This document shows, one piece after another, positions 1-64,000 of a stretch of DNA of 64,000 bases. The position numbers were made by a program, and so were the translations under genes. Each line of letters begins with the position of its first letter. The stretch's first letter is position 1. This DNA comes from Anaeramoeba flamelloides (lineage: Eukaryota > Metamonada > Anaeramoebidae): assembly GCA_027625915.1 (NCBI GenBank), contig JANTQA010000042.1, forward strand, positions 4,538,001 to 4,602,000, in the 5' to 3' direction. The notes below the pieces were generated by a model. That model saw only the letters and a list, made by a program, of their open reading frames with translations, was not told the origin of the DNA and made no database searches.

Positions 1-2
1 GC

Positions 3-1298
3 TACAAAGACTTTGAAAACATTTCAATTTCCGTAAGGGAAGAAGCAACTAACCTGTCGATCACAGAAATTCAAAATTTATGCCAAAGCTCAATTTTTAG
101 TGAAAACAAATTGATACAGATTATCAAAGAGGCGGTGGAATTGTTTAGAAAGGAAAAATTATATGAACTAATTAGCGAGTGCTATAAATTATTGATCCCA
201 ATTTATGAGGAAAATTCCGATTTTGAGAATGTTTCGTTGGCACATGAAGATTTAAAGAATTGCTTTGATGAAATGATCCAATTGGAATTTTATAAAAGTA
301 CAAGGACCTTTGCCAACTATTGGAAAATTGGGTTTTTTGGTTTGCCATTCAACGAAAATAACGGGGTGGAATATATCTATAAGGAAAAGCCCGGCACAAC
401 CCTCGGCGAAATTAAAGATCGGTTGCTCGGCCAATATACGAAAGTTTTTGGGAAAGAGAAAATCACAGTGTTAACCACTTCCGCTTCAATTGATCTCGAT
501 TCAATTAAAACCGAATTGGAAGAAGGTAAATTATTTTTGCAAATCACTTCGGTCACACCTTACTTTGATGAAAAGGAATTGCTGAAGAGGAAAACACATT
601 TCGCAAGAACCAATAATGTTTCCAAATTCTTTTATAAAATCCCCTTTACCAAAACTGGGAAAAAAAAATCACAGGGTAATGTGAAAACTCAATGGCTCAA
701 ACAGGTTATTCTTATCATTGACGGTCAATTTCCTTACATCAAGAAGCGTTTAAAAATTATTAAAAGGGAAGAAAATGATTTAAGCCCTTTGCAGGTTTCA
801 TTAAATTCCATAAAGCAAAAAAACATCCAATTGAAAAACGAACTTTCCAAATCAATGAAGGATTCTAAAAATTTACAAGGATTATTACAGGGCTCTCTAT
901 TGATTACAGTCAACGAAGGCCCATTTGCGGTGTGCAAAGCATTCCTTGGCAGAAACGTGGATAACTATGAATCAACTTTAATAGAGGAACTAAGGCACGA
1001 ATTCGGTGAATTCGTCAGGTTAAATGAGCTCGCAGTGCAAGAAAATGCTAGATTAACGACAAACGAAATGAGGCTGTTTCAAGATGCATTGGAAATGTCA
1101 ATAGTTACCCTTAGGGAAAGTGCTGCGCCTTACGTAAAACCAGGGGGGCCCACAGAGGAAGAACTCCAGCAATTAGAAAAAGCTGAATCAGAAAGTCAAA
1201 ATTTATCAATGAAATTACAACAGGAATTAACTGATAAAAACAATACTAATAATAACGATTTAAAAGAAAAAGAAAAAGAAAATAAGAATGAAAAATGA
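3..1298 (+). CDS. DOCK-family (zizimin/DOCK-C/D-like) guanine nucleotide exchange factor, C-terminal part (5' partial)
   Basis: The frame is open from base 3 and ends at TGA 1296-1298, so the gene starts before the window; the first in-frame near-start codon (TTG at 111) is not a real start. The 431 visible codons cover the end of DHR-2 lobe A, all of lobe B and lobe C. Diagnostic stretches are YWKIGFFG, EYIYKEKPGTTLGEI, ITSVTPYFDEKELLKRKT, KIPFTKTGKK and FPYIKKRLKI. The lobe C loop TVNEGPFAVCKAFL carries the valine that acts as nucleotide sensor in this family. The PYF.EKE..RKT and PFT.TGKK wording is closest to DOCK6-11 (Rac/Cdc42 GEFs), not DOCK1-5. By family it would load GTP onto Rho-family GTPases at membranes to drive actin remodelling. 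The tail after about base 1150 is a Gln/Glu/Lys/Asn-rich low-complexity end. Which GTPase it acts on cannot be read here. Confidence 0.93.
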   Translation, partial: YKDFENISISVREEATNLSITEIQNLCQSSIFSENKLIQIIKEAVELFRKEKLYELISECYKLLIPIYEENSDFENVSLAHEDLKNCFDEMIQLEFYKSTRTFANYWKIGFFGLPFNENNGVEYIYKEKPGTTLGEIKDRLLGQYTKVFGKEKITVLTTSASIDLDSIKTELEEGKLFLQITSVTPYFDEKELLKRKTHFARTNNVSKFFYKIPFTKTGKKKSQGNVKTQWLKQVILIIDGQFPYIKKRLKIIKREENDLSPLQVSLNSIKQKNIQLKNELSKSMKDSKNLQGLLQGSLLITVNEGPFAVCKAFLGRNVDNYESTLIEELRHEFGEFVRLNELAVQENARLTTNEMRLFQDALEMSIVTLRESAAPYVKPGGPTEEELQQLEKAESESQNLSMKLQQELTDKNNTNNNDLKEKEKENKNEK

Positions 1299-1463
1299 TA
1301 ATTAATTGAAAAAATATTACTGAAAACGATAAATAATTGTGGTTTTTTACATAATCTTAAAAATACTAATTGATGACATTTAAATGAGAACATTTTTTTT
1401 TTTTTAATTGTATTAATTGTTTTCATTCTACTTTAATAAATTCATTTTATTTTATTTATTTGA

Positions 1464-1495
<32 letters not shown>

Positions 1496-2842
1496 CTCTT
1501 TTAACATCCACTTTTGCTAAAAGGCCTAAAATTATCATCCTTCTTGCAAATTTTTCTATTTAATTCTGTTTTGAAGAAAAATTATTGGATTTTAATAAAG
1601 ATTAAATTGGTACAAAGTTCAAAAACAAATTTGAAAAATAACCTGTGGAAAAAGTAAAACTTGAAAAGTTTTTTCTTAGAGAGATAATTAAAATTTTCTG
1701 TTTATCATAACTAAACTAATTTTCCAGTCAAAGGGGCCAGTTGTAATGGGTGAATTACATCTGTTTAAAGGGTTTATATGGATATTAGAAGAAAAAATTG
1801 ATTTTGATAATTTTCAAAATTGAAATCAACTTTTCACATTTTTGTTTTTTTTTGATAACAAATTCAGTTTGTAAAAAATTTTTTTATTGCAAGATCAATC
1901 GTCATTTGGTAAAAATTTGTTATTCTAAGGTTATTGAAACTGTGGAAATGATTTTTATGAAATCATATTGATTTCTATTGGAATTTTATTCAATCTTTGA
2001 TCCTGATATTTGTTTAATAATTGTAAAAAAATTTCATTTTATTTTTATTTCCTTTTTCAAATAAAGACCTCAGATCCCAACTAATTTTTTTGGGGACTAA
2101 GTTTCTAAAAGAAAAGTATGGAAAATGGAGTGAAAATTGTTTCCTATTTATTATTCAAATATCAGTAGAAGATCAAAACGAACAATTGTTGTTTTTCTCA
2201 ATGGTATCCTCAGAATTTAAGTTTTGAAATTTTTAAGAAAATCTAGAGATTAAATAATTCGTTTTATTTTAGACGGATATTAACAATTATTTGATGAGTA
2301 TTATTCGACTTATTTTTTTATTTCTTCTTCAAAGCTCAATTATATAAAATATTTGATATTTGAAAAAAAAAAATGTTGGGAACTTTGACTGAAACAAGGT
2401 TTATTTCTTTTAATATTGGTATAATTTTTGTACTTTATAAATCTGATATAATGAATATAAAGATCTAGATTTGATTAGAATATTTTTTAAACAAACACTC
2501 GATTTAATATTTTTGGTTCAACAACCCCCAATAATCTTTTACTAATAATTGTAAACAAAATAAAAATATTTCTAACGTTTTATTATTTTTTAATTACTGA
2601 AAATCAAATTAATTTAAAGATCAGTTAAAAAGGGTGAATTCACTTCTTTTTTTATCAAAAATTCAAATAAAAAGAGAATACTATTTTGTATTTTTGTAAA
2701 AATGGAAATTTGATTTAAATTTTTTACTTGAAAAAATACAGCTCCTTTTTTTATGTCTACCAAGTTAAACACGCTCCACAAAAACAAAATGATTTTTAAA
2801 CCAAAATTACAATTAAACTATTGTTTTGATGTATTAAGGAAA
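1299..2842. other. Gene-free spacer after the DOCK gene
   Basis: No coding-like frame was seen on either strand. The stretch is AT-rich with a poly-T run of about 30 bases near 1466-1496. It probably contains the 3' UTR and terminator of the DOCK gene, but no specific signal can be named. Confidence 0.6.
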
Positions 2843-2844
2843 TA

Positions 2845-3044
2845 CAGTCAGTTTCACTTTTAAGGCACAAACTTTCAACGAAATTTAAGGCACAATAAAA
2901 ATCTCAAATTAAAGCACAAAATTCAAATTCTAGTAAAAATAAATTGTAAAATAAAAGAAAATTCCAAATTTTGTGCCTTAATTTGAGATTTTTTTGTGCC
3001 TTAAATTTCGTTGAAAGTTTGTGCCTTAAAAGTGAAACTGACTG
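2845..3044. mobile_element. Tc1/mariner-type MITE, 200 bp, flanked by TA
   Basis: The ends are a long inverted repeat: the first ~90 bases from CAGTCAGTTTCACTTTTAAG are mirrored by the last ~90 bases ending CTTAAAAGTGAAACTGACTG, with only a few mismatches. TA dinucleotides sit directly outside both ends (2843-2844 and 3045-3046), as expected for Tc1/mariner insertion. The centre is about 20-25 bases of AT-rich loop. There is no coding capacity, so it would have moved only with a transposase supplied in trans. Each arm holds the motif GTGCCTTAA twice. Confidence 0.88.
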
Positions 3045-3046
3045 TA

Positions 3047-3475
3047 TAGCTTATGATTGGATTTCTACCTTGATCAAATGCCCCAAAACGAGTAAATGCC
3101 GAAAGTTATACGAAATGCCTGGTGTCAAAATGTGGTTTATTTACTGGAATGGATAATTTACATGGTAAAAAAATTGGTTATTTATGCAAGATGTTGCTCC
3201 AGCACATACTGCAAAAATAACTATTGACTACTTAGAAAAAAAGTGTAACATTTTGCAAAATTGGCCAGCAAATTCACCAGACCTCAATCCTATCGAAAAC
3301 TTGTGGTGTATTATGTCGCGGAGATTAAATGAAATTGATATTAAAACTGTGAAAATTTTGGAAAAAGTTGTTCGCGAGGTTTGGAAAAATATTGATTGAC
3401 TTATGATTGAGAATTTAATTAATTCAATGGAAAGGGGGCTTAAGTTAGTCGTCCAGTTACAAGGTGACTGTATTA
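3047..3475 (+). mobile_element. Tc1-family transposase relic (C-terminal DDE part)
   Basis: The frame 3184-3399 reads MQDVAPAHTAK followed by NWPANSPDLNPIENLW. This is the second catalytic Asp and the Glu of a DD(34)E transposase, with 34 residues between them, the Tc1 spacing. In the same frame past the stop, INSMERGLKLVVQLQG matches the usual Tc1 C-terminus, and the block ends near CCAGTTACAAGGTGACTGTA, which looks like a Tc1 terminal inverted repeat next to a TA. The N-terminal DNA-binding half and first Asp are missing, and in-frame stops occur near 3152 and 3397-3399, so it is dead. It abuts the MITE upstream; their ends share only the CAGTCA tip. Confidence 0.85.
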
Positions 3476-3699
3476 ATGGGTATTTTTAAAAAAAAAATTT
3501 TCCAAAAAAAGGTGCATTTTTTTATTATTTTATGATTATTGTTTTTTTTTAGATTTAAGTTAAAATAAAATTTTAAATACCACAATCATGTTTTTTTTTA
3601 TAGTTTTGTGTAATGACTTACTTTTATTTTGTTCAAGTAGATGAGTATTCCAAAAAAAAATTTTTTTTTTTTTTTGTTTTTAAAATTGCCCACTATTTT

Positions 3700-4145
3700 G
3701 GATGGAGCTTATATATATTATTGAGGAAGAAGTGTAATTTACACTCTGGATGCCCTTATACTTAAATTTTCCTTTCAGGAATTTAAGCGTAGAATCATAG
3801 ATTTTACAATTATTGATTAATGAAAATATTCTCAAACGGTCACAGTTTAAAATCATTTCATTAAGATTTATTTCTTTTAATTTGTTATAAATTATTAATC
3901 TATCTTTTTCATAGGAAGGACAGACCTATAAAAAATGATCAATATTTTCTATAATTTCCTTTTGTTAAAATTTTAAACAAAGATGACATTAATTATTTGA
4001 TTTGAATTTTTTTTTTTTTTTTACATAGTAATATCTATTTAAGCAGTTTGTAAACGACCTAAATTTTAACAATATTGAACTTGATGGATAACTTAAATAT
4101 TTTTGGGTGACAAATAAATATTATTGGTTCTTTATTATATTAAAA
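3700..4145 (-). mobile_element. LINE fragment A: C-terminal domain of a non-LTR retrotransposon
   Basis: On the minus strand, the stretch around 3910-3945 reads DHFL(stop)VCPSYEKDR, the H..L..CP.......R zinc-like motif found after the reverse transcriptase of many LINEs. It is followed by NKLKEINLNEMIL, a block also present in fragment B. Upstream, 4025-4075 reads FRSFTNCLNRYYYV. In-frame stops show decay. The 3' end carries the near-palindrome AGTGTAAATTACACT (3729-3743, other strand). Confidence 0.78.
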
Positions 4146-4149
4146 AAAT

Positions 4150-4300
4150 TTTGAGGAGTGTCTAGGCACTTTTCCAAAATTCAAAAAAATAGAGTATAAT
4201 AGTTTATTTCCTCTTATTTATATGAATTCTTGAAAACGAATGCACTTTGTGGTACTCTATCCACTCTGTGCCGCTTCTTCTTAATTCAGAAGAGTGGTAA
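4150..4300. repeat. V repeat joined to LINE fragment A
   Basis: Contains GTGTCTAGGCACTT and GGTACTCTATCCACTC, variants of the CTAGGCACTTGAC / GGCACTCTACGG words that mark the V repeat elsewhere in the window (4735-4950, 14518-14650, 15560-15770, 27590-28245, 58915-58990). Here it directly adjoins the coding relic of LINE A at the word GAGGAGT. Confidence 0.6.
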
Positions 4301-4379
4301 AATTCGAATATAGAGTTATAAATAATAAAAATATAAATTCCGCAAACTGTGATTAATAATATGTTTTCCCCTTTGTTCC

Positions 4380-5400
4380 GATTGTTTTTAATTTAAACTG
4401 ATGTGGTGAAATTTTTAATTTGAAATAAAAACTTATCATTATTTTAAATTCTTGGATTAATACAGCCAATACTGAAATATGCAAAATAAACAGAAATACA
4501 TCAATTCTTATTTACAAAACAGATTTCAAAACTGAAAAGATTATAATTTCAGTAAATAAAAAAAAAATTCAAATTCAAAAAAAAATTAAAAAATTTATCT
4601 CTTCTCTATTTAGAAAACATTAATAAAACCCAATAAACAAACAATCGATAAAATTGACTGGGGTTCAAAAGATTTAATTGAATTGAAAATAGAAAATTCA
4701 ACTATGCATATTTAATAAATTATTGAATACCAGGGATCGGGAAAACCTAGGCACTTGACAACTCTTTTCGTTGGTTTTTTCAAACTTTATAAGATAGGGG
4801 TAAAATCAGAGATTTTTCTATATTCTTTTGAATTCTGGAAAACTACCTGGTGATTTTTTTAATTTAATGAATAAGCCAAATTTTTATAAAAAAAACTTGT
4901 TATTTTTCAAATTAATAAAAAAATCGACATGCTATAGCACTTGGCGAAACTCCTCAAAAATATTTCACAATAATAAAATATCAAAAATATTTCTTCAAAC
5001 GGCAAAAATACTTAAGTTCTCCTTGGAGTTCAACAATCTAAAAAATCATTACATGTACTAATTGCCTAAATAGATGTTGATATGTAATCAATTAAAACTC
5101 AAATCAAGTTTTTCCGTTATGTTTAAAGCATGGGCATAAACAAATAAGAGAAAATATTGATTATTTTTAATGGGTATTACCTTCCTATTGAAAAAGACTA
5201 ATTAATTTTTCAAAATAAATTAAAAGAAATAAATCTTTTTGAATTAATTTTATACCAAAATAACTTGAAATTATTTTCATTAATTAATAATCGTGAAATC
5301 TAGTATGATGTGCTTCAATTTATGAACGGGAATTTAAGTCTAAAGACTACTAGAGTGTAAATTACACTTTTTCAATAATCATAAAAAAAGCTATTTTTTA
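4380..5400 (+). mobile_element. LINE fragment B: RT thumb to C-terminus, interrupted by a V repeat
   Basis: The plus strand reads EICKINRNTSILIYKTDFK near 4465-4530, nearly the same as minus-strand fragment C (ICKINRNTSILIYKTEFK). It ends at DLIELK about 4670-4690. After a V insertion (about 4735-4950) the C-terminal part resumes and reads KLKEINLFELIL near 5210-5255, then LKLFSLINN. The 3' end near 5350-5385 carries AGTGTAAATTACACT as in fragments A and E. Many stops and frame breaks are present; only the last part of the LINE ORF survives. A and B face away from each other, so they are two separate insertions. Confidence 0.78.
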
Positions 5401-7088
5401 ACAAAAAATTCCAAAAAAAACAAAAAAAAAAGTAAAAATTTTAGAGATCAAAAATATTAAATTTTATTAAAAGCATTCTCTTTTTGATCTTGATGTTTTA
5501 TTAAATTGAAGTTTCTTTTTCTGAATAAAAGAATAGAGTTATGTTTCAGAATATCTATTAGATGACTAAATTATGTTGTGCAGACAGTGTACAGGTTGAT
5601 GTGAAAATAGACCGAAGTAGTAATAAATAATTATTGTTCTTATGTTGAATATTCCTTTCTTATCGACCTGTTGAATAAATTAAAGAGATTTTGATTCAAA
5701 AAACTTGGTTTGGTATGAAATATGAAGTCTTGGGAGTACATCTCCAATGGAAAAAGAGGAAAATTTTAAACAAAGAGCATTGTTTTTTTCTGTTTCCAAA
5801 AAGATGTTTATTTAAGGAAAATAAAAAGATTCGTGTTGGTGGCTAACAAATTTAGTATTCTAGAAATGCTGTTTAGTACCTAGTCCCTGAAATATTTCAG
5901 AAGTCTCTATTGTAAAGTATTTTTTTGTTAGTCTTTAGTCAAAATAAGAGAAAAAAATTTCATATATTTTTTACAGCTTGTTTTTTCCGAAATTTCAAAA
6001 GATAAAAAGAAATCTGAACTTCTTTTTCTGAAATCAAGAAATTTTTCTGTTTCTTTATCTATTCTGTAACTTGTTTTATCCAAATTTCGAAAAAAGAAGA
6101 ATATTTAAATAATTGTAAAATGCAAACTTGAATGAAAAAGTGACGATTTTATATTTCAATTTATTTTATCCACAAATCGTCTTCACCAGCTAGGGATATC
6201 CAAATTCAGGAGCAAAGATCTGTTTAAATACTATCCTGGATTAAACACTTTAATTTTGTCGTAATCGCTTTAGACTACAAACATTAAAAGTTTAGGAACA
6301 ATTCAATATTAAAGATATATGACGAAGGGTTGTACAGCTAAAGCCTTTTAAACTTTTGAACCTCTTTCATTTATTATATTCCAAAAAAAATTATCTTTAA
6401 TTAAAGAATTTGTTAGGAAGATTAATTATTACTTTTATAAGTTACAGCTATTCCAATCATACCTTGAAAATTTAGAAGACCCTGAAATTTATTTTCTTTT
6501 AAATCTTTATCCTGTATAAGAAACAGTAAAATGTTTATTAAAGTTCATTATCAACCATAAATTTTATAAAAAGAAGAAGAAAAAAATTATCTTATCCATT
6601 TTTTGGTTCCTTTGGAAATTGACAAACAAATTTAACAAAAACTTTCTTTTTGTGGATCTTCAATTTCCAAAAGTTAGAACAATCTCAGGTTTTTACGTTT
6701 TAGAAAAAGTGCTTGAAAAATACTTTCAAGTTTCGATGGTTTACAGGATTCCTTTTCTTGGAAAAGCAATTTTCTTCTTTTATTTTTTAAAAAAAAATTT
6801 CTCAAAATAAGATGGAAGAGAAAATGAAATTTTAGTCTTCAGAGATCATAGAAATAGAATTTTCTTATTTCCTGTAACAGTGTCTACACAAAAATTAATG
6901 AGTATTTCTTCTAAAATTTTGGTGTTGTGTTTAAATGTCAATAACAAAACTCTCAAATTAAAAAATAACTCAAAATGGTTATTTTGAGATTTCCAAAGCT
7001 TACTGAAAAAAGATTCCTAGGTTTGCCTGAATGAGATAATTTGATAAAACTTATTTTTTTTAATTGTTCCTTAGCAAAAAATTCTACA
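5401..7088. other. Upstream spacer of the CARMIL-like gene
   Basis: No convincing coding frame was found. A 63-codon open frame at 6619-6810 starts with TTG and has no recognisable content. The last ~50 bases before 7089 include TTCCTTAG, so an upstream non-coding or very short exon cannot be excluded. The promoter must lie here, but no specific element is recognisable. Confidence 0.55.
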
Positions 7089-7708
7089 ATGGATTCAACA
7101 ACTTTAGAAATCTTTAAAGTGACTATTTATAAACAAAAAAATGAATTCCAAGGAGCAATGTATATCACACCATTCCACATAACTGTTTATGCAACCAAAA
7201 AAGGGGAATTTCAATTAAAAAAATCTATATTTAACTGTCATTATTACGAATTAAAAGAAATCCAAACCTTTGATTCGCTTCATGTAAATTTAGACCTTTC
7301 AAACATTTCTCAAGAAAAACGAATAAATGAATTTTTTATGAAGGATTAACCTTCGAAAAACCAAAAAACAAAAAACAAAAAACAAAAAAAAACAAAAAAA
7401 CAAAAAAACAAACAACAAACATTTTAAAAATTTTTTTCCTCTTAATTCTCCCGCCTTCTTAGATGACACTCATTACTACAAACCAAAAAATTACTTTTGG
7501 ATCAGACAAAACAAACCAAATCTTCAAGATTCTTCTTAGACAATTAAAACAGATCACAAGAGATTTCCCATCTGAACAACTTCCAACATTAACAATCAAG
7601 CCTCAAAAGCGTGAAACTGACATGAAAAAAAAAATTGAAGTGTTGACCTTTAATTTAGGTATTTATTTTCTTTGATCTTTTCTCTTTTTTTCTCCCCTTT
7701 TTTTCACA

Positions 7709-7745
<37 letters not shown>

Positions 7746-10700
7746 AAAAAAATTAACCAAAAACAATACCAATTTTCTTTTGTTACTTTAAGAATCCGAG
7801 TGGTTACAATCACCGATTTCAAGCGAGTACATGGGGAACAATTTCTTAAAAATTTATCGATCATATTGTGATTATTTGTCGATCCCACAGTGCACACTCT
7901 TTACGCTCTTTCTTCAAAAGTTTTTTCGAACAGAAACAAAATGCCCAAATTCCTTTAGACTAAATTCTATTGAAGAGATTGTTAGTGATTCAAGATCTCG
8001 TTCATTTTTAGATCTGAGACCTGTCTTTTCTTCTTTGAAATACTCGACATATTTTCGATCTCTTGACATTTCTAATGTGCAAAGAAAAGAACTTCTTCCT
8101 CTCTTATCAGAAGTCGTTCAATTTAACAGAACAATCTCTGAAATTTTCATGAGCAATATCAAACACCTTGATGGATTTTCAAAATTTAGTAAGTTTTTTA
8201 TTCTTCTCTTAAATGTCTACTATTTGCCTCTTGTCCTTTTTTTTTTTTTTTTTTCTTTCTAGGTTCTGTTTGGATGATTTTTTTAAAATAAAGTAATTTC
8301 CACAATTTTACAATCAAGCAAAAACAATGCTAAAATACTTCTAAGGGAGTATGTACCTTTTGCCAAATTTTGAGTTGCTCAATTTCTGAGAAATTGAATC
8401 ATTAAAATCATTTCTTTATCGAAATAAATGGATGTTTTCAATAAATCGGGGAGTGTCAGATGCAGCAGTAGAATATATTTGCATACCAATAAAATTTTTG
8501 TTACTGCTTTAAAAAAGTGCAGACTTTTAGTTTTAACAAGTGTTTCTTCGCACTGCTTCAAATAGGCGAATTAAACACTTTGAAGCACCGCTTATAAAAC
8601 TTTGAGTGCTCACTTTTTTAAGGGACTAGTAAACTAAGAAAAAATCTTCAATTAAATTTAATAGCAAATTCAAAAAAAAATACCGCATCTTGAAATTGAA
8701 AAATGGTGTAAAAATCTGATTACTACAAAATCAAACTTACTTTCAAAACTATTTTTAGAAACGAATTATTGTTTTGAAAAGTTTGATCCATTTTTCTCAT
8801 TTTTGAAAAGTTCAAAATCATACATATTTCTGAATTGTTTAAAAAAATTATTTTCTTTGAAAAGAAGATAGAAATCCCATTGCCTACGAAGGGGGTATAC
8901 AAAAATACACTTTTAAAAATAAAACCACTAAGTTCTATAATAGCCCAGTTATAAAAAATCTACTTAATTTCAAAAAAATTACAATAATTATTTTAAACTT
9001 TAAAAAATCTAATTTTTTTCATTCAAAGAACAGTTCGAATCAATTTTTTCTTTTTATTGAAGAAAAAAATACAAGAAAAAAAAGCAAACTTTAAAATTAA
9101 AAATTCCCCCAAAATACTTTTTTAAAAGCTGGAAAAATCAACTTATAATCTAAAGAAATACTTTTTAATTTGATAATGAAGAATCAATAATTAATAACCA
9201 AATCTTAATTTTTTTCAGTATATTTTTAATAACCCAAAGATTAAATATATAAATAGACTTTACAATTATTTCTCAATTTTTTAAAGATTATTAAACAAAT
9301 AAAATGAATTCAAATAAATAATTCTAATAATAATAATAAAAAAAAAAATAGATATTATCAAATAACTGATTTTAATACGAAAAGTTCATTTTTTATCCCC
9401 TGAATATTTAAAAAAGAATCTTGTTCTAATTTTTTAAATTTCAAGAAATTTAATAAATATTTGTGAATAAAATAAATGATCACTTTTTTTAGATCTTGAA
9501 TGGATTCAATATTTGATTTATTTTTGATTGTATTGTTAAATACAAGATTAAAAGTTCATGGTTCTTTGTGAATATAGACTCTCAGAAATTACTAAAAGTG
9601 AGATTACTTCAAAATAAAAATGTTTTTTACAAAATTTTCTTTTTCTAATTTAATCCAAAAATCAATACAAAAAAAAGAGATCTTTTTCCTGAAAATTTAA
9701 TTTGAAAAAATGAATTCTTTTAAAAATGATAACTCATCTCTTTAAAGTTGAGAAATGAATTTGCATATTGGGTTTAATTTTATTCTTGTGTAAATAATTA
9801 CTCTATTACCTTTTTGGAAAAAAATACGTTGCAGCTACTAGTACCCAAAAACAACTGTATCCGAGTATAATATATTTACATACCAATTAAGGACCACGTT
9901 TGTAACTGAAATTCAAGGTATTGTGTGTTTTTATCATGGCTTGGTGATTGGTAATTCTCACAAATATTTCTTCAGTTAGATATAAGATAGAAAAAATGAC
10001 ATATTTTTATTAAATTTTCTGGCCTCGTATCTAAAAATGAAAAAGAAGGTTGGGAAAATTCAATTGTTTGAGAAAATTTCTTCTTAGGTGAAAGTGACAA
10101 ACCCTGAAGACGATTCTGAGACGTTTCTATTATTTATTTTTGATATGTGAGTTAAATTAAGGGAGTAACCACCATAAAGTCAAAAATTTCACTTTTTTAC
10201 CAATTTCCAAAGAGGATCAGAAAACAAAATTTTTTACTTTGGCGGTGTCACATTGATTTTTTGTATTTTCAAAGTTCTTTTTGAAAAACAACATATTACA
10301 TTTTTTTTCTCATATAAAATAAAAATGCCAAAATAGAATGTTAAGTTGAATTGTCTTATCTAAACTCAATTTCAAAAATTATGACTCACCTGAAATAATA
10401 AATTGAAAAAAAAAAAATATTTCTTTAGTAATCAAGAACAACTAATAATTAAATACGATTCGTAATTCACTTTTTAATCATTCAAAATATATAAAAACCT
10501 GATATTTTAAAAATTAAAAAAAAATAAAACCAAAAACTAAAAAAAGTGAGTTACAATTTTTGAAATGAGCATTACGGATTTTTATTACTGAACTTTCACT
10601 GAAAAAAGTTAACAACAAGATTTTTTACCAATAATTAAATTAATTTTCAAAGACATTTCATAGTCTCAATTTACTAATGATTATTTGTATTTTCTAAGAT

Positions 10701-10752
10701 CATCTTTTTTTTTTTCCTCATCATCTTTTGCAAAAAAAAAGTATCGGAAAAA

Positions 10753-10808
<56 letters not shown>

Positions 10809-13800
10809 GAAAAAAAAATAAAAGAAAAACAGAAATTTGAAAAAGTAAAATAAAAATTTGCAAAATTAGAAAAAATAACTCTTATCCAAAAATTTGAAAA
10901 TATTTTTTTGAGAAGAATACTGGTATAAAACCTAAAAACAACTTACATTAACATTATCAATTGAATCAAAATTTTTGAAAAATAGTTTATTTTGGAAAAT
11001 GTTAAATAGTTTACCTTTTATTCTTATCTCAACATTCTATTGTGACATTTTTATATAAGTTTGAAAAAAAAATTAATAACTGTATTAAAAGAAGCACTTT
11101 AAATACTCAAAATCCAACAAAGCCACAACTAAATAAACAAGGCAGTTTTCTGATCTAATTTAAATTTCAGTAAAAAAGTGAAATTGTTGGCTTATGATAT
11201 TAGACTTTTATTCTAATTGAACTTCTTCTGAAATTAAAAAGGAATAAAAATGGATTAGATCAAAAAAAAAAAAAAAGAGATCAGAGAATAAATAATCTTC
11301 AGATCTATCATTCTAAACTCTTTTTCAAATAAAAGGGCACAAAAAATTTCAAGAATTATTCATAAATGAATCAAATTAATTATAGTATCATTCTAAAATA
11401 TAAGAAACCCTTTAAAACATAAAAAAAAAAAACACTCAACTGGATCTTTAAAACTCATTAAAACAAAACAATAAAAAATTAAAATTCAATATTTTAAAAA
11501 TTGGTGTGCCCTTTTATTTGAAATGAGAAATCTCGTTTTGTAAATTGTAATGAAAAAATTATAAAACCCAATAAAAACCTTTGAACAAGGCGAATTGGGA
11601 AAATTGTTCTCCACATTTTATTGATAATTCTTTACACGTCAAACTTTTTGTTCTTTAAAGTCTCATTTTCAATATAAAGTTGCAATTCATCTGGGTATTT
11701 TGTTGGAATGTTTTTTCTTTATTTCTCTTTTCTTTGTTCCATGCATCAATCCAATAATGGTCTTTCTTAATTCCTATTTCTATCTTGATTCGAAATCAAA
11801 CTTAAACTGTTTCCATTTATACACAGGTAGATTATTTCCAAATTGGTTTCTTCTGATCTTGCTTTTTCATTTTCCAACTGTTCAATTTCAAAAATAAAAA
11901 AAGCAAAAAATGAAAAAATGAATAATTAAAATGAAAATCACCATTAAGTAATTATCTTATTAACAATCAAAGTCGATGGTATTGACGATTTGAGAGGTGT
12001 GCCCTTTTGTTTGAAAAATAGTTTATATTTAAACCTTTTTGTGAAATATTTGGAATTTCAACGGAATTGCTGTTTTTAGAAAATGATTTAACCGAAGAGA
12101 ATTAAAAATATCGAAATAATTTAATGATTTCTATCATTCTGGTATATTTTTATTGTTAGTTGAATCTAATACAATACCATAAGCTGAGATTCAATGATTA
12201 TTCCTTAATTTGTAATTATTGTCTATGTAAATGTTCAATTCAATCTGTTAACTAAATCGAAAACAAAACAAAAATTATCTTTTGATCTGATCATTGGTTT
12301 ATTTTCTTTCTTTTAATTCAAGAAAATGTTTGTTTTTTTGAAATACTTCTTCAGTAATATAGGTTTATTGTATTGTATTCATTTGGTTTTTAAATTAATA
12401 AATTTTTGATTCAAATTGTAAAAAACTCAAAATAATTATAAATAATGCTTTCAATTTTTTAACAATATTTTCTTTTTCTTGGAGTTAAACCTTTTGTAGT
12501 TGTTTTTTGGATTTCAAGTATTCAATCTTTTTTCTTTAATTTTTGAAAGTATATTCTTTGTTTTGGCTTATTTCGATATTTGAAAAAAGAATTTGGAAAA
12601 TAAATTTGTAAAAAAAGGTTTTTTTTAATAATCATAAATTTAAATGAGGCAAAAAGCCCAAAGTAATTGCCCTTGTTCATTCCCATCCAAATTAAGAAGA
12701 AAAAGACAAAATAAATCTTCGAAAATATACTTTTGTTTAATTTTTTTTTTTTTTCCTTCTTGATTTAAACAAGTTTATTCAAAAGGTGATCTTTCTTGTT
12801 TTACCCGAAAAAAGAAAGGATTTGTTTAAAAATACACATATTATCAGAATCTGTTTTTTTTTGGTTTGTTCTTGAATTAATTTCAATTGAAGAAAAATAA
12901 AATACAGTTTATTGAAACAAAAAAGTTGAAGAAATAGAATGATTGAAAAAAACAAATCAGCAACATACAACAAATAAACAAATATTCATTTATTTAATAC
13001 AGTCTAATCTTTTCCATTTTTTTTTATTTTTATTATTAAACCTGTCTTTTGAATTATCTTAAAATAAATACTAAAATATTTTTTTAGTTAATGCTTTAAA
13101 TATGAATAAAAAAATACCATTACAGGTTCTTGATGTATCAAAAAATTCATTAGGTGACAAACTTTCAAGAAAACTTGTAACTGCGCTCTCCGAATTAGAT
13201 CACGGAATTGTAAATTTAAAATTATCAGATTGTCAAATTACAAGCAAAGGAATTTCAAAATTATTTAATTCAATTTTAGATTATAAAAACATACAGCAAT
13301 CACTTAAAATTCTTGATATTTCTGGAAATAGTATTGGGCAGGTTGGTTCAAAAGGTAAATATTATTCAATAAACCATATTTAATCATATTTAATATTAAT
13401 TCTTTCTTTCTATACATATACCAGTAATAAAAATAAAACCTCTCAATATTTACAGCATTAATTTAATTAAAATTAAAAAAAAATCATTATTGGAAAAATT
13501 ATCAAATATATTTCCGCCAAAGATCCCTTGATTTTTCTGTGTTTCTTTGTTTATTTAAAAAACAAAAAACTTTGTTATTGCACTCAGTTATAATTAATAC
13601 TTGAATCATATTTTTAATGTTGAATGAAAAATTTCAAATTTTGTTGAAAAAAGAATTTTCCTTTCATCCTTCTTTTTTATTGTTTTAATTTTTATTTGCT
13701 CTATGAAAATTACTTAATATTTTCCGGTAGCTAGCACTTTGATATTTGTTTTAGAAAAATATTTAATAAGAAGTTAAAAATACACTGTTTTTTCAAACTA

Positions 13801-16800
13801 AATTTTTATTATTTGTTGATAGTTCATCTTTATTTGATCCAAGATACGATGAAACGAACTTAATAATAATAATACTTATACATATTACCATATTTCGTTC
13901 AGATCTTTTAGATTTTCAAAAAAGATTTATTGAACAATTTTGGATAAATGGAATTATCACTAATCAATTTATCTTTTTTTTTTATCTCATTATATTATTT
14001 CCAAAATTTCAAAAGTATCATTTAGTATTTATTTCTCAATTATAAAACCCAGAAAAAAAAAAAAAAAAAAAAAAGATTTCAATTGAATTTGAAAACAATA
14101 AAGAAAAAATTTTCCTTCAAAAATAGATTTTTTTGAAACCTAAAAATGAACTTTTTCACTGCACTAGCATGAAAAAATAAAATTGAAAAAAAAAAAGTTA
14201 GACAAAACTACTACTTTCCTTAACCTTTCATCTTGAATAATAAAGTTTATTCACAATATAATCAAAATTCCAGAACTTTAAATTCATGGGACTATTTTAT
14301 TTATTTTTGTTAGTATAATCAACTTTTTTAAAAGTCTCTAGTTTAGAAAAAAAGGTATTTTTTCGGGTAAAAAATCCCAAATAAACTGAAGAATGAATAT
14401 TATTTTAATTCAACTTGGAGATATTTACTTTGATGGATAATAACGAATAGTTTTGAAAACATTGTACTCATCTAATAAAACTGAAACAGATAAAAAAAAT
14501 AACTGATGATAATTATTGAGAGTGTCCGTCAAGTGCTGTCAAGTGCATATCTTTTTTTTAATTTGAGAAATAAACAGAAAATTTTAAGAAATTTTCGGTT
14601 TATTCCAAAAAGTAAAAAAAACCTAACGGAAAATCAAAAAAAAAATATTTTTTTCAATTTATATCAATAAATAATTCAATAATTGTCAAAATAATTCATC
14701 ATAATTTGAAAGATATTTATTAAATTTAAAATACTTTTAAAATATATGAAAATAACCCCTTAACTGTGAAAATAAAAATATTCAAATTTTTTACTATAAA
14801 ATTTGAAAAAAATCTTACTGGAAAATTAAATTCTCCAACTTAAATTGTTAAATATCTTAAAAAATAATTTTTGATCCAAGATCTTTTATTAACCAATAGT
14901 GTTTATTATCAGTGAAGTTATCAAAAAGTGAAAAATTAGCAAATGTTTAATTTTTTTTTGAAAAAATTTTTTTATGATCGTGTGCTATTAAAATCTTTAA
15001 GAGAAATCACAAAAATCACAGAAATCACAGAAACTGAAAAATTGAAATTATTTTGAAATTAATCTTGAAAGAAAAAAAGTTTACCCATTAATTTCAATTT
15101 TCAACTTTTTAATATAAATGAACTTTGAAAAAAATCATAACCTGGAAAAATATCCATTAAATTTGAAGTTTTTTTTGTAGAGTAAATAATTAAAACGTTG
15201 AGAAAAATTTTTAATAAATATCTCACATTCCTTTTTTAAATTTTTCAATTTCCTGATCAGATTTTAATTGGAATTTAGAAACCTTATTTTTTTCAATTAG
15301 AACTTTGAAAATTTTATCTATCTTCTTCATAGGAAGGGCATGCACATAAAAAATGATCAATATTTTCTATATATCCTTTTGTTTATACTTTTAAACATAA
15401 AAGGATAAAATTTATTTCAATTTTTATTGATTACATAGTAATATCTATTTAAGCAATTAGTAAATTACCTGAATTTTAGAATTGTTGAACTTGATGTATA
15501 ACTTTAATATTTTTGGGTTTTAAATAAATAATTTTGATTTTTAATTATTGTAAAATATTTTTGTAGAGTGTCGTCAAGTGCCTAGCTTTTTTTTAATTTT
15601 AGAAATGTAAAGACAATTAAATAAATTTTCTCAGCATTTTAAAAAATAATAGAAAACTAATGCGGTTTTTTTTAATTTGAGAAATAAAAAGAAAATTTTT
15701 GAAATTTTCTTTTAATTTCTTAAATTAAGAAAACCTAACGACACTCCCAACTTTTGGAATTCAGCAACTCATTATATATGAGTGTACTTATGTATTTCAA
15801 ATTTTAGTTCAATTAAATCTTTTGAATGTCAGTTGATTTTATTATGTTTATTCTTTGATTAAATATTATTAATTTTTCTAAATAAGGAAGAGATAGATTA
15901 TCAATTTTTTTTTTTATTTAAATTTTTTTTTTTATTTACTGAAATTATCATATTTTCAATTTTAAATTCTGTTTTGTAAATAAGAATTGATGTATTTCTA
16001 TTTATTTTACATATTCTAGTTATGTATGAATTAATCCAAGAATTTAAAAAATTTAATTTTTTTATTTCATAATTGAAAATTTCTAATCCATATGTTAATT
16101 GACTTAATATAAAAGATTTAAATAAATTAATTTTTTAAACTATCATTCAGAGAATTGTTATTGAATAATTGTTTACAGTTGTTATATGTTTCCTTTGCCT
16201 TTTTTAGATTATAAATTATATGTGAAATTTTATCTAAATAAATACCCAAATATTTAATTTTTTTTTAAAATCTTTTGATATAACTGTTTTATCTTTATTA
16301 AGTTTTAGTCCAAATTGAATAATAATTTCATATATTGAATTTAATTTTTCATTTTAAGATTTTATTACCTTTTATAATTAAAATTAAATCATCTGCAAAC
16401 ATTTGAAAAAATATTGATATTTATCATTTTTTCATTCTATTCTCGATTTAGTCTAGATTAAACTTTAATGGAAAAATTTTTTTTATGATCACAAAGATGT
16501 AATAAACAAAAAATAATCCTCCTATTTTCTCAATAAAAAAAATAACCAATAAAATTCAGATTATAAAATTTTATATCTTTTGTTTACGTAATGCCTTACA
16601 AACAAACAAATTTGAATTATTGTTAAGAATCGATGAATGATAAATAACAATTTTTGATATTTAAATAAACATTTTTAGAATTTAATTTAATCAATATTTT
16701 TTTTAAAAAAATTACACACTTCAGTATAAATAACTTTTATACAATCTGTGTAATCTAATTATTGAACAAAATCTATATAATATTTTTTTTTTATTACAAT

Positions 16801-18289
16801 CAAATTAAAAACTAATAAAATGCATTATTTATAAACAATTCAATTATAACATTTCAATATCATTTTCAACAATAATAATAACAATAAAAAAATAAAAAAA
16901 AAAAAACAATTAATAGCACTTCACAAATGGTTACAGTCTATGACAAAAGGTTCATTTCATTTAGAAACACTAAACGTTGGAAAAGGATCATTAGTGTTAA
17001 ATAATATTTTAGATATTATTCAGAGTGATTTTAAAAATAAATTACAAGAATTAGATATATCAGGTTCATTGCTTGACGAAAAAACAGGATCCCTTTTAGC
17101 AAAATTTATTAAGGAAACCAAAAGATTACAATATTTGAATATCTCTAGTACCTTTATTCCACGTGAAAGTTTAAATTGTTTATTTAAAGAAATAAATTCA
17201 AACAAAAAAATTATTGATTTATTTTTTAATTCAAGTTTGAATGATTTTGGAGTTAAAGGGGCAGAAATTATTGCAAAAAATTTAGTTAATTGTAAAAAAA
17301 TAAAATTTTTAATTTTAGATGAAAACAAATTTACTTTAAAAGGGGTAAAGTTAATTTTTGAATCACTTTTAACAAATCAATCAATTAAACATTTTTCAAT
17401 TGCAAGGAATGTTTCAAAAAATAAAAATAAAAATTCGTCTGAATTATCTGAAATAATGGAGAATTTTATCAACAATAACAAAACAGTTGAAGATTTAAAT
17501 CTCGCTGGAGGATTAAAGCATTATTTTTTAGGTGAAAATCTTTATCCATTTTTAGAAGGACTAAAAAATAATAAAATTATCAAAAGATTGAATATTAGTT
17601 TTAATCAAATTGGTGATGAAGGTTTAAATATTTTAAGCGATTCTCTTAAAGTGAATGAAAGTTTGACTTCTTTAAGGCTAGATGATGTGAATGGCAACTT
17701 TACTTTAGGTGGGATTGAAACTTTTATTAATCAAATATATGAAAATAAAAAATTACAAGATTTCCCTTTACCATTCAATATGATAAAAAAATTTAATAAA
17801 AAAAAAAATCTAGAAAATATTAAATCTTTAAAGGATACTATTAAATTTGTGATCGATAGAAACATAAGGGTTAACTTAGAATCAAAAAAAGAAAAAAATA
17901 ATATATTCGAAACCGATGTTGAAACAGAAACAAGAACGGGAACAGGAACTGGAACGGAAACGGGAACTGAAACAGAAACGGAAACCGGATCTAACACAGA
18001 TAAAGAAAAGGGGGGCGAAGAAAATGAAGACAATGATAGTAATGGAAAGAAGAATAAGAAAAAGAAGAGGAAGAAGAAGAGGAGGAAAAGAAAAATGGGG
18101 CATTTATCAAGTAAATCCTTTGAAAATTTTGATAAATTAGTTAAAAATCAAACTGGGTTTTCTAATATCCAATCAATTAATCAAAATTCAGATTATTATA
18201 ATTCGATACTAAATAAGCACTTAGAAAATAAAAATAAAGAAATTTTTATTAGAACAAATTCTGATAAAAATAAAAACAACACCACCACC

Positions 18290-18321
<32 letters not shown>

Positions 18322-20281
18322 AACAAAAACAAAAACAAAAACAAAAACAAAAAATGATTTAATGGATATTGAAACAATTGAAATGGACGAAACCTTGCTA
18401 AATGCATTAAAAGAAAATAATACATTATTAATTAAAAAATTAATAGGATTTAGTAATAATAAAAATAAAAAAAAAAAAAAATATAGTATTAAAATGGTTG
18501 ATAAAAAAACAGGTTCAACATGCTTCCATTATGCATGTTCATTTGGTAATACAGAATTATTATCATTTTTATTGTTGAAAAAAAAATCTGAAAGGATAAT
18601 TAATTTGAAAGACAAAATGGGTTTAACACCATTACACAAACTAATGATTAAAAACCCAAATAAGGAGTGTATTATTTTATTATCAGATTATGAAGTAGAT
18701 TTTAATGCAGTCGATAAACGTGGATGGAATACGATGCAATTATTGTTACGCTCATTAGAGAAAATGAAAAACGTTGATGAATTATTTTCTGATACCAATG
18801 AAATTTTATTATTGCTATTGGAAAACGACTGTGACCCTAACCAACCCGACCACAAAGGAGTAACGTGCGTGCATTTGGCAGCTGGATCCGGATTTGTCGA
18901 GCCGCTAAAATTGCTGTTGCAGCATGGCGGCAACGTTAATCAAAAGGATTATTATGATTCCACGCCATTGCATAAGGCTTCAAGAAATGGGAGGATTGGA
19001 TGCGTTAACATATTGCTACAGTACGGAGCCCAAATTAATTGTATCGATTCTGCGGGTAATACTGCCATTTCTTTAGCCCGTGTCTTTGGACAAAGTAAAG
19101 TTGAGGAAATCCTTGATCCTAAATCAAGGTTTGAATATAATATCGTTTGGGAGCACGATAAGGAATTTTCACAAAACAATCAAAAAATTGCTGAAAAGGA
19201 TACCACTTATTTTTCATACACAATCGTCGTCTTTGGAGCAATTAAATGTGGCAAAACGAAATTCATCGAAAGATTTATTACTAAATTATTCACAGTGAGA
19301 TATTTCCCCACAATTGAAACAAAGCACAAATTCAAATCCATTGTTGAAGACACCAGAATTTTAATTAATATTTTGGATGTGTCAGGTGATAAAGTTTATT
19401 CCTCATTTAGAAGCAATTGGATTCGACAAGCCGATGGATTTGTATTATGCTATTCTGTCACCGATCAAGAAAAGGTCTTGCAGGATTTGGAACATTTTTA
19501 TAAAAATATCCAAACAATCAAAAGCAATTTACAAGAAAATCTGCCATTAATATTAGTTTCTTTAAAAAACGATCTCAAAGAAAAAAAAATAATTTCTGAA
19601 AAAGTTGGAAAAAATCTGGCTGAAAAGTTTAATTGCCCCTTTTTGAGCGTATCCGCGAAGGCCAACTTAAATGTTGATTTAGCCTTCAAATTGGTACTAA
19701 TGGAAATTAAAAAAAAAAATACAGAATTGAAACCAATAACAGACGGAAACGAATTTAATATATTGACTCCTAAAAAATCGCATAGATTATTTAAAATTTC
19801 AAATAATAATGAAAATATGAATAACAATAGCAGTTGCGGCAGTGGCAGCAGCGGTAGCAACAAAGACGATGAAAATAAAAGATTAACCATTTCCTTTGAA
19901 CAGATTATTAAAGAACAAAGTTTTTTAGAATTTTTCCATTTATTTTTACAGAAAGAATTTGCCGAGGAAAATTTAATGTTTTATAAAGTTGTCACTGAAC
20001 TTAAACAAATAGACACAGAAAATACTCAATTAATAAAAACCGCAGTACAAAAAATTTTTGATAATTATATTTCAACTAATTCTCAATATGAGATTAATAT
20101 TGAATATAATGTTCGAAATGAAATTATTCAAAAAATTAAAAAATTGGATTCAATAGACCAAGGTTTATTTGATAAGGCAATGATCCAAATTTTTGAAATG
20201 TTAAAAACAGATAGCTACCCTAAATTTATAAAAAGTGATTTTTATAAACAATTAATTTCTTCACAATCAAAAGAGAAATAA
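7089..20281 (+). CDS. CARMIL-like LRR protein fused to ankyrin repeats, a Ras-like GTPase and an RGS domain
   Basis: Five exons: 7089-7283, 7463-7658, 7793-8188, 13088-13354, 16917-20281; junction phases 0,1,1,1 all keep frame; about 1472 aa. Residues 1-110 resemble the CARMIL PH-like domain, with the join at residue 65 restoring its last strands and helix. Then comes the CARMIL entry helix region and an LRR solenoid to about 645, closing with KKLQDFPLPFNMIKKF, like the end of animal CARMIL solenoids. Residues 660-835 are low-complexity (ETGTET, KKRKKKRR, poly-N). Ankyrin repeats lie at 840-1085 (STPLHKASRNG). The Ras-like domain is at 1118-1288: P-loop GAIKCGKT (1125-1132), PTIE, DVSGDK and SAKAN. 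The RGS domain is at 1342-1464 (SFEQII, FAEENLMFYK, DSYPKFIKSDFY). CARMILs restrain actin capping protein at membranes, but no CPI motif was found. Likely a membrane-actin scaffold answering to Ras- and G-alpha-type signals; that role is inferred. Confidence 0.86.
8676..9840. repeat. Dispersed repeat Z, copy 1
   Basis: Matches in the same order with 20925-21800 and, for its last part, 24930-25200. Shared words include CTTGAAATTGAAAAA at the start, TTACAATAATTATTTTAAAC in the middle and AAAATGATAACTCAT near the end. Divergence is high, and no ORF or clear terminal repeat is visible. An old non-autonomous element or a decayed transposon body would fit. Confidence 0.55.
10355..10885. repeat. Dispersed repeat X, copy 1
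   Basis: Collinear with 49150-49695 (SIN3 intron 3), same orientation. Shared words include GACTCACCTGAAA, CAAGAACAACTAATAATTAAA, TTTTTGAAATGAGCATTAC and TTTGCCAAAATTAGAAAAA-like ends. Both copies carry a long A-rich tract at the same internal place (10757-10830 here). No coding content. Confidence 0.65.
11318..12010. mobile_element. Element Y, copy 1: DNA transposon relic with ~20-bp terminal inverted repeats
   Basis: The left end TTTTTCAAATAAAAGGGCAC is mirrored by the right end GTGCCCTTTTGTTTGAAAAA. A second inward copy of the end word (GTGCCCTTTTATTTGAAA) sits near 11503. The element is collinear with copy 2 at 39560-40263 over its whole length. On the minus strand, patches such as KKDHYWIDAWNKEKRNK and its counterpart in copy 2 (LKDDYWIDVWNKEKR) look like the remains of a coding region; I do not recognise the family. 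No clean target duplication is visible. Confidence 0.65.
14518..14650. repeat. V repeat, short copy
   Basis: GAGTGTCCGTCAAGTGC followed by AATTTGAGAAATAAACAGAAAA and AAACCTAACGGAAAA: the same string of words as in 27590-27680 and 15655-15745. Non-coding. Confidence 0.55.
15305..16425 (-). mobile_element. LINE fragment C: reverse transcriptase palm/thumb to C-terminus, with V insertion
   Basis: Read on the minus strand from 16425 downward: MFADDLILIIKG (F-A-D-D, RT motif C, about 16388-16407), IKYLGIYLDKISH (the YLG.LD block after the palm, about 16215-16255), ICKINRNTSILIYKTEFK (about 15960-16015) and DLIELKFEIHKYT (about 15783-15822). A V repeat occupies about 15560-15770. The C-terminal part continues to about 15310, including an HFL..CPSYE-like patch at 15330-15360. 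Many stops and frame shifts are present. This is the only copy here that keeps the catalytic RT motif. Confidence 0.82.
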
Positions 20282-20421
20282 TTTTATTGTCATTTTTTCT
20301 TTGATAATTCAATTTATATATATATATCTTATTTTTTATTTTTATTTTTTTTTTTGTCTTTCTTATTTTTTTTATTATTGTTTGTTTGAATAAAAAAATT
20401 ATTAGTTTATTTCAATTTTAC

Positions 20422-20452
<31 letters not shown>

Positions 20453-20924
20453 TATTATGTATTTTGAACTATTCATTTGATATTTTGTATGATTTTTATT
20501 GTCAAAATAATCTTGAAATATTAAAATTACAATCCAAGGTTTTAATTTTTAAAAGGTTAATTATTCATTTTAAGAAACATCTTTATGTTCTTTTTTTTTT
20601 CTTTAAGGGAGTAATCAGGTATATATTGCTCGGATGAAATCTTATTATCAAACTTTTTATTAAAAGTCTATTGGTAATTACAATTTTTAATAACTAGGAA
20701 ATTTATTGCATTTTTTGTCCTTTAATGTTTAAAAAATACTATTTCTTAATTGTTTCTTTAAGAAATAATAATACATTTTATTTCTATGAAAAGAAAATAA
20801 TAATCAATCAAAATCAGGTTTTAATAATATAATTTGGTTTTAAACAAGTTTTTATGGTTATTTTTAGCCTCATAAGTTAATTCAATAACATATTCAATAT
20901 ATATATATATATATATATATATAC

Positions 20925-21684
20925 TCTAACTTGAAATTGAAAAACTAAGCTAAAAAACCTTATTACTAAAATCTCACTTTCTTTAAAATATATTATTTGG
21001 AAATGTATTATTTGCTATTTAAAAGTCTGATTATTTTTTCTCATTTTTAATGCCAGTTCAACATATAACATACTTTATAATTATTCAACAATAAAAATAT
21101 TTTATTCCAAGAAAGTTCAAAACCGTATTATCTTTGAAGTAAGTGTATAAAAGTTTAAACTATTCAAATAAAATAAATAATTATGTAAATAAATTACTGG
21201 AAAAAATTAACTTATTTTAAAAAATGAAAATAATTACAATAATTATTTTAAACTTGATGAAAAAAATTGCTTTTTTCTCGGCAATTATATTTCAATTATT
21301 TGATTTTATTTAATAAAAGATCTACCAGTAAATTAATATAATTAGTTTAAATTTTTTACTTTATACTGTTTTTAAAACCTGAAAAATCCAAGTTACATTA
21401 CCTAAATATTTTTTTAATTACAATAATTCAAAATAATAATTAATAACAGAATTTTAGTTAATTTGGTTTATTTGTAAAAATACAAAGATTAAAATAATCA
21501 AAAGTAGAATTATTTTTATTTCTCAATTTTATAATTTTTTTCAAACAAATTCATATAGAAACTCTTTTTCAGTCAAATCTACACAGTTTTATTGAAAAAA
21601 GATAAAATTTTCATTGATTTTAATACATTATTCTTCTCAAAATAAATTTACAATTTTTAGATCAGATAATTTTTTCCATTTTTT

Positions 21685-21732
<48 letters not shown>

Positions 21733-21800
21733 AATTTGAAAAAAAATGTTGGAAAACTCCAAATTAACATTTAGAAAAGTGAGACTTTTTAATTTCTTTA
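20925..21800. repeat. Dispersed repeat Z, copy 2
   Basis: Collinear with 8676-9600 in the CARMIL-like gene's intron 3. Shared stretches include AACTTGAAATTGAAAAA, TACAATAATTATTTTAAACT, AATAATTAATAAC and TTATTTCTCAATTTT in the same order. It starts directly after a TA microsatellite and runs into a long T tract. Confidence 0.5.
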
Positions 21801-22781
21801 AAAATGAATCCCGTTACAATTAAAAAATCTTATTATCAACAATTTTAATTTTCTAAAGAAATTTCGAAATTATGTACAATTCATTCCACTGAAATAGTTC
21901 AAAAAGTTATTGACATTTTTTTTTTGAAATTCAAGGTTTTTTAAGGTATTTATTTTATGAATCTCGACTCTAATTCATAGTTTCTAATTTCTCTTATTTC
22001 TTCACAATAGTAATTGGATTGATTCTTAAAAAAAGTGATTTATTTCATTTTTAGCTGGGATCCTTTGAGTGAAATGGGGTTTAATCCTGATTAATTAAAA
22101 AATAAAAAAATAAAAAAATATTATCAAAAGTCATGTTTTGTAATAAAGGAATTCATTATTATTATTCCAATTAATTGAAAAAATATTCATTAACAGAGTG
22201 ATGATCCCATTGATTCAAAACTGAATTATTAGAATCATTTCATTAAATACAATTATACTTTAATAAAAAGGAGTGAAATATATCAAGTTAATATATATTC
22301 AAAACAACTAAAAAATGGAATTCAAAAAAAAAAAAAAAAGATGACCCAGAAAAGAAAAAAATAAAATCTTTTATTTTATCATCTTATCTGTAAAATTTGA
22401 GATAATCACTTCTTCTTTCTTTGATTTTATCTATAATTTCAGATTAAAAACTTTTTGAAAAATTTTAGAGATAATAATTTACTTATTCTTTTTAAAGTTT
22501 TTTTGAAAATGAATTTTCAATTCTTATTTTTATCAAACTTGTATAATTTTTGTTTTGGTTCAAAAAAATATAATATTTTTAAAAATCCATCTTCTTATAT
22601 GTAGATTATTTGAATACATTTTTTTGATTTAAAAGTATATATTTTCTATCATTTATAAAAATAAAAATAATTAATAAATTTATTTTCATTTTTTTTCCAA
22701 CTTTTCAATGCTATAAGTTTATCCTTTTCGAGAGTTTTTTTTTTTTGATAATTCAATAGATTTTTTGTTCATATATATATG

Positions 22782-22925
22782 CTTAAGTCACGATAAATTT
22801 ATAAAAATCCCATATATTTTCATCACGTCATAATAAAGTTTCAAATCATTTTTTTGAAGATAATCGCAATATTCTTCAATTTCGGGATATTCAATAAAAT
22901 CATGATAATTATTAAAAAATCTTGA
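22782..22925 (-). pseudogene. Coding-like fragment of unknown origin
   Basis: On the minus strand, one frame of about 48 codons reads WHLSRFFNNYHDF, then EYPEIEEYCDYLQKNDLK and ends IYGIFINLS before TGA. The amino-acid mix looks coding compared with surrounding random frames. There is no start codon, no obvious splice context and no recognised family. It may be a gene or transposon relic. Confidence 0.3.
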
Positions 22926-23063
22926 TAAATGCCAAAATATCGTAATAAAAAGTAATTGCAATATAATAGTTGATGGGTTATGAAGCTAATTCAGCAATAT
23001 TTTTACAAAGAAATTTTTTTGATCAAAAAACAGACAATATGAAAAAAAGTTATTCTTTTTTTT

Positions 23064-23128
23064 TTTTTTTTATTGTTGAGCAGAGGTTATTCAACAAAAT
23101 TACCTCCTTTTTGCCTGAAACTCTAAAA
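23064..23128. repeat. Short conserved repeat, copy 1
   Basis: About 65 bases beginning TTATTGTTGAGCAGAGGT and ending GCCTGAAACTCTAAAAA are nearly identical to 49782-49850 (two to three differences), although flanks differ apart from a T tract before it. It contains a small hairpin GAGGT..ACCTC. Confidence 0.6.
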
Positions 23129-24929
23129 AAAAAAAAAAGTTATTCTTTTAAAAAACAAAAAAAAAGATACTTGATTCAACCAAAGATCAGATCAAAGAGT
23201 TTAGTTGTATTTTCTTTTGATTAGGTAGACAAACCTATCGATATTCCAGATCATCAACACGAATACCTAAAGATAAATGAATATTTTCTCAGTCAATCGT
23301 AATGTTGGAAATTACCTTGAATATAAGATATTCTAAAACACTAACAGTTAACCTATATTCTTTAAAACTTGTCTTCTTGAGTGAAAAATTTTCTAAATTC
23401 TCTGAAAACGGAAATGGATAAGATAACTATTAAAAAGCTTTCACAACAACCATAGCCAGATGGTCACCAATTATTAATATTTTTGGAAAATTGATGTCTT
23501 CTTCTTATTTTTCTTTCTTTGTATCATCTTTGTATTGTAAAGAAAATCGACTATATTTTAGAATTTTTTTGTTTAATCGATCACCAATATCAAGGAAAAT
23601 TACTCTTTATTCTTTTTGGTTATTTAATTTGTGAATGTAATAACTTCATATTAAAAAAAAAACATCTTTTTTATTTTCAATTATATTTTTGAAATGGGAA
23701 TATTTTTGGTAGATCAGAAAATTTGTTTGAGATTTTATATTTTTGTTAAAAAAAATGAAAAGAATTAATTTTTTTTTCCTCTACAGACAATTTAATTCAG
23801 TTATAAAAATTTTCTTTTAATAAAAACTTTCAAACATTTGAAGACAATAAAAGACCCTTTACAAACACTTTAAAATATTTTTAAAGAGAAAAATCATTCT
23901 AAAAGTCTTTTATTTTCTAAAATTCAAGAGATTTTCTCGGTGATTTAAAAAAAATAATTTTTTTTTTTTTCACATAATTATTTTATCTCATTAATTTGAA
24001 ATATCACTATTTTATTATTTTTTGTGATAAAGTAGGATTAATTGCTGATTTTTTTTTATATTATCTCGAATTAATTGCAAATATCGTTATAATATATGTT
24101 ATCATAAAAACCTCTAATTATTTTTTTTAATTTTACGAAAGTATTATTCAATATTTTTGCTAAATTTGAGGATAAATTTTATAAAAATAATTTTGATAAC
24201 TTCTGTCTAAAAAAAAAAGGTTTTGAATAAATTATAATCAATAGTCATAAGGTATAATTTTAAATAAATACTTTATTACGACCTTCAAATTAAGAAGATA
24301 AAGTTGAAATAATAACTAAAAAAAATTTAATATATTTTTTTTGTTTATTCATAATATCAACTTAATTATTTTAGGTAATCTTTCTTTTTTGTTTTAGAAA
24401 AAGAAAATATTTATTCAAAATACACACCTTCTCGTGTCCATTTTTTTTTTTTTTTTGTTCTTGGAGTAATTTCAGGTATATACTGTGACAGATTTCTATA
24501 CTCATACAAATTTTAATAAAACTAAAAATTGAATAAGAGAAAAATTTCAAAAAATTGAAAAATTAAAGTTTTTCCTCAGAAATACTTTGGGTTACTTTAA
24601 TTTTAATTTTAATTTTATTTGTTTCAAAAATAGAGAAGTGAAAGATATTTCGATACTAAAGTTTAATTATTTGTAACATTCTTATAATATTTTTTCTTTT
24701 ATGTTCTCATATCAAAAATTTTAAAAACTCTAATAATGTACCTACTTCCTAAGACAGTGATTATTTTGTTTTTTATATTCATAACCTCCTGAAAAAGAAT
24801 AATACCTAAAATAATTAAATTTCTTGAAATTTAATAAATAAAAACCAAAATAAAAAATTGATTAATTTACTCCCCTCTTTAGTTACTAAATATTTTATTT
24901 ATTTTTCTTATATTTTTTAATTATATATT

Positions 24930-25200
24930 AAATTTCAATGTTATTTGTCCACATAATCTATCAGAAATAACAAAAAGTGAGATTTCATATAAATGAAAAT
25001 GTTTTTGAAATTTTTCTTTTTTATAAATTGATCCAAAAATACAAACCAAAATAATCTGATCTTTTGACTGAAAATATAAATTGTGAAAATTAACTCTTTT
25101 AAAAATGATAACTCATTTCTCTAAAGTTGATAAATTAGTTTTTTTGTAGTTTTTAATTGAATTCTAATGTATATATTTACTCTGTTGACTTGGAAAAAAA
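24930..25200. repeat. Dispersed repeat Z, partial copy 3
   Basis: Matches 9565-9835: AAAAAGTGAGATT, TTGATCCAAAAATACAAACC-like, TTTTAAAAATGATAACTCAT and TCTCTAAAGTTGA appear in the same order and orientation. Non-coding. Confidence 0.55.
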
Positions 25201-25453
25201 AATTAAATAAAATCCGCAAATCCCTTAAAATAATAAAAAATTCCAACACTTCTTTTGATTTTTTAAAAAAAAAAAAAAAACAACTTTAAGTCAATAGGTT
25301 TTACATATTTCTTGATCAAATACGAAATAAAAAATAGTAGATCTTTGGTATGTTTTGGTATATAATACTTGTCTTTAAATTTGAGAACAATGTCATTTTT
25401 TATTATTAACCCAAAAGTCAACAAAATTTTTCAAAAAAAAAAAATTTGTCACA

Positions 25454-26671
25454 ATGTTTTCAAATGATAACTTTTTACAAAGGTTCCAAGAAATTGAAAC
25501 TCGGATCGATCTAGAGCAAGAAATAGAAAGGTACCGAGAGAGGCAAAGTGAAAGAGAAAGGGAAAGGGAAAGACTGAGAGTAAGAGAAAGAGAACAAACA
25601 ACAATTAAGATCAATTCGAGGCCTACAAAAACAAGATCTTGTCAAACCTTTGCATTGGTGAATTCCAATTTAAAAGCCAAGTTCAATCAAAAAATTACCA
25701 TTGAGCATCGTCAGCTTCGTGATTTGTTGAGTTGCCCAAGCCCATTCCAAAGAACGATCGAAGGCTCAAGTTCGCCATTATATTTCCCATTCAACCAATC
25801 GCTCTATTCATTGGATCAAAGAACTTTGAAATGTAAAAGGATCCAGAATTGCAACTTTCGCGTGACGACAATGTATGTCAAGAACAATTTGGTATGTGCT
25901 GGATCTTCCAATGGCAATCTCATGATCAAAGATTTACAAAGAGAAAATTTTTTAATTCATAAAACCTTTTGTGCAGAGATTATCAATTCTGTAGTGATCA
26001 CCAACGATTTGCCATTAGCTTCCCAGAGCATTCACCCAACTTTGATACTTTGCAGTAATGACAAAATGGTAAGAATTGTCAAAGTAGGCAACACACGCCT
26101 GTCTCTCCAAAAAAAAATACACTTCCCACATCCAATAAACCATACCTCTGTTTCGCCAAATGGCAACGTTTTGCTTGCCGTTGGCGATTCAAAGAATGCA
26201 ATTCTTTTAGACCCCAGAAACGGATATAAGTTGATCTCACGAATAAATGCAATGAAAGACTCATGCTTTTCAACACATTGGAATCCTTTAACCTCAAACC
26301 AATTTGCTATTGGATCACAAGAGGGCGCTGCTTTAATATTTGATATCAGGAAATTAAATAATGCTCTCGCGAAAGTGCAGTCCACCCAAATCGCGAAAAA
26401 AGACCGTGCAATAAGAAATGTAAAATTTTCTTCTGATCATGAATTGCTCTTAATCGCTGAGCATAGGAATAGGGTAAATATTCTCGACACAAGAAATTAC
26501 AGAGATATACAAACCATAGAATTGGATCCTAACGATGGTGACACAAATATATCAGGTGCTTGCTTTGGTCCAAATTCAGAATTTGTTTATATTTCAACCA
26601 CACAAAAAATTATCAAAATACCTCTTGATGTCCGAAAAAGAAGACTTTTTACTTGTGGTAATTTAAAATAA
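25454..26671 (+). CDS. WD40-repeat protein of the conserved plant/fungal family
   Basis: A single uninterrupted frame of 405 codons; ATG at 25454 is the first start after an upstream stop. Residues about 15-50 are an Arg/Glu-rich charged helix (RERQSERERERERLRVRERE). From about residue 90 on it forms a beta-propeller. The order of motifs, VCAGSSNGNLMIKDL, IHFPHPINHTSVSPNGN, LAVGDSKNAILLD, STHWNPLTSNQFAIGSQEG, IFDIRKLNNA and ISGACFGPNSEFVYI, follows the plant/fungal WD proteins with PVNHTSLSPDGK and AWHPDGRIFATGNQD in the same positions. That family is conserved but poorly characterised; fungal members carry a DUF2415-type signature. Probably a cytosolic or nuclear scaffold. Its base composition is less AT-rich than the flanks, typical of a real gene here. 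No intron is needed. Confidence 0.88.
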   Translation: MFSNDNFLQRFQEIETRIDLEQEIERYRERQSERERERERLRVREREQTTIKINSRPTKTRSCQTFALVNSNLKAKFNQKITIEHRQLRDLLSCPSPFQRTIEGSSSPLYFPFNQSLYSLDQRTLKCKRIQNCNFRVTTMYVKNNLVCAGSSNGNLMIKDLQRENFLIHKTFCAEIINSVVITNDLPLASQSIHPTLILCSNDKMVRIVKVGNTRLSLQKKIHFPHPINHTSVSPNGNVLLAVGDSKNAILLDPRNGYKLISRINAMKDSCFSTHWNPLTSNQFAIGSQEGAALIFDIRKLNNALAKVQSTQIAKKDRAIRNVKFSSDHELLLIAEHRNRVNILDTRNYRDIQTIELDPNDGDTNISGACFGPNSEFVYISTTQKIIKIPLDVRKRRLFTCGNLK

Positions 26672-27267
26672 TGCTTTTTATTCTAAAAGAGCAAATAAGG
26701 ACCTAAAATCAATTCATAAATGTTTTTTTTTGAAATTTTTTGCATTTTAACTTTTTTTTTGAAATTAATGTTATTTTATAATGAAAAAATGGAAAAATTT
26801 ATTTCAATTTCCCTGAAATTGTCTTCCGTATTAAAAGGTGGATAGAGAAAAAAAGATCTTTTACAAACGAATTAAAAACGAAAAGTTTCTCAATTCAATT
26901 TGACTATTGCTTATTGAAAATTTGAGGCATAAAAGTAATTTTTTTTAAAGAAGAATTTTACAGTATTATTAATTGAGTCTTTTGGTTGATCAGTAAGAAT
27001 AACAAATCAATTCGAGATTGAAGGAACTATTTTGAAACATGAAATTGTTAAAAAAGGAAATTGGAAAAGAAAAATCATATAGGAGATAAAAAAAAAAGGG
27101 GGGGGTTCATTGAGATATCTCCCACATACACGCACAAACAAACTCTCTCTCTCTATTTATTTAACTTAAAAGAATTACCCTTTGATATTTCCAATTAGAT
27201 TAACGTTTACTAATAGTAATTCAATCAAAATAAGTTTATTAAAAAGACAATTAAATATACATTTGCC

Positions 27268-27426
27268 AAAAGTGATGTCTTAATAATATAAGTTTTTTTA
27301 CTAAATTTGTCATTTTTCCAAAAACTATAAAACCTCTCCGTCGGGGCGCATAAGAAAAGTTTTTATAGTTTTTGGAAAAATGACAAATTTAGTAAAAAAA
27401 CGCAAAATATAAAGACATCACTTTTT
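27268..27426. mobile_element. Hairpin (foldback) element with a GC-rich loop
   Basis: The left arm (27268-27333, starting AAAAGTGATGTCTT) and right arm (27359-27426, ending AAGACATCACTTTT) are reverse complements over about 65 bases with few mismatches. Between them is a ~25-base loop containing CTCCGTCGGGGCGCA, strikingly GC-rich for this DNA. Pairing weakly extends outward (TTTGCC / TGCACA). The inner stem TTTTTCCAAAAACTATAAAA is perfect. MITE-like; no clear target duplication. Confidence 0.75.
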
Positions 27427-27589
27427 GCACATGTGTATTAACAATTTGTAATTATTTTATAATTTCTCTTTTAAATTCTTTCCAAAAAATAAATCTGCAT
27501 TAATTTTCTTTGTAACAATAAAAGAAAGTATTTTATTTTTATTTATTTTTATTTTGAAAGTGAGAAATTAATTTCCGCTTACAGCTGTT

Positions 27590-28245
27590 AGTTTTTTTTT
27601 AATTTGAGAAATAAACTGAAAAAATATTAAATTTTCGGTTTATTTCTGAAATTACAAAAAAACCTAGGCACTTTCCATTAGGTTTTCCAGAATTCAAAGG
27701 AATGGTACAAAATCTTAGATTTTACTCAATTCTCTTAAATTAAAAAACCACCATTAGGTTTTCTTGAGTTTTCTGTTTATTTGGAAAATCGATAGATTTC
27801 ACCAATAAAATAGAAAACTTCAAGAAAACCTAGGCACTATACGGCACTCTACGGCACTCTGATGGCAATTGTTGTTAGGTTTTATTTCTGAAATTCAAAA
27901 AATTCTCTCGTATATTTTCCAGAATTTAAAAGAATTGAGTAAAATCTTTGATTTTTTTCTATACATTTGAATTCTGGAAAAGCGCTGTTAGGTTTTCTTG
28001 AGTTTTCTTTTTGTTTGGAAAATTAATTGATTTTTCGTTAGGTTTTTTTTGAGTTTTCTTGTTTTATTTGTGAAGTGTTCTAGGTTTTTTTGCGGTTTTC
28101 CATTTTATGTGGAAAATATATCGATTTTACAGATTAATAGAAAACTCAAAAAAACCTAACGAAAATCAATAGATCTTACAGATAAAATAGTAAACCTCAA
28201 GAAAACTTAGGCGTGCTACGGCACTCTGATTACTCTATTACGCTT
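27590..28245. repeat. V repeat array, longest copy
   Basis: Repeated words are AAAACCTAGGCACT, GGCACTCTACGGCACTCT, GGTTTTCTTGAGTTTTCT and its complement AGAAAACTTCAAGAAAACC, and TTTGAATTCTGGAAAA. The inverted pair GTTTTCTTGAGTTTTCT..AGAAAACTTCAAGAAAAC flanks a short core with AAAATCGATAGATTT, at 27755-27835 and again at 28020-28210. Non-coding. It directly precedes the LINE D fragment. Confidence 0.65.
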
Positions 28246-28450
28246 CCCTAATTTGAAAATTCTTGTTTAGAAATTTCAAGAAAGAGTAAAAATTTTCTTT
28301 AACATTAATCAATTAAATGATGAATGAGGAGTTTTTATCTTGAATAATATCAAGAATATTATTCTTTAATTTTTTATTTTTATTAGTCTATCTGTATTAA
28401 TTTTTTAATCAAAATCTTTCTTTTTTTTCTTAGAATCGACAGCCACAAAA
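28225..28450 (-). mobile_element. LINE fragment D (3' tail)
   Basis: Collinear with 58975-59170 (LINE F): TTCCCTAATTTGAAAATTCTTG, TTAACATTAATCAATTAAAT, TTTTTATCTTGAATAATATC and TTTTTTCTTAGAATCGACAG each have near-identical counterparts there. This covers the last part of the ORF and the 3' tail on the minus strand. It stops just short of the HFLWDCPFY motif kept in F. Confidence 0.6.
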
Positions 28451-30096
28451 AAATATATATTTTATGAAAGTGTAAAAAAGGGATATTTTTACCATCTTTT
28501 ATCACTCTTACTCAAAAATCAATTGAATTTCAAAACTTGAATCTAAGAACGTCTGGTTTCCAATAATTTCAAAGTTTATCAATTTTCAATAGATCTCATA
28601 TAACTAATTTGGAATTTCTAAAACATCATAGGTAATAAGTTAGTAGGTAAAGAATAAAAAGTTATCAAAAATTGATACTTTAGATTATTTTTTAAAAAAG
28701 TAATCAAAATGCTATATATTTTTTTAAAACCCAAACTTTTTATTTGTAAAAATATAATTTATAATACTAGATAACTACTGATAAGAAAGTGATTGTTTCA
28801 ATAAAAAGGTTTAAGATAGTATTTTTGTCACTGTGGAAGGATTTTGGGAATCCTTAGGTGAATTAGAAATAGTTTGAAAAATTTCTGATCTTCTTATTTC
28901 AAATTGAATTTGGATAAAATAAGAAGCATTTTCATAATAAATTAGACTTTAAAAATGTTATTTAAAGTTATTTTAGAACAGTTTAAAAAAATTTTTTACA
29001 ACATTGTTAATCTCATAAACCCAAAAGATCACTGTGCTCAAGGATTTATGACATTGTAATTCTAATTTGGTTCAAAGAACCCAATTATTTGATCAATATA
29101 CGACAAAGAATAAAGTCATTCAACTTTCTGTAAAGGTTGGAAATTGAATGAATTCCCTTTCTTTGTTTAAAAACAATACCCAAAAACAAATAGCTTTGTT
29201 GGTTGTGGTTCAAAAGAAATCAATATCATTTTTTAAAAAAAAAAAAACAAAACGTTTTGTCTCTTTTTTTTTTCGAAGAAAAAAGAGAAGAGAACTTAGC
29301 CATTAATAGTAGATTTTCAAATTGAAAAAAAAAAAAGTTTACAAAATTAAGAAAAAAAAAAAAAAAAAACATATTTATTTTACAACATCAAGTCAAGAAA
29401 TTTTTAGAGAAATGTTCAAAATCAGTCACTTTTAAGAACACACAATAGATGCAGGTTTTTATGTTTGATCGCCTTTGTATAATTTCTTAACAATCATGAA
29501 ACAAAATGAGAGATAGATTCTATTGAAAAGTAAAACCATCTAGTTTGTCCCTGTAAAGTTTAAACCAAGTTTTATCCCCATTGGAGAAAATGTAAAATTT
29601 AACTTCAATGTTTTCAATCACTCCATTGAGAGAAAAAAGACAAGATCCTTTGAAGAAAAAGTTCTTCAAAGTACAATTGAAAAATAAAAAATTAGTTGTA
29701 ACTTGTTTAAATTTGTTTGTTTTAGTTTGTTTGTTTATTGTTGTGTAGAGTTAGATCTCGAGTTTTAAAAATAACTAGTATCTCAGATTTTTTCATTTGT
29801 TTAGTAATTTAAAGGGTGTGTTCTTAATTACAAAAAATGGCTTTGAATAAATCCGTAATTCCCAGTAGTTAATTTTCAAATAAATAGAAAAAACAAAAAC
29901 TTTTTATTAAAATAATTTTTTTTATTTTACTTAATTGTCAAATAAAAATTTATTTTGAGTTTTAATATAATCTCAAAATAATTGAAATTTCATTAAAAAA
30001 TAAATTTTCAATAAAAATTAATTTTATGATTATTTGGAATTTAAATCCAAATTATTTTATAATTACTAATAGTATATATATAACAGATGAACTATA

Positions 30097-33000
30097 TTAA
30101 TCTGAAAAATCCGCAAATGGATCTGAATCATCATCGTCATCGATTTGATTTTGTGTTTTAATTTTGAGTTTTACAGAACTACTTGACGATTTTTCAGATT
30201 CAGACTCGGAATCTTGAATTATTGCCTTTTTATTTTTGGAATGTTTTTTTTGGTTTGATTTTTTATTTGATTTTTTTGATTTGAACTTTTTTGGAGTTAT
30301 TCCTGTATCGATGATATCTTTATCTGATGAAAGATTTTTTGTTGTTTTCTTTTTTTTTGAATGTATTTTGTGTTTGTCTTTATTCTTTTTGTCTTTGTCT
30401 TTTTTTCCTTTATGTTCTTTCTTTTCTTTTTTATCTTCTTCTTCTGATGATGAAAAGGGATCGGTTTCAACATCATTGATGTGATTTTTTGTTTCAATTT
30501 TGAGTTTTGGTGATTGTTCTGAAGAATTGTCAGATTCAACATCTGAATGTAAATCGTTAATATCACTGCTTTCACTTTCTTCTTGTTCATCTGCGATTAA
30601 TGGATCAAATTCCGACATATTAATTCGATCAAAATTTCTCATGTCTAATATGGGTTTTAATACAAAGGTCTATTGAGAAAAAATATAAAAAAATATTTAT
30701 TTTTTTAATTACAATTATAAAAAATAAAACATTTTTAATAATTTGTTAAAATGAAATTAAATAATTTTTTATTCAAACTAAATAAAAAAATTTTTTTTTA
30801 AGATATATTATCAATTTTATTGCACAATAAATTCTAAGATTTTTTAATATTGATCACAATCAAAAATTGTCATTTTGGAAATTACTTTTTTTTAATTACT
30901 TTTACAAAACCTGGAAAAATAGAAACCCCAAATAATAGTATTGTAATATCTAAAATTCATATTTAGAACCTCCAAAAGTAACTAAAAAGTAATTATTTTT
31001 TTAATTTCAAGATTTACTCAATAATTATTCAACATAAAAATCCAAAGAATGGATGCTTTTGTTTCCTTTTAACGAAACTAGTTGTATTTCCAATATATTT
31101 CCAATATGTGAAAATAATTTGTTAAAATAATCTCTTGTGCTAATTATTTAATTTTTATGAATAATTGAATTTTTTAGCAATTAATCTATATTTTGATACA
31201 AATTTAAGAAAGATATTTTATGACTTTAAATTCCAAGCAAGTGATAACTCAACCTTTAAATTTGTGGCTAAATGCAGATTTTTTTTTGAAATTCTTAAAT
31301 TTTTTACTAATACAAGGAAAATTTTTAATTGATAAGATCAACTTTTAGTTCTATTTTACTAATCGGATTTTTAGAGACATTTGAACCCTGGATCTCTAAT
31401 TTGATTTATACCCCCAATAATTAACTTACTTTAATAACAGATTTCTTTGTAGTAGACACTAACCCCTTAAAAGAAAGAATAGTTGTCTTAAGACAAAAGC
31501 CATATCAAGAAATGTAGAAAATTAAATTCATATTGAATGAAACCTTGTTACTAAAAAATGGAAATAAAAGAGAAGTTTTATACTCAAAGAAAAAGTATAA
31601 TGTTAAACTTTTTTTTTTAATTTTTTTAATAAAAAATTTATTTTTAAATTAAAAGATTTTTTGTAGTATAGCCCTTTTAAAAAAAGTGTAAAATAAAAGT
31701 TCTCAAAAATATCGTTAAAATAGCTGATAAAATTAAATAGAGCTTTTTTTTTGAAGAGTGATAAAAACTTTTACATTACTAATTTTTAAAATGACTTTAG
31801 AATAAAAAAAAATAAATAAATTATAGTTAATCATGTTATAAACATATTCAATACTTTAAATATTATTTTATTTTATTCACATCAGCCAAGAACATTTATC
31901 TTACTAGAAAGATATGAATAAATAAAATCAATAATCTTGTATATATTTAATTATAATTATTATTCATTCTTATATGTGTTGTAATAATATATCTATATAA
32001 GCTTTCTTTCGGTAAAAGGGCACCAAAAAAAATTTACAAATATCAATTATTTTTTATAATTGACTATTGAAGAACAAATATGAAATACGTAGAATAATAT
32101 GCATCAAAGAATAGTTGATATCCCGTATTGAAGTAAATCTAATAAATTAATAAATTTTCTTAAAAATTAAAAACCTCAAATTCTTATGACACCATTTAAA
32201 AAACAACAATTTTTCATTTGGATCTTCAATCAAAGATCCAAATAAAATTCTAATAGAAAGAAATATGATTTCTCTACAATCATTTTCACTGTTTCAATAA
32301 CATTAGAATAACATGTTTTTACCTAGTAGCTATCGATATTGCAATTAAAATAAAATAAAAATTGCAAAACAATTACTCCTCAAAAAAAAATCGAAAAAAC
32401 AAAAAAAAGCAAAAATATAAAAAAATGATTTCAATTTTGCAATTTCCAAAATAAAATTTTTTCTTCTAATATTCATTTCAAACTCGTTAAACATATAATA
32501 CCACCCATTATAACCGGACTCATTTGCTTGGAAAAGAGTTTATATATCATTTTCATTAGATAATAAAAATGGTTAATGAATTTATATTTTATACTTTCTT
32601 TATTATTTATTTTTTTCTTGATTTTGGTACGAATAGAAAATTTAAGAAAAAAAAAAAAAAAAAAAAAGGAAAAAATAATTTACATAAATTCCAAAATAAC
32701 AAGCAATAATTAATAATAGCAAATCAAACAAAGCAATTATTTCTGATCTATCAGGAAATGAAAGGACCATATCGCCAATAACATAAGTTGTTAAAGCAAT
32801 AGAAGTAATATATAATCTTCTAAGTGATTTTACATTAAGTATTGTTTTACCAAATTTAAAAACTTGAAAGTCTATTTGATGAAGAAAATACAAATAATTA
32901 TAAAATTAACAAAAAAATTATTAAAGATGAATAATATAATAGATTGAAAATTTAGTTTATGTGATTTATCAAAATTTTTTTTTTTAAAATTTCTTTGAAA

Positions 33001-36000
33001 TATTTTTTAAATTCTTAAAAAAAATCGGAATAATAAATAATTGTAGAAATCATATAACAAGTAATAAGCAAATTGTAATAAAAAGTTTTTTACTTGCATG
33101 AAAACTAAAATAAAGTTGATCTGCCAATTTAAAAATGTCTAGATCTTGTAAGATAATATTAAATTTTACAAAAAAAAAAAATATTTTATTTCAAACAAAA
33201 TATCAAATTTTGTTAAATCATCATTTTTGCTCTTATAATATTATTTTGTTCTATTTAAAAATATTTTTCCATAGAAAGCTTATTAAACGAAAATTCAAAA
33301 ATTTTGTGCACTGTTCAATGTTTTCTAATCCATTGAAAATACACATAGCAAGAGTAAATTGAGATGTCTCCAAAAATAGAGTTTTTTTCATAAACCCAAT
33401 TTTAGAGATACATCAATTTACTCTTGTGATCTAAGATAATTTGTTGGAATTTTTTTTAAATTTTTAAAAATTATGATAACAGATTAAAAATGGTTTAAAA
33501 TTTTAGACTATTGATTTTTTTTTTATGATAATTTGCATAATTTATTTTCATTTAACAAGAAGATTGTTTATAAAGATTAAATATTGTATGTAAATTTGAT
33601 TTTATTCGTGCAAAGAAAGAATGAATTTGCTATTTGAATTCAATTTTGAATCTAATTAATTTTTTTTTAATTAAAATTAGTTAATAAAAATGTTTGTTAT
33701 AGTCAATTCATAATTGTTGAGAAATTACAGGAAGCTCGTTTTTGTTTTTAAAATATTATTTCTTTTGTTTTTTACTTGAAGTAGAGTTGTTATCCTTTAA
33801 AAATATTTATATTTTGGTGAAATAAAGATTTAATATAAAGTTTTTTCTAAAGATGGAGAAATGGAAATTTTTGGAGAAATTTAAATCATAATTTCCTTCG
33901 TTGTTTCCGAATTAATATATGAAAGTATTATTCAATTTTTTTCAAAAAGTTTGATAAGATAGCCTATCAAAATAATTCTTTTATCACTATCCAAAATGAA
34001 TATTTCATTTCCTAAATTAATCATAAATTTTGTTTCAAATTTAAATTTTAAAAAAAAAATGTAAAGCATAAAAATTGAAATATTATACATGCATGTTCAG
34101 AAAAAATTGGAAATTCTTTCCGTTTTTTAACCAACATTTATTTCTTATTGATCCATTTTTTATTAAAATATCAGGAATTTTAGAAAAAAATCTTCATTTC
34201 AAGACAAATCAAAGGTTGAATCATCAATTTTCAGACTTCAAAGATGAAAAATATCTTTCTTAAATTTGTCTTAAAATGTGGATTAGTTGCTAAAAAATTC
34301 GATTATTAATAAAAATTAAAGAATTAGAACAAAAAATTATTTTTTGCATATTCAAAATATATTGATAATACAGCTAATTTTATAAAAAGTAAACAAAAAA
34401 AATCAGTCTTTGGGTTTTCATTAATAATGATTATTTAATATTGAAATAAAAAAATTGAAAAAAATAGATACTTTTAAGAGTTCTTAAAGAGTATCCAATC
34501 AATACTGAAGTGCTTTTTATTTTGAGTTTCTTTTTTAGGTTTTGTAAAACGAATTAAAAAAAAATTTTCAATAATTACAATTTGGTATCATGATCAATAG
34601 AAAAAAATGTTATATTTATTGTTTGATAATATTTATAATAGATTTTTTAGAGTCAGTTGGACGATATAGCACTAATATGATTTACCTTCAATTATAACAG
34701 ACTTTAATTTTAGACGAATATATGGTGAAGCTAACCCCTTTAATAAAATAGGTTTAGCAATTAATCACAAAATAAATAATTTTTTAAACTCTAATTCAAA
34801 ATTTTTAAAACACCAAAATTCAATTTTTGAAAAAATAAAAATCTTATTTAATCAATTCTAGAAGAAATACCAAACCTAGAACCATTCACTAATTGAAATG
34901 TTTACAATTGTTTATAAATTACAATACTCACAAAACAAAAAATAAATAATTTTCAATACTAATAAATTATCAGTTTGTCAAATAAATTTGGAATGAGAGA
35001 GCAAAACAAAAAAATGCTTATTGGCAAATTTGTTTAAATTTTATTAGAATTATTGATCGATCAAATGGTTAGATACCACTCAACTAATTTAATTTGAGTT
35101 CTTCTATTTGGAAGAGCTCAACTTTAACCTAATATCTACTGTTCAAAAAAATTATTGATCGAACAAAATAGGTTCGGTAATTCAAAAAAAAAAATAAAAA
35201 CAATCAACTCAAAGATGAAAAAAATGATTTTCAAATTTTTCAAAAATCAAAATTATCTTCCAATTTGAAGGAAATTGTATTGTTGTGATTGCTTTTAACT
35301 ATTTTAACTGTGTGGAAATTTTTGAATTTTGGTTTAGTTACATATCCTGAAAATTAGAGGTTTTTTTTATATTGTCTTTTTTATTTCTTAGAACTTTTCA
35401 AGAAGTAAATGGAAAACAAAATTAAATATTTAGTAAATGTTAGTTATATTATTAATTCTGAAAAAAAAATCCATGGGTTAGTAATTTTACTTAACAAAAT
35501 AATAACAGTAATCAGAATTTACCGAAAAATAGAATTAATTTATTTATTTATTTTTTTGTCCTCGGTTGGATCAAAGCCTATTGCCCTTATATGAAATGTG
35601 AGAATAAAAAAGAACAATAATCACGATTTTCTAGCCTAAAAAATGATGATCATTTCAAACACTCTCAATAAACAACTTTAACTTTTGAAGATCGCATGTA
35701 TATGAGTTTTGTCCATTGGGGTTACTTGAGTTGTTACATTGTCTTCAGAAATCATAATAATTCTTACAAAAGGAGTTGTGGTTTTCTCTTTGTTGTTTTG
35801 GTTTTTGTTCTTTTTGTTTTTTCTTGAATTGAAAGTCTCAACAACTCTTTTTGGGATCGGATTTACTCTGTTTGATCTTTTCAATAGAATCCCCATTGGT
35901 CAAATACTCCAAGACATTTGGTTTATTTTTGTGTTACAATTTTTTTTCTTTGTATTGTTTCTCACAAAGCTCAATTGTCAGTTTGAAGAAAAATTAGATT

Positions 36001-38426
36001 GAGGTATTACAGGAAAGGTTTTGAGGAATTTTTAATGAAAGGATCTTTTGGAAATAAAATTTGTAAAAATGAGTTTATAATTTTTTTATTTTTAAAAAAA
36101 TTTTAAAACTTAAGTTTAAATTTCAAAAAGCCTTCCTTTTTGAGAAAATGTAAATTGTGATGAATTTCATACAAACAATACAAAAGCCACTTTATCAAGC
36201 TTTTATCAAAATGTTGATCAAATGATAAAATAACAAAGAATTATTCATCAAAAATGTTCATTTTCCTCCATTTTGGTACTATATGATAACAAAAGTTAGA
36301 ACCCTCTCAACTTAACCCCCAAATCAAAAAACAATGATTGAAAATTATCAACAATGTGTAAAGGTTCTAAAAATTGTTTGAAAGGAAAATTTTCTCAAAA
36401 AATGATTTTTTCCAACTTTCTTTTTCATTTTTTGAAAATTTTAGGACAATTTGGTATAAATATTTCATTTTTTCCTTTTTAGATCTCGCTTGAATAAAAA
36501 TTTGTGTAAAATTACCAACCACCAAGCGCTCTTTAAAATCCTTGAACTATGATACTTTAAATTCCAATTGCAAACTTTTTCGTTAAATTCTGATAATAAG
36601 AATAATAAAATTCCAAGATAGTATAAAATTAAAATCAAATTAACTTTCAACCAAATTTTGAAAAATTTTTTCGAAAGAACTATTTATTGAATCTTTTTTT
36701 TTGAAAAGAAATTGGAATTTAGAATAAAATCGTTACTTTGATTGTTGTGTAGTGAAAATTAAAATAGTCATAAGCGAAAAATAGTTATTAGTTTTTTTTT
36801 TTATTATTGAAGAAGTGTAAATTACACTCTAGTTGTTCTTATACTTAAATTCCCTCAAAGGAAATTTAAGCTTAAAATCATAGCTTTCATGATTTTTAAT
36901 TAAGGGAAATAATTACAAATGATTTTGGTTTAAAATTAATTCATTATGATTTTTTTTTTTTTTTAGATTTGTTATGAAATATTAGTCTATCTTTTTCATG
37001 GGGAGGACAGACCAGAAATGTTTATTAGTTATTGAAAGTGAGATGTAAAATCGTTTTATTTACAAAAAAGATGATCGATGATTTGATGAAGAATTGTTAC
37101 AAAAAAAAACAAAAAGATTTTTTTTTGTTATTATTTTTGGTTTTGAGCTTTTTTTAAAAGCATAAAAGAAGAGTAAAAATCTTATTTGGTTTGTTTTGTG
37201 GTTTTGTAATTTGTTCATCGAAAAATAAAATCGAAAGAATTTGTTTATTTCTTTTCTGGTATTTGAAATTTAAAAGGGATATATTTTCATCTCGTTTTTG
37301 TTTTTTTTTAATTTCTTCCTTAATCTGTCATTTAGGATTTTTATTTCACACAACTGTATTCCATCTAAAATTTTACATGAAACAATAAACAGAGATCCCA
37401 AATTTGAATCTATCCAATGTATTTCTTTGAAATTTGTTTGCTTTAGAAAAACGAAGAAAGTGAAGTGAAAATTGTGTCCCATTTATGATTCGAATATCAT
37501 TAGAGAAAAAATTATTGGTTAGGAGAAATTGTATGTTTTTTAGATGAACGTGTTTGAGGTGTTTTATTTATTTCTCTGTTAATTAGAATTAAGTTTTTAG
37601 TATTCTATTTTTCAATAACCAACAACAACAAAAAAAAAAAAAAAAAAAAAAAAAGAAAAAAAAACAAATACTTTGGAAAAAGAACAAAAAATTAGATCCC
37701 AAAAAAAAAAAAAAAAAAAAAAGAAAAAAACTTACAATAAAATATCAGGAAGAGAATATAGAACACAAAATATACGAGTGTTGACATAACAGGTTTGACA
37801 CACATTTTAATTGAATCATCAGAAGAGCTTATTAAGTAATTCCATTTTTCAATCAATCCCAAATTAATAGCTGAAATGAGAATATGGAGAATCAACAAAG
37901 GTAGCAAAAAAATAAAAGACCTAAGAAGGGTTTTTTTGGTTGGGTTTGTTAGCTCTTTTTCTGTTTGTTTTTTACGTAATGTGATCATAAACAAGATTAT
38001 CAAGAAGAAAAAAGGAAAACAAATCCCTCGATTAACAACTAATAAGACAGAACAAACATAATTTTGTGCGTTTTTTGAAATGGAAGCGAGCCCTTTTTCG
38101 GCCCACCACAAATTAGTTGTAAAAAGGTTGCCAAGCTTTTGTAAAGAATTATTATTAAAAAAAAAAAAAATTTAAAGGTTAAATGATTTATGAGGAAATA
38201 AAAAAAAAAAAAAAAAGAAAAAAGAAAAAAGAAAAAAGAAAAAAGAAAAGGATCTTACAATTGAAAGAATTGCAAATAAGACAAGAAAGTGTCTTGTTTT
38301 CCAAAGATCGTTGAATTCTTGTTTTCTTGTTCTGTGGATCAAGATGAAAACAAAAAATAAAAGAAGTGTTGATAAAGAAGCAACAATAAGAATAATCCAA
38401 TCTAGAGCTGACAACGAGACTGACAT
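30097..38426 (-). CDS. Seven-transmembrane protein with a charged DPF-motif tail
   Basis: Four exons on the minus strand: 38426-38259, 38135-37736, 32871-32684, 30669-30097; GT-AG junctions in phases 0, 1, 0 keep frame; 442 aa. Hydrophobic segments lie near residues 9-32, 44-64, 82-110, 127-150, 170-190, 208-228 and 232-252. No cleavable signal peptide is evident. After TM7 comes TFVLKPILDM and a ~180-residue tail rich in Lys, Ser, Asp and Glu. Two related blocks there (KLKIETKNHINDVETDPF and KLKIKTQNQIDDDDDSDPF) each end in DPF, at 322-324 and 435-437 near the C-terminus. DPF in acidic context is a known clathrin-adaptor ear ligand, so endocytic sorting is plausible but inferred. The family is not certain: size and topology fit a GPCR-like or TOM1/GPR137-like protein, and I see no diagnostic receptor motif. 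Confidence 0.75.
30670..32683 (-). other. Intron 3 (2.0 kb) of the 7TM gene
   Basis: Donor GTAAAT (first base 32683) and acceptor TTCTCAATAG (last base 30670), phase 0. AT-rich; no coding frame or clear element was recognised inside apart from GGTAAAAGGGCACC near 32010, a possible stray end of element Y. Confidence 0.65.
33349..33427. repeat. Hairpin repeat
   Basis: Left arm CAAGAGTAAATTGAGATGTC and right arm GATACATCAATTTACTCTTG pair with few mismatches around a ~30-base loop. Too short to assign to a family. Confidence 0.5.
34803..35345. mobile_element. Element W, copy 1 (non-autonomous, inverted ends)
   Basis: The left end reads ACACCAAAATTCAATTTTTG and the right end TTTTTGAATTTTGGTTT, which are reverse complements. 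The inside is shared with 51165-51520 (same orientation) and 58310-58880 (opposite orientation): ATTGATCGATCAAATGG, GAGAGAGCAAAAC, TTTGGTATTTCTTC (complement) and TTAACTATTTTAACTGTGTG. About 540 bp, no coding capacity. All three copies lie inside introns of different genes. Confidence 0.65.
36800..37020 (-). mobile_element. LINE fragment E (3' tail)
   Basis: TATTGAAGAAGTGTAAATTACACTCT, the 'CTTATACTTAAATT..AATTTAAG' block and TAGTCTATCTTTTTCATGGGGAGGACAGACC match the fragment A region 3715-3930 in order and strand. Only the last third of the C-terminal domain is present; the minus strand shows the CP(S)..EKDR remnant near 36985-37010. Confidence 0.65.
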
Positions 38427-38751
38427 TTACAGATTAGAAGATAATAAATTAATTGGTGTTCTGAAAATGGGTTTAAAAATAAAAATGAAAAATTGATTTC
38501 TTTGTTTAAAGTGAAAAAGAATTTCGCATATTGGTTGAATTGAACAGAACCAAAGGTGTTGAGTGATGGTACATTCACGTTTTGTTAAATTTTTATTTGT
38601 TCCTCATTTAATTCACTTTTTAGAAAAAATCGAAATATTTATTTACTGAAAATTCACTAATTTCAAAAAAAATATTTGTTTATTATTTCATGAAATTACT
38701 CTCACCAAAATGGTTGAAACAGAATTACAATTTGTTACAAAATTAATAAAA

Positions 38752-38925
38752 CAAAATTTACATTCAGTTTTCCTAAAAACAGATTTTAGGTATCATGGAA
38801 AATTTCAAATTTTTAATCCTCTAATCAGCCAAATTAATTAATTTCCCTTTTAGAGTTAGGAACTTTGATGAGTTTTAATTTATTGGAAGGTGTATTTTAT
38901 TTGGGAAAGATGAATGAAAATTTTG
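38752..38925. mobile_element. MITE, upstream member of a tandem pair
   Basis: Left end CAAAATTTACATTCAGTTTT and right end GGGAAAGATGAATGAAAATT are imperfect inverted repeats about 174 bp apart. The element matches the second copy at 39108-39280, and similarity continues for tens of bases on both outer sides. Confidence 0.6.
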
Positions 38926-39107
38926 ATCTTTTTATTTTATGATTAACAGAAAAGTCTCTCTTAAAATGAATTCCTGAATATAGTAAAGGTATTCAACATA
39001 GAAAGAGTTACTAGTCCCTGAAATCAAAGTGAATCGAAAAAAACTTCACTTTATTTTATTTTTTAGTATTCCTTATGATTATACTATTTGTTGCAAAACA
39101 AATACAA

Positions 39108-39280
39108 CAAAATTTTCATTCAGCTTTCCTAAATTTGATTTTATATATCTTCGTAAAATTTCAAATTTTTAATACTTAAAACAGGCTTAAATTATTAATT
39201 TCCATAGCATTGGTTTTTTTGTAGACTTATCATAATTCTCGGGTTGGTAATTTATTATGGAAAGCTGAATGAAAATTTTG
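39108..39280. mobile_element. MITE, downstream member of a tandem pair
   Basis: The ends AAAATTTTCATTCAGCTTTC and GAAAGCTGAATGAAAATTTT are a perfect inverted repeat of at least 20 bases, 173 bp end to end, with no coding content. The better-preserved arms suggest it is the younger copy, or that it was kept by pairing of its ends. Confidence 0.7.
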
Positions 39281-39559
39281 AACTTTTTATTTTACAATCA
39301 ATAGTAAGTTCTCAAAGAAATAGATTGTAATTTGTTTGGTTATAAATAGTTTATTATCTTTTTATTTTTTCTATCTCTTGGGTGACCTAAAATTTCTAAA
39401 AGAAACATAGATTCAGAAATAGAACAAAGAAAAAAATATCAAAAAAATTAGAGTGCTATCAGGACATATCCATTACGAGAACATGAATTTAAAATAAGTT
39501 TGAAATATATTATTATTTGGTTTGTTGGGTTTTTGAATGTTTTAGAGGGTAGGGTATTC

Positions 39560-40263
39560 GAAACTCTCTTTCAAATTAAAAGGTAAAAAAAATTTCAAGA
39601 ATTATAAATAATCAAATTAATTAAACATTCTATCATTCAAAAATATAAGAAACTCTTTAATATATAAATATAACAACACTCAATAGAAGATTTAAGAGAC
39701 CTTAATACAAAAAAATAAAAATTAAAATAAAATATTTTAAAAATTGGTTCTGTTTTTTATTTGAAATGAGAAATCTTGTTTTGTAAATTGTCGGGGGAAA
39801 AAAATTCGAAAATCATATAAACCATTGAACAAGGCGAATTGGGAAAAGTTTCTTTAAATTTTATTGGAAAATGTTTACAAAGCCAAACTTTTGTTCTTTA
39901 AAATCCCCTTTTCAAGATAAAGCTTCACTTCATCTGGGAATTTTTCTCAAATTGTTCTTACCTTTATTTTCTTTTTTCTTTGTTCCATACATCAATCCAA
40001 TAATCATCTTTCAAAATTCCTATATCTAGCTCATTTGAAATCAAATTAAAAAGTTTTCCATTTTTATACTGACAGTATATTCCCAGATTGAGTTCTTATT
40101 TTCTTGTTTCTCCCATTTTCCAACTATTCCATATCGATAAAATAAAAAAACAAAAAATGAAAAAATGAATAATTAAAATGATAATCGCATTAAGTAATTA
40201 TCTTATTAACAATTAAATTCAATAGTATTGATGATTTGAGATAGGCACCCTTTTGTTTGAAAA
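39560..40263. mobile_element. Element Y, copy 2
   Basis: Collinear with 11318-12010 over about 700 bp in the same orientation: GAACAAGGCGAATTGGGAAAA, CTTTGTTCCATACATCAATCC and AAAAAATGAAAAAATGAATAATTAAAATGA have near-identical counterparts. The right end CACCCTTTTGTTTGAAAA is kept; the left end is more degraded. Minus-strand patch LKDDYWIDVWNKEKR matches the patch in copy 1. Confidence 0.65.
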
Positions 40264-42091
40264 CACGTTTAGGATATAATATGGTTTTGAATCAACACTA
40301 CGAAAAAAAAGTTTAGATTGTATAGTAGCCAAAAAATATCTGACATTAAAATAATCCCTGGTAAATTTTTAATTGTGAATATTAGGAAAATTGTTGTCAA
40401 ATTGCAAATATTTTTAAAATCAAATCCTTTTTTTAAAGAACCAAATTTTTTATGAATCAAGCAATAAGTCTACCTAAAGTTTATTAAAGTGGGATATATA
40501 TGTAGAATACTTATGCAATTGTTTGATAGCCTAGGTTGATCTACTTTTTTTGAAAAACATTCGGGTTTTTGAGGTTTTTTATCGAGAATTTGGAAAATGA
40601 TAATTTTTATTCTTGTTTTTTAATTGATCGAATGGTGTTTCGTACAAGTATAAATCAATTAATCATCATTCTAATAAGTGGGTGAGTTATATTTTTAAAA
40701 GTTTGATCAGTAAAAAAAGGATTTGATTGTAAATATTTGCTATCACACATCACATTTCTCAATATTCGCAATTAAAAAATGTTTCGTGTATTTTTTAACG
40801 CGGAACATATTTTATTTCACTACTAAAATTAATAATTATCAATTCATCCGATATAAGGGGTACAATATCTTTTGTAAAGAACAGAGATTCTATTGTATTA
40901 TGAACAAGGGTATGCTATTTTGGTTCTTAACTGATCAATCTTTAGCATTTGTATGATTTTATTATTGTTAAAAAAGTCATTTTTTTTGAAATTATTGATT
41001 TTTTTAAGGAAATCCCAATAGAAGAGTAAACGACTAATAACAGAGTAAACATTTAATCAAAAAAAAAAAAATCATTTTTGCGTTGTCAATTGAAATATAT
41101 ATTTCTGATTTATTCAATTACAGAAAAAATAATAAATTTTTGAAAAGCCGGTAAGAAAAGAAAACCCGAAATAAATATTTAAATTGACAATCCAAAAGGT
41201 ATTTTTTTTTTATAAATTCCAATCTATTTGCCTTTTACCCTTCAATTTGGATTTTATGAAAAAAAAAAAAACAACAATAATTTCCAAAAATTAACTTTTT
41301 TTAACAACTATTAAAACCCATACAAAATTGAAGATCAATGAGTTTAGAAAAAAATAAAAGACCCTTACACCAAATATAAGAGGAAATATCTTCTCATATT
41401 AGGGAGTGTAAAGCTCCAATCTAAAAAAAGAAAAATTGTTTAAAAAATCATTTTATTTATTAATCAATTTTAAACCGATAATTATGAAACCATTATTAGT
41501 TTGAACTTTTTTTTCTTTTTCAATTGTTTCCACTAAAATTGAATATATTATTTTCAATATATTTATTATTTTTTTAATATCAGACAAGCTCTGAAATATT
41601 ATGCAAAACCTTGGTTCTGTATTATTTTTGAATGGTAGAAATAATAGAAATTAATTTATCTTTTTTGTTTTGCTATATCATGTAAATAAAAATTTTTATT
41701 ATTAAATTATCTTTTTTTCATTTTTGTTTAGTTTTCAAAACAATAAAAAAACAATATTCTTTTGCCAGTTAAATCTGTTCAAAAAAAAGCAGTCAAAATA
41801 AATCAATCATAAGATAGAAGACTAAATAATATAAAATGTTAGAATAAATAGGAAATAAACATTTTACAAATAAATGGTAAAGATTTCAAAACGTATAAAT
41901 ATGAATACCTGATTTCAATAAAAAAAATAAAAAAAGTAAACTCACTTTTTTGATATTATGATTTTTTAGAGAGTGAACTACATTATAAAGACAATAGAAG
42001 GTATCAAATAAAACCATACAGTAATAAATTCCAACTAATTGTCTTATCAACTTCCAAGATGATAACTCATATTTAAACATATTGAGAAATT

Positions 42092-42094
<3 letters not shown>

Positions 42095-42137
<43 letters not shown>

Positions 42138-42583
42138 CTTAATTTCAAAAATAGGGGCACGTTTTTTCATCAGATAGAAATTTGTTAAATTGTTTTTTTT
42201 TTAAAAATAATAAGGTATTTTAATAAAATATTTGGATATAATATCCAATATAAGCTAAATTTCAAAAATAGGGGCAGGTTTTTCATCATAAAAAAATTTC
42301 TTTAATTGTTTTTTTTTTTGAATAATAATGTATTTTACAAAAACATTTCGTGATAATAACCGTATAGATTAATAAATTAAAATGTAGTGTAATCATTTTA
42401 TTTGTTGAAAGACAAATGAAAAAGGAAAAAAATAATAATTATAAAGTTTGTCCCTAATTTTGAAATTTGGCTTAGATAAATAAATAAAAATATAGCATAA
42501 TCATTATATTTTTTTAAAGACAAATGAAAAAGGAAAAAAAATATACAAAAAAAGTTTACCCCTAATTTTTGAAATTTGGCTTA
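42095..42583. repeat. TA microsatellite and nested double inverted repeat
   Basis: After (AT)n at 42095-42134, the word CTTAATTTCAAAAATAGGGGCAC (42138) recurs 118 bases later as CTAAATTTCAAAAATAGGGGCAG (42255). Its complement appears twice on the right (42449-42474 and 42557-42583), each preceded by ACAAATGAAAAAGGAAAAAA. The order is left-left-right-right, as if one copy of a ~230-bp inverted-end element sits in the middle of another. Confidence 0.65.
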
Positions 42584-44618
42584 TATAAATAAATATATTC
42601 TAACTATATCTAATTTATCCATTTATTTTAAGTTTTCATTTTTTATAAAAAATTTCTATCGATTAATTTTTAAATCTTTATTTCTATTTTTTTTTTTTTT
42701 TCCAAATTCTATAAAATAATCTAAAGAAAAATTTTCTACCATTTTGTTATTCAAAATATTTTTTGTTGGAAATTTTCTAATTTTATTTAATAATTTCCAA
42801 TATTTTTGATTAAATTCTTGATTAATTTACTTGATTAATTTAATATTATGATTAGTAATTTATTTTTCTAAATTGGCTTATTATCCAGAAAAATAACTTT
42901 TTAACAAAATAAATTTTTAACAAAATAAATAATTACAAATTTTCTTGATCAATTGTATTACTTTTATACACTATTCTTTTGTTTGTAAAAATAATTTCAA
43001 AATTTTTATATTGTTTTTAACATTGTGTTATCAAAGAATTTATTATAATTGTAGTGTATTATGTAGGGAAATTTAAAGATAATATACAATTTCCGATTTG
43101 TAACTTCTTAAAAAATATTTTTTCTTTGTGTATACATGTCACTTACTTTTTTATATACATTTTTCGATTATTTTCATAAGTGAAAATATTATTTGTTCAG
43201 AAAAAAACAATATTATTAATATTATATATTGGTTTTTTAATCCTAATTATTCACAAAATGATCTATAAATTTTGTTATTTATTTTTATTTATTTTAAAAT
43301 CTCATCGAATTACTACATTACCGAATTGGTATTGAGTTGAAAGTTTATACACAAAAAAATTAATTATAAATAGTTTTTGTTTCTTCTGTAGATATAATAA
43401 TAATAGAAGAATCGTATAATTTATTTCCATAAAATCCATAAACTGTATACTAGTTGACAAATGAAATTAGTTTGGTTAATTATTTAGATAATAATACGAC
43501 TAGTTAAATTGTTGAGTTTTCTATAAGAGATTTTTAAGAGAATTAGGTTATAATTTAACAAAAACTACTTTTGCGATATTATTGATTCTTGTAACAAGTG
43601 AATATCGATCTTAAAAAATTCTAAAAAAGTTTCGAAAACATTTATTCAATGAGAATTATTTATACCTCAAACATAAAGCTTTTTATATTTAAAGATATTA
43701 TTTACATATTTCTCGAAATAGAATTAATCTTTTTTTGAAAGGTTTTTAATTTTTTTTATCAATATTTTTCTGCAAAATCCCCTCTTGAAATCATATTTTG
43801 CCCAAAAAAGTTCAAAACATATTAATTTCACTTGAATATAATTTTTAAATGGGAAAAAAATTGGACTGGATCTTCTTTATTTTTTTCCCAATCAATAGAA
43901 GAATTAAATATAAAGTTTGGTTTCACTACTCTTTAAAAATACCAATTCATTATGTGTGTATAAGTTTTTAGATAAACTGTAACACCAAATTAATAAACTT
44001 AAAATTATTAAACCTAAAACCATATCTGAATAGTGTCACAAACCAATTCGAAAGGTCATAGACTACATTGTAATAAGTGTTAAATTTCTCTTTTTCCCTA
44101 ACTCTTTAACCAAAAAAACCGCAAAGAAAATTGAAGAATTAATTTAAATTTTGAATAATAGCATAAATGAATTAACGTGGTTGATAGGAAAATAATTTTC
44201 AAACTTAAAAGTTGTACTCTCTTAGCACCATTCTTTGTAATTTTATCGTCTTCAAAGTAATATTTTGAAAAACTGATATTGAGAATTTAAATTAAAGACA
44301 CAGCTTTTGACCAAAAAATACAGAATTTTTCTTGTGGAAAACTATGATCAATTTAAAAACTCTTATTAAGTATTAAGATAATTGAAAAGAACACTTAAGT
44401 ACAAAAATTGAAGTTGTTAATATTTCTCGAAAAACAATAAATTATTTATTTTTCACTTAACAACTTTTCAATAATCTTACCCTCAATAAAATGTAAATTT
44501 TCAAAGAGGAAGCTGCTAAAGGCATTCAAATTTTCAAAATGTTTAGTATTCCCACAATCTATTTTTTCATTTTCTTTTCTTTTTTATAATTTCAGCTTTA
44601 AATTTTGTTCTTCTTTGA

Positions 44619-47600
44619 ATGACAAACAAAAAGTTTCAAAAAGAAAGCAGAGGTGATTCCAAACAATTACTTGGTGAACAAAATTCTGAATTACAAGGTG
44701 CAGGATCTCAATCAATAAACCAACAATTTTCACTCCGGCAAGAATACTCAAATTTAATCCTCCACTCTTCAATAAATAATGGGATAAATTTTTTGATAAG
44801 TGTCCAAAGGTAACGATCAATTTTATATTCACAAAAAAAAAAAAAAAGAAAAAAAAAAGAAAAAAATTCTAATACACATAACCATTTCTTTCAACTCAAA
44901 AAACAAACCCTAGGCTTGTTTTTAAAAACAAAATTAAGATCTTAAAAATACCCATCACTTTATTTTATTTTTTTTTTATTTTTCATTATTTTTAGTCTTT
45001 TCAAACAAGATTTAAAATTGATGCAACAATTTACTCAATTAGTGAATAATTTTCGACTGAAAACAGTTAGTGATTCAGAAACACTTCAAATAATTCGGGG
45101 GCTGTTTCAGAATTCTGAATTACTTGCAAAATTTGAAGAATTTCTCAGCCAAACCAAAAAAGACATGAAACAAACTAACAACCAAAATCTCAAAAACAAG
45201 ATCAAACAACCAAAATCTATTGAGGATGTTGCTGTTAAATTTATAGGCAAAATCAAAAAAAGGTTTAATATCAAATCGCCGACCTACCAATTATTTGTGT
45301 CAAAGCTAAATTCATTTCAAAGGCATCAAATTTCACTCGATAAGGTAATTAATAAACTTTAATTAATTTGGGGGTGTTTCACCATTTTATTTCTTTGAAA
45401 AACCTTTGGTAATCATTGTTAACAATAAAAACGATTTGGAAAGAAAGCCATATTAAAAAAGTGAGTGTCAAAAGTTTTAAAAATATCAATCCAAACAATT
45501 AAAAAGTGTAAGTCAAACAGTTTGAGTGAATCTTTGACAGTATGTTAAAAACCCATGTAGGCTTTTTAATTTGTGTTTTGGAAAATTGTTTGTATTGTAT
45601 CGTATTCTTTTTGTAAATAATGGTTGGTATTGTTTTTGGAAATAAATGTTTGTATTGCTTTTTTTTTAAATAGGGCTTTTAAAATTTATTCTATTATTCC
45701 TGAAAAATACAGTTCAGTAAAACCTTGTATTTTCCAATTTAAACAGAATTTACAATATTGGCATTTTACCAAATCATTGTTCCACAACCTTCCAACTTCA
45801 GTCACCCTCGTTAAGAATGAACAAATTCAACCAAATTTAAACAAACTTGTCACCAAAATCCACAACCACCAAATCTTTCAGTTTGATCAGTAAAAAAAAT
45901 ATAAAAAACAAACAAGAGACCAATTTTTTCTGAAAAACTATTTTGTATCTAAATGTGTAAAAATGATTTTAAAAATTTTTGAAGTTTTTCTGAAAAAGAT
46001 ATACTGATAAATTCAAATATATTTATTAAAATTTTTAGTTCAATTTACCATTTTATAATCTATTAACTCAACTTTTAAAACAACTCAAGAGAAAGATCCT
46101 TTTGAATCACAACCAATTTTACAAAGTTATTTAACATTGAAAAGAATTGATATGCTTTACAAAGCTTGAGTAAAAAAATTCGAAAAATGGAAAATGAAGT
46201 GAAAAATTTTCAAATATTTATTTGAATTTATCAGTAATTTAAAAATTTCACTTTATTTTCAATTTTTACCTGAAATCATTAGCCTTAAAATCATTTCTTG
46301 GAATTGGTTACTTTATTTATTTATCTGTTTTTTTTTTGTTCTCTATATTGGGATAACCAAGAATCCTAAATGAAGCAATATTCCAGAATTGAAAAAAAAG
46401 TTAACCAGCTGAAATTTTATACCATTAAAATTCTTTAATGAACGAATCGGTCAAACAGTTTGAAAATAAATAAATTTTTATAATGAGAGCAAATTAGATC
46501 TCTAAAAATATCAATTCTCATTGATTAGAAAAGATCTTTGGGTTTTTTATTCAATTAGAAAAAAAAATATTTCGAGTATCTTTTCAAAAAAATTTTTTGA
46601 TTATATCTTGATGAATGTAAAGTATTATTGTTAAACTATTGCTTCTTTTTGAAAAATAAACATACCCTTGAAAACCTTTAATTTCAATAACAATTAAAAA
46701 CTAAAAACACTCTCGTCCAATTTTCGAAACAACAATTAAAAACCAAAAAATTCTCAAAAACATAACAATAAAAGTTGAAAAAAAATATTTATTGAAGTCA
46801 ACAAGGATTATTTAACAAACTGTAAATTGTTTGGATCCTTGGTTGGACAAAAAAATTTTCTGTTCCCAATATATTCAAATCTCCACCACCCCAGGTGAGA
46901 ATTTTATTTAGCTCTAAGACACGGATTTTACAAATACAAACGACACAGTAATAGCTAGTATACAATTGTATCTATCTTAATAATTACACCCCTAAAAAAA
47001 TGCTAAATTCGAAATTTGTCCTACCTTACATCCAAATGATTTAAAAAGAGTGAACCAAACTGTTTGACTCACTCTTTTTAATCTGCCCAAATAACGCTTT
47101 TTAAAACGAATGGTTTTCACTTTTTAAAACTCAGTAATAAAGTGCTTTTAAAAAAAGTGTAACAAAAATTTTTTTTAAGGGACTAATCTCTATTAAATTT
47201 TTTTACCAAAATTTAATAGGGACTGAGAAAATTTTTTGCTAATTACTTCGATTTGAAAAACCCTTGTTTATTTTCAATATTAAAAATGTTTCAAGATAAG
47301 GAATCCTTATTTAGAAATTGGTCCAAAAAAAAATAATAGAGACTATTCCCTTAATGGACTCTCTTGAAGTTTGTTAGATGTATTTTAGAGTCATTTTTGA
47401 AAACTTTTTTGCCACAGTTTTATCAATGACCTACCTACTTTTTTAAAATAACTTTATCAAAAAAGAAATCCCAAATGTGACAATTATTTTTTTTTTTTTT
47501 GAATAAATTCAATTTTTTATCTTTTTTTTTAATTAAATACAATTCAACTTTAAATTAAATTATAATAGATGTGCTCTGATGTTTCTGATTTATTTAAAGA

Positions 47601-50264
47601 TCATGTTGATTTAATCGAAAGTTTTAAGAATTTTTTACCAAACTCAAGCGATTATCACATTTATAATGGCATTTTACAAAAAAAAAATAATAACAACAAC
47701 AACAACAATAATAATCATTTTGATGAAAGAATAAGGGATTCTGATTCAGAAAAGGATCGTAAAGATGAAATACATAATCATAATGAAGAAAACAATAATT
47801 TAGAGAACAGTTTAGATTCTGATGATTTTGCTGAAGATGTAATTTATTCAAAAGAAAACAACAACAACAACAATGATAATAAAAATCAAAACATGTATTA
47901 TTATCCTGATAATTCACAAAAATTAAAATATAAACACAAGCAAAAATTTGAAGAATTAAAACAAGAACAAATAAATAGTGACAAATTTGAAATGAAAAAT
48001 AGGGAACAAGGCAAAGTAAAACATCAATACAAAATTGATAATATATCTGGAAAAGAAATTAGAAGCAATGAAAAAGATTCAAGAGGAAATAATTTCCAGA
48101 GGGGAAGGGAAATTGAAATAGAAAAGGAAAAATTAGCTTGGAAAAAATATGAACAAAGAGAAGAATTTATCGGGTTAGCAGAAGAAATTGATAGAATTGA
48201 AATTGAAAATACAATAAATTCTTTGAATTTGCAGGGATTTCCAAAAGAAAAAGAATTATTTGCACAAATGAAACAAATTTTACCGACAGAAAATTATAGT
48301 CACATTCTTAGAATCCTTTCTCTTTATACTTCCTCTTTGCTTTTAAAAAATGATTTGATGATCTTAATTGAACCCTTTATACACCCAGAACGCTATTCTA
48401 AATTATATAATGATTTTAAACAATTGATTTATTATGGGAATTTAAATTATCAAAATTGGCAAGACCAAGTTTTAATACCAATCAGAGAACTAGATTTTAC
48501 AAAGCTACAGAGTATTAAAGGATCCTATAAATATTTGCCAAAAGGGGTAAGATTTTTATTTATTTTTTATTTTGCTATTTTTTATTTTATCCAATAATCT
48601 ATAAAATTGAAATTTAAACTTTGGAAAGATTTTTTATTTCTATAGTTAATACACCCTTACCATTTATCAGCAATACGGCAATACTATTTTTGCACAGTTG
48701 GTTGAGGGGGGGGATGGTGGTAATGAGATTGATTTTTTAAAATTCTAATGAAAAAAAAGAAAAAAGATGTTAAAAATTTGATTTAAAATATTTTTTTATC
48801 AGAAAAAGAAGTATAATTTTTTTATATTTTATTTGGTTTTGATTTGATTGACAATCCAATCAATCATTTACATCAATTTTTTTACAACTTGAGCTAAATA
48901 ATCATTTCTCACTCTATGGTAACATTTATGATTGTTAAAAATAAAATTGATTTAAATACTACCAGAGTACTATAAGATTTAATCAAAGAATAACTTTGCC
49001 TGTAAATTTTATAAATTTCATTTTTATGATTTTTTTCAAAATTTCTTTTATACTCAGGTAGATTTATTATTTTATTAAATCTTACAGGACCCACTCAAAA
49101 TACCCGCTCTTAATTGAAGTTTTTTATCTTCCATTTTACGATATATGACATAAGTAAACGATATTTTAAAAATTGTGACTCACCTGAAAAAATAAATTGA
49201 AAAAACAATTATTTTTTCATTAGTATTCAAGAACAACTAATAATTAAATCTTATGAATATTACACTTTTTAATAATACTAAATATTAAAAACTTGTTATT
49301 TTAAAAATTAACAAAAATAAACTCAAAAACTAAAAAAAAAAGTGAATCAAAATTTTTGAAATGAGCATTACCGATTTTTTATAAATGAACTTTCACTTGA
49401 AAAATAAAAAACTCAACAAGAAGATTTTTGGCTTTCCAATTTTATTGATTTTAAAATATATTACTTTGTCGAAATTTTCTTAGTGATTATTGGTCTTTTC
49501 GAAGATCACTTTTTTTTAAAACTTTGATCTTTTGGAAAAAGAAAAAGAAAAAAAAAATAAAAAAAAAAGTCAAAAGAAAAGCAAAAAAAAAAAAGAAAAA
49601 AAAAATGAAAACAAAATAAAAAATTTGAAAAACAAAAATTTGACCAAATTCGAAAAGATGATTTAAATTTGGCAAAATTAGAAAAATTTATTTTGATGAG
49701 AATATAAACCCCATTCCAAAAAATTTGGAAACACCCAAAATCAAAAATAAGTAAAAAAAAAACATCAATTTTTTTTTTTTTTTATTGTTGAGCAGAGGTG
49801 ATTCAACAAAATTACCTCCTATTTGCCTGAAACTCTAAAAATTGTATTTCGGGTTTTTTATCCTAACTGTAATGTAAGCAGGATTACAGCTCAAAGGATA
49901 TCTTTTCTTTAAAAAATGAAAAGAATAAATTATTTCGGAAAAAAGACAAGAAAAAGAGAAAGAAAAGCAAGAAATGAAAGAGAGTCAAAAAATAATAGAA
50001 AAAAGAAAAAACTTCAGTGAAAAGTTTTTTTTTGCCCTAAGTGTTGAATGGGCTGGTGGTTGTTTCCTTTTATGTCGTTTTTTTTGGATCGCCACCATAG
50101 GTTGTTTTCAATAAAGAGTTCTAAATATTTGAACAACTATAGATCAAATGAAAAAGGCTGTTTATTAAATTTTGATTTAGAACTTTATAGATGGGTTGAA
50201 TCTAAAAAGCTCTGGTTTTTAAGAATAAGATTTGGTTTTCGAAATTTTCTTTTCAGTTGCTTTG

Positions 50265-50304
<40 letters not shown>

Positions 50305-53300
50305 TATTTTATTTTTTTTTTTATAAGTTTCCCAAATCTTGTTTTCGCAAAATCCCAGTACAAGATACTGACTCGACAGCAAAAACCCAGTCAAAGTAAC
50401 GACTCGACAGATAGTACGGAAAGTTCAATTCGGTTCACTTTAGTTGGTTTCAGATCGCATTCGTTGGATTCAGTTCAGTTGCATAAGTCCTCGTCGAAGA
50501 TCTGATCATGAACAAGTTTGGTTGGGTTAGTCATGATCAGGTCAACCAATTCTTATAATGATTTTTTATACTTTTTACCTTTCCCAAACACCTAAAAAAA
50601 CAAAAAGAGAAGGAACATAGAGCCCAAGTAACTTAAGAAGGGAAATTTGGAAAAGGTAAAAAGTATAAAAAATAAAAAACTCAATTTATTATATTTTTCC
50701 AAATATAATATAAAACCACATTTAATTTATCATTATTAATGTTTTTATAAGTAATCATTTTCATCCTAATAAAAGAAAAAAATATAAAACGAAAAAATAA
50801 AAATATGTGTGTCCAAAATGATGAAACGAGCTGATCAAAAAACTGTATTGAATTTATTGTTAAGGGTTAGATGAAAGAATCATCTAATCTCTTAAAGAGA
50901 GAATTTTGAAGTGACTAAATTTGAGACTTGTAATTCAAAGAGTATCTAAAATAGATACAGTTATCAGAAGTATTTGAATCTTCATTTAGTTTTCTAAAAA
51001 AAATAGAAAAGAAAGAGATCCTAAAAAATGAAGAAGTAGGGGAAAAATGGTTCGAAAGTAAAGACTGAAGACTGGAAAAAATAAAGAGGTTTACAATAAG
51101 TGTTGTGAAAGAGTCTGGAGTTTTCTGGTTTAAATGAATTTACTGATAAATTTTATTTTGTCTTGAGCTCCTTTTTCCTAATTGCGTGTTGAGACAAAAA
51201 ATTGTATTGGTAAATTTGTTGAAATTTCACCAACAATTGTTGATCGATCAAATGATAAGATACCATCAACTAATTGTATGTGATTTTTCAATTTAGCAAA
51301 CTCAACACTAGCCTTCTATCAACCATCGAAAAAATTTCCAGATCTAACCAAACAGATTACGTAACTGGACAAAAGGGAAATGAAAACAAAACAGAAAAGA
51401 CAAAAAATGAAATAGTTTGTAAAATCAAAATTATTTCCAAATTGAACGTAAAGTGTGGTATTGTTATTCTTTCAACTGTTTAAACTAGTCCAAATTTTTG
51501 GAATTTTGGTTTAGAATAAAACCCTGTAAAACCACTTCCGACCATTAAACAAAGTCAGTCAAAATTTTTGAAAAATAGTTTTATTTCTTCTAAAAATAAT
51601 ATAATCTAAAAAAAAAACTCTAAAAATAAATAAATCATGTTCGCATTTGTGTAGGAATTATTAAAATTCAAAAAAAAAAAACAACAAAATTCTATAATCA
51701 CTATATCTAAAGAATTCCCAACAAATACCATTCATGTATCAATTAAAATTCCTTCCTTTATATTGATTTACATGATTCCAAAAAAATATTTTTGGAAAAA
51801 AAAAAATCCCGGGTTACTAAATTTTTTAATTTAAAATTGTTTTTTCATGATTTAAAATAAAAAAAACCAACATTTATTCATTAAAAAACAAATAGTATCA
51901 TTCATTAAAAAGTTCTGGAAAAACGGAATTAGAAAAATCTGTATTAAATGTTAAATGGATTAGTATAGCAACTGGTCATGAATATACGACGAGCCCACCA
52001 CAGGAACTCAATCCACATGAAGAGACTTTATTTTATTTAGAAGATCAACGGCATGCGGTTGATATTTCAATTGGGAAAAACAATCAAATACTTCGAATTA
52101 TTGAGCAGTTACTGAGAAACATCAAAACATTTTCAAAGGAAGAGCTAAAAAATTTCACTGCAGAATCATTATTAAAAAATGTTCATTTTCTGAATAGAAT
52201 ATATTCATTATATGGCGAAGATTATGAATTAATTATGGAGGGTATCAAAAAAAAACCGATGATCACTTTAAAAATTCTATTTCAACGCTTTACCGAAAAA
52301 GATGAAAAATTAAAAGCTATTTTATTAAAGTTAAATTATATTTGGTCACATGTAATGAATAACAATCGAAATAATTATATAAATTATCAAAATGAAATGT
52401 ATAAGGGGAAAGAAGGCGAATTATTATCAAAATCCTATTTATTAAATAAGATCCATTCAAAAAATGTTTTGAAACCAAATAAACTTTGTGGGTTTGAATT
52501 CAAATATTCAAATAATACCATTATTAATTATATCAATGAGATTTTATTATTATCAGCGAAACGTTATAAACATTTACAGACTATTGAAGGCAAAATACTT
52601 TCATATACTGATTATTTGAATATAAGTGATTATACAGAAATTCAGAAACTGTCAATAGAAGAAACAATTAATCAAATGATAATTGGATTAATTACAAATT
52701 TTTTTAATGTTTTTTTTAATTCTTGGGATTTTGATAAATTTCAGAATAAGGATAAGAATCAGAATCAGAATCAGAATAAGAATCAGAATAACAATAACAA
52801 TAACAATAAGAATAAGAATAAGAGTAAGAGTAAGAGTAAGTCTAATAATAATGATGGTCCAAACAAGAATAAACAAGATGATGATAACAATGATAATTCA
52901 AATAAGAAAAACCAAGATGAAAACTCTGATGATCATTATAAAATACCAAAAGAAAAAGTAATGTTTGTTAATGATGATTTTTATATTTTTTTTAAATTAT
53001 TCCAAGTATTATTTAAAAAAATCTCGGAAATAAAAAATATTTTAAATGAAAAACAAGAAGAAATAATTCGTCAGTTATATTTAAATGAAAAATATCCCAA
53101 TAAAAAAAAAATCAAAACTAATTATTGGAATCAATCCTTATTACTAAATCAATTGTCTGCTGATTATTCACAGGATTTATTTGAATTATTTATTCATTTT
53201 TTCACGCATGTATTAATCGGCACAATCGAAGAAAAACTATATATTAATGAATGTCTGGTCTTATTTAGTTATTCTTCTTATAAATATTTGGGTCTCTTTA

Positions 53301-54172
53301 GAATTTGTGGATCGATAATACAAAATTTAATTCATTTGTGTAGTAATCAAAAAAATAGGGAAATCGCTAACTTATATTATTATCAACAAAATTTTGAAAA
53401 TGATAAATCCGAATTAAACTTTTTAACACATTTTAAATTATTATTTCCAAATCAAAATTTTATTTATCGAATTGTTTTACAAAAAAAAATAAATAATCAA
53501 AAACAAATTGACGTAAATGAAGAAAATGAAATTTTAAAAGAAATTTTATCAGGTTTATCAAACCAAAGCATAAATGCCACTATGGGTGTGAGTGGGAATG
53601 GGAATAATAATAAAGAAAACCAAAGTAAAAGCAATAATAATAATAATTTAAATACAATTTCAAATAAACAACTTGATCAAGGTATTAAATATTTAAAATC
53701 AAAAAAGTTAAAACATAAATTTGATTACTTTTTTTCAATTGAATTAATTGATAAGAATGAAATTGAAACCTTAAAAATGATTTTATCTCAACAAATTAAT
53801 TTTAGAAAATTTGTTCATACAAAATATATTTCCCAGTTTAGTCATTTTAATAATCATATTACAAAAAGACAAACACCATTCCTATTGAGAAATATGAACA
53901 AGGCAATATATTTCTCTAATAAAACACAAAGAAACAGCTTATTTAGCAATAGAAATAATAATCAAAATATGAGAAAATCAAGAATTATAAATAATATATA
54001 TAATATTGAAATTAAGAATTCCTTAGTTTTGCAATCTTTTAATTATTACCCTTATTACAGATATTCAAAAAATACTGAAGACTGGTTTTACAGAAAAAAT
54101 TCTTTAACAAGAGCACAGAATTATAATATATTTTTAAAAAATAACTTATTAAAAAAACATTGGATCAATTAA
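44619..54172 (+). CDS. SIN3: SIN3 histone-deacetylase corepressor
   Basis: Four exons: 44619-44809, 44996-45344, 47569-48546, 51896-54172; phases 2, 0, 0; 1264 aa, close to animal SIN3A. PAH1 is at about 52-115 (NFLISVQSLFKQD across the first junction, then LFQNSELLAKFEEFL). PAH2 is at 138-208, restored by the second junction: HQISLDK|MCSDVSDLF. PAH3 is at about 405-472 (ELFAQMKQILPTENYSHIL). The HDAC-interaction region starts near 500: SYKYLPKG|YHSLKSSGKTELEKSV matches SYR.LPKSY....CSGRTELCKEVL, followed by FYLEDQRHAVDI. IKKKPMITLKILFQRFTEKD (about 622) matches the SIN3 block after that domain. N- and K-rich linkers lie at 218-300 and 780-860. SIN3 scaffolds class I HDACs onto DNA-bound repressors in the nucleus. 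The long introns 2 and 3 carry repeats. Confidence 0.92.
45345..47568 (+). other. SIN3 intron 2 (2.2 kb) with a possible alternative terminal exon
   Basis: Donor GTAATT, acceptor ATTATAATAG. It includes a coding-like open stretch at 45674-45893 (listed separately), a hairpin AAAAAGAGTGA..TCACTCTTTTT at 47043-47079 and three copies of a TCAAACAGTTTGA-type word (about 45516, 46453, 47058 on the complement). The rest is AT-rich. Confidence 0.6.
45674..45893 (+). CDS. Possible alternative last exon inside SIN3 intron 2
   Basis: Preceded by a good acceptor (TTTTTTTAAATAG, AG at 45672-45673). The frame reads RAFKIYSIIPEKYSSVKP, then WHFTKSLFHNLPTSVTLVK and ends QIFQFDQ before TAA, with a composition that looks coding. 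It does not fit exon 2 (phase 0) but fits exon 1 (phase 2): AG|G gives Arg and the frame stays open to the stop. That would yield a ~136-aa protein lacking all complete PAH domains. It may instead be a relic of another gene. Not needed for the full-length SIN3. Confidence 0.35.
49150..49695. repeat. Dispersed repeat X, copy 2
   Basis: Same order of words as 10355-10885: GTGACTCACCTGAAAAAATA, CAAGAACAACTAATAATTAAA, TTTTTGAAATGAGCATTACC and an A-rich centre (49538-49640) ending GGCAAAATTAGAAAAATT. Confidence 0.65.
49782..49850. repeat. Short conserved repeat, copy 2
   Basis: TTATTGTTGAGCAGAGGTGATTCAACAAAATTACCTCC and the following GCCTGAAACTCTAAAAA are nearly the same as at 23064-23128, although most unconstrained DNA in the window has diverged much more between copies. 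Confidence 0.6.
50499..50673. repeat. Two adjacent hairpins
   Basis: First: GATCTGATCATGA (50499-50511) and TCATGATCAGGTC (50531-50543). Second: ATTTTTTATACTTTTTACC (50561-50579) and GGTAAAAAGTATAAAAAAT (50655-50673), with arms of about 25 bases in all and a ~63-base loop. The second looks like a small MITE. Confidence 0.6.
51165..51520. mobile_element. Element W, copy 2 (partial)
   Basis: Shares GTTGATCGATCAAATGATAAGATACC, AATTTGTTGAAATTTC-like, TCTTTCAACTGTTTAAAC and the end GGAATTTTGGTTTAG with copy 1 at 34803-35345. The left end is truncated or diverged. The 69-codon open frame at 51274-51483 lies wholly within it and is not conserved in the other copies. Confidence 0.55.
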
Positions 54173-57100
54173 ATATTATTATTATGATTTTTATTATTTG
54201 TTAAATGTTTTTTATATAAATATTTTTTAGATTTGAATATAATAAAATTTTAATCTCAAATTTTGTTTTTTTTTAAAAAAATAACCTATTTTTATTTTTT
54301 CTATCTTTTACTTTTGGCAAATTTCATTTTTTTAGTTGTTTTTTTTTCCTGTGTGTTTTTTTTGTGTGTTTGGTTGAAGTAAAAAAGAAATAAAAAATAT
54401 TAATATGAATTGATAAACTTGGTTCAGATTGGGTCTTAAACAAACTAACTGTATCTGATTAGATGTTGAAACTGAATGGATTTAACTTTTGATTACTGTA
54501 GTGAATAGAATGCTAAAATAAACAATTTGGAAGTAACTGAAGTGAATTGGAACAGCTTTTTAGTAAAGAGTTTCAAGTAGTTACTTGAACTGATTTAAGA
54601 GAGTTATGTAACTATCTTTGTACCGTGGTTTTGTGAAATCATTATTTTTCAAACTTACAAAATAAAAAAAAAAAAGTAAAAAGATAATTTGATAAATAAA
54701 TTCTAATTCTTAAAAATCAGCAATTTATTATATATCTTATTGAAAAAGTTGACATTTAAAAACTAAATTAGTCACTATTTCATTCGGTATCATGTTGGTC
54801 AAATATTTAGATCCTCTTTATTCAAACAAATTATGTTTACGATTCAAATAGTTTTTTTAAAAAAAGGAAACAACTATTAAAACATTCAACACAGGGTTTA
54901 AAAATGTAAAAAAAACTATTTTTGATAATGTTTTTGTTCTTTTTTTTACATTTTTAAAACCTTCTTTATTTAAATTGAGTTTAAAATACTTCTAATTACT
55001 GTTATTATAGGGTTCTTTTGACTGCTCTTTGAAATAGAAGTCACAAATTTATTCGCTTCAAAACTCTTTCTTTAACCGATTAAGAGCTCTTGAGCAATTA
55101 ATACTTATCAAGAAATCCTACTCTCTTTCATTTTTTTCTCTTTTTCTTCTCTTTTTTTAGGAATAAATTATTTTCTTTTCATTTTTTTAAAAGGGAATAG
55201 CTATCCTATGAGCTCCAATCTTGCCTACATTAAAAATTTAAATAAAAAAAAACTTTTAACAAATTGAAAGTAAAGATAAATATGGGATACTTATATTAAA
55301 AGACCTCAGTAAATTATTTTTATAATAAAAAAAAATTAATTTAGATTTATTTGAATTCAAGATTGAAAAAAATTTTTTGTTTATTTTTATGAAAAATATA
55401 TTATTTATAATACGCCACAAGGTTATTTGAATAAGCTCTATATAATAATTTAAACTGAATTATTTCTTTTTATAAGATTTTCTGAATATAAAGAAAATCA
55501 AACAACAAATATTATTTTTTAAATTTTCTGAACGCTGGTAGAGCAAAGAAAAAATAGAGAAATAAAAGTAGTTAATTTTTAAAGTATACATCTGTACGGA
55601 CATGGATAATAAGTAAAAAACATTTTAAGATTCATCATTTCTGGTTCATGTAATGATAATATAATTAATCTCAATAAGGATAAATTTCATTTGATTGATT
55701 GAAATTTGATTTAAATATTATTACTCTTTTCTTAAAATTAAATACCAAATTTAATTTCGAATAATTAAAGTATTTCTAAAACAAAGAAATAATAACACTT
55801 ATTAAAATATTTTTCTTAAAAACAAACTTAAATCGCTTTATTCATATTTAAAAGTGTTATTCGTCCTTTTTTGGTTCTTAAATATAATAATCCAATTTAA
55901 TTAAATTGTCTTAACATGAACAAAAATAAAATAACACTTTCAGATCAAATTTTATGTGGTATTAAAGGGAGTTGACATAACTTGCAAATTATTGCAAAAT
56001 TTTATTAATATTATTCTAAAGATTGTGGGTGAATTGAATTGGTATCTCAGAGGCTTGTAGTGTTACTGTGTATTGCTACACAATTGTAATAAAATGTTAG
56101 TAAATGTCATAGTTATGACAATTTCTTAATTGTGTAACATTTGTGAAAATGCCATTAGTCCAAAATTGTCATAACTCTAAAATTTTTTTTTTAGATAGTA
56201 TATTTATATATTATAGATTCAGAGTAAGTAAGGTAAGTAAGGTACGTAAGGTGGTAAGGCCGAATCAATGTATTTTGGTTTTTGATACATAGAAAAACTG
56301 CTGATTTATATTGGATAAGGTAAGGTAATGATTGGTGAGTCTTACTTGCTATTTTCTGGATTATTCCGAAATGTCATATTTATGACAATTTTGAACTAAT
56401 GGCATTTTCACAAATGTTACACAATTAAGAAATTGTCATAACTATGACATTTACTAACATTTTATTACAATTGTGTAGCAATACATAGTAACACTACAAG
56501 CCTCTGAGATACCAATTCAATTCACCCACATTTTTTAGAATAATATTAATAAAATTTTGCAAATTTATGCATTTTGCAAATTTTCACATGTTATACTTAC
56601 AGCCATATTTAATTAGGGCGATAATTAATGTTTTGTTTTTTTTTCTTTTTGATCATAAAAATTGTTTTCTGAAAGAAGTTAATCCCTGCTACTTTTTCAC
56701 TAGCATTAACAACCAATAAATAAATTTTATTGTTTGATAAATGATTTAGGATCATTTCACATATTAAAAATTTGTTATTGAAATTTAGTATTTGTTCATT
56801 GTTTTCCAAAAAATTTGTCATCGTGTTTTGTCCAAAAAAGTGTTATATTTTTTTTTTTTTTTTTTGATAATTCTTTTGAAAAGCACATTTTGAAATACAA
56901 ACAACAGTTTCCTTTGATTCAATCAGTATTAATATTCCTCTTACTTTTATATCAACACATTAATAAAAGGGAAAACTATTGAAAAAGAGAACATTTTATT
57001 AAATGGGAAAAAAAAAACAAATAACCACTTTGATAATAAATTGTAATGATTAAAAAAACTGAAAAGAAAAGAAATAGTTTAAAAATAGATGTTTATTAAT

Positions 57101-57206
57101 AGTATATTTATATAATTTTTTTCAAAAAAAAAAAAAAAAAAAAAAATTCTCAATTAAATTGATTATTTTTAGATAAAATTTAATACTATATTCATAAACA
57201 TATTGG
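54173..57206. other. Spacer between SIN3 and TGT
   Basis: A convergent 3'-3' spacer. Besides the long inverted-repeat element at 55984-56570, I see only AT-rich DNA. The 56609-56821 minus open frame has no recognisable content. Confidence 0.6.
55984..56570. mobile_element. Long terminal-inverted-repeat element (587 bp)
   Basis: The left arm from about 55984 and the right arm ending about 56570 are reverse complements over roughly 200 bases with only a few percent mismatches (GCCTCTGAGATACCAATTCA, TTACACAATTAAGAAATTGT, TTTGTGAAAATGCCATTAG in both senses). The ~170-bp centre holds GTAAGTAAGGTAAGTAAGG and TAAGGTAAGGTAATG direct repeats. No ORF of note. Foldback- or MITE-like; arm identity suggests a recent insertion compared with other repeats here. 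Confidence 0.82.
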
Positions 57207-60200
57207 TTAATCTTCATCATTTTCATAGTCTAATTCAATTTGTTGTGATTGTAAAGCTTCTATAACCCAAGTGGGATAAGTTATTTTCTTTTCACCCTTT
57301 TTTTTAAATTGTGCTTTCATAAATCCTCTAACAAATTCTGGCATTTTGTTATTTTTGATCGATTCTCTAAACCGCTGCATCAATCTCATTTGGAAACGGA
57401 TGTTATGGATTGTTAGTAAATGGCAGCCAACAGTTTCCTTTGTAACTAAAGTGTGTATAGCAGATTTAGTATAGGTTTTGCATGTTAGGCAGTCACAATC
57501 CTTTTCTATTGGATCAAAATCAAATTGGTATTTTTCAGATTTCAATTTTAGTGTTCCTTCCCAAACCAATGCAGTGCCAAAACGTGAAGTTCTTGTTGGA
57601 TACACACAATCGAACATGTCGACACCAAGCACAGAGCATACTATTAGATCTACTGGGAAACCTACGCCCATCAAATATCTTGGTTTATCTTCTGGCAAAT
57701 AATCTGTACACAACGAAACAATTTTCCAAAATTGGTCCTTAGATTCGCCTCCGCTCAACCCACCAATTGCATAACCTGGGCAATCCCTCTTAATCATTTC
57801 TTTTAAACAAATTTTCCTTAATTCTGGATTCAGCCCACCTTGAATAATTGGAAATAAATTTTGTTCTTTTTTCCGACTATGGGCTTTAATACATCTATCT
57901 AGCCACCTGATACTACGATACATTGCTTCTTCTAATCGTTTACCGGAAGTGAGAACATGAACAACATCATCAAGTTGCATAATAATATCTGCTCCAATTT
58001 GGTTTTGAATTTTAATCGAAGTTTCTGGCTTTAACAACATTTGACTTCCATCTTTTGGTGAAACAAAATTTACCCCTTCCTTTTATTATTAAATAAGAAT
58101 TATTGATTAGTTTAAAAATGAAAAATAATATTAAACCCGGGAAATTTTAATAATAAATGAAAATATTTTCTTTATCAATACTATACAATGGACAAAGAAT
58201 TTTGTTTTTATTAAATATAATGAAATTTGAAAATATATTCCTTAATTTGTTTGAAAGAAGATTAAAAGTTGAAATTTATTTCTTTTCTTTTATGTATTTG
58301 AACTCAAATTCAAAATTTTACACACAGTTAAAATAGTTAAAAAAATCACAATAATACAATTTCATTCAAATTGAAAATAATTTTGATTTTTGAAAAATAT
58401 GAAAATCATTTTTTCATCTTTTCATTTTAGTTTTCATTTCATTTTTTGAATTCCGTAACTTGTTTTGTTTGATCAAAATATTTTTTTCAACAATTGTTGA
58501 TATTTTGTAAAAGTTGAGTTGTTCAAAATAGAAGAACTCAAATAAAATTAGTTTGTGGTCTCCTAACCATTTGATCGATCAATATTCCTAATAGAATTTA
58601 AACAAATTTGCCAATGCATTTTTTCTGTTTTGCTCTCTCCAAAATTTTGACACACCCCTTGATTTCTTTGTATTGATAATTATTTATTTTTTGCGTTAGC
58701 CCATCTCCAAAATTTTTAATACACTGATAATTTATTAGTATTGATTATTATTTTTTTTGCGAGTATTGTAATTAAATAACAATTGTTAACATTCCAATTG
58801 GTGAATGACTCTAGGTTTGGTATTTCTTCAAGAATTAATTGATAAAGTTTTTTTTTTTTCAAAAATTGAATTTTGGTGTGTTAAAAATTTTGAATGGGAG
58901 TATATTTTATTTTGAATTATGGAAAGCCTAGGCACTTGAAGAACCTCAGTGGCACTCTACATCACTCGATGGCACTCCCCTAATTTATAAATTTTTATTT
59001 AGAAATTTCAATAAAAAATCATAATTTTCTTGATCATTAACCAAATGAGAGGATAAATAATGAGTCTTTATCCCGAATAATATCAAAGATGTTATTCTTA
59101 TTGCTTTTGTTGATTTGGATTAATTCTTTAATCCAAATTGTTCGATTTTCTTTATAGAATGGACAGTCCCATAAAAAATGATTAATAACTTCATGTATGT
59201 ATTTCTAAGTTTAAAAATGTTTTTTACATAAATTGCGAGATTTTGTTTTTAAATTATTTTTATCATAAACATAAGAATATCTAGTTAAATAATTTGTAAA
59301 ATGCCACAATTTTTGAAATGGGGTTTAGAAAGTTATTCTTTCCATAAAAAGAAATCAATCATCAAATAATTGTTTTTTTTTGTTTTTAATTAATAATAGG
59401 AATTATTTTTGAAATAGACAGAAAGTGGGGGAAAAAAATTGTTTTTTCAAAATATTAAGGTATATTTCTGTGATAATACAAAGAAACGAAAATATGATGT
59501 AAACTTCTCATGAATGAACTTTATTCAAGTTTCACTTGAATATTTCTTAAAAATTAATCTTTATTTTAATGTTTTGAACAACTTAATTCAAATAGAAAAT
59601 TTTTGTTACAGTTAAGACAGTTAAAAGAAAAAAAAGATCACAAGTGTAAACATGATGTCCCTATTTTAACAGTTTCAAAAATTTTGAAATTTAGTTTATT
59701 TTAAATTCTAGCACTCTTTGGAAATAGTTAATAATTTATAAAAGGATATTTCCTTGAATTTTAAAAAAGAAAATACTTGTTAAATTCAAACCTATTTTAT
59801 TGAATCTATCAAAAGTTGTGTTTTTGAAAGAATTTATTTCTTGTTCAAAAATAATGTAAAATTAAAAAAGTGAGTACTAAGAGTTTAAAAGAGTTTTACT
59901 CAAAATATTAGATTCACCCCTTAATACAGCAGTTTTAAAAAAGTGGGGACTTTTTAAAAAGTTTTTTGAAATTTTCTGTTTTAATAAAGTAAAAAGTTTT
60001 TCAGAATTAAAACTTTTTGAAAGTTTTGTGTTTTAATAAAGTGAGTGGTTAGGCTTTAAATGTGGTGCAGAGTGTAGAGTAGGAAAAAAAGCAATTTTTT
60101 TATAAAAGTCCACCCTTTATTAAAACAGAAAACTTTCAAAAAAGTTTTAATTCCACGACAAAAAATCCCATGAATTTTACAAAGCTTTTCACTTTTACAA

Positions 60201-61652
60201 CACATTTCCCCTTTAAAAGTGTCTGAAATTGTTTGAAAGTTTGAAAATTGTGAAAACTTGAGAAAAGACATGAGATTTTTTGTGGTGTAACAAAATCAAT
60301 AAAAAAAAAGTACACACTTTTTTTAAAATGACTATATAATTTTTCAGATACTTTTTAATACTTATAGCACATACCCTTTATGATTAATTTATTGGCTTAT
60401 GGTAAAAAAACTACCACTTTTTTTTTAACTTGATTTATAGGATAGCCTATGTCCTAAAATTTGAGTTTTCAGGGGGTTTTAACTTACCATTTGTTGAAAA
60501 AAAGTTCAATATAATTTTTAATTGGTAAGCCTTATTAAAACCTGAAAATTCAAAGTAAGATCTATTAATAAAAGAAAAAATCAATGACTAAAGAAAAAAT
60601 GGAGGGTTCAACACAACAAAAGTTTTTTTAGCACAACCTCTTATTACAAGGGTTTTTTTTTTGATTGGTCTAATTATTAAAATATATGTTCCAAAATTTG
60701 AATACTTTTTGAGATTTCTTTAATTATGAATCGAATCTAAAGATAAAAGGAGATCAAAATTGTTTTGATTGGTTTGATTGAAAATAATGAGATGAATTAT
60801 TCTTTGAAATAAATTTGTTTCTTCATTGGAAATAGATCTAACTTTTCATCTTCAGGTTTCTGTGATTCTATCAATGTTTTCAATTGAAAAAGTATGTTGA
60901 ACTTTTTTTCCAAAAATCGTAAGTTCCGTTTTTGTATGATTTAAATGGATTTTGTTTGATGAAATCGAGAATAATGATTGTAAAATTATTAATTGGGTAA
61001 TATCTTGTAGAAAGATTTATATTATTTTAGACTTTGGTTCTAATCTGGTTGTTAGGAAAACTTTTCAAAGCTGATCCTAGACTGAAAAATATTCTTCTTG
61101 TTTTTTTTTTTTTTTGGATTTTCTTGAGAGAGATGAAAGGCAAAGCAAAAAACAAAAAGAAAAAAATAAGAGCATTTATTCAAACATACCTCTGTAACTT
61201 CTGCAAGTTTTGAAAGAGAAACCATTTGAAATCCACCACTGTCAGTAAGCAAGCCACGATCCCAATTCATGAATTCGTGTAAACCTCCACATTTTCCAAA
61301 AAATTCACCACCAGGATGTAATGCAAGGTGATAGGTATTTCCTAAAATGATTTGGCAATCTAATTCTTTTAATTGTTTTGAAGTTAACCCTTTCATTGAT
61401 CCACAAGTTCCTTTGTTCATTGAAAAGAAAACATGAATAAAAGTAAAAAAAAAAAAAATTTGTGTTAATTTTGAGGAAAGAAACAAGAGCGCCAAACAAA
61501 GAAGCAAGCTTTGATACAATGAAAAATTTTAACTGCAAAAACATACCAACTGGTTGGAAAATTGGTGTTGTCACTTTGTAATGTGGTAGTGTTAAGATAG
61601 AAGTACGTGCTTTACCACTTTTTGCTAGAATTTCAAACTCTAAAGCAGACAT
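57207..61652 (-). CDS. QTRT1: Queuine tRNA-ribosyltransferase catalytic subunit (eukaryotic TGT)
   Basis: Three exons on the minus strand: 61652-61547, 61410-61190, 58079-57207; phases 1 and 0; 399 aa against about 403 in human QTRT1. The first junction joins [12 protein letters not shown] and the second [14 protein letters not shown], both family-conserved. It swaps guanine for queuine at the wobble position of GUN tRNAs. Key residues: LLTDSGGFQ with D92; IGGLSGGES (214-222), the eukaryotic form, where bacteria have [19 protein letters not shown] with nucleophile D266; zinc ligands C306, C308, C311 and H336 (CDCLTC..TIHN). All are present, so the enzyme should be active, normally as a dimer with the QTRT2 paralogue, which is not in this window. 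Intron 2 (3.1 kb) carries element W copy 3, LINE F and hairpins. Confidence 0.96.
58310..58880. mobile_element. Element W, copy 3 (inverted relative to copies 1 and 2)
   Basis: Reverse complement of 34803-35345: CCATTTGATCGATCAAT, TTTGCTCTCTCC, TTTGGTATTTCTTCAAGAATTAATTGAT and the outer end AAAATTGAATTTTGGTGTGT all match. About 570 bp; it holds a small internal duplication around 58630-58760. Confidence 0.6.
58975..59370 (-). mobile_element. LINE fragment F (C-terminal domain)
   Basis: The minus strand reads [19 protein letters not shown] (about 59250-59310) and [20 protein letters not shown] (about 59112-59175): a well-preserved H..L.DCP.......R motif, followed by [13 protein letters not shown]. 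This is a LINE of the same type as fragments A-C but a different subfamily. V words (CTAGGCACTT, GGCACTCTACATCACTC) lie just beyond its 3' end. Confidence 0.75.
60005..60152. repeat. Inverted repeat (MITE-like)
   Basis: Left arm AATTAAAACTTTTTGAAAGT..TTTTAATAAAGTG (60005-60043) pairs with right arm CCCTTTATTAAAAC..ACTTTCAAAAAAGTTTTAATT (60113-60152). The loop is about 70 bases. Confidence 0.6.
60457..60555. repeat. Inverted repeat (MITE-like)
   Basis: TTTGAGTTTTCAGGGGGTTTTAACTTACCA at the left is matched by TGGTAAGCCTTATTAAAACCTGAAAATTCAAA at the right, with a few mismatches and a ~30-base loop. Confidence 0.55.
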
Positions 61653-62562
61653 TAGTAATTAAAAAAAAATGATTACTTTCATATTTTTGAATATTTTTAA
61701 AAACAAGTTTTAGAAAATGTATACAAAAGTCTGATACAAAACTCGTTTTTTCGAAAAAAATGGGAGAAATTGATTTGTTTTTGAGATTTTGGGATATGTT
61801 ATTTACTTTTTTGTTATATTTTATTTTTCATAAAGTTAACTTTAATTTCTATTCATTTCATCTGTTAACCTTAAAAAATATTTGACAAAAAGAATAAAAC
61901 TGTAAATAATCAACCAAATAATTTATTTTCAAATTAAATCCAATGATTTCAGATTAGTATTTTAAGATCAAATGTGAAAAATTTCATTTCGTTTTCCTTA
62001 TGGTTTCTTTTATAAACTAAGAGAGGAAAGTAATAAATTTCAATTTATGATCTTTATTTATTCGTGTAATCCCTTTTATTGTTTTTTTGGAAAGATATAG
62101 GGCGGCCGATGTATCCCGAATGAAAGTTAGATCGAAGAATTGAAAAAGAATAATCAGTCGAAATCTTCTTGTATTTGAATTACAAATAACAGTAGAATAA
62201 TTCACAAGAAAGGTTAACCCAATTTGAAAACACTTATTTTCTCTGGTGTAATTCTATTACTGTTTTTAGAAAAACATGTATAATATTTTAATTAAATCTT
62301 CTCAAAAATGTCCAAAAGATTTTCTATTATTAGCTATTACAACTTTAATTTTTTTTTTGAAGATTCTTTTTAATAATGGAACTTTTAATGTTTCCTTTAA
62401 TTCTTCCTGTTATATATATTGTTATTGTAATAACAAAGGAATATTTGGTTTCATAAATTTCAGTAAAATTAAGAGTAAAACCAGAAAGGCTAAAAACCTT
62501 TTAAGACATTTTTTCTTAAACAGCGTTTTAGTTTTCTCATTGTTTTTCTTTTTTCAAATCTC
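61653..62562. other. Divergent promoter region between TGT and the UBA/USP-like gene
   Basis: The two genes are transcribed away from each other across this ~0.9 kb, so both promoters should lie here. A less AT-rich patch at about 62095-62200 reads IRDTSAALYLSKKTIKGITR on the minus strand in an open frame (62205-62017). It is of unknown origin. The 62276-62566 plus frame overlaps the ATG of the next gene and is a hydrophobic, T-rich translation without coding signs. Confidence 0.5.
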
Positions 62563-64000
62563 ATGAGTGATCTTCCTTCTGAAAAAAAAATCTCACAGTT
62601 TACTGACATGGGTTTTAATAGAGAAATTGTTGTTGATGTTCTAAGTTATTACCCAACCGCGAATATTAATTTTGTTGTAGAAAGGGTTATTAATTATGCA
62701 AATGAAAAGCGCCCAACAAGAAAAAGAAACCAACAAAATAGAAATAACAGAAAAAGAAGAAACGTCCAAAGAAATACAAGTAAAAATCATTTACTTCACT
62801 TATTCTTTTTGATTTTACCTTGTTTAATTTTTTTTTTTTTTTTTTTCAATTTCTTTTTTAATTTTTTTCTCATATTTTTGTTCTCTTAAAATTTGATGTC
62901 TCAATTTACAAAAGCTGTAAATTCATCACGGATCTTGTTTCGTCCAAAAAAAAAACGGGGGAATTATGTTGGGTTCAAAAGATTAAAATTGACAGAGATC
63001 CATTTAAATTCATACACACAATGCTTTTTCTCGCTTCCACCTTTTCTTTCTTTTATATTAAAAAACTTCCCAAATCAAGAAGAAATTGAAACCTTTAAAG
63101 AAAAGAACAAAACCCTTTATAACGAACAAAGGAATGAGCTTGATCGGCTTTCACTCATAAATTCTTTTCATTTGTTAATAACTAAAATGTTTTTTAGTGA
63201 TCACAAATCAATCCAAGTACCTTCTGATATTCTTGAATTGATAATGTCTCAAGATGCCTTTACCTTTGCCTATAATCCATTTTTTAATACAATTAATTCA
63301 ATGCTTCAAATTAGCTCGGCTCTTATTCCTAAAAAGGACAATGACTATTTTCTTCCGATTCAAAATTGGCAAGAACAATTGTATTTACATTGTCTGGTTG
63401 AAATTTCTCAAAAAGATTTGTATTCAAGTATTTCCAACCAACTAAAGCAACAAATGGTGAAACCACCAACTTTCTTAATCTTTGATTTCCCTATTTTTTT
63501 GTCATTAAATTCCAAACAATGGAATTTTGATTTTCAAGATGAAATATATTTGGATAGATTTTTGAAAAAAAATAATGGGAACTGTGAATTAAAAAATGAA
63601 TTAGACAATGAAATAAATGAAAAATTAAATATTTGTCAAGAGAAATTAAGCCCATTTCACGAGTACCAATCAACTAAATTAGGAGTTGATCAAATCATTA
63701 ATCTTTCACTAACTTATTTTCAAAAAGAAATCAAAAAGAACAATGAAAATGAAAACGAAAATGAAAATGAAAATGAAAATGAAAATGAAAATGAGAATGA
63801 GAATGGGAATGAGAATGAGAATGAAAATGAAAATCAGAATCATGAGAATAGTAATATCAATAATAATAAAAATACCAACATTAACACAAAAAATGATACA
63901 AATACTAACAAAAATAAAAAACTTGATAATAACACGGAAATTACGATTGAAAAGGAAAAAAATGATAATAATAATAATGAAATTAAAAATACAATAGAAT
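62563..64000 (+). CDS. UBA-domain protein with a degenerate USP25/28-like region (3' partial)
   Basis: Exon 1 is 62563-62779 and exon 2 runs from 62915 past the window end; intron 62780-62914 (GTAAAA..CAAAAG), phase 1, A|CT = Thr. Residues 7-50 form a UBA fold: ISQFTDMGFNREIVVDVL, then ANINFVVERVINYANE. A basic stretch (RKRNQQNRNNRKRRN) leads to exon 2, where the order of blocks recalls USP25/28: NYVGFKRL..TQCFFSLPPFLSFIL for [25 protein letters not shown], and later PPTFLIFDFPIFL..IYLDRFLKK for LPPVLTFELSRFEF..IIYMDRYM. The NTCW catalytic cysteine is not present in the aligned segment, nor is QQDVSEF, so it is probably an inactive ubiquitin-binding relative. From 63741 it turns into ENENEN and Asn/Lys-rich repeats. 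The USP link is from memory of the family and moderate; UBA is firm. Confidence 0.68.

Follow-up and report, generated by a model that had tools for sequence, protein, structure and literature searches.

Gene structure and domain order

A five-exon gene lies on the plus strand of the window, which is the whole 64,000-nucleotide stretch of Anaeramoeba flamelloides DNA that was analysed. All introns are bounded by GT..AG. Splicing of the window sequence yields a single in-frame product of 1472 amino acids, and the four frame-keeping junctions of the preliminary description were recovered. CARMIL-type PH-LRR, ankyrin, Ras-fold and RGS parts are present in one protein. The order, from N to C terminus, is PH-like, CARMIL-type leucine-rich repeat (LRR), ankyrin, Ras, RGS; its LRR, ankyrin, Ras and RGS members, claimed earlier, were found by Pfam in the spliced protein (E-values: Ras 1.2e-32, ankyrin 2.4e-27, RGS 6.5e-23, LRR 5.9e-11). 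The core fusion was confirmed to need no splicing, exon 5 coding for LRR, ankyrin, Ras and RGS. Features are listed with window coordinates, strand and, in brackets, their basis.

7089..7283, +, exon 1, residues 1–65, first part of the predicted PH-like domain (intron position and phase as in locus L012)
7463..7658, +, exon 2, residues 66–130, remainder of the predicted PH-like domain, with a modelled helix reaching residue 96, followed by the beginning of the linker helices (splice, model, L012 introns)
7793..8188, +, exon 3, residues 131–262, linker and first LRRs of the predicted CARMIL-type solenoid (splice, 4k17 match, model, L012 introns)
8189..13087, +, intron 3, 4899 nt, AT-rich; counterpart in L012 of 180 nt (L012 mapping)
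13088..13354, +, exon 4, residues 263–351, leucine-rich repeats (splice, 4k17 match, L012 introns)
13355..16916, +, intron 4, 3562 nt; counterparts of 235 nt (L017), 2175 nt (L037) and 201 nt (L012) (paralog mapping)
16917..20281, +, exon 5, residues 352–1472 and stop; remaining LRR, linker, ankyrin, Ras, RGS (ORF, splice, Pfam)
16917..17782, +, exon-5-encoded portion of the LRR, ending at residue 640 (Pfam, 4k17 match, Foldseek)
18047..18094, +, polybasic run within the low-complexity linker, residues 729–744 (sequence)
18506..19078, +, ankyrin repeats, about residues 882–1072, start set by eye (Pfam)
19223..19711, +, Ras-like G domain, residues 1121–1283 (Pfam, KRas alignment)
19235..19258, +, G1 motif GAIKCGKT, with Ile in place of Gly12 and Lys in place of Gly13 (KRas alignment)
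19376..19390, +, G3 motif DVSGD, with Ser in place of Ala59 and Asp in place of Gln61 (KRas alignment)
19562..19573, +, G4 motif LKND, Leu at Asn116 (KRas alignment)
19892..20254, +, RGS domain, residues 1344–1464; equivalents of E87, N88, N128 and D163 present, Lys at R167 (Pfam, RGS alignment)

The window gene is confirmed as real. A protein search returned the database record P0001 ('leucine-rich repeat isoform f', Anaeramoeba flamelloides), identical over 1472 aa; the record is an automatic annotation, itself a gene prediction. The introns of L012 were located with P0085, an annotated paralog (37% identity in alignment A1) that was mapped to this locus. Intron sites follow residues 65, 130, 262 and 351 in the window gene and 65, 129, 263 and 352 in L012, with phases 0, 1, 1 and 1 in both. 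The window gene has introns of 179, 134, 4899 and 3562 nt, L012 has introns of 126, 385, 180 and 201 nt; the two long introns thus occupy sites where the relative has short ones. The last junction is also common to L017 and L037. A gene model fusing two genes, to which introns of 4.9 and 3.6 kb might point, is of negligible probability and is rejected, since L012 has short introns at all four sites and in the same phases, L041, L044 and L046 are unbroken single-frame paralogs, and the annotated protein, though itself predicted, is identical.

A transposon was looked for in the long introns, and their content is mostly A/T-rich runs and weak repeats. Short repeats with similar starts at window 14530–14580 and 15560–15740, in intron 4, are perhaps relics of small mobile elements. 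Elsewhere in the window, an edge open frame (3–1298) resembles, by eye, the end of a DOCK-type exchange factor; minus-strand frames at 57207–58082 and 61052–61528 resemble, also by eye, parts of a queuine tRNA-ribosyltransferase.

CARMIL-type PH-LRR module and comparable proteins

By sequence, the best solved structure is 4k17 (mouse CARMIL1, 4.9e-20), with a colinear match of residues 196–640 to chain residues 199–643. The PH-LRR structure model, which ends at residue 674, agrees with mouse CARMIL1 throughout its length. For CARMIL1 the Foldseek value was 7.4e-31, for the first other protein 2.8e-13. The fold match to the CARMIL1 entries 4k17 and 9ec0 spans 627–633 residues; among the 50 matches listed, alignment from residue 1 is seen only for two CARMIL entries. 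On sequence and predicted fold, the LRR region is assigned as a CARMIL-type solenoid, in line with the module proposed earlier. For the N-terminal region, the AF2 model predicts strands between residues 7 and 78 and a helix at 82–96, and hhalign probabilities for the PH region are 93.6 (P0040), 96.9 (P0043) and 82.2 (P0059) in a comparison made without a negative control. This region is assigned as a PH-like domain from the model fold and the profile comparison. With an E cut-off of 1, no match to the CARMIL PH family appeared in the Pfam listings for the five A1 members or for L041, L044 and L046.

The window protein resembles CARMIL1 (LRRC16A; 4k17, 9ec0) in having a PH-like domain followed by an LRR solenoid, of similar length, and differs in that ankyrin, Ras and RGS follow its LRR and no string resembling the capping-protein (CPI) motif was found. 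Neither RPK nor HxTxxR, the patterns used for this motif, was found in 22 family sequences, most of them last frames only; within that scope the previously reported absence held. Because the motif was not found, the protein is not filed as a CARMIL. Reuse of the CARMIL part as a scaffold is plausible.

In the excerpted text of its report (PMC9270954), Dictyostelium CARMIL-GAP is a CARMIL with a RhoGAP; it accumulates at leading edges and phagocytic cups, and its GAP region was of greater importance than its CPI region. Like the window protein, it joins a CARMIL module to a GTPase regulator, in an amoeba. Unlike the window protein, it has a RhoGAP insert acting on Rac1a and retains the CPI domain, and no Ras, ankyrin or RGS part is named for it in that excerpt. 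The EukProt transcript P0059 likewise has a CARMIL-type LRR (205–624 against 215–655 of 9ec0, 3.4e-23) and then RGS, but is 904 aa long, with no ankyrin or Ras among its listed Pfam domains. In the RGS tree, the P0059 domain lies outside the Anaeramoeba family clade; a common CARMIL-RGS ancestor is unsupported by this tree, though the P0059 branch is very long (1.78). CARMIL-GAP and P0059, taken with the present gene, suggest repeated fusion of the CARMIL PH-LRR module with G-protein regulators.

Roco proteins share LRR, ankyrin and a Ras-like G domain with the window protein, and some members are said to carry RGS (PMC4017136, in excerpt). They differ in their G domain, that of the window protein scoring 113 bits for Ras and 41 bits for Roc. 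Pfam found no COR or kinase in the window protein, and with an E cut-off of 1 it listed no COR for the five A1 members. Roco membership was ruled out by the lack of COR.

The protein is already annotated, but no description of it was found in the literature searched. Already known are all the single domains, and G-protein regulators on a CARMIL-type scaffold. The preliminary description knew of no protein with such an order: the order is indeed undescribed in the literature searched, as are the family size and a probably switch-dead Ras beside a largely intact RGS, but for CARMIL joined to a G-protein regulator CARMIL-GAP and P0059 are precedents.

Family in the A. flamelloides genome

The genome (254 Mb, 76 contigs) was searched with an RGS profile. 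At least 150 RGS matches were obtained (150 of 471 candidates scored, all 150 matching, a few with internal stop codons), a very large set for one protist genome. Forty RGS loci with long open frames were examined in addition to the window. LRR, ankyrin, Ras and RGS matches occur in 20 of the 40; at L020 the LRR sits in a separate upstream frame. RGS is the sole match among the five parts tested at the other 20. The LRR-ankyrin-Ras-RGS family is at least 21 loci, including the window gene, instead of the one protein first described.

At L041, L044 and L046, all five parts match inside single ORFs of 1775, 1840 and 1840 residues; the five-part join is independent of splicing, because these three paralogous loci hold all five in one unbroken frame. 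Blastp values for their PH-like region are 6e-5 to 1e-4. Pfam confirmed ankyrin, Ras and RGS in the three and listed no LRR above the cut-off. L047 has a frame of 1955 residues, its PH-like region placed by eye only. In the RGS tree the family RGS domains lie on one side of a branch (99/97), with 28 other same-genome RGS rows, including three loci present twice, on the opposite side.

Ratios of dN/dS, computed on five close paralog pairs with the window gene in none, are 0.09–0.20 for Ras, 0.08–0.18 for RGS and 0.19–0.49 outside the domains; for the pair L009/L010, Ras (0.20) differs little from the remainder (0.24). The Ras domain is under purifying selection in the five pairs and, given its low dN/dS, looks unlike a decaying one.

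Ras-like and RGS domains and their proposed roles

Ras residues are numbered as in H-Ras, and counts are over the 21 family loci. The Ras fold and the nucleotide motifs are supported by sequence (PF00071, KRas alignments). All 21 loci have Lys16, Ser/Thr17, Asp57 and Gly60, and each of the 19 rows readable at that position has Lys117. Gly12 is present in none; Gln61 is replaced by Asp (17), Glu (1) or Lys (3), and Ala59 by Ser (20) or Cys (1). Ile1127, Ser1174 and Asp1176 stand at the Gly12, Ala59 and Gln61 positions of the window gene. The GTPase-defective Rnd1-3, RhoBTB1-2 and RhoH likewise lack these three residues, according to excerpts of PMC8072805 and PMC13236570, but are of the Rho family, the window's being a Ras-family domain within a large scaffold. 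As Gly12, Ala59 and Gln61 are absent in all 21 loci, the Ras domain is probably not a cycling switch. The Ras-like GTPase switch of the preliminary description therefore stands as to its fold and is improbable as a cycling switch. No CAAX-like end was found in 22 family rows. A structure model of the ankyrin-Ras-RGS part was too poor to use (pLDDT 62) and was discarded, so that the domain arrangement of this part is not readable from it.

RGS positions, counted over the same loci, are in RGS4 numbering. Equivalents of E87, N88, N128 and D163, which are G-alpha contacts of RGS4, are retained in 21 of 21 loci. The S164 position holds Ser (13) or Cys (8), the L159 position Leu (7), Met (8) or Ile (6). 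R167 is kept in no locus (Lys 17, Gly 4). The main new result is that, in every member examined, key catalytic residues are lost in Ras and main contact residues are kept in RGS.

The preferred reading, whose chances are judged to be even, sees the protein as a scaffold at the membrane whose RGS domain works as a G-alpha off-switch and whose Ras domain does not cycle and serves for docking, most likely GTP-held. The PH-like and LRR part would target the protein to the cell membrane or to a site rich in actin, and would not bind capping protein; placement at the membrane may be through the PH-like part. At that site the RGS domain would speed GTP hydrolysis on a G-alpha subunit. The Ras domain would not cycle, because the residues needed for hydrolysis and RasGAP action are gone. 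As a permanent docking site, most likely GTP-bound like Rnd and RhoH, it would recruit Ras-type effectors where G-alpha is turned off. The protein may in this way couple G-alpha and Ras signals. Links between Ras and heterotrimeric G proteins are usually made by separate proteins; here a single chain may connect the two signalling systems, which other cells divide between separate proteins. The family makes it testable whether a small GTPase can persist as a fixed docking element within a regulator of G-alpha. The wider proposal, that Anaeramoeba expanded a family of one-protein couplers in which a CARMIL-derived membrane scaffold carries a permanently GTP-held Ras and, in cis, a functional G-alpha off-switch, is tentative and rather doubtful. 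If true, scaffold location, not the GTP cycle, would set Ras-effector recruitment, exactly where G-alpha signalling ends.

The preferred reading is weakened by the RGS substitutions at R167 and L159, the similar L009/L010 ratios, the missing CAAX-like end and the poor ankyrin-Ras-RGS model. Two observations count against a GTP-held Ras. Asn116 is substituted in 18 of 19 readable rows (G4 motif altered), which can weaken nucleotide binding instead of locking GTP, and Thr35 is present in only 16 of 21 loci, being lost in five. Both, together with long low-complexity inserts within the Ras domain of several members, favour a domain that does not bind nucleotide, or for which such binding has no effect, and that offers no more than a fold for protein contacts; the family would then be an RGS scaffold with three binding modules. 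This is somewhat unlikely, given the invariant Lys16, Ser/Thr17, Asp57, Gly60 and Lys117, which nucleotide binding would explain.

A Ras-like domain that remains under regulation as a switch, with atypical catalytic residues, controlling the RGS in cis so that Ras input sets G-alpha shut-off, is unlikely. The P-loop and switch regions align with those of KRas and the domain is constrained (dN/dS), but Gly12 and Gln61 are missing in all 21 loci. RGS14, an RGS protein that can also be a Ras effector, and its paralogue RGS12 lend this reading some support, one protein joining an RGS domain and Ras; as described in the excerpted source (PMC2655719), they differ in binding Ras via tandem Ras-binding domains and own no Ras domain.

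Poorer still are the prospects of an RGS domain that does not act on G-alpha and is a binding module only. The loss of R167 and the retention of L159 in only 7 of 21 loci agree with it; the four other, invariant contact positions oppose it, as do the best solved matches, RGS2, RGS18 and RGS3 (1.5e-17 to 6.9e-17), against 1.2e-6 for Axin. RGS2, RGS3 and RGS18 are GAPs, and the RGS domains of Axin and sorting nexins are known only as binding modules.

Among RGS frames outside the family, RGS is followed by DUF547 in 8 of 10 scanned (L016, L021, L022, L024, L025, L028, L039, L040), the DUF547 match of L025 being below the cut-off. L031 (L031:2265-5534; G000:C1:88700-94700) holds one frame of 1090 aa with flavodoxin and NADH:rubredoxin-reductase-type (Pyr_redox_2) matches, then RGS; a redox enzyme-RGS fusion would be very odd. 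A rubredoxin-like match in this frame is below the cut-off, and its start resembles, by eye, the end of a flavodiiron diiron domain. L029, L030 and L032 lie near L031 in the RGS tree.
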